In this document: positions 1-37,563 of the stretch, one piece after another
Position numbering within the stretch: the first letter of the stretch is position 1
Layout: every line of letters starts with the position of its first letter
DNA from: Nocardioides mangrovicus
GTDB taxonomy: Bacteria; Actinomycetota; Actinomycetes; Propionibacteriales; Nocardioidaceae
DNA: 37,563 nucleotides
Direction: 5' to 3'
NCBI RefSeq assembly: GCF_003674065.1
Contig: NZ_RDBE01000003.1
Coordinates: 15,572 to 53,134 of the forward strand
Position numbers and translations under genes: made by a program
The notes under the pieces: generated by a model
Told to the model about the DNA's origin: nothing
Seen by the model: only the letters and a program-made list of their open reading frames with translations
Database searches by the model: none

Positions 1-849
<849 letters not shown>

Positions 850-941
850 GACTCCAGCCTGCCGCATCGCTCGCGGGCACCGCCCGCGGTTTCCCGCGTG
901 GCGAAGGTCTCCACGGGTTGCGGCACGCCCGACTTGTTCAG

Positions 942-960
942 TTAGGTAAGGCTTACCTAC
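942..960 (+). promoter_or_regulatory. Iron box (IdeR/DmdR/DtxR operator) upstream of desA
   Basis: The sequence TTAGGTAAGGCTTACCTAC is a 19-bp interrupted palindrome that differs from the consensus TTAGGTTAGGCTAACCTAA at three positions (7, 13 and 19). Arms TTAGGTAAG and CTTACCTAC pair in eight of nine positions. It ends 14 bp before the desA ATG, so a bound Fe(II)-repressor would block transcription start. Operators of this type control desferrioxamine operons in Streptomyces. Repression by iron-loaded IdeR/DmdR is inferred from the match. Confidence 0.9.
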
Positions 961-974
961 TTGGAAGGCAGGCC

Positions 975-2459
975 ATGCTCGGGACCTCCGCACCACCGTC
1001 CGGACTCCTCGACGCCGAAGGCGCTCAGGAGTACGCCCAGCTCTCGACCCAGGCGGCGGCACTCGTCGCCCGACACCTGGCGCAGGCACCCACCCCGTTC
1101 TCCGGGACGACGCCGGCCTCGAGCCGTCGCCGCGTCGAGCGCGTGGACCTCGACCGGCCGCTGGGACGGCCCGAGGAGGTGCTCGCGGAGGTGGAGCGGC
1201 TCTATCTGCGCGACGCCGTGTGGTTCCACCACCCCGGCTACGCCGCGCACCTGAACTGCCCGGTGGCCACCTCGGCCGTGGTGGCCGACCAGCTGGCCAG
1301 CGCCGTGAACACCTCGATGGACACCTGGGACCAGAGCGGCACGGCCACCACCATGGAGCGTCACCTGCTCTCCTGGACCGCCGGCCGCCTCGGGCTGCCT
1401 GCGCGGGCCGACGGCGTGTTCACCAGCGGCGGGACGGCCTCGAACACCCACGCACTCGCGGTGGCGCGCGGGCACGCGCTGGAGACGGTGGGCGGCCGCT
1501 TGCCGCACGACCTGCACCGGCTGCGCGTGCTCGCCACGGCCGACGGGCACTTCAGCGTGCACACGGCGACCCACCTGCTCGGGCTGGGCGACGACGCGGT
1601 CGTCGAGGTGGCCACCGACGAGAGGCACCGCATGGATCCCGACGCCCTGGTGGCCGAGCTGGTGAGGCTGGAGACCGCGGGGCTCGTGCCGATGGCCCTC
1701 GTGGCCACGGCGGGGACGACGGACCTGGGTGCGGTGGACCCGTTGGCACGCATCGCGCAGGTCTGCCGGGCCTTCGGCGTCTGGCTGCACGTCGACGCGG
1801 CGTACGGCGGCGGGCTGATGACCTCGCTGCGGCGACGGCACCTGCTCGACGGGATCGAGCGCGCCGACTCGGTGACGGTGGACTTCCACAAGACGTTCTT
1901 CCAGCCGGTGGCCTCCAGCGCGGTGCTGGTGCGCGACGCCGCCTCGATGCGGCACGTGCGCCACCACGCGGCCTACCTCAACCCGGCCGACGAGGGGCCC
2001 GACGCCGTGCCGAACCAGGTCGACAAGAGCCTGCAGACGACACGACGCTTCGACGCGCTCAAGCTGTGGTGCACGCTGCGCACCTTGGGGGCCGACGGGG
2101 TCGGCGCCATGCTCGACGCGGTGTGCGACCTGGCCAGCGAGGTGGCGCGGGTGATCGCCGACGACCGGGACCTCGAGCTGTACCAGCGGCCGCAGCTGAG
2201 CACGGTGGTGTTCCGCTACGCACCCGACTGGCTGGACGAGGACGCGCTGGACGAGGTGAACCGGCAGGCCCGACGCGCGCTCGTGGCCTCGGGGCGCGCC
2301 ATGGTGGCGCTCACCGAGATCGACGGACGGGCGTACCTGAAGCTGACCCTGCTCAACCCGGCGACCACCGTGGCCGACCTCGCTGCGGTTCTCGACCTGG
2401 TGCGCGAGCACGCGAGCGCGGCCGGCGACTGCTGGGTCGACGAGCGGCAGGCCGGCTGA
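975..2459 (+). CDS. desA: Lysine decarboxylase of desferrioxamine biosynthesis (DesA-type)
   Basis: PLP-dependent group II decarboxylase that converts lysine to cadaverine, the first step of desferrioxamine synthesis. The 494-residue protein has the PLP aspartate in HVDAAYGGG (D274) and the Schiff-base lysine in DFHKTFFQP (K306), plus a TSGGTASN segment near residue 150. The start is ATG 975, preceded by GGAAGG. An in-frame start at 918 would place the iron box inside the gene and was rejected. The stop overlaps the desB start by one base (TGATG). The family also holds DABA, Glu and aromatic decarboxylases; lysine is assigned from the desB, desC and desD neighbours and the iron box, not from a residue-level specificity test. 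Confidence 0.92.
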
Positions 2460-3757
2460 TGGAGGTGCACGACTTCGTGGCCGTCGGGCTCGGCCCGTTC
2501 AACCTCGGTCTGGCCTGCCTCACGGCGCCGGTGGCCGGCCTGGACGGCGTCTTCCTCGAGGCCGAGGACGACTTCTCCTGGCACCCGGGGATGCTGCTGC
2601 CCGAGGCGACGCTCCAGGTGCCGTTCCTGGCCGACCTGGTGACGATGGCCGACCCGACCTCGCCCTACTCGTTCCTGGCCTACCTCAAGGACCGCGGCCG
2701 GCTGTACCCGTTCTACATCCGCGAGAGCTTCTACCCGCTGCGCTCGGAGTACGACGACTACTGCCGCTGGGCCACGCGGCGGCTGCGGTCGGTGGAGTTC
2801 GACCGTCGCGTCGAGGAGGTCACCCACACCGGCGACCACTACGTCGTGCACAGCCGCGACCCGCGCACCGGTGCCGCGTACGAGCACCACGCGCGGCGGC
2901 TGGTGGTGGGCACCGGGACACCGGCGTACGTGCCACCGGCGCTGGCCGGGCTGCCCGGGCCGGCGGTGCACAGCGGCGACTACCTGCATTGCCGCGATGG
3001 GCTGCGGACCTGCGAGAGCATCACGGTGGTCGGCAGCGGCCAGAGCGCGGCGGAGATCTTCGCCGACCTGCTCGACGGGATCGAGGACGGCGGCTACGCG
3101 CTGCGCTGGGTGACGAGGTCGCCGCGGTTCTTCCCGCTGGAGTACACGAAGCTCACGCTGGAGATGACCTCGCCGGAGTACGCCGGCTACTTCCACGGCC
3201 TGCCGCGGGAGCGTCGCGACGCGCTGCTGGCCTCGCAGCGCCAGCTGTACAAGGGCATCAGCGGCGACCTCGTGGACTCGATCTTCGACCGGCTCTACGC
3301 CACGCACCTGCGCGCGGAGGTCGACACGCAGCTGCTGACCAACGTCGAGGTGACGGACGCGACCTGGGACGGCACGCGCTACCGACTGGCGCTGCACCAC
3401 CAGGAAACCGGCGACCGCGGCGACCTGGACACCGAGGGGCTCGTGCTCGCCACCGGCTACCGGCCCGAGCTGCCCGGCTTCCTCGAGCCGGTGCACGACC
3501 GGATCCGCTGGGACGACCTCGGCCGGCCGGACGTCGGCGAGGGATACGCCATCGACCACCACCAGAAGGAGATCTACGTGCAGAACGGCGAGGTGCACTC
3601 GCACGGCTTCACCGCTCCCGACCTCGGGATGGGCGCCTACCGCAACTCGGTGATCATCCGGGAGCTCACCGGCGAGGAGGTGTATCCGGTGGAGCGCCGG
3701 ATCGCCTTCCAGGAGTTCGGGCTGCCCGCCTCGACGATGGCGCAGGCACGACGGTGA
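2459..3757 (+). CDS. desB: Cadaverine/lysine N6-hydroxylase (IucD/AlcA family)
   Basis: FAD- and NADPH-dependent N-hydroxylating monooxygenase, 432 residues, which in this pathway hydroxylates cadaverine to N-hydroxycadaverine. The FAD-binding motif GLGPFN is at residues 10-15, the NADPH motif GSGQS at 192-196, and the C-terminal ATGYRP motif near 331-336. These three motifs in this order define the ornithine/lysine N-hydroxylase family. The start ATG 2459 overlaps the desA stop by one base, so translation is probably coupled. A GTG start of desC overlaps its stop. Substrate (cadaverine rather than free lysine) is inferred from the upstream decarboxylase, as in Streptomyces DesB. Confidence 0.92.
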   Translation: MEVHDFVAVGLGPFNLGLACLTAPVAGLDGVFLEAEDDFSWHPGMLLPEATLQVPFLADLVTMADPTSPYSFLAYLKDRGRLYPFYIRESFYPLRSEYDDYCRWATRRLRSVEFDRRVEEVTHTGDHYVVHSRDPRTGAAYEHHARRLVVGTGTPAYVPPALAGLPGPAVHSGDYLHCRDGLRTCESITVVGSGQSAAEIFADLLDGIEDGGYALRWVTRSPRFFPLEYTKLTLEMTSPEYAGYFHGLPRERRDALLASQRQLYKGISGDLVDSIFDRLYATHLRAEVDTQLLTNVEVTDATWDGTRYRLALHHQETGDRGDLDTEGLVLATGYRPELPGFLEPVHDRIRWDDLGRPDVGEGYAIDHHQKEIYVQNGEVHSHGFTAPDLGMGAYRNSVIIRELTGEEVYPVERRIAFQEFGLPASTMAQARR

Positions 3758-4278
3758 TCGGGATCGAGCCGCTGGACGCCACCTGCTTCGCCGGGTTGCT
3801 GCACGACTGGGTGACGCGGCCGTACGCCGTGTACTGGGGGATGCAGGACGCCAGCGTGGCCGAGGTGCGCGAGGCGTACGAGGAGATCGGGGCCTCCCCG
3901 CACCACGACGCCTGGCTGGGCAGCATCGACCACCGCCCGGTGTTCTTGTGCGAGACCTACTCCCCCGAGCACTCGCCGCTGGCGCAGGTGTACGAGGTGC
4001 TCCCCGGCGACCTGGGGATGCACGTGCTGGTGGGGCCGCCGGTGGGAGCGCGCATGCCCGGGTTCACCCGACGGGTGATGCGGGCGGTGATGGACCACTG
4101 CTTCGCCGACCCGACGGTGCGCCGCGTGGTGGTGGAGCCCGACGTGCGCAACGCCGCGGTGCAGGTGCTCAACGCCGAGATGGGCTTCGTCGCCGAGCGC
4201 GAGGTGGAGCTGCCGGACAAGACGGCGCTGCTCAGCTTCTGCCGCCGGTCGGACTACGTCGCGGCGGTGGCCTCGTGA
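3754..4278 (+). CDS. desC: Hydroxycadaverine N-acyltransferase (AlcB/IucB-type GNAT)
   Basis: GNAT-fold acyltransferase, 174 residues, expected to transfer acetyl or succinyl from CoA to the hydroxylamine of N-hydroxycadaverine and so form the hydroxamate. The C-terminal half holds the typical siderophore-acyltransferase pattern: LGMHVLVGPP, a helix with RVMRAVMDHCF, then VVVEPDVRNAAVQVL and EMGF. GTG 3754 is the only reasonable start; it overlaps the desB stop in a GTGA arrangement, and the desD start overlaps this gene's stop in the same way. The acyl donor cannot be read from the sequence. Confidence 0.9.
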   Translation: MIGIEPLDATCFAGLLHDWVTRPYAVYWGMQDASVAEVREAYEEIGASPHHDAWLGSIDHRPVFLCETYSPEHSPLAQVYEVLPGDLGMHVLVGPPVGARMPGFTRRVMRAVMDHCFADPTVRRVVVEPDVRNAAVQVLNAEMGFVAEREVELPDKTALLSFCRRSDYVAAVAS

Positions 4279-6017
4279 GCGCGCACCTCACCCCCGAGCG
4301 GATGGCGGCGGCCCACCGGCATCTGGTGGCCAAGGCGCTGGCCGAGCTCTCCCACGAGCGGCTGCTCGTCCCGGTCGAGGAGGGCGAGGGCTGGTGGTCG
4401 CTGGCCGCCGACGGCGAGGTGACCTACCGGTTCCGAGCGCGGCTGCTGCCGCTGGAGCACTGGCTCGTCGACCCGGTGACGGTGACGCGGCTCGAGGACG
4501 GCGTACGGACGGGGATCGACGCCCAGCGCTTCGTGCTGGACGTCCGCTCCCGGCTGCCGCTGCCGGAGGCGACGGTGCCGGTGTACCTGGAGGAGATCGC
4601 CTCCACGCTGGCGGGCCGATGCTGGAAGGACCGGCCGGAGGCACCGACGTCGGCGGGGCTGCTGGAGGCGTCGTTCCAGGAGATCGAGGCGGCGATGACC
4701 GAGGGACATCCGTGCTTCGTGGCCAACAACGGCCGGCTGGGCTGGAGCGCCGCCGACCACCTGGCCTACGCGCCGGAGACGGCGGCGCCGGTGGCCCTGG
4801 TGTGGTTGGCGGTGAGGCGCTCGCGGTCGGTGCTGGCGCTGGCCGACGACCTCGGCTACGAGGACCTGCTGGCCGAGGAGCTGGACCCCGAGGTCCGCGC
4901 CGGGTTCGACCAACGGCTCGCCGACCTGGGCCTCGAGGCCGAGGACTACCTGCTGATGCCGTGCCATCCGTGGCAGTGGGAGCACAAGATCGCGATCACC
5001 TACGCCCCAGACGTCGCCCGTCGCGACATCGTGCGGTTGGGCACCGCGCCGGACGACTACCAGGCGCAGCAGTCGGTACGGACCTTCTACAACCGGTCGC
5101 GGCCCGAGCGGCGCTACGTCAAGACCGCGCTGTCGGTGCTCAACATGGGCTTCCTGCGCGGCCTCTCCCCGGCGTACATGGAGCACACGCCCGCGATCAA
5201 CGACTGGGTGGCCGCGCTCGTGACCGACGACGAGACGTTGCAGCGCCACGGGTTCTCGGTGCTGCGCGAGGTGGCCGCGGTGGGCTACACCCAGCCGTCG
5301 TACGCGGCGTGCGGCAGCACGCCGTACACGAAGATGCTGGCGGCGCTGTGGCGCGAGACGCCCCAGGTCGCCGACGGCGAGCGGCTGGCGTCGATGACCT
5401 CGCTGCTGCACGTGGACGCCAAGGGAACGCCGTACGCCGCGGCGCTGGTGGAGGCCAGCGGCCTCGAGCCGGAAGCGTGGCTGCGGGCCTACCTCGACGC
5501 GTACCTGGTGCCGGTGCTGCACGCCTTCTACGCCCACCACCTGGTGTTCATGCCCCACGGGGAGAACGTGATCCTCGTGCTGCGCGACCACGTGCCGGTG
5601 CGCGTGGTGATGAAGGACATCGGCGAGGAGGTCGCGGTGCTCTCGCCCTCAACGCCGCTGCCGCCTGGCGTGGAACGGATCCGCGCCGACGTGCCCGAGG
5701 AGCTGCAGCTGCTCTCGGTGCACACCGACGTCGTCGACTGCTTCCTGCGATTCCTCTCCGGGGTCCTCGACGAGGCCGGGACGCTGCCCGCCGAGGGCTT
5801 CTGGGCCGAGGTGGCCCGCTGCGCGCGCGACTACCAGGCGGCGCATCCCGCACTGGCCGGGCGGTTCGCCGAGCACGACCTGTTCGCCGAGACCTTCGCC
5901 CGGTCGTGCCTGAACCGGCTGCAGCTGCGCAACAACCAGCAGATGGTCGACCTCGCCGACCCCGCGAGCGCGCTGGCGATCGAGGGGGTGCTGGAGAACC
6001 CGTTGGCCGGCCGGTGA
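4275..6017 (+). CDS. desD: NIS siderophore synthetase (IucA/IucC family, DesD-type)
   Basis: NRPS-independent siderophore synthetase, 580 residues, the usual length. It uses ATP to adenylate the succinyl carboxylate of hydroxysuccinyl-cadaverine and joins and cyclises units into desferrioxamine-type products. Visible family motifs are EGHPCFVANNGRLGW, the nucleotide-binding HPWQWEH starting at residue 231, KTALSVLNMGF, and the FhuF-like C-terminal segment HGENVILVLRDH followed by VVMKDIGEE. GTG 4275 overlaps the desC stop in GTGA. It is the last gene of the operon; 11 bp separate its stop from the convergent MFS gene, and no terminator hairpin is obvious. No desE/desF-like uptake or reductase gene lies beside it. 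Confidence 0.93.
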   Translation: MSAHLTPERMAAAHRHLVAKALAELSHERLLVPVEEGEGWWSLAADGEVTYRFRARLLPLEHWLVDPVTVTRLEDGVRTGIDAQRFVLDVRSRLPLPEATVPVYLEEIASTLAGRCWKDRPEAPTSAGLLEASFQEIEAAMTEGHPCFVANNGRLGWSAADHLAYAPETAAPVALVWLAVRRSRSVLALADDLGYEDLLAEELDPEVRAGFDQRLADLGLEAEDYLLMPCHPWQWEHKIAITYAPDVARRDIVRLGTAPDDYQAQQSVRTFYNRSRPERRYVKTALSVLNMGFLRGLSPAYMEHTPAINDWVAALVTDDETLQRHGFSVLREVAAVGYTQPSYAACGSTPYTKMLAALWRETPQVADGERLASMTSLLHVDAKGTPYAAALVEASGLEPEAWLRAYLDAYLVPVLHAFYAHHLVFMPHGENVILVLRDHVPVRVVMKDIGEEVAVLSPSTPLPPGVERIRADVPEELQLLSVHTDVVDCFLRFLSGVLDEAGTLPAEGFWAEVARCARDYQAAHPALAGRFAEHDLFAETFARSCLNRLQLRNNQQMVDLADPASALAIEGVLENPLAGR

Positions 6018-6028
6018 GGCGTCGCCGA

Positions 6029-7561
6029 TCAGCCGAACAGGCTCGAGGTCTTGGCCAGGGTCTGCTGCAACCCGAAGACGATGGGGATCGCGACCACCAG
6101 CCAGGAGACGCCGACCAGCACCGGCTGCGGTCGGGCCCTCACCGCGCCGGCGGGCGTGGTGGCCGGGGTCGCCGGCTCGGTGAGCTGCTTCTCCTCGTGC
6201 CCACGCTCGTGGAAGCGCTCGGCCACCGGCCGGATGAGCAGGTTGGCCACGAAGCCGACGGCGAGGATGCCCACCATCGTCAGCAGGGCTGGACGGTAGG
6301 CGTCGGAGGTGAGCTGGCCGGGCGTGCCGCGGGCATCGAGGTAGCCGTTGACGATGAGCGGGCCGACGACGCCGGCCGCCGCCCACGCGGTCAGCAACCG
6401 GCCGTGGATCGCCCCCACCTGGAAGGTGCCGAAGAGGTCGCGCAGGTAGGCCGGCACGGTGGCGAACCCGCCGCCGTAGAAGGAGATGATGATGCCGGCC
6501 AGCAGCACGAACAGCGCCGTCGAGTGGTGACCGGCCAGCGCCAGCAGCAGGTACAAGACGATGCCGATGCCGAGGTAGACCACGTAGATCGGCTTGCGGC
6601 CGATGACGTCGGAGGTGGAGGACCACACGAAGCGGCCGGCCATGTTGCAGATCGAGAGCAGACCGACGAAGCCCGCGGCCGCGGCCGGGTCTACCGAGGA
6701 CGAGCCGCCGTCGCGGAAGAAGTCCTGGATCATCGGAGCCGCCTGCTCGAGGATGCCGATGCCGGCGGTCACGTTGCAGAAGAGCACCACCCACAGCAGC
6801 CAGAAGCTCGGCGTGCGGATCGCGTTGGCCGCCGAGACGCTGGCGGTGGTGACCATCGACCGCGCCTTCGCCTTCGCCGGGTCGAAGCCGGCCGGCACCC
6901 AGCCGTCGGCGGGCACCTTGATCAGCCAGGCCCCGAACAGCATCAGCACCAGGTAGGCCACGCCGAGCGTGAGGAACATCGAGGCCACGGCCGACCCGCT
7001 GGCCACCGACGTCGCGTCCTTGGGGTCGAAGCCGGAGTCGTAGGCGGCCAGGAGCTTGCTCTCCAGCGGCGAGGCCACCAGGGCGCCGCCGCCGAAGCCC
7101 ATGATGGCCAGCCCGGTGGCCAGCCCGGGCCGGTCGGGGAACCACTTGATGAGGGTGGAGACCGGTGAGATGTAGCCGATGCCGAGCCCGACGCCGCCGA
7201 TGACGCCGTAGCCCAGGTAGAGCAGCCAGATCTGACCGCTGGCGATGCCCAGCGCACCCACGCCGAAGCCGACCGACCAGCACAGCGCGGCGAGCACCAT
7301 GGCGCGGCGCGGACCGCCGGTGTCGACCCAGGTGCCGAACAGCGCCGCCGAGAGACCGAGCACCACGATCGCGATGGAGAAGGTCAGCCCGACCGCGGTG
7401 AGGCTGGTGTCGAAGCGGTCGACCAGGCTCGTCTTGTAGACGCTGGTGGCGTAGACCTGCCCGATGCAGAGGTGGATCGCCAGCGCGGCCGGCGGCACCA
7501 GCCAGCGGTTGTAGCCGGGCGGCGCGACGGTGCGGGAGCGGTCGAGCAGAGCGAGCGACAT
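6029..7561 (-). CDS. MFS transporter, OFA (oxalate:formate antiporter-like) family
   Basis: Twelve-helix major facilitator protein of 510 residues. The N-terminus has the OFA-like NRWLVPPAALAIHLCIGQVYATSV pattern in pieces (NRWLVPPAA, IHLCIGQVYATSVY), followed by PRRAMVLAA, GYGVIGGVGLGIGYISP, and KWFPDRPGLATGLAIMGFGGGA; the second half has GRFVWSSTSDVIGRKP. These are typical of the OFA subfamily, whose members carry oxalate/formate, lactate and other small carboxylates. ATG 7561 follows GGAGG at a good distance. It converges on desD. Siderophore export is possible from position but the subfamily does not support it, so the substrate is left open. The C-terminus carries a linker rich in Thr/Pro/Ala and a final extra hydrophobic segment. 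Confidence 0.85.
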   Translation of the reverse strand: MSLALLDRSRTVAPPGYNRWLVPPAALAIHLCIGQVYATSVYKTSLVDRFDTSLTAVGLTFSIAIVVLGLSAALFGTWVDTGGPRRAMVLAALCWSVGFGVGALGIASGQIWLLYLGYGVIGGVGLGIGYISPVSTLIKWFPDRPGLATGLAIMGFGGGALVASPLESKLLAAYDSGFDPKDATSVASGSAVASMFLTLGVAYLVLMLFGAWLIKVPADGWVPAGFDPAKAKARSMVTTASVSAANAIRTPSFWLLWVVLFCNVTAGIGILEQAAPMIQDFFRDGGSSSVDPAAAAGFVGLLSICNMAGRFVWSSTSDVIGRKPIYVVYLGIGIVLYLLLALAGHHSTALFVLLAGIIISFYGGGFATVPAYLRDLFGTFQVGAIHGRLLTAWAAAGVVGPLIVNGYLDARGTPGQLTSDAYRPALLTMVGILAVGFVANLLIRPVAERFHERGHEEKQLTEPATPATTPAGAVRARPQPVLVGVSWLVVAIPIVFGLQQTLAKTSSLFG

Positions 7562-7652
7562 CGGTCCTCCGACGGTTTCCGAGACTGTGAGTGCCGTCAC
7601 CGTGCCCGTCGGCGGGTCGTTGAAACCTCTCCTACTCCCGATGCCGGGCCGG

Positions 7653-7658
7653 TAGCGT
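7653..7658 (+). promoter_or_regulatory. -10 element of a leaderless promoter for the Nudix gene
   Basis: TAGCGT fits TANNNT and ends 7 bases before the ATG at 7666, the spacing seen in leaderless actinobacterial genes, where transcription starts at the A of ATG. No ribosome binding site precedes the ATG, which agrees. No good -35 box is visible. Confidence 0.5.
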
Positions 7659-7665
7659 CGCGGCG

Positions 7666-8076
7666 ATGGACGTGGCACTGGTCGGGCTGGTCGACGCGCG
7701 TGGCTGGGTGCTGCTGCAGGAGCGCGACGAGTACGCCCCGACCGACCCCGACCGGTGGAGCCTCGTCGGCGGTGGCATCGAGTCCGGCGAGAGGCCGGAC
7801 GCCGCCGCGCGCCGCGAGCTCGAGGAGGAGACGACGCTCGTGCACGACGGTCTCCGCCTGCTGGGCGACGTCGTGCTGCCGTGCGACCTGCACGGCGAGG
7901 ACCGGTTCTTCGTCTTCCGCGGCGAGACCGCCGCCACCGATGACGACGTCGAGTGCCGCGAGGGGCGGCAGATCGTGTTCGTCGACCCGGCTGCCGCCGA
8001 TGCGCTCGACCTCACCCGCGCGACGCGCGCCCTGCTGCCTCAGGTGCTCGACGGGCGTGGCTTCGCTGCGACGTAG
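7666..8076 (+). CDS. Nudix hydrolase
   Basis: Small Nudix-fold pyrophosphohydrolase, 136 residues. The Nudix box runs from about residue 35 to 58 as [17 protein letters not shown] followed by LEEET. This gives the GX5E and RELXEE core with the metal-binding glutamates, although the usual glycine near the end of the box is Thr. The family cleaves nucleoside diphosphates linked to another group; the substrate (oxidised nucleotide, ADP-ribose or other) cannot be told here. It starts at ATG 7666, probably leaderless. Its last 37 bases overlap the 3' end of the convergent mpg gene. MutT-like nucleotide clean-up next to a base-excision glycosylase is suggestive only. Confidence 0.85.
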
Positions 8077-8642
8077 CGCGAGACCGTCGGCTCGCCGGTG
8101 ATCCAGAACCGCCAGGGCCGGTCGGCAGCGTGACGCAGGCCCACGCGGGGGCCGGTGTCGACCTCGCCCGCGGGCTCGCCGAGGACCAACAGCTCGGCGA
8201 GGTCCAGGCCGTTCTGCTCGCGGCCGATGGCGAGCGCCTGGCACAGCCTCGCCGGACCACGGGCCAGGTCGCGGTCGGGACCGCGCGTACGCCGCGAGCG
8301 CGCGAGGTCGAGGCCGTCGACGATCTCGCCGGCCCGGAGCAGCACGGCGCTCGGGTCGCCGTCGGACCCGGTGACGACGTTGGCGCAGAAGTGCATGCCG
8401 TAGGTGAAGTACACGTAGAGCCGGCCCGCCGGGCCGAACATCACCTCGTTGCGTGGGGTGCGCCCGCGGTAGGCGTGGGAGCCGGGGTCGTCGGGGCCGG
8501 CGTACGCCTCGACCTCGGTCAGCCGGACGGTGACGCCGGCGTGGGTGAGCCGGGCGCCCAGCAGGCGCGGGGCGACGTCGAGGACCGGGCCGGCTAGTGC
8601 CGCGCGCACGACATCACGGGACGGTTGTCGCCGCCATGGCAC
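8040..8642 (-). CDS. mpg: 3-methyladenine DNA glycosylase (AAG/MPG family)
   Basis: Monofunctional base-excision glycosylase that removes alkylated purines, 200 residues as called. The family blocks are clear: [23 protein letters not shown] with the catalytic Glu in TEVEAY, then [45 protein letters not shown] and [12 protein letters not shown]. Start choice is uncertain. GTG 8642 has a GAGG just upstream but its first 11 codons lie in a repeat-like sequence; GTG 8609 would give 189 residues and starts closer to the conserved core. The mpg-tyrS neighbourhood is common in actinobacteria; here the two are separated by the Nudix, MFS and des genes. Confidence 0.92.
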
Positions 8643-8720
8643 GCACCTCGCTGCGTCGGCATCGCTGAGAAGACGCCCCGGTATTGCGACACGACGCCGC
8701 CTTGCGATGCACGCACCCTG
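8630..8720. repeat. Imperfect direct repeat, candidate dispersed intergenic element
   Basis: GCCGCCATGGCACGCACCTCG (8630-8650; 21-base unit described here by its ends GCCGCC and CACCTCG) is repeated imperfectly at 8696-8720 as GCCGCC, TTGCGAT, GCACGCACC, CTG. Between them lies GGTATTGCGACAC. The unit spans the region between mpg and argH and runs into the apparent mpg N-terminus. The structure looks like an intergenic repeat family rather than coding DNA; whether other genomic copies exist cannot be seen in this window. Confidence 0.4.
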
Positions 8721-8757
8721 ACGACGCGAACCGTCCCAGCACGTCGCACCCGCGCCA

Positions 8758-10234
<1,477 letters not shown>

Positions 10235-10238
10235 CGAC

Positions 10239-12227
<1,989 letters not shown>

Positions 12228-12231
<4 letters not shown>

Positions 12232-13148
12232 TGGTGCTCCAGGAGCCAGGCCAGGATGGCCTTCTGGGCGTGACGGCGGTTCTCGGCCTCGTCCCACACG
12301 ACGCTCTTCGGGCCGTCGAGCACCTCGGCGGTGATCTCCTTGCCGCGATAGGCCGGGAGGCAGTGCAGCACGATCGCGTCGGCCTTCGCGTGCGCGAGCA
12401 GCTCGTCGTCGAGCTGCCAGTCGCGGAACACCTTCTCGCGCGCCTTCGCCTCGGCCTCCTTGCCCATCGAGAGCCAGGTGTCGGTGACGACGACGTCGGC
12501 GCCGGCGACGGCCGCCACCGGGTCGCGGCTGAAGTCGGCCGACCCGCCGGTGCGGCCGGCGATCTCCTGGGCCCGGTCGAGCACGGCTGCGGTGGGCTCG
12601 TACTCCCCCGGCCCGGAGACCACGACGTGCATCGCGGCGGTGGCGCAGGCGAGCAGGAACGAGTTCGCCATGTTGCTCGCGCTGTCGCCGAGGAACGCGA
12701 CCTTCAGTCCGGCGAGCTCACCCTTCTGCTCACGGATGGTCTGCAGATCGGCCAGCAGCTGGCAGGGGTGGTACTGGTCGGTCAGCGCGTTGACCACCGG
12801 AACGCCGGCGTGGTGGGCCATCTCGTCGATGCGGGACTGGTCGCCGGTGCGCCACACGACCATCGACGCCTGCCGTCCCAGCACGCGGGCGACGTCGGCG
12901 ACGGACTCGCGGGTGCCGATCTGGGCGAGGTTGCCGTCGACGGTCATCGGGAAGCCGCCGAGCTCGGCGATGCCGGCGGCGAACGAGGACTGGGTGCGCA
13001 GCGTGGGCTTGTCGAAGATGATCGCGACGGTGCGCGGCCCGGCCAGCGGCTTGGCGTCGTACGGCGCGGCCTTGAGGGCGGCGGCCAGCTCGAGCACCTC
13101 GGCCTGCTCGGCCGGGGTGAGGTCGTCGTCGCGCAGGAAGTGCCTCAT
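12228..13148 (-). CDS. argF: Ornithine carbamoyltransferase with variant carbamoyl-phosphate motif
   Basis: Makes citrulline from ornithine and carbamoyl phosphate; 306 residues. The second-domain motifs are intact: [13 protein letters not shown], the ornithine SMG loop in DTWLSMGKE, and the catalytic HCLP in LHCLPAYRG. The first-domain carbamoyl-phosphate motif, STRTR in most family members, reads TLRTQ at residues 49-53 (context [12 protein letters not shown]), keeping the central Arg and Thr only. The SMG loop favours ornithine over N-acetylornithine as substrate. ATG 13148 overlaps the argD stop in ATGA, and the argR GTG overlaps the argF stop. Confidence 0.93.
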
Positions 13149-14299
13149 GACCGGTAGGCCTCCTCGAGGATCTGGGGCCACGCGGCCAAGAAGGCGTCGG
13201 CGTCGGCCTCGGTGAGCACCAGCGGGGGCGCCAGCCGCACCCGGTCGGGGGTGCACATGTTGATGATGAAGCCGGCGTCCTGGGCGGCGGTGACCGCGGC
13301 GGCCGCCTTCTCGGCGTCCAGGGAGAGCCCGATCAGGAGACCCTCGCCCCGCACCTCCGCGACGTGCGGATGCGCCAGCCCGTCGCGCAGGTGCTTGCCG
13401 AGCCGGTCGACGTGGTCGAGGAGGTCGTCGGCCTCGATGGTGTCGAGCACGGCCAGCGCGGCGGCCGCGGCCACCGGGTTGCCGCCGAAGGTGGTGCCGT
13501 GGTTGCCGGGCTGAAGCAAGGTGGCGGCCTCGCCGAACGCGAGCAGCGCCCCGATCGGGATGCCGCCGCCCAGCCCCTTGGCCAGCGTGACCAGGTCGGC
13601 CTCGACGTCGGTGGCGAAGAAGCGCCCGGTGCGCCCGACGCCGGTCTGCACCTCGTCGACCCACAGCAGGGCGCCGTGGTCGGCGGTGATCCGGCGGGCC
13701 GCCTCGAGGTAGCCGGGCGGGGCGACGTTGACGCCGGCCTCGCCCTGCAGCGGCTCGACGACGAACGCGGCGGTCTCGTCGGTGACGGCGGCCGCGAGCG
13801 CCTCGACGTCGCCGTAGGGAACGAACGTGACCTCGCCGGGCAGCGGCTCGAACGGCTCGCGGTAGGCCTGCTTGGCGGTCAGCGCGAGCGCACCCATGGT
13901 GCGGCCGTGGAAGGAGTCGAGCGTGGAGACCAGGTGCGTCCGGCCGGTCTTGCGAGTGGCCTTGAACGCCGCCTCGTTGGCCTCGGTGCCGGAGTTGGTG
14001 AAGAAGACCTTGCCCTCGCGGCCCGCGAGCCCGAGCAGCCGTTCGGCCAGCGTCACCTGCGGCTCGGTGGCGAAGAAGTTCGACACGTGGCCGAGCGTCT
14101 GCAGCTGCTGAGTGACCGCCGCGACCAGCGCCGGGTGAGCGTGGCCGAGGGAGTTCACCGCGATGCCGCCGAGCAGGTCGACGTACTCCTTGCCGTGCTC
14201 GTCCCACACGTGCGCTCCCTCGCCGCGCACCAGCGCCAGCTTGGGCGGCCCGAAGGTGTTCATCAGCGACTCGGGGTAGCGCTCCTCGATCTCAGGCAT
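13145..14299 (-). CDS. argD: Acetylornithine aminotransferase
   Basis: PLP-dependent class III aminotransferase, 384 residues, which converts N-acetylglutamate semialdehyde to N-acetylornithine. The Schiff-base lysine is K241 in [14 protein letters not shown], and the PLP-contacting aspartate lies in [23 protein letters not shown] near residue 99 is the cofactor phosphate region. ATG 14299 is preferred and overlaps the argB end by 8 bases; GTG 14311 is an in-frame alternative. The argF start overlaps its stop. Confidence 0.95.
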
Positions 14300-15221
14300 G
14301 GGGCGCGTCACGCACCTTCCGGGTCTTGGTCTCGACGCCGGGCAGCACCTGGGTGCCGACGCCCTCGTCGGTGAACAGCTCGAGCAGGACGGCATGCGGC
14401 TCACGGCCGTCGACGACCGTGGCGCGGGAGACGCCGCCGCGGACGGCCTGCAGGCAGGCCGCCATCTTCGGGATCATCCCGGAGGCGAGGTCGGGGAGGA
14501 TCTGCTCCAGGGACTCCGGGCTGATCTCGCCGATGACGTCCTCGGGGTCCGGCCAGTCCAGGTAGAGACCCTCGACGTCGGTGAGCACCAGCAGCTTCTC
14601 GGCACCGAGCGCGACGGCGAGCGAGGCGGCCGCGGAGTCGGCGTTGACGTTGTGCACGCGGCCGGCCTCGTCGGGCGCGACGCTGGAGACCACCGGGATG
14701 CGGCCGGCCTCGATCAGGTCGAGCACCGACTCCGGGCGGACCTTGGCCACCTCGCCGACCAGTCCGAGGTCGACCTCCTCGCCGTCGACGACGGTGTTGG
14801 TGGGCTTGGCGGTGAACAGCCCGGCGTCCTCGCCGGAGAGGCCGACGGCCAGTGGCCCGTGCTCGTTGATCAGCCCGACCAGCTCGCGCTGCACCTGACC
14901 GACCAGCACCATGCGGACGACGTCCATCGCCTCCGGCGTAGTGACCCGCAGGCCGCCGCGGAACTCCGACTCGATGCCGAGCCGGTCGAGCATGGCGGAG
15001 ATCTGGGGGCCGCCGCCGTGGACAACCACCGGCTTGAAGCCGGCGAACCGCAAGAACGCGATGTCCTCGGCGAAGGCGCGCTTGAGCGTGTCGTCGGTCA
15101 TGGCGTTGCCGCCGTACTTCACCACCACGACCTGGCCGTGGTAGCGCTTGAGCCAGGGCAGCGCGCCGGCGAGGACGCGCGCCTTCTCGGGGTCGGGCTT
15201 GCCGGGGTCCTTGGTGGTCAT
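14292..15221 (-). CDS. argB: Acetylglutamate kinase
   Basis: Phosphorylates N-acetylglutamate with ATP, the controlled second step of the pathway; 309 residues. It belongs to the amino-acid kinase family, with the nucleotide motif VVKYGGNAM at residues 33-41, [10 protein letters not shown] near 75-84 and [11 protein letters not shown] in the C-terminal half. Family members in cyclic-pathway organisms, which have argJ, are usually feedback-inhibited by arginine. ATG 15221 overlaps the argJ stop in ATGA. Confidence 0.95.
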
Positions 15222-16369
15222 GAGGAGTACGCGCTGTTCTCGTGGACGTAGGCGTGGGTGAGGTCGTTGGTCCAGATCGTCGCCTGGGCCTCGCCCACCT
15301 TGAGGTCGATGGTGACGCTGACCTGGCGCGGCTTCAGGTCGACCAGGTCGCGGCTCTCGGCGGGGCCGGACTCGCGGCAGACCCACACGTCGTTGATGGC
15401 GACGTCGAGGTCGGCGGGGTCGAAGGCCGCGGCGGTGGTGCCGACGCTGGCCAGCACCCGCCCCCAGTTGGCGTCCTGGCCGAAGACGGCGGCCTTGAAC
15501 AGGTTGCTGCGCGCGACCGAGCGGCCGACCTCGAGGGCGTCGGACTCGGTGGCCGCGCCGCGGGTGGTGATGGCGATCTCGTGGTCGGCACCCTCGGCGT
15601 CGGCCAGCAGCTGCAGCGCGAGGTCGCGGCAGGCGCGGGTGAGGGCGTCGGTGAACTCGGCCTCGTCGGGGCTGACGCCCGACGCGCCGCTGGCCATGAC
15701 GGTGACGGTGTCGTTGGTGGACTGGCAGCCGTCGGAGTCGAGCCGGTCGAAGGTCAGCCGGGTGGCGTGGCGCAGCGCGCGGTCGAGCACCGCGGCATCG
15801 ACGTCGGCGTCGGTGGTGAGCACGACCAGCATCGTGGCCAGGGCGGGCGCCAGCATCCCTGCCCCCTTCGCCATCCCGCCGATCGACCAGGTGTCGCCGT
15901 GCACGACGACCTGCTTGGCGTGGGAGTCGGTGGTCATGATGGCGTGCGCGGCGTCGTCGCCCCCGTCGCCGGAGAGCGCCGCCACAGCCGCGTCGACGCC
16001 GTCGAGCAGCTGCTGGCGCGGGTTGGTCAGGCCGATCAGGCCGGTGGAGCACACGACGACGTCGCCGGCGCCGACACCGACGCCCTTCGCGACCTGCTCG
16101 GCCACGGCGTGGGTGGTGCCGAAGCCTTCGGCGCCGGTGTAGCAGTTGGCGCCACCGGAGTTGAGGACGACGGCCCTGACGCTGCCGTCCTTGACCACCT
16201 CCTTGCTCCAGATGACCGGGTTGGCCAGGCAGCGGTTGGAGGTGAAGACCGAGGCCGAGGCCGACGACGGTCCGGTGTTGACCACCAGGGCGAGGTCCTG
16301 GGCGCCGGTGGACTTCAGGCCGGCGGCGACGCCGGCGGCGGTGAAGCCGGCGGGGTGGGTGACAGACAT
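15218..16369 (-). CDS. argJ: Glutamate N-acetyltransferase (ornithine acetyltransferase)
   Basis: Transfers the acetyl group from N-acetylornithine back to glutamate, making the pathway cyclic; some members also use acetyl-CoA. The 383-residue precursor self-cleaves before a threonine. The cleavage site is read as [14 protein letters not shown], with T179 as the new N-terminal nucleophile; the usual MAT is LAT here. [11 protein letters not shown] near residue 69 and the CSTGLIG segment near 107 are also typical. ATG 16369 lies 8 bp after the ACT-domain gene. Confidence 0.95.
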
Positions 16370-16377
16370 CAGGGTTC

Positions 16378-16773
16378 CTAGCTGGGCTCGACGGGGACGG
16401 CGGGGGCGACGGTATGGCCCGATCGTCGCCAGACCTCGGCCGCGTCGTCGGCCTTGTCGGTGGGGATGAGGATCCAGTCGGTGTCGAAGGTCGAGAGCGT
16501 GAAGACGCTGATCTCGGCCTCGGCGAGCGGGGTCAGCAGCTGCGCCAGGACACCGGTGAGGGCGAAGTCCAGCGGTCCCTCGACGCAGAAGGCCGTGAAC
16601 GGTCCCTGCGAGCGCGCCTTGGTGGGCACGCTGCGGGTCGCGCAGACCACCGAGGTCTCGGTGGCGGTCGCGACGACGGAGAAGACCGAGCTGGACTCGG
16701 CCCAGGCCGGCACCTCGGCGCCGGGGCCGAGCCGGACGACGGCGAGCTTCTCGGGGTACTGGGCAAGATTCAT
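16378..16773 (-). CDS. CASTOR-like ACT-domain protein inside the arginine operon
   Basis: A 131-residue protein of the COG3603/ACT_7 type, the bacterial relatives of the ACT domains in mammalian CASTOR. The first half, residues 1-60, is variable and includes [15 protein letters not shown]. The second half has the conserved block [19 protein letters not shown] (63-81), [22 protein letters not shown] (82-103 in two parts, [10 protein letters not shown] and [12 protein letters not shown]) and a C-terminal helix. ACT domains bind amino acids and change conformation. It lies between argC (11 bp before) and argJ (4 bp after) in the same operon, so an arginine or ornithine sensing role is an attractive inference. 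No ligand residues can be proven from the sequence alone. Confidence 0.8.
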
Positions 16774-16784
16774 GTGAGGCGGGT

Positions 16785-19874
<3,090 letters not shown>

Positions 19875-19878
<4 letters not shown>

Positions 19879-20702
19879 CCACCCACACCTATGGGATGAC
19901 CGCTCTCGACCCGGCCGCGGACGTCCGCCGCCACATCAGCCTCTCCGACACCGTCAGCCAGACGCTGACGATGGCCTGGCGCTCCTACAAGAAGATGATG
20001 CGCAACCCCGAGGAGTTCTTCGACGTCCTCGTCCAGCCGCTGCTGTTCACCGCGATGTTCGCCTACGTCTTCGGTGGCGCGATCTCCGGTGACGTCAAGA
20101 GCTACCTGCCGCTGCTCATCCCGGGCATCCTCGCCCAGACCACGATGACCGCCTGCATCGCCACCGGCACCCAGCTGCGCGAGGACATGGACAAGGGTGT
20201 GTTCGACCGCTTCAAGGTGCTGCCCATCGCCCGGATCGCACCGCTGGCCGGGCCGATGGTGGCCGACCTGCTGCGCTACACCATCGCCACCACGCTGACC
20301 TTCGCCACCGGCTTCGCCATGGGCTACCGGCCCGGCGGCGGGGTGCTCGGCGTGCTGGCGGCCATGGTGCTGGTGATCTTCACCGGCTGGTCGCTGGCCT
20401 GGATCTTCACCTTCGTGGGCATCATCGGCAAGAGCTCGAAGTCCGTGCAGGGCATGTCGATGATGATCATGTTCCCGCTGACCTTCGTGTCCAACGCCTT
20501 CGTCGGCGCCAACACCCTGCCGGGCTGGCTGCAGCACTTCGTGCAGGTCAACCCGGTCTCGCACGTCGTGACCGCCACCCGCGACCTGGCCAACCAGGGC
20601 CACCTCAGCGCGCAGGTGGGCTGGGCCGTCGTCGCCGACCTCGCCGTCGTGCTGATCTTCTCGACGCTGTCGGTGCGGGCCTACCGCCGCAAGGCGATCT
20701 GA
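19875..20702 (+). CDS. DrrB-type ABC-2 permease
   Basis: Membrane subunit of the exporter, 275 residues with about six helices. It shows the DrrB pattern: a cytoplasmic N-terminus ending RSYKKMMRNPEEFFDVLVQP, a first helix LLFTAMFAYVFGGAI, the conserved loop LREDMDKGVFDRFKVLPIAR, and FVSNAFVGANTLPGWLQ near the C-terminus. ATG 19875 overlaps the ATPase stop. It converges on the BTAD regulator with only 3 bp between the stops and no terminator hairpin in that gap. Confidence 0.92.
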
Positions 20703-20705
20703 GGC

Positions 20706-23700
20706 TCAGCCCTTCGCGACCGAAGCCGCCACCGACGCCGCCGCCTCGTCACGCAACTGCGTGGCGGGGCGGTCGGCGTACCGGGCCACGGCCGGCTCGA
20801 GCAGTCCCGGCGCGTACTGCTCGGCCAGCCGCTGCACGCGGTCCCAGTCCATCGAGGGCAGGGTGCGCTGGTAGCCGAACCGGCGGGCGAGGGCCAGGGC
20901 GTCGATCGAGCGCTCGGGATCGTCACCGGTCGCCAGGTCGTAGCCGCCCAGCGCGAGCAGGATGCAGCCGACGACGGGCACGTCGACCTCACCTCGGTGC
21001 CCGGCCCCGTCGAAGATCCTGGGCAGCTCCGAACGCAGCTTGGCCACCAGCGGCGCCACCTTCTCGGCCCGGTTGTGGACGACGTGGGTGAACACCGAGA
21101 CGGTTTCGGAGAAGAGGACCCATGGCGTGAGGTCGTGCTCGACGGGCAGCTCGATCGCCCGCATGCCGTAGGCCGTCTCGACCGACTGGCCGACCAGGTC
21201 CAGCCCGCCGTCGACGTCACCGTCGGCGAACGCCAGCTCGGCCAGGCTCAGCAGACCCGCGCTCCACCCGCCGGCGGCGTTGCTCAGCGGGTCGGCCGCG
21301 ATCGCCTCGAGCGTGCGGCGCGCGGAGTCGACCCGGCCCAGCTTCAGCTCGCAGAGCGCCATGATCGCCCGCAGCTCCAGCGTGTCCTGGGTGGCGCCGA
21401 GCTGCTCCATCACCGGCAACGCACGCCGGGCGTGGCGCAGACAGGTCTCCGCGTCGCCCTCCTGGCTGGCCAGGCCGGCGAGCATCGACTCGCACAGCGC
21501 CGCGGTCCACGGTCCGTCGTCGCCGTCGCAGAGCGCCAGGGAGCTCTCCAGCGCTCGACGAGCCTGGTCCAGCTCACCCTCGTTCTCCCACCGCTGGCTC
21601 AGCCACTGCAGGGCGGTCCGGGCCAGCAGCCGATCCCCGGCCTCGGCGAGCTGCTCGAGGTCCTCGACGCTGCGAGGTCCGTCTTCGTGGAACATCGCGA
21701 GCAGCATGCTGCGGGTGACGCTGGCCCGGCCGCCGCTGCCGGCCGGCAGTCGGCCCAGCTCGGCCAGCCCGTCGGGACGCGGGTGACCGCTGAAGATGCC
21801 CTCGTTGATGAGCATCATGCTGATCGTGCCCAGCAGCTCGTCGAGGTCCACCTCGCCCGCGCCCTCCCCGTATCCCGGTCCGTCGTGGTCGAGCACCACG
21901 TCGAGGACCGGGCTGGCGAGGTTGAGGACGGTGATGTGGTCGCCCTCGATGGACCAGAACCCGGCCAGCAGGCCGGCCAGCACGACCACGGTCGGCCGGT
22001 CGCGAGCGTCGAGCGCGGTACGCATCACGGCGGCCAGGTTCCCCACCTCGGCGCGGGTGTCGGTCATAGCGGCCACCTGGTCGCGGGTGAAGAGCCGCGC
22101 GCCGAGCGCCCGCCCGTGGGCGAGCGCCCAGGTGCGCAGGGTGGCCATCGCCTCGTCGTGCTCACCGACGGCGTCGAGCTGCTTCAGGCCGTACTCGCGC
22201 ACGGTCTCCAGGAACCGGTAGCGCAGTGAACCGGTCTCGGTGACCACGACCAGCGACTGGTCGATCAGCTCGGCCAGGGACGGTAGCGGGTCGTGGCCCA
22301 GGAGCGCCTCGGCGCCGGCCAGCGAGAAGCCGTCGGGGAAGACGGTGAGCCACCGCAGCGCCTGCTGGTCCTCGGCGCGCAGCAGGTTCCAGCTCCAGTC
22401 GATGACGGCCTCGAGCGTCTGGTGGCGCCCCGGGGCGGTCCGGTCGCCGCCGGTGAGCAGACCGAAGCGGTCCTCCAGGCGCCGGGTGATCTCCTCGACC
22501 GCCATCACGCGGACCTTGGCCGCGGCCAGCTCGATGGCCAGCGGCAGTCCGTCGAGGCGCGCGACGAGCGCGCGGACCTCGTCGGGCTCGAGGCGGACGC
22601 CCGGCCGGGCGGCGCGGGCGCGCTGCCCGAACAGCTCGACGGCCTCCTCCTCGTGCAGCTGGGCCAGCGGGTAGACCTGTTCGGCGGCGATGCCCAGCGG
22701 AGCACGGGAGGTGGTGAGCACCCGCAGCCCGTCGGTGGCCACCACGAGGAACGCGACGAGGTCGGCGACGGCGTCGACCAGGTGCTCGCAGTTGTCGAGC
22801 ACCAGCAAGGTGGGGGCGCCGGCCAGCTTCTCGGCGATGCGCCCTCGCAGGTCGGTGCTGCGCTGACCGGTCCGCACGGCGAGCGAGTCGCGCACGCCGA
22901 GGTCGGCGGCCACCTTGCGCGCCACGCCCTCGGGCGCGTTGACGCCGGCCAGCTCCACGAAGTACACCACCGGTTGCTGCGCCAGCCGGCCCACCAGGTG
23001 AGCCATGCGGGTCTTGCCCAGACCGCCTGGGCCGACCATGCTCACCACGCGCGCGGAGGCGAGCATGGTGCGGACGTCGGCGACGGCGTCGTCGCGCCCG
23101 ATCAGCGGGGACGCCTCGTACTGCAGGCCCTCTCGCACCGGCGCCTCGCGCGCGAGCAGCTCGGCGTGGAGCCGTCGCAGCCGCTCCCCCGGCTCGGCAC
23201 CGGAGACGTCCAGGCTGCGCTCGACGAAGCCGGCGTAGTGCTCGAGCGCGGCCGGCACGCCGCGCACGTCGGCCTCCGCGCGCAGCAGGTCGGCCATGAC
23301 CTCCTCATCGCCCGGGTGCTGCGCCAGGACGGCCTCCAGCAGCGGCAGCGCCGCGGCGGCGTCGCCACGGGCGAGCAGCACCGAGCCGAGCAGCCGCCGG
23401 GCGGTGTCCTGGTCTGCGCGGACGGCCTCGGCCAGGTCGGCCAGCGGACCGGCCGCTGCGGCCGAGAGCGGCACGCCCAGGGCGTCGTGGGCGGCGTAGC
23501 GGGCGACGTCGAGGTCGCCGGCCCCCCGCGCCTCGCGGGCCTGGCGCACCAGCCGCCGCACCTCCAGGGCGTCGACCTGGTCCTCGCGCAGGCCCAGCCG
23601 GTAGCCGCCCGCCCCGTGCAGCACGGCGTCGGCCGAGGTGCGTGCTCGGGTGCGGGAGACCAGCACCTGCAACGCCTTCTCCGGGTGGGCGGGCTCCTCC

Positions 23701-23843
23701 TCGGGCCACAGCCGCTCGACCAGGTCGCCGACGCCGACCGCGCGCGGTGCCGCGAGCGTCAGCGCCGCCAGCAGCTGGTGACCCCGCTCGCCAGGCACCG
23801 GGAGTCCGTCCCAGGTGACTCCGTCGAGCAGGGTCAGGTTCAC
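20706..23843 (-). CDS. AfsR/SARP-type regulator: winged helix, BTAD, NB-ARC ATPase, TPR
   Basis: A 1045-residue putative transcription regulator. Domains in order: OmpR-like winged helix (about 1-83, with LVERLWPEEEPAHPEKALQ), bacterial transcriptional activator domain (about 90-230), an NB-ARC/AAA ATPase with Walker A GPGGLGKT at 271-278 and Walker B LLVLDNCEHL near 346-355, then a long helical TPR-like region to the C-terminus. Such proteins use nucleotide state to control DNA binding to direct repeats. GTG 23843 overlaps the pheT stop in GTGA, so it is expressed as the third gene of the pheST operon. It converges on the exporter whose promoter carries 11-bp direct repeats, its likely target. 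The effector is unknown. Confidence 0.88.
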   Translation of the reverse strand: MNLTLLDGVTWDGLPVPGERGHQLLAALTLAAPRAVGVGDLVERLWPEEEPAHPEKALQVLVSRTRARTSADAVLHGAGGYRLGLREDQVDALEVRRLVRQAREARGAGDLDVARYAAHDALGVPLSAAAAGPLADLAEAVRADQDTARRLLGSVLLARGDAAAALPLLEAVLAQHPGDEEVMADLLRAEADVRGVPAALEHYAGFVERSLDVSGAEPGERLRRLHAELLAREAPVREGLQYEASPLIGRDDAVADVRTMLASARVVSMVGPGGLGKTRMAHLVGRLAQQPVVYFVELAGVNAPEGVARKVAADLGVRDSLAVRTGQRSTDLRGRIAEKLAGAPTLLVLDNCEHLVDAVADLVAFLVVATDGLRVLTTSRAPLGIAAEQVYPLAQLHEEEAVELFGQRARAARPGVRLEPDEVRALVARLDGLPLAIELAAAKVRVMAVEEITRRLEDRFGLLTGGDRTAPGRHQTLEAVIDWSWNLLRAEDQQALRWLTVFPDGFSLAGAEALLGHDPLPSLAELIDQSLVVVTETGSLRYRFLETVREYGLKQLDAVGEHDEAMATLRTWALAHGRALGARLFTRDQVAAMTDTRAEVGNLAAVMRTALDARDRPTVVVLAGLLAGFWSIEGDHITVLNLASPVLDVVLDHDGPGYGEGAGEVDLDELLGTISMMLINEGIFSGHPRPDGLAELGRLPAGSGGRASVTRSMLLAMFHEDGPRSVEDLEQLAEAGDRLLARTALQWLSQRWENEGELDQARRALESSLALCDGDDGPWTAALCESMLAGLASQEGDAETCLRHARRALPVMEQLGATQDTLELRAIMALCELKLGRVDSARRTLEAIAADPLSNAAGGWSAGLLSLAELAFADGDVDGGLDLVGQSVETAYGMRAIELPVEHDLTPWVLFSETVSVFTHVVHNRAEKVAPLVAKLRSELPRIFDGAGHRGEVDVPVVGCILLALGGYDLATGDDPERSIDALALARRFGYQRTLPSMDWDRVQRLAEQYAPGLLEPAVARYADRPATQLRDEAAASVAASVAKG

Positions 23844-26332
23844 GCGCGTTGCTCTGCTCCGTGGCGCTGGGCCGCGAGCGCGACCGCGGCGGCCTTGGCC
23901 TCGCCGGTCTCGGTCTCGGTCAGCGTCCGGTCGGAAGCGCGGAACCGCAGTGCGAACGCCAGCGACTTGCGGCCCTCACCGGCCTGCTCGCCGGTGTAGA
24001 CGTCGAAGAGGCGTACCGACTCGCACAGCTCGCCGGCACCCTCGCGCAGGGTCGCGGCCACCACCTCCGAGGCCAGGTCGGCCGCCACGACGAGCGCGAC
24101 GTCCTCCTTGGCCACCGGGAAGTGGCTCAGCCGGGGCGCCCGGACGACGTCGGGGGCGCGCCGCATGAGGAAGTCGAGGTCGATCTCGACCGCGGCCGAG
24201 CGGGCGGGCAGGTCGAAGGCGGCACACACCCGCGGGTGCAGCTCACCGGCATGACCGAACTCGTCGTCGCCCACGAAGAAGCGGGCGCAGCGACCGGGGT
24301 GCCACGGCGCGCGCTGCGCGGCCTCGATCCGGACGTCCACGGACAGCTCGACCGCCAGCCGGCGGACCACGCCCACCGCGTCCTCCCAGGACGCGCCGCG
24401 GCCCTTGCCCCACCAGCCCGAGCGGTCGCGCTCGCCGGCGAGGACCGCGCCGAGAAAGAGCGGCTGATCGGGCACGGCGTCGAAGAGGGCCTGCAGCTCG
24501 GCGTCGGTCGGACGTCGGTCGACGCCGAGGATGGGCGCCGCGACATCACGCGGGAAGGCCACGGTGCCGGTCTCGAACAGCGCTACGCCGGGGGCGCCGC
24601 GACCGAGGTTGCGCGCCGCCGCCTCGAGCAGGCCGGGCAGCAGCGTCGTGGTGTAGAACGGCTCCTCGCTCGAGAGCGGGTTGGCCAGGCGTACGGCGTG
24701 ACGCAGCACGTCGTCGGCCGGCAGCCCGAGCCGGTCGAAGGTGGCGTCGCCGACGAACGGGAAGGAGACGACCTCGACCAGGCCCTCCCCGGCCAGGGTG
24801 CGCCCGACCCGGCGCCGCAGCCGTTGCTCGCGGGTCAGCCCCCGGCCGCTGGGCGCCGGCGGCAGCACGCTGGGCACCTCGTCGTAGCCGACCTGCCGGA
24901 CGACCTCCTCGACCAGGTCGTAGGGATCGGTCAGGTCGGGCCGCCACGGCGGTGGGACCGCGGTGAGCCGGTCGCCGACCACCTGCACCTCGCAGCCGAC
25001 CGCTCGCAGGTCGGCCTCGACCGTGGCGGCGTCGATGACCAGTCCGCTGACGCGGGCCGGCAGGTCGAGCGGCAGGTCGATCGGCACCTGCGCGGGCGCC
25101 TGGCCCAGCTGCGTGACGCCGGCAGCCACCTGCCCGCCGCCGTAGCGGACCAGCAGCTCGGCGACGCGGTCGGCGGCGGCCGCGGGCAGGGTCGGGTCGA
25201 CCCCGCGCTCCCAGCGGCGCGCGCCCTCGGTGGGCAGCTTGTGGCGCCGCGCGGTGCGGAAGATCCCGACCGGGGTGAAGTGGGCGGCCTCGACGACGAC
25301 CGTGGTCGTGGTCGGCGACAGCTCGGTGCTCTCCCCACCCATCACGCCCGCCAGCCCGATGGGACCGGAGTCGTCGGTGATGAGCAGGTCGGCCGGGTCG
25401 AGCGCACGGTCCTGGCCGTCGAGGGTGGTGATGTGCTCCCCCGCCTCGGCGCGACGCACCACGATCGGGCCGGCCAGCTTGTCGGCGTCGTAGCCGTGGA
25501 TCGGGTTGCCGAGCTCGAGCATCACGTAGTTGGTGACGTCGACGGCCAGGCTGATCGAGCGCATCCCCGCCAGCTGCACCCGACGGGCCAGCCACGCCGG
25601 GCTCGGCGCCGTGGGGTCGAAGCCGGTGACGGTGCGGGTGACGAAGACCGGGCAGGCGTCGGTGGCGGCCACGCGCACCGGGTAGCCGTCGTCGTTGCCG
25701 GCCGGGACCTTACGCAGGGCGGGGTCGCGGAAGGCTACGTCGTAGGCCAGCGCGATCTCGCGGGCGACGCCGCGCATCGACAGCGCGTACGCGCGGTCGG
25801 GGTTGATCTCGAACTCGATGACCTCGTCACGCAGGTGGAGCAGGTCGAAGGCGTCGTCGCCGGGCTCGCCGGCGTCCTTCGGGAGCACGATGATCCCGCC
25901 CTTCGATGACAGAGCGTCGTCGCCGAGGCCGAGCTCCAAGGCCGAGCAGATCATGCCGGCGCTGGTGTGGCCGTAGGTCTTGCGCGCCGAGATCTCGAAG
26001 GGCCCGGGCAGGACTCCCCCGGGCAGCACGACGACGACCAGGTCGCCGGGCTCGAAGTTGTGGGCGCCGCAGACGATGCCCTGCGGCTCGCCCGTGCCGT
26101 TGGCGGCACCGACGTCGACGCTGCACCAGTTGATGGTCTTGCCGTTCTTCTGCGGCTCGGGCTCCATCGTCAGCACGCGACCGACGACCAGCGGGCCCGA
26201 CATGTCGTGGCCGGGACGCTCGAGCGCCTCCAGCTTCAGGCCGAGGGCGGTCAGCCGGGCGGCGACGTCCTCGACGGACACCTCGGCGGGCAGGTCGACG
26301 TACTCGCGGACCCAGCTCATCGGGGCGCGCAT
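23840..26332 (-). CDS. pheT: Phenylalanyl-tRNA synthetase beta subunit
   Basis: Beta chain of the heterotetrameric PheRS, 830 residues, the usual length. It opens with the typical APMSWVREYVDLP segment, then an EMAP-like tRNA-binding domain (about 40-155), the B3/B4 editing domain, B5, the catalytic-like core with REQRLRRRVGRTLAGEGLVEV, and the C-terminal anticodon-binding FDX-ACB domain (SHFPVAKEDVALVV onward). ATG 26332 overlaps the pheS stop by one base; an ATG at 26320 is an alternative. A regulator start overlaps its stop. Confidence 0.96.
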   Translation of the reverse strand: MRAPMSWVREYVDLPAEVSVEDVAARLTALGLKLEALERPGHDMSGPLVVGRVLTMEPEPQKNGKTINWCSVDVGAANGTGEPQGIVCGAHNFEPGDLVVVVLPGGVLPGPFEISARKTYGHTSAGMICSALELGLGDDALSSKGGIIVLPKDAGEPGDDAFDLLHLRDEVIEFEINPDRAYALSMRGVAREIALAYDVAFRDPALRKVPAGNDDGYPVRVAATDACPVFVTRTVTGFDPTAPSPAWLARRVQLAGMRSISLAVDVTNYVMLELGNPIHGYDADKLAGPIVVRRAEAGEHITTLDGQDRALDPADLLITDDSGPIGLAGVMGGESTELSPTTTTVVVEAAHFTPVGIFRTARRHKLPTEGARRWERGVDPTLPAAAADRVAELLVRYGGGQVAAGVTQLGQAPAQVPIDLPLDLPARVSGLVIDAATVEADLRAVGCEVQVVGDRLTAVPPPWRPDLTDPYDLVEEVVRQVGYDEVPSVLPPAPSGRGLTREQRLRRRVGRTLAGEGLVEVVSFPFVGDATFDRLGLPADDVLRHAVRLANPLSSEEPFYTTTLLPGLLEAAARNLGRGAPGVALFETGTVAFPRDVAAPILGVDRRPTDAELQALFDAVPDQPLFLGAVLAGERDRSGWWGKGRGASWEDAVGVVRRLAVELSVDVRIEAAQRAPWHPGRCARFFVGDDEFGHAGELHPRVCAAFDLPARSAAVEIDLDFLMRRAPDVVRAPRLSHFPVAKEDVALVVAADLASEVVAATLREGAGELCESVRLFDVYTGEQAGEGRKSLAFALRFRASDRTLTETETGEAKAAAVALAAQRHGAEQRA

Positions 26333-27435
26333 CAGACCTCCGACCCGAAAGCGGAGGAGAAGCGGACGTCGCCCTCGAACATGTCGCGCAGGTCGGCGGC
26401 GTCGTGGCGGAACATCGCCATCCGGTCGATGCCGAAGCCGAAAGCGAAGCCGGAGTAGCGCTCGGAGTCGATGCCGCAGGCGGTGAGCACGCGCGGGTTC
26501 ACCACGCCGCAGCCGCCGAGCTCGATCCAGCCCTCGCCCCGACAGGTGCGGCACGTCTCGACGGCGGGCTCCTCGCCGCGGCAGACGAAGCAGACCATGT
26601 CCATCTCGGCCGACGGCTCGGTGAACGGGAAGTAGGAGGGGCGGAAGCGGGTGCGGATGCCCTCGCCGAACAGCGCGGCCAGCATGTGGTCCAGCGAGCC
26701 GCGCAGGTGCGCCATCGAGATGCCCTCGTCGACGACCAGACCCTCGATCTGGTGGAACATCGGGCTGTGCGTGGCGTCGAAGGGGTCGGTGCGGAAGACC
26801 CGGCCCGGGCAGACGACGTAGATCGGCGGGGTACGGGTCAGCATGGTGCGGGCCTGCACCGGCGAGGTGTGGGTGCGCAGCACGACGGCGTTCTCGGCCG
26901 GCTCGGTCCAGAAGGTGTCCTGCATGGTGCGCGCGGGGTGGTCGGCGCCGAGGTTGAGGGCGTCGAAGTTGAGCCACTCGGCCTCGACGACGGGGCCTTC
27001 GGCGATCTCCCAGCCCATGGCGACGAAGACGTCCATCAGCCGCTCGGAGGTGGTGGTGATCGGGTGCCGGGCCCCCGGCGCCTGCCGGTCCCAGGGCAGC
27101 GTGACGTCGACGGTGTCGGCGACCAGGGAGCGCTCCTCGTGCTCGGCCTCGAGCACCTGCTGGCGCTGGGCGAGTGCCTGGCTCACCGCACCGCGCGCCT
27201 GACCGACCCGCTGGCCGGTCTCCTGTCGCGCCTGCGGCGGCAGCGCGCCGATCTCGCGGTTGGCCAGCGCCAGCGGCGACCGGTCGCCGGTGTGGTCGGC
27301 CCGGGCCTGCTTGAGCGCGGCGAGGTCGGTGGCCTGGGCGATCGCGGTCAGCGCGTCCTCGCGCATCCGCGCCACCTCGGCCTCGCCCAACGGCGTGACC
27401 TGGACCGGGTCGTACTCGGTGTTCGGGCCCGACAT
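26332..27435 (-). CDS. pheS: Phenylalanyl-tRNA synthetase alpha subunit
   Basis: Catalytic alpha chain of PheRS, 367 residues, class II. An N-terminal coiled-coil (about 15-105) is followed by the class II core. Motif 2 is seen around VCPGRVFRTDPFDATHSPMFHQIEG, and the Phe-pocket/motif 3 region in SGFAFGFGIDRMAM. A cysteine cluster (CFVC, CRTC, then GGCG) sits after FPFTEPSAEMDM, as in other actinobacterial PheS. ATG 27435 has GAAAGG before it. The -10-like TAGACT at 27475-27470 suggests its own promoter. Confidence 0.96.
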   Translation of the reverse strand: MSGPNTEYDPVQVTPLGEAEVARMREDALTAIAQATDLAALKQARADHTGDRSPLALANREIGALPPQARQETGQRVGQARGAVSQALAQRQQVLEAEHEERSLVADTVDVTLPWDRQAPGARHPITTTSERLMDVFVAMGWEIAEGPVVEAEWLNFDALNLGADHPARTMQDTFWTEPAENAVVLRTHTSPVQARTMLTRTPPIYVVCPGRVFRTDPFDATHSPMFHQIEGLVVDEGISMAHLRGSLDHMLAALFGEGIRTRFRPSYFPFTEPSAEMDMVCFVCRGEEPAVETCRTCRGEGWIELGGCGVVNPRVLTACGIDSERYSGFAFGFGIDRMAMFRHDAADLRDMFEGDVRFSSAFGSEV

Positions 27436-27469
27436 GAGCGCCTTTCGAGAAAGTGGGTGGAGCGAGCCC

Positions 27470-27475
27470 AGTCTA
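27470..27475 (-). promoter_or_regulatory. Candidate -10 element for pheST
   Basis: TAGACT on the minus strand fits TANNNT and lies 34 bases before the pheS ATG, leaving a short leader with the GAAAGG ribosome site. No strong -35 is visible; TTCGCC lies 19 bases upstream. Confidence 0.4.
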
Positions 27476-27513
27476 GGAAGCCCGGGCGGGGGCAGGCGAA
27501 CGGGTTGCCGCGG

Positions 27514-27573
27514 TAGTCCAGAACAAGATGCAGGGTCGAACGGTGCCGAGACGGTGCGTCTCGTTCTGGACTA
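27514..27573 (-). terminator. Large inverted repeat at the end of the kinase gene
   Basis: TAGTCCAGAACAAGA (27514-27528) and TCTCGTTCTGGACTA (27559-27573) pair over 15 positions with one mismatch. Inside is a second perfect stem, CGAGACG (27547-27553) / CGTCTCG (27557-27563), which shares five bases with the outer right arm, so the two folds exclude each other. The outer arm contains the TAG stop of the kinase gene. No U-run follows, so this is a non-classical terminator or another kind of switch. It lies upstream of the candidate pheS promoter. Confidence 0.5.
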
Positions 27574-28617
27574 GGTCGCCTCGCGGGGGTCGGTGGTCGG
27601 CAGCAGGACGCTGATCCGGGCGCCGCCGGCGGGTGAGTCGCTGATCTCCAGGGTGCCGCCGTGCACGGTGACCAGGCCGTTGACGATGTACATGCCCAGG
27701 CCGCTGCCGCCGCGCTGGCCGTGCTTCCAGAACTTGGTGAAGACCCGCTTGCGGATCTCCTCGGGGATGCCCTCGCCCTCGTCGTCCACGATCAGGCGCA
27801 CGACGTCGCCCAGGTGCGGGTCGTGCGCGGCGGCCAGGCTCACGGTGGTGGTGCCCTCGCCGTGGCGCACGGCGTTCTCGACCAGGTTGGTGACCACCTG
27901 GGTGAGCTTGTCCGGGTCGGCGAAGACGGTCGGGACCTTCTCGGGGGCGTCGAACTCGAACTCGCGGTTGGTGCCGATGCGGGAGCTCTCGATGACCCGC
28001 TGGGCCAGCGCCCGGACGTCGACGTCGCGACGGTAGAGCGGCAGCCGGCCGGTGTCGATGCGGGCGACGTCGAGCAGCTCGGTGATGAGGCGGCCCAGCC
28101 GCTCGGCGTCGTTGTTGACGGTCTCGAGCATCAGCCGGCGCTGCTCGTCGTTGAGGACGTCCCAGCGGCTGATCAGGGTGGTGACGAAGCCGCGTACGCC
28201 GGTCAACGGCGACCTCAACTCGTGGGCGACGGTGGCCACCAGGTCGGAGCGTTCGCGGTCGAGCCGCTCCCGGCCGCGGGCCGAACGCAGCACCAGGCCG
28301 ACCTGCTGCACCGGTCCGCCGCGCTCACGGCTGATGCGGACGGTGACCAGCACCTCGCCGCCACCGGGCAGGATCCACGACTGCTCGGGCACGCCGACCT
28401 TGGTGGCCAGGCCGGCGTAGGGGTCGTAGCAGGTCCACCACAGCTCGCCGTCGCGATCCTGCAGCCGGATGACGTCGCGCAGCATCCGCCCGACGCCGTC
28501 GCCCTCCAGCCCGAGCATGCGCACGGCGGCAGCGTTGGTGAGGATCACCGCGCCCGCGTCGTTGGCCACGACGATGCCGTCGGGCAGCGCGTCGAGAGCC
28601 TCCTGACCGACCAGCAC
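27571..28617 (-). CDS. Orphan PAS-domain sensor histidine kinase
   Basis: Soluble histidine kinase of 348 residues without transmembrane segments. An N-terminal PAS-like domain (about 8-110, starting ALDALPDGIVVANDAGAVI) is followed by the HisKA dimerisation helix with the phospho-accepting H132 in TVAHELRSPLTGV. The HATPase domain has the N box in NLVENAVRHG, the G1 box DDEGEGIP, an F box in FTKFWKHG and the G2 box GGSGLGMYIV. The start is GTG 28617 with GGTGAGGGG upstream. No response regulator lies nearby, so its partner is unknown. I recall a sensor kinase at the same place upstream of pheST in Streptomyces, which would make this a conserved neighbour. Confidence 0.9.
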   Translation of the reverse strand: MLVGQEALDALPDGIVVANDAGAVILTNAAAVRMLGLEGDGVGRMLRDVIRLQDRDGELWWTCYDPYAGLATKVGVPEQSWILPGGGEVLVTVRISRERGGPVQQVGLVLRSARGRERLDRERSDLVATVAHELRSPLTGVRGFVTTLISRWDVLNDEQRRLMLETVNNDAERLGRLITELLDVARIDTGRLPLYRRDVDVRALAQRVIESSRIGTNREFEFDAPEKVPTVFADPDKLTQVVTNLVENAVRHGEGTTTVSLAAAHDPHLGDVVRLIVDDEGEGIPEEIRKRVFTKFWKHGQRGGSGLGMYIVNGLVTVHGGTLEISDSPAGGARISVLLPTTDPREAT

Positions 28618-28664
28618 CCCCTCACCCTAGGCCGGAGAGGGGGTGCGGAAGGCGATCGACCTGG

Positions 28665-28949
28665 TCAGACGGGCTCCTTGAACGGGTCGTGCTCGGCGAG
28701 GATCCGGTCCAGCCGGGCCTGGTCGAGCCGGCTGGAGAGCCCGGCCGACTCCTGGGCGTCGCGGACGACCTTGGCCAGCGTGAAGCACGAGGTCACCAAG
28801 AACATGACGCCGACGGCGAGGAAGGCGCGCATCCAGCCGTCGACGGGGAGATAGACGATGCCCAGCACGACGGAGAGCAGCGCGACGGCGAAGGCGATGC
28901 CGGCCTGGGCGAAGTAGGCGGAGGTGGTCTTGGCAGCAGGAGTGGTCAT
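28665..28949 (-). CDS. YiaA/YiaB-type two-helix membrane protein
   Basis: A 94-residue inner-membrane protein with two hydrophobic helices, about residues 13-35 (QAGIAFAVALLSVVLGI) and 40-60 (WMRAFLAVGVMFLVTSCFTLA). The helices, the LPVDGW turn and the FTLAKVVRDAQE sequence after the second helix match the YiaAB domain. The function of this family is unknown. ATG 28949 is preferred to an upstream GTG two codons earlier. It lies 48 bp after the serine-rich protein gene and probably in the same transcript. Confidence 0.8.
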   Translation of the reverse strand: MTTPAAKTTSAYFAQAGIAFAVALLSVVLGIVYLPVDGWMRAFLAVGVMFLVTSCFTLAKVVRDAQESAGLSSRLDQARLDRILAEHDPFKEPV

Positions 28950-28997
28950 GCGCACCAGCCTCGGCCGCTAGCCCGCGCCGCGGACCCGGGCCGCTGC

Positions 28998-29378
28998 TCA
29001 ACCGCGCTGAGTACGCGCACCCAGCACGACGGCGGTCAGCACCGCCGCTGCCGCTGGAGCCACCCACCGCGGCAACGTGCCCTCGCCGTGGCTCTCTGCC
29101 ACGGCATGGTCGGCGCGGTAGCTGAACGCCGAGCCCGACGCCTGCGCGGAGAACCACGACCCGAAGCTCTGCCAGGAGAACGCCGAGAACGCCGACATCG
29201 CCGACCCCACCGAGCCGAGGCTGGCGAACGAACCCACGCTGCCGATCGAGAGCACCGAGTACGACGAGCCGATGGAGAGCAACGACCCCTCCGAGGCGAT
29301 CGACCAGCGGGAGGGGGGCATGGGCGGGAGTCTGGCAGAGGCGTCGGTGGACGGGTGGGCGGTTTCCTCCACTCGCAT
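28998..29378 (-). CDS. Serine-triplet repeat protein with C-terminal membrane helix, unknown function
   Basis: A 126-residue protein of unknown function. From S26 to S77 every third residue is serine: 18 serines without a break, then S83 and S86 with Ala in place of S80. The two residues between serines are mostly Ile/Val/Leu/Phe/Ala and Gly/Ala, as in SIGSVGSFASLGS. A charged stretch (about 88-104) and a hydrophobic C-terminal helix (WVAPAAAAVLTAVVLGA, 105-121) follow. The serine codons mix TCG, TCC and AGC, so the pattern is held at protein level and is not a DNA microsatellite. ATG 29378 starts 17 bp after the methyltransferase stop. Similar serine/glycine proteins exist in actinobacteria as hypothetical proteins, as far as I recall. 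Confidence 0.75.
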   Translation of the reverse strand: MRVEETAHPSTDASARLPPMPPSRWSIASEGSLLSIGSSYSVLSIGSVGSFASLGSVGSAMSAFSAFSWQSFGSWFSAQASGSAFSYRADHAVAESHGEGTLPRWVAPAAAAVLTAVVLGARTQRG

Positions 29379-29395
29379 GCCCGAGTGCCCGGTTC

Positions 29396-30169
29396 TCAGC
29401 TCCGGTGGGCCTGCGCCGAGGCGTAGAGGCAGACGGCGGCGGCGGTGGCCAGGTTGAGGCTCTCGGCGCGGCCGTGGATTGGGATCCGGACGCGGTGGTC
29501 GGCCAGCGCCGCCAGTTCCTCGGGCAGGCCCCACGCCTCGTTGCCGAACAGCCAGGCCGTCGGCGCCCCCAGCAGGTCGGTCGCGGCGAACAGATCGCGC
29601 TCCCCCGCGCCTTCGGCGGCCAGGACGCCCAGTCCGGCGTCGCGGCACAGCGTCACGGCCTCGGCCGGGTCGGCCACGCGCACCAGGGGCAGGTGGAAGA
29701 GCGAGCCGACGCTGGCGCGGACGGTCTTGGCGTTGTAGGGGTCGACGGTGTCGCCGGCCAGGACGATCGCGTCGGCGCCGGCGGCATCGGCGGTGCGCAC
29801 GATGGTGCCGGCGTTGCCGGGATCGCGGACGTCGGCGCACACGGCCACCAGCCGGGCTCCGCGCAGCACACCGGGATCGGCGTCCAGGGTGCGACAGAGG
29901 GCCACGATCCCCTGGGGGGTGACGGCGTCGGCCAACGAGGCAAGGGCGTCCTCGTCACAGCAGCTCCAGGCGGTGCCGGGGCCGTGCGCCTCGTCGTAGG
30001 CCTGCGCGGCGGCCGGGGTCGCGAAGACCTCGACGACGCAGCCGGGCACCCGAGCGGCCTCGCTCAGCGCCTTGGCGCCCTCGGCCAGGAACAGTCCCTG
30101 CTCGGCGCGGTGCTTGCGCTGCTGCAGGCGACGAGCCGCCTTGACCCGGCCGCTGCTGCGTCGCAGCAA
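29396..30169 (-). CDS. SpoU/TrmH-family RNA 2'-O-methyltransferase
   Basis: SPOUT-fold, SAM-dependent RNA ribose methyltransferase, about 257 residues. An N-terminal substrate-binding domain (VKAARRLQQRKHRAEQGLFLAEG) is followed by the three family motifs: VRDPGNAGTIVRTADAAGAD, WLFGNEAWGLPEE, and IPIHGRAESLNLATAAAVCLY with the knot. The target, 23S rRNA or tRNA, is not readable; similarity to TsnR-like enzymes beside rplT suggests rRNA. The start is uncertain: no ATG or GTG lies between the rplT stop and the first conserved residues. TTG 30169 is taken, and it lies inside a long hairpin. CTG 30166 or a start within rplT cannot be excluded. Confidence 0.88.
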   Translation of the reverse strand: MLRRSSGRVKAARRLQQRKHRAEQGLFLAEGAKALSEAARVPGCVVEVFATPAAAQAYDEAHGPGTAWSCCDEDALASLADAVTPQGIVALCRTLDADPGVLRGARLVAVCADVRDPGNAGTIVRTADAAGADAIVLAGDTVDPYNAKTVRASVGSLFHLPLVRVADPAEAVTLCRDAGLGVLAAEGAGERDLFAATDLLGAPTAWLFGNEAWGLPEELAALADHRVRIPIHGRAESLNLATAAAVCLYASAQAHRS

Positions 30170-30179
30170 CGGCCGGGTC
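30143..30179 (-). terminator. 18-bp hairpin between rplT and the methyltransferase
   Basis: GACCCGGCCGCTGCTGCG (30143-30160) and CGCAGCAACGGCCGGGTC (30162-30179) form a nearly perfect stem with one mismatch and a minimal loop. It begins 10 bases after the rplT stop. There is no U-run, so it resembles the U-less terminators of actinobacteria, but it also contains the likely TTG start of the next gene. Confidence 0.6.
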
Positions 30180-30188
30180 GGGTCCGCC

Positions 30189-30572
30189 TCAGGCAGTGGC
30201 CGGGGCGTTGACGTCGTCGGGCAGCGCGGCCCGAGCGGTCTCGACGAGCGCGGCGAAGGCCGGGGCGTCGGTGACGGCCAGGTCGGCCAGGATCTTGCGG
30301 TCGACCTCGACACCTGCGGCCTTGAGGCCCTGGATGAACCGGTTGTAGGTCATGCCGTTGGCGCGGGCGCCGGCGTTGATCCGCTGGATCCACAGCTTGC
30401 GGAAGTCGCCCTTCTTCTTGCGACGGTCGTTGTAGCTGTAGACCAGGGAGTGGGTGACCTGCTCCTTGGCCTTGCGGTAGAGCCGCGAGCGCTGGCCGCG
30501 GTAGCCCGAGGCGCGCTCCAGGGTCGTCCGACGCTTCTTCTGGGCGTTGACCGCCCGCTTCACGCGTGCCAC
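30189..30572 (-). CDS. rplT: Ribosomal protein L20
   Basis: Large-subunit protein bL20, 127 residues, which binds 23S rRNA early in assembly; in several bacteria it also represses its own operon. The basic N-terminus [25 protein letters not shown], read in parts, and the [21 protein letters not shown] block are diagnostic. GTG 30572 has AGAAGGAG upstream. A short Asp/Ala/Pro tail extends it slightly past the usual 117-120 residues. Middle to last gene of infC-rpmI-rplT. Confidence 0.97.
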
Positions 30573-30604
30573 GTGATTCTCCTTCTAGGTACGTGAGGGG
30601 TGGA

Positions 30605-30799
30605 TCAGAGCCCGAGCAGCTTCTTGGCCGCCTTGACGTCGGCCTTGGCGACCTCGGTGGTGCCCGACATGCGGCGGGTCATCTTCGAGGGCTTCTTCTC
30701 CAGGTTGTGGCGAAGGCCGGCCTTCTGGCGGCGGATCTTGCCCGAGCCGGTGACGCGGAAGCGCTTGCTGGCACCGGAGTGGGTCTTGTTCTTCGGCAT
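30605..30799 (-). CDS. rpmI: Ribosomal protein L35
   Basis: Large-subunit protein bL35, 64 residues, highly basic, starting [25 protein letters not shown] 30799 has AGGAGA at ideal distance. It lies between infC (49 bp before) and rplT (32 bp after), the conserved order in bacteria. Confidence 0.97.
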
Positions 30800-30848
30800 G
30801 GTGTCTCCTGTTGTTGCTGGGGCCTGTTGCTGGGGTCTCAGGCGTCGA

Positions 30849-31532
30849 TCAGGCGTCGATCTCGGGGTCGAGGTTCTCCGACCGGCCGCGCGTCTTCTTC
30901 TGGGCGACGGGACCGGCGGCGTGGGCCGCCTCGACCTCGGCGCGCTCGGTGTCGCGCTCGGCCTGGCGGGCGTCGGCCTTGGCCTGCCGCTCGGCCTTCT
31001 CCTCGGCTTTGGCCTCGGCCTTCTTGCGATGGGGTCCGAGCACCATGACCATGTTGCGACCGTCCTGCTTGGGCGCCGACTCCACGAAGCCCAGCTCCGT
31101 GACGTCCTCGGCCAGACGCTGCAGCAGCCGGAACCCGAGCTCGGGGCGGTGCTGCTCGCGGCCGCGGAACATGATGGTGATCTTGACCTTGTCGCCCGCC
31201 CGTAGGAACCGGACCACGTGACCCTTCTTGGTCTCGTAGTCGTGGCTGTCGATCTTGGGGCGGAGCTTCATCTCCTTGATGACGACGTTGGTCTGGTTCC
31301 GGCGCGTCTCACGGGCCTTCTGGGCGTTCTCGTACTTGAACTTCCCGTAATCCATGAGCTTGCAGACGGGCGGCTTGCCCTGAGGTGCGATCTCGACGAG
31401 GTCGAGGTCGGCCTCCTGGGCCAGCTTGAGCGCCTGGTCGGTCGGCACGATGCCGACGGTCTCGCCGTTGGGGCCGACGAGCCGGACCTCGGGTACCCGG
31501 ATCCGGTCGTTGATGCGCAGCTCGGTGCTGAT
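30849..31532 (-). CDS. infC: Translation initiation factor IF-3, with AUC start
   Basis: IF-3 binds the 30S subunit and checks start-codon and initiator-tRNA pairing. The 227-residue protein starts in the family-typical [20 protein letters not shown]-domain, helical linker ([21 protein letters not shown]) and C-domain ([27 protein letters not shown]) follow. After the core a charged extension of about 55 residues, rich in Lys, Glu and Ala, is present, as in other actinobacteria. AGGAGG at 31542-31537 is placed correctly only for the ATC codon at 31532. The next in-frame start upstream is TTG 31610, which overlaps a terminator hairpin and has no ribosome site. An AUC start fits IF-3's known discrimination against non-standard starts and so autoregulation. 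Confidence 0.95.
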
Positions 31533-31590
31533 GTGTCCTCCTGGGTCGTACGACGGGCCGACCGCCGAGAGCACCTCGCCCGAGAAACGG

Positions 31591-31619
31591 AAAAAGGCTC
31601 CCGCTCGCAAGCGGAAGCC
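31591..31619 (-). terminator. Intrinsic terminator in the infC leader (attenuator)
   Basis: On the minus strand GGCTTCCGCT, loop TGCG, AGCGGGAGCC forms a 10-bp stem with one G-U pair, followed directly by TTTTT and a few bases later TTT. It lies 59-87 bases before the infC start, between promoter and gene, which is where an attenuator belongs. Confidence 0.85.
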
Positions 31620-31778
31620 CTCGCGGCGGGCGGCTCGTCCCGGTTCTCACCGGCTGGCCGTCCGTCTCGCTGACCCGAACCCGACGACCTCGCGGCCGAT
31701 GCGGGTGGGGACCCCTCGTGAGGTTCCCGCTTGCGGACCGATGCCACCTGATGACGCGCTGGCAGCACCGATCGGTCG
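31606..31778 (-). ncRNA. infC leader RNA with possible antiterminator
   Basis: The minus-strand leader contains CGCAAGCGG (31735-31727), which can pair over nine bases with CCGCTTGCG (31614-31606) in the 5' arm and loop of the terminator, giving a mutually exclusive fold. Between them is a hairpin CCGGT-GAGA-ACCGG (31653-31640) with a GNRA tetraloop. In Bacillus the infC-rpmI-rplT operon is attenuated by L20 binding to its leader; a similar control here is inferred. The 5' end is set only from the predicted promoter. Confidence 0.6.
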
Positions 31779-31784
31779 TTCTCA

Positions 31785-31813
31785 AGGGTACAAGGCACAC
31801 GCAGCGGGCGCAA
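31785..31813 (-). promoter_or_regulatory. Candidate infC operon promoter
   Basis: On the minus strand TTGCGC (31813-31808), 17-base spacer, TACCCT (31790-31785). Both boxes are moderate matches with ideal spacing. It would start a leader of roughly 245 bases before the AUC codon. Confidence 0.45.
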
Positions 31814-31822
31814 AAGCCCGCT
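31803..31822 (-). terminator. Hairpin after the SseB-like gene
   Basis: AGCGGGC (31803-31809) and GCCCGCT (31816-31822) pair perfectly around GCAAAA, beginning at the stop codon of the SseB-like gene. There is no U-run. It overlaps the predicted -35 of infC. Confidence 0.45.
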
Positions 31823-32292
31823 CAGGACCCCTGCAGCCAGCCCCAGCCGCCCCCGTCGAGCGCCACCAGGCGATGCCCTCGCGCGAGGTGCTCGAGGTCC
31901 TCGCCGGCGACCGCGAGCTGCACCGGGCCCGCGTGGTCGACCAGCAGCGCGGCGCACCCCTCCTGCATCGCGGCCAGCGCGGCCCGCGCCACCGGGGTCG
32001 GCAGCGGCCGGGCCTGGGCGTCCCAGTCGGTCAGGTGGTCCAGGCAGGAGAACGACAGCAGCGCGGTCGCCCCGTCGGCGCGGCGCATCATCACGGTGGC
32101 CATGTCGACGCCCGTGCTCTCCTCGCCCTGCGCGACGACCGGCACCACCACCCGGCTCGCCGAGAGCGCCGCCAGCGCCGGCAGGTAGCCGCCCTGGGGG
32201 TCCTCGCGGTAGACCGTCAGGGCCTCGACCAGTCGCGGGTCGGGTGCACCGTCGTCGTCGCCGAACTCGGTGGCCGAGAGGACTGTGCGCAC
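31822..32292 (-). CDS. SseB N-terminal-domain-like protein
   Basis: A 156-residue protein resembling the SseB family seen across actinobacteria, with a typical opening (SATEFGDDDGAPDPRLVEAL), then VVVPVVAQGEE, a central MATVMMRRADGATALLSFSCLDHLTDWD, and ending in a variable tail. In Salmonella the SseB domain name comes from a secreted effector region, but these cytoplasmic actinobacterial proteins have no known role. GTG 32292 is taken as start. Its promoter region overlaps that of the divergent membrane protein gene. Confidence 0.65.
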   Translation of the reverse strand: MRTVLSATEFGDDDGAPDPRLVEALTVYREDPQGGYLPALAALSASRVVVPVVAQGEESTGVDMATVMMRRADGATALLSFSCLDHLTDWDAQARPLPTPVARAALAAMQEGCAALLVDHAGPVQLAVAGEDLEHLARGHRLVALDGGGWGWLQGS

Positions 32293-32297
32293 GCCGA

Positions 32298-32303
32298 TAG
32301 TCT
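32298..32303 (+). promoter_or_regulatory. -10 element of a leaderless promoter
   Basis: TAGTCT fits TANNNT and ends 6 bases before the ATG at 32310. No ribosome binding site lies between, as expected for a leaderless transcript. Confidence 0.5.
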
Positions 32304-32309
32304 GGCGTC

Positions 32310-32753
32310 ATGACGCTCGACGGCACGACCTGGGCCGCGCTGGCCTTCGTGCTGACCGCGCTCGGTGCGGCCTACACCTGGAGCGCGTGGCGACGCCGCG
32401 GCCCGGCCGCCGGGCTGCGCGGCCTGGCCTGGACGCTCCTGCCGATCGGGCTGTGGCTGACCGGCACGCTGCGGCTGGCCAGCGACGTCGTCGACGACGT
32501 GAGCCGCTGGGCCGGCCGGCTGGTCTTCCACCCCACCACCTGGGCCGGTGTCGTCGTCCTGGCCGTGAGCGCGGTGCTGTTCGTGGCCTCCGGCGCGATG
32601 CTCGGCCGCGGCGTCGGGGTCCGCCGCCGTGGCCGCAGAGCGCGCGGTGAGGCCGCCCCGCAGGCGACTGCCGACCGGAAGCAGGTCGCCGCGCCCGCCC
32701 CCGCGCTCGACGACGACGTGTCGGCCATATTGAAGAAGCACGGCATCAGCTGA
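32310..32753 (+). CDS. Small conserved membrane protein, function unknown
   Basis: A 147-residue protein with three predicted helices: residues 7-24 (TWAALAFVLTALGAAYTW), 38-56 (GLAWTLLPIGLWLTGTLRL) and 78-98 (WAGVVVLAVSAVLFVASGAML). A basic, Ala/Pro-rich cytoplasmic tail ends in DDDVSAILKKHGIS. Relatives in actinobacteria are sometimes labelled cellulose synthase, without support visible here. It starts 2 bp before the deaminase gene region and is probably transcribed with it. No function is assigned. Confidence 0.7.
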   Translation: MTLDGTTWAALAFVLTALGAAYTWSAWRRRGPAAGLRGLAWTLLPIGLWLTGTLRLASDVVDDVSRWAGRLVFHPTTWAGVVVLAVSAVLFVASGAMLGRGVGVRRRGRRARGEAAPQATADRKQVAAPAPALDDDVSAILKKHGIS

Positions 32754-32755
32754 CG

Positions 32756-33961
32756 ATGAGCGAGATCCTGGACGAGGTGGAGCGGCACGCGCTGGGTCGC
32801 CGTCTCGACCACGCCGCCCGCGGCCTGGCCGACCTCGCCTTCCCGCTGATGGTCGTCGACCTCGACGCCTTCGACGCCAACGCCGACGACCTCGTCCGGC
32901 GCGCGGCGGGCAAACCGGTCCGCGTAGCGAGCAAGTCGCTGCGCGTGCCCGCGCTCCTCGAGCGGGCCCTGGCCCACGACGGCTTCGGCGGCGTCTTGGC
33001 CTACACCCTGCGCGAGGCGCTGTGGCTGTGCGAGGAGGGCATCAGCGACGACGTCGTGATGGGCTACCCCAGCGTCGACTCCTCCGCCCTGCAGCGGCTG
33101 GTCGACAGCGACGCCGCCCGCGCCGCAGTCACCCTGATGGTCGACGACGTCGCCCAGCTCGACCTCGTGCCGACCCGACCCGGCGAGCCGGTGCGGGTGG
33201 CCATCGACGTCGACGCCGGGCTGCGGCTGCGCCACCAGCACGTCGGCCCCAAGCGGTCGCCGCTGTTCGACGTCGACGACGTGGCGGCACTGGCCCGCCG
33301 GATCGTCGACCGGCCCGGGTTGCGGCTGGTCGGGGTGATGACCTACGAAGGACAGGTGGCCGGCGTCCAGGACGCGCTGCCCGGTCCCAAATCGCTGATC
33401 GTGCGACGGCTCAAGCAGGCCTCGGTGGCGCAGCTGACCGAGCGACGCTCGGCGATCGCCGCGGCGCTGGGCGAGATCGCCGACCTGGAGTTCTGGAACG
33501 CCGGCGGGTCCGGCAGCGTCGAGACCACCGTCGCCGACCCGGTGGTGACCGAGGTGGCGGCGGGATCGGGTCTGCTGGTGCCCGCGCTGTTCGACCACTA
33601 CGAGTCCTTCGAGCCGCGCCCGGCGTCCTTCTTCGCCGTCCCGGTGGTCCGCCGGCCCAACGAGGACGTCGCGACGGTGGCCGGCGGCGGCTTCGCGGCC
33701 AGCGGCGCGGCCGGCAAGGACCGGCTGCCGCTGCCCTGGGCTCCCCCGGGCCTGCAGCTGACCGGCCTCGAGGGCGCCGGAGAGGTGCAGACCCCGCTCG
33801 CCGGCCCGGGCGCGCACCGGCTGGCCGTGGGCGACCTGGTGTGGTTCCGCCACGCCAAGTCCGGTGAGCCGGCCGAGCACACCGACGTGGTGCACCTCGT
33901 GCGCGGCAGCGACGTGGTCGAGACCGTCTCGACCTACCGCGGCCTGGGGCACGCCTGGTGA
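32756..33961 (+). CDS. PLP fold-III amino acid deaminase/aldolase (D-threonine aldolase-like)
   Basis: A 401-residue enzyme of the alanine-racemase fold. The Schiff-base lysine is K60 in VRVASKSLRVPALL; other family segments are FGGVLAYTLREALWL, VDVDAGLRLRHQHVG-like DVDAGLRLR, GVMTYEGQVAG, and the metal/substrate region AGGSGSVETT. The C-terminal beta domain carries FFAVPVVRRPN and a final HTDVVHLVRG. Low-specificity D-threonine aldolases and D-serine deaminases share this architecture, so the substrate is a D-hydroxy amino acid or similar, not proven. ATG 32756; the stop overlaps the start of the acetyltransferase gene (GTGA). Confidence 0.85.
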   Translation: MSEILDEVERHALGRRLDHAARGLADLAFPLMVVDLDAFDANADDLVRRAAGKPVRVASKSLRVPALLERALAHDGFGGVLAYTLREALWLCEEGISDDVVMGYPSVDSSALQRLVDSDAARAAVTLMVDDVAQLDLVPTRPGEPVRVAIDVDAGLRLRHQHVGPKRSPLFDVDDVAALARRIVDRPGLRLVGVMTYEGQVAGVQDALPGPKSLIVRRLKQASVAQLTERRSAIAAALGEIADLEFWNAGGSGSVETTVADPVVTEVAAGSGLLVPALFDHYESFEPRPASFFAVPVVRRPNEDVATVAGGGFAASGAAGKDRLPLPWAPPGLQLTGLEGAGEVQTPLAGPGAHRLAVGDLVWFRHAKSGEPAEHTDVVHLVRGSDVVETVSTYRGLGHAW

Positions 33962-34392
33962 GGATCACCTCCGCCTCGTTCGAGGAGCTCGACCTGCGCA
34001 CCGCGTACGCCGTGTGGCGGCTGCGACAGCAGGTGTTCGTGGTCGAGCAGGACTGCCCCTACCTCGACCTCGACGACCGCGACCAGGAGCCCGGCACCCG
34101 GCACCTGCTGCTGCACGACGGCGACCAGCTGGCGGGGTACGTGCGCGTGCTGGCCGAGCCCGAGGCGATGCGGATCGGACGGGTGGTCCTCGACCCGGCC
34201 TTCCGCGGCCGCGGTCTGGCCGACGACCTGATGCGGACCGCGATCGAGCAGACCGGCGAGCGGCCCGTGCTGCTCGCGGCGCAGGCACCGCTGGCCGGCT
34301 GGTACGCGACGTTCGGCTTCGTGGTCGACGGGCCCGGGTTCCTCGAGGACGGCATCCCGCACGTGCCGATGCGACGCGAACCGGGACCGTGA
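33958..34392 (+). CDS. ElaA-type GNAT acetyltransferase
   Basis: A 144-residue N-acetyltransferase. The family-typical opening is present (LRQQVFVVEQDCPYLDLDDRD), followed by RHLLLHDGDQLAGYVRVL, the acetyl-CoA loop in IGRVVLDPAFRGRGLADDLM, and WYATFGFV near the end. ElaA family substrates are not established. GTG 33958 overlaps the upstream stop, and the next gene's GTG overlaps this one's stop, so the three genes are translationally coupled. Confidence 0.88.
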   Translation: MRITSASFEELDLRTAYAVWRLRQQVFVVEQDCPYLDLDDRDQEPGTRHLLLHDGDQLAGYVRVLAEPEAMRIGRVVLDPAFRGRGLADDLMRTAIEQTGERPVLLAAQAPLAGWYATFGFVVDGPGFLEDGIPHVPMRREPGP

Positions 34393-34934
34393 CGCCCGAC
34401 GCGGCGGCCGGCCGGGTGCTGCATCACGCCCTGGCGCGGCCCGCGCGGCTGGGCCACGCCCGGTTGATCTGCGTCGACGGCCCGTCCGGGTCGGGCAAGT
34501 CGACGTTGGCGGCGGCCATCGCGCGCCGACGCGCGGTGCACGTCGTGCACGTGGACGAGATGTTCCCGGGGTGGGACGGCATGGCGCTGATCGAGCACCG
34601 CGTGGGGCTGCTGCTGCGGGGACTGGTGCGCGGCGACGGCTGGTGGCGTCGGTGGGACTGGCCCGGTGACGCCTGGGCGGAGTGGCACCGGGTGCCTGCG
34701 GCCGGTCTGGTGGTGCTCGAGGGGGTGGGCGCCGGTCACCGGTCGTGGGCACGATGGACGACGACGCTGGTCTGGGTGGAGGCGCCGCGCGCTCAGCGGC
34801 TGGTCCGCGGCCACGAGCGCAACCACGACATGGACGAGCAGTGGCGCCGCTGGCAGGCGCGCGAGAACGCGCTCTTCGTCGCGCAGCACACCCGCGCCCG
34901 GGCCGACGTCGTCGTGCCCAACCGTGACAATTAG
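34389..34934 (+). CDS. P-loop ATPase, uridine-kinase-like
   Basis: A 181-residue P-loop kinase-like protein. Walker A is GPSGSGKST near residue 31; an acidic HVDEMFPGWDGM follows, as in the uridine/cytidine kinase and related AAA_33/AAA_18 groups, then LVVLEGVGAGHRSW as the Walker B/catalytic region and a C-terminal lid helix rich in Arg and Trp. The substrate is unknown and a nucleoside is only one option. GTG 34389 overlaps the acetyltransferase stop. Confidence 0.8.
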   Translation: MTPDAAAGRVLHHALARPARLGHARLICVDGPSGSGKSTLAAAIARRRAVHVVHVDEMFPGWDGMALIEHRVGLLLRGLVRGDGWWRRWDWPGDAWAEWHRVPAAGLVVLEGVGAGHRSWARWTTTLVWVEAPRAQRLVRGHERNHDMDEQWRRWQARENALFVAQHTRARADVVVPNRDN

Positions 34935-34973
34935 CAGTTGCCCCGCAGCCCCGGGCCCCGGTTGGGTGGAACC

Positions 34974-35906
34974 GTGCCCTCCCAGCCAGACAGACCCCAG
35001 ATCGTCGTCGACCGGCTGACCAAGCGGTTCGGCGGCTTCACCGCGGTCGACGACCTCAGCTTCACCGTCGACCCCGGCCGGATCACCGGCTTCCTCGGCC
35101 CCAACGGTGCCGGCAAGACGACCACCCTGCGCATGCTGCTCGGGCTGATCCGACCCACCAGCGGCACCGCGACGATCGGCGGGGTGCCGTACGCCGCGAT
35201 CGCGCAGCCGCAGCGCGTGGTCGGCTCGGCCCTGGAGGCCACCGGCTTCCACCCCGGTCGCAGCGGGCGCAACCACCTGCGGGTGCTGGCCGACACCGCG
35301 GGCGTCACCAGTCGACGGGTCGACGAGATGCTCGACCTGGTCGGCATCCCCGCGGCCGCGAACAAGCGGGCCGGGGGCTACTCGATGGGCATGCGTCAGC
35401 GGCTGGGACTCGCGGCGGCCATGCTCGGCGACCCGCAGGTGCTCATCCTCGACGAGCCCGCGAACGGTCTCGACCCCGAGGGCATCCGGTGGCTGCGGGG
35501 CTTCTTGCGCCACCTCTCCTCCGAGGGCCGCACCATCCTGGTCTCCAGCCACATGCTGCAGGAGGTGGAGCAGACCGTCGACGACGTCCTCATCATCGCC
35601 AACGGCTCCCTGGTCAAGCAGGGCCCGATGTCGGACCTGCACGGTGAGGCCACCTCGCTGGTGCGCTCGTCGGACCCGGCGCGGCTCGCGGCCGCATTGC
35701 AGGAGGCCGGGGTCGCATCGTCCCCGGCCGGCGAGGACGCGCTGACGGCCCTCACCGGCGATCTGCGCCGCATCGGCGACGTCGCCCTCACCGCGCACGT
35801 GGCCCTCTACGAGCTGCGAGCGCAGGGCGCCGACCTGGAGCAGCTGTTCTTCGAGCTCACCGAGTCACCGGAAAACGCCAACCGCAACCTCGGGGAGGCC
35901 TCCTGA
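34974..35906 (+). CDS. ABC transporter ATP-binding protein
   Basis: ATPase of a two-gene ABC-2 exporter, 310 residues. Walker A GPNGAGKT is at residues 42-49, signature YSMGMRQRLGLA, Walker B VLILDEPANGLDP, and switch histidine in VSSHMLQEVEQ. The C-terminal 80 residues match the bacitracin/antibiotic-type exporters in length. GTG 34974 has GGTGGA upstream; a TTG at 34938 is possible but has no ribosome site. The stop overlaps the permease ATG by one base. Substrate unknown. Confidence 0.9.
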   Translation: MPSQPDRPQIVVDRLTKRFGGFTAVDDLSFTVDPGRITGFLGPNGAGKTTTLRMLLGLIRPTSGTATIGGVPYAAIAQPQRVVGSALEATGFHPGRSGRNHLRVLADTAGVTSRRVDEMLDLVGIPAAANKRAGGYSMGMRQRLGLAAAMLGDPQVLILDEPANGLDPEGIRWLRGFLRHLSSEGRTILVSSHMLQEVEQTVDDVLIIANGSLVKQGPMSDLHGEATSLVRSSDPARLAAALQEAGVASSPAGEDALTALTGDLRRIGDVALTAHVALYELRAQGADLEQLFFELTESPENANRNLGEAS

Positions 35907-36721
35907 TGGGCGGCGCCATCCGGGCCGAGGTCCGCAAGATCTTCACCACGCGGCTGTGGTGGGGCCTGCTGCTGGGACTGATCCTGGTCTCCGGCGGCGT
36001 CTCCGCGCTGTTCGCGTCACTGGTGGGCACGACGGTCGCGGGTCGCAACCCGGCCAGCAACCCGTTCCTGATCATGACCGAGGGCACCGCGCAGCTGATC
36101 TACGCCGGCGGCTTCGTCTACAACCTCACCCCGCTCTTCCCGCTGGCGCTCGGCGTCATCCTCATCACCCAGGAGTTCCGGCACCAGACGATCAGCGCGA
36201 CGTTCCTGGCCCGGCCGCGGCGGGTGGAGCTGCTGCTGGCCAAGGTCGTGGCCGTCGTCATCATCGGCGTCGTCTACGGCATCGTGCACGACCTGGCGGC
36301 CGGCGGCTTCGGCACGCTGGTGCTCGCGATCAAGGGCGAACCGACGTTCCTGGGCAGCAGTGCCACCTGGCAGACCTTCGCGATCTCCCTGCTCACGTTC
36401 GTGCTCTGGGCGCTGCTGGGCTTCGGGTTCGGCCTGCTCGTGCGCAACCAACTGGCCGCGGTGTTCTTGGCGCTGGGCATCGCCTTCATCGCCCACATCG
36501 CGCTCTCGATCGTGTTCAGCATCTTGAACTGGACCACCCCGCCGAAGTTCCTGCCCGACAACCTCTCGGTCGGGATGCTGGTGACCCACGACCCGACCGG
36601 AGGCGCCGGCGGTGCGTCGCCGTACTTCAGCCTGTGGGTCAACGCGGCGGTGTTCCTCGGCTACGCGGTGGTGCTCTCCGGGCTCGGCTCCTGGCTGCTC
36701 TCACGCCGCGACATCAGCTGA
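35906..36721 (+). CDS. ABC-2 type permease
   Basis: Membrane partner of the preceding ATPase, 271 residues with six predicted helices. It starts MGGAIRAEVRKIFTTRLWWGLLLGL, as ABC-2 permeases of the NatB/BcrB-like group often do, and has the conserved EFRHQTISATFLARPRR cytoplasmic loop. Later helices include LLTFVLWALLGFGFGLLV. The large loop after helix five holds TTPPKFLPDNLSVGM. The stop lies 6 bp from the convergent rhomboid gene. Confidence 0.88.
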   Translation: MGGAIRAEVRKIFTTRLWWGLLLGLILVSGGVSALFASLVGTTVAGRNPASNPFLIMTEGTAQLIYAGGFVYNLTPLFPLALGVILITQEFRHQTISATFLARPRRVELLLAKVVAVVIIGVVYGIVHDLAAGGFGTLVLAIKGEPTFLGSSATWQTFAISLLTFVLWALLGFGFGLLVRNQLAAVFLALGIAFIAHIALSIVFSILNWTTPPKFLPDNLSVGMLVTHDPTGGAGGASPYFSLWVNAAVFLGYAVVLSGLGSWLLSRRDIS

Positions 36722-36727
36722 GCTCCG

Positions 36728-37318
36728 TCAGAGCCGGGGGCGGGTCCGGCGCCCGGAGACCCAGAACGCGGCCAGCCCGCCGCCGATCGCGCCGAACAGG
36801 TGGCCCTGCCACGACACTCCGGGCTGGCCGGGCAGGACGCCGAGCAGCACGGTGCCGTAGAGGACGAGCAGCACCAGGCCCAGCACGATCTCCCCGATGC
36901 GGCCGGTGACGAAGCCGCGCACCACCAGATAGACCAGCCAGCCGAACACCAGCACCGAGGCGCCGAGGTGGATGGAGTTCGCGGGCGCGGTGAGCCACAC
37001 CCCGGCGCCGGCCACGACCCAGACGACGAGCGTGGCCAGCAGCCCGCGCGCGATGCCGCCCAGCAGCACCAGGAAGCCGAGCACCATCACCGGGACGGTG
37101 TTGCCCTCCAGGTGGGCCCAACCGGCGTGAAGCAGCGGGGCGAAGGCGATGCCGAGCAGGCCCTCCTCGCTGCGCGGGTGGACCCCGTACTGGTCGAGCC
37201 CGCCGTGGTCGGCGGCATTGGCCAGCTGCACCAGCCACAGCAGGGCGGTGAAGCCGAGCGTGATGGCAACCGCCTGCAGCCAGGTGCTGCCGCGGTCGAC
37301 CGGCCGGACCTCGCTCAC
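36728..37318 (-). CDS. Rhomboid-family intramembrane serine protease
   Basis: A 196-residue polytopic membrane protein with about six helices. The catalytic serine is S121 in HLGASVLVFG and the histidine is H173 in WQGHLFGAIGG, the rhomboid dyad. The oxyanion-side HxxxxHxxxN pattern is present as H64, H69 and N73 in LLHAGWAHLEGN. Most rhomboids have GxSG; here the residue after the serine is valine. The GTG 37318 start and short N-terminus put it among the small bacterial rhomboids. Substrates are unknown. Confidence 0.88.
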   Translation of the reverse strand: MSEVRPVDRGSTWLQAVAITLGFTALLWLVQLANAADHGGLDQYGVHPRSEEGLLGIAFAPLLHAGWAHLEGNTVPVMVLGFLVLLGGIARGLLATLVVWVVAGAGVWLTAPANSIHLGASVLVFGWLVYLVVRGFVTGRIGEIVLGLVLLVLYGTVLLGVLPGQPGVSWQGHLFGAIGGGLAAFWVSGRRTRPRL

Positions 37319-37327
37319 GCCTCGAGA

Positions 37328-37552
37328 CTAGGCAGCAGATCCAGCGGGACCGTAGGCGAGGTGGACGACGCCGTTGGTGTAGGTGGTGGAGTCGGCGAGC
37401 GCGAGCGGCGTGCGACCGGTGCCGTCGGGGAACAGCCGCGCGCCCGTGCCGAGCACCACCGGGTAGACGAAGAGGTGGAGCACGTCGACCAGCCCGTCGG
37501 CGAGCAGCGCTCGCACCAAGGTGGGGCTGCTGCACGATTCTGTGACAGTTGG
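37328..37552 (-). pseudogene. 3' remnant of a RibD/DHFR-type reductase
   Basis: The last 60-70 residues of a dihydrofolate-reductase/RibD C-terminal-like protein: SPTLVRALLADGLVD, then LHLFVYPVVLGTGARLFPDG and a short tail. The TLVRALL...GLVD...PVVLGTG order is diagnostic of the family. Reading upstream on the minus strand the frame meets TAA at 37555-37553, and the residues just before SPTLVR no longer fit the family. The gene therefore lacks its NADPH-binding front part in this window. The remnant ends 9 bp from the rhomboid start. Confidence 0.6.
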
Positions 37553-37563
37553 TTAGGCCGCCT
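37530..37563. mobile_element. Possible end of an insertion element at the window edge
   Basis: The family similarity of the reductase remnant stops near 37530. The adjoining bases CTGTGACAGTTGG and the bases to the window end do not continue the reductase. TCTGTGACAG-type sequence is reminiscent of some IS256-like element ends, but that is memory-based and weak. No transposase is visible. Confidence 0.3.

Follow-up and report, generated by a model that had tools for sequence, protein, structure and literature searches.

The stretch of DNA analysed here, referred to as the window, comprises 37,563 nucleotides of Nocardioides mangrovicus (contig NZ_RDBE01000003.1, positions 15,572 to 53,134). 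On its minus strand an ATG-started open reading frame of 126 amino acids is obtained by translation of positions 28998..29378; this was the frame of the initial annotation. Judged by its start signal, the likely true coding sequence on this strand is shorter (28998..29321) and runs from the ATG of M20 of the long frame to TGA, giving 107 amino acids. Residues 4-60 of the 107-residue product form a Ser-x-x array of 19 in-phase triplets (29142..29312, minus strand). Towards the C-terminus a hydrophobic helix, WVAPAAAAVLTAVVLGA, is predicted by AlphaFold2 (29016..29066, minus strand) and followed by a short basic end. A -10-like hexamer, CAGACT (29329..29334, minus strand), lies 7 nt before the ATG and was recognized by comparison of upstream regions as part of a putative promoter for leaderless mRNA. 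The neighbours on the same strand, both assigned by Pfam and not part of the feature, are a SpoU/TrmH-type RNA methyltransferase upstream (29396..30313) and a protein with a YiaAB two-helix domain downstream (28665..28955). The plus strand of 28998-29378 gives a translation unrelated to the array protein.

Initially, 18 serines in a strict period of three (S26-S77) had been described. This unbroken array is real and belongs to a run of 19: in the numbering of the 126-residue frame, serines occupy positions 23, 26, 29 and so forth up to 77. The phase is then broken by A80 and taken up again by S83 and S86. The longest in-phase serine run in 100,000 shuffles of the window protein was 11, and in 97,498 of them it did not exceed four. 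Serine is encoded in this frame by TCG (15), TCC (5), AGC (5) and TCT (1), which bears out the mixed codon usage reported before. The GC content by codon position is 58, 65 and 88 percent.

Relatives and distribution

A search with the single sequence yielded 156 relatives of the window protein. A profile search, of the kind proposed in the initial annotation as a check, scored 7991 candidates and returned at least 1547 proteins at E ≤ 1e-5. Among the relatives listed, the source names are "hypothetical" or "uncharacterized" protein, with one DUF4291 as the exception. At least 494 stretches were found to encode a relative in the contig search, and 80 of them were kept; 79 are titled actinobacterial and one "uncultured bacterium". 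Carriers include Nocardioides, Kribbella, Nocardia, Rhodococcus, Streptomyces, Kitasatospora, Janibacter, Leifsonia, Cellulomonas, Acidimicrobiia and others. The distribution is patchy, with a relative in 49 of 197 genomes of the same taxonomic family and in 41 of 396 genomes of the phylum.

For the window protein no Pfam match was obtained at E ≤ 1. With 42 members of the family only five Pfam families were matched, each in one member. The best of these, DUF4291 and DUF1801, are read as extra or read-through segments of the entries P0091 and P0059 and not as the array. None of four representatives matched PHROGs or PADLOC models at E ≤ 0.01, and neither the motif strings nor descriptions of Ser-X-X repeats were found in the literature of one open-access collection. 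Comparison of the sequences gives good support for a large, undescribed actinobacterial family of strict Ser-triplet, nonapeptide-repeat proteins. In the entry P0185 an IS240-type transposase domain runs in one frame into the array protein; this junction may be a read-through annotation or real.

Selection on the reading frame and on the serine sites

The initial annotation had taken the mixed serine codons as a sign of selection on the protein. Such selection was confirmed with 29 distinct arrays of Nocardia and Rhodococcus: in a simple pairwise count for this one lineage, which is not a likelihood estimate, omega was about 0.05 in the sense frame. No stop occurred in this frame, and codons with a single difference, compared pairwise, showed 8491 synonymous and 1156 non-synonymous changes. 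The five other frames of the same arrays gave omega values from 0.42 to 17, with stops in each. Purifying selection on the frame of the array protein is therefore strong. Furthermore, an array of at least 16 triplets was present in one open frame at 116 of 116 loci. Relatives lacking the period or with a broken frame, which according to the initial annotation would speak against such a protein, were not seen; this is a weak test, as the loci were found by similarity, were chosen by a pattern favouring serine and include duplicates, loci fetched twice and the window's own copy.

Serine is kept across the divide between TCN and AGY codons, with about 10.8% AGY among 2379 serine cells of 101 arrays, which were likewise chosen by the serine-favouring pattern. 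Compared with neighbouring open reading frames, TCG is over-used at the array serines (0.566 vs 0.367) and AGY is under-used (0.108 vs 0.270). This bias would fit an old repeat expansion from TCG combined with slow exchange at conserved serines. The over-use of TCG would also suit a repeat acting at the DNA or RNA level, an antisense product or a serine-sensing leader peptide, and the antisense frame whose third codon positions coincide with those of the sense frame reads as (E/D)-P-x repeats. However, this frame has an omega of 0.42 and 22 stops in the 29 arrays, against 0.05 and none in the sense frame, and a simple gene caller finds the nearest downstream open reading frame to be convergent at 26 of 41 loci. 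An explanation other than a protein is hardly credible. Antisense coding had come into consideration through the crude gene caller, which chose the opposite strand at some loci; it was rejected because of omega and the stops.

The strict conservation of the array was also found in the relatives. In the columns S26-S77 of 99 aligned proteins (1765 ungapped cells, 17 gaps), serine was counted 1718 times, cysteine 21, alanine 19, glycine three, proline two, leucine and isoleucine one time each, and threonine never. A larger count of 4240 in-phase cells from 186 proteins, taken from segments chosen for serine, contained 4148 serines, 49 alanines and 39 cysteines; threonine, histidine, proline and glycine occurred once each. 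A single base change turns a TCN codon into one for threonine or for alanine, hence the absence of threonine is not mutational. Since essentially only cysteine, alanine and glycine replace serine, and threonine does not, it is well supported by these alignments that small size is required at the serine sites. The absence of threonine points to tight packing at these sites, and it disfavours an array for serine phosphorylation, glycosylation or ice binding.

The nine-residue unit

Regarding the period of three, the initial annotation was right in that serine occurs at every third residue; the repeat unit itself, however, comprises nine residues and not three. The residue at position +2 after serine is identical with frequencies of 0.47, 0.36 and 0.29 at lags of 9, 18 and 27, compared with 0.16-0.21 at other lags, and identity at position +1 also peaks at lag 9 (0.28). 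A nonapeptide of three Ser-led triplets, approximately SIG-SVG-SVL, is thus well supported as the real unit by the sequences; SIG-SVG-SFA is an example from the window array. Both end anchors, the first S-x-L-S-I and the closing S-x-W-S, were present in 56 of the 101 loci tried, and in all but one of these (55 of 56) they are 10, 13, 16, 19 or 22 triplets apart. Alignment gaps nine residues wide are located inside the array and at its N-terminal end. The lengths of the charge-free stretches of 186 proteins cluster at 38-42 (65 proteins), 47-51 (78), 56-60 (28) and 63-65 residues (7).

The total number of Ser triplets per array ranges from 16 to 30 and shows no stepping in nines, with 21, 22, 23 and 24 all common. 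Therefore, the ends of the array appear to fray by single triplets, and stepping by whole units is confined to the stretch between the anchors and to the charge-free core. Steps of nine residues can also arise merely from recombination between DNA repeats of 27 bp.

Start codon and putative promoter

The first ATG of the long frame (29378) is probably not the true start; comparison of upstream regions points to the third in-frame start, M20 (29321). At this codon the sequence reads CAGACT-N7-ATG, as is typical of leaderless genes. It follows that the gene is probably transcribed alone, and a product of 107 amino acids with the N-terminus MPPSRWSIASEGS is likely. Of 107 distinct upstream regions, many of which are orthologous and thus not independent, 89 contain a -10-like hexamer ending 5-7 nt before an in-frame ATG or GTG, against an expectation of 10.55 regions from shuffled sequences with the same widened pattern. 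Out-of-frame ATG or GTG codons, used as control, were preceded by such a hexamer in 7 of 255 cases. The pattern, [TC]ANNNT or TA[GC]A[CA]C, was widened after the sequences had been inspected: [TC]ANNNT alone accounts for 61 of the 107 regions, and the added TA[GC]A[CA]C for 29, nearly all from Nocardia and Rhodococcus. In 18 of the 107 regions the signal was not found, and 11 of the 89 regions with the signal also contain a Shine-Dalgarno-like site. For leaderless actinobacterial genes, TANNNT about 12 bp upstream is described in a former study, which gives a leaderless share of 18.9% for the chromosomal genes of S. coelicolor (PMC3160421). A -10-like signal at about this distance of 12 bp from the start codon is present in the array gene. 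The predicted leaderless start is well supported by the comparison.

Genomic neighbourhood

The initial annotation had placed the gene among translation genes. Relatives of TrmH, YiaAB, the neighbouring kinase, PheS, RplT and RpmI were sought in all loci fetched up to that stage. Leaving aside the two copies of the window locus itself, the neighbours were not found at other array loci; the exceptions are L046, where a distant TrmH-like gene lies about 3 kb off, and L048, L072 and L098, which have distant kinases. Within the genus, the neighbouring kinase is present in 22 of 24 genomes. At the 21 other kinase loci of the genus TrmH lies within 1.5 kb in 12, and the array gene within 1.5 kb in none. 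As the neighbours are not shared, the setting is incidental and a functional link to the translation genes was rejected. In the genome G028 of the same genus, a YiaAB gene lies beside the kinase (L144, 2777-5442) with no array gene in 12 kb, and about 1.6 kb of other DNA separates it from TrmH. It seems that the kinase/TrmH spot takes up genes.

The scan of neighbours covered 76 proteins (of 163 listed) from 39 of 42 loci; a short or doubtful nearest open reading frame was replaced by the next one or left out. Among the 25 of 116 families listed, at most 3 of the 76 proteins had a family in common (ABC_tran). No linked partner of the array gene recurs, and the position of the gene varies from lineage to lineage. 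In six genomes of the same genus (L153-L158) it is located elsewhere: an ECF sigma factor lies nearby in four of them together with a YCII-like protein, and an alpha/beta hydrolase also in four of the six (all named by eye). A link to the cluster of this sigma factor was considered and rejected, because shared flanks within the genus explain the proximity; its homologues in the own genome are only 47% identical.

A mobile or selfish single gene, kept by transfer and having no function for the host, would account for the different places in different lineages and for the lack of the array gene beside the kinase at the 21 loci of the genus. Matches in eight Streptomyces plasmid records, obtained with a low-complexity filter that can hide arrays, and the P0185 entry continuing from a transposase domain also fit this explanation. 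In contrast, the place is shared within genera, purifying selection is strong and no linked mobility family is among the recurring neighbour families. Phage records gave no match either, in a BLAST search weakened by the same filter. Taken together, we consider mere mobility quite unlikely.

Charge, hydrophobic tail and predicted structure

In the middle third of the arrays the fraction of K+R is 0.001 and that of D+E is 0.000; K/R and most W sit in the end thirds. The central 40-60 residues are thus free of charge and flanked by charged residues and Trp. A charge-free stretch of at least 38 amino acids is present in 182 of 186 members, compared with 52 of 393 control open reading frames of similar length, some of which are spurious frames. 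The mean of the best 19-residue Kyte-Doolittle value of the array is 1.53, which is borderline hydrophobic. The hydropathy moment peaks at 120 degrees (0.83, against 0.16 at 100 degrees), as is also expected from polyproline-II, a bundle of which had been suggested in the initial annotation.

The membrane helix after the array, described in the initial annotation, is predicted as a hydrophobic helix in the window protein (residues 106-125; pLDDT of ten-residue blocks 77, 90 and 82), but it is not general. A hydrophobic C-terminal tail was found in 107 of 186 proteins and is missing in 79; by eye it is absent from several members of Nocardia and Rhodococcus and from short ones such as P0170 with 84 amino acids. 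A confident tail helix resulted for the window protein only, of the two proteins modelled with AlphaFold2. Anchoring by the C-terminus is consistent with this helix; as the middle of the array is free of charge, however, the array itself may be located within the membrane rather than only attached to it. The array has a pLDDT of about 40-63 in both models and no strands; a weak lean to helix in its C-terminal half speaks against a structure made of beta elements alone. A profile search of the PDB gave Gly-Ser linkers as the top three of ten matches; the other seven had E values from 0.001 to 1.3.

A soluble beta-solenoid or beta-roll would be built from half-turns of nine residues, each made of a strand (S-V-L-S-I) and a turn (G-S-x-G). 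Trp/Arg triplets would cap it, and in members with a tail helix this helix would hold it at the membrane. The period of nine and the whole-unit steps between the anchors agree with this fold, as do beta-branched residues and glycines at fixed unit positions and Trp with charge at both ends of the array. The middle units, however, have no charged residues to face the water, AlphaFold2 predicts no strands, and the three top PDB matches of ten are Gly-Ser linkers. We regard a soluble solenoid as rather unlikely.

For an alpha-helical hairpin the uncharged core of 40-60 residues would cross the bilayer twice, with a spiral stripe of serines packing the helices. The charge-free core between charged residues and Trp, the small residues at the serine sites and the helix in the C-terminal half of both models are in line with this arrangement. 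On the other hand, nine residues correspond to 2.5 helical turns, so that an insertion of this length would exchange the faces of the helix, but steps of nine are tolerated between the anchors; the hydropathy moment is high at 120 degrees and low at 100, and the confidence of the models is very low. A hairpin is therefore an unlikely structure.

The reading we tentatively place first is a small, autonomous, self-packing repeat protein associated with the membrane, with its own leaderless promoter and no recurring partner gene. The serine sites would be tightly packed and form a hydrogen-bonding ladder between stacked units or between chains. If the serines are packed inside, the exposed face consists only of V/I/L/G/A/F, which would suggest location in the membrane or self-assembly; the V/I/L/G faces would then meet lipid or other copies. 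The array might be buried within the membrane or at its surface, or inside a membrane-bound polymer formed by self-assembly, and could speculatively serve the cell envelope as a structural or permeability element. Against this reading it must be considered that the array is only borderline hydrophobic, that its serine and glycine make a poor ordinary membrane helix, that 79 of the 186 members have no hydrophobic tail, that the number of triplets per array shows no stepping in nines and that neither AlphaFold2 model predicts a confident fold for the array. A special form of this self-packing protein, in which the nine-residue units stack through or along the bilayer and the V/I/L/G surface surrounds a continuous ladder of serines, is conceivable and remains doubtful. 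If true, it would be a stacked module which grows by whole units and works alone, and it would represent a serine-lined conduit or a membrane-stiffening polymer in a wide range of Actinobacteria.

More than 1500 proteins have an array strict enough to admit hardly anything but small residues at every third position, and none of the searched model libraries (Pfam, NCBIfam, PHROGs, PADLOC) covers it. The array is encoded by a single small gene. Because the models gave no confident fold for it, it is a test case for the structure prediction of strict short repeats.

Comparison with known systems

With the model of HxsA4 (NCBIfam NF038313) the window protein reached 17.5 bits, compared with a cut-off of 55, and 37 of 42 members matched weakly (best E 2.7e-5). 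Besides this weak profile match, HxsA and HxsA4 share with the array protein the serine at every third residue over the array. On contig C22 of the own genome, a locus (L152, 4801-8715) encodes HxsB and HxsC and, by eye, a protein with an HxsA-like array as well as a probable HxsD. Like the array protein, this HxsA-like protein ends in a hydrophobic stretch and a basic end, also judged by eye.

A precursor of a peptide modified by a radical SAM enzyme, similar to HxsA or to a TVGG peptide, would explain the weak HxsA4 matches and the occurrence of HxsB and HxsC in the own genome. However, among the 14 array genomes tested this genome alone has both proteins over the cut-off, and they are encoded on C22, not on the array contig, beside their own HxsA-like gene. 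In the other 13 genomes neither HxsB nor HxsC exceeded the cut-off, which places the array family outside the Hxs system; weaker radical SAM matches are general in array genomes and controls alike. As a sign of a linked radical SAM gene, CxxxCxxC was found in called open reading frames of at least 150 amino acids at only 3 of 79 loci. Two of these three carry the same motif, which we presume to be MiaB-like. HxsA and HxsA4 differ further by histidine at the repeats and by their HxsB and HxsC, whereas the window array has no histidine at the repeat positions and the family no recurring linked maturase. We judge a role as such a precursor to be very improbable.

TvgA-type precursors are comparable in being small and having short repeats of hydrophobic, glycine and hydroxy residues; TvgA has a four-residue TVGG unit and is encoded beside genes for a radical SAM enzyme, an oxygenase and a transporter (PMC9062424). 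The array loci differ from this arrangement, as radical SAM, oxygenase or transporter genes do not recur among their neighbours.

RTX beta-roll units also comprise nine residues and carry a Gly/Asp signature for calcium. Measured against this general description, the array shares the nine-residue repeat, and it differs by its Ser-led triplets and charge-free middle. Designed Ser/Leu channel peptides follow a heptad with helical spacing. They resemble the array in the combination of serine with hydrophobic residues at membrane length; the array, in contrast, keeps a strict period of three within nine. A serine ladder enclosed in the membrane would set the array apart from the repeat architectures considered above.
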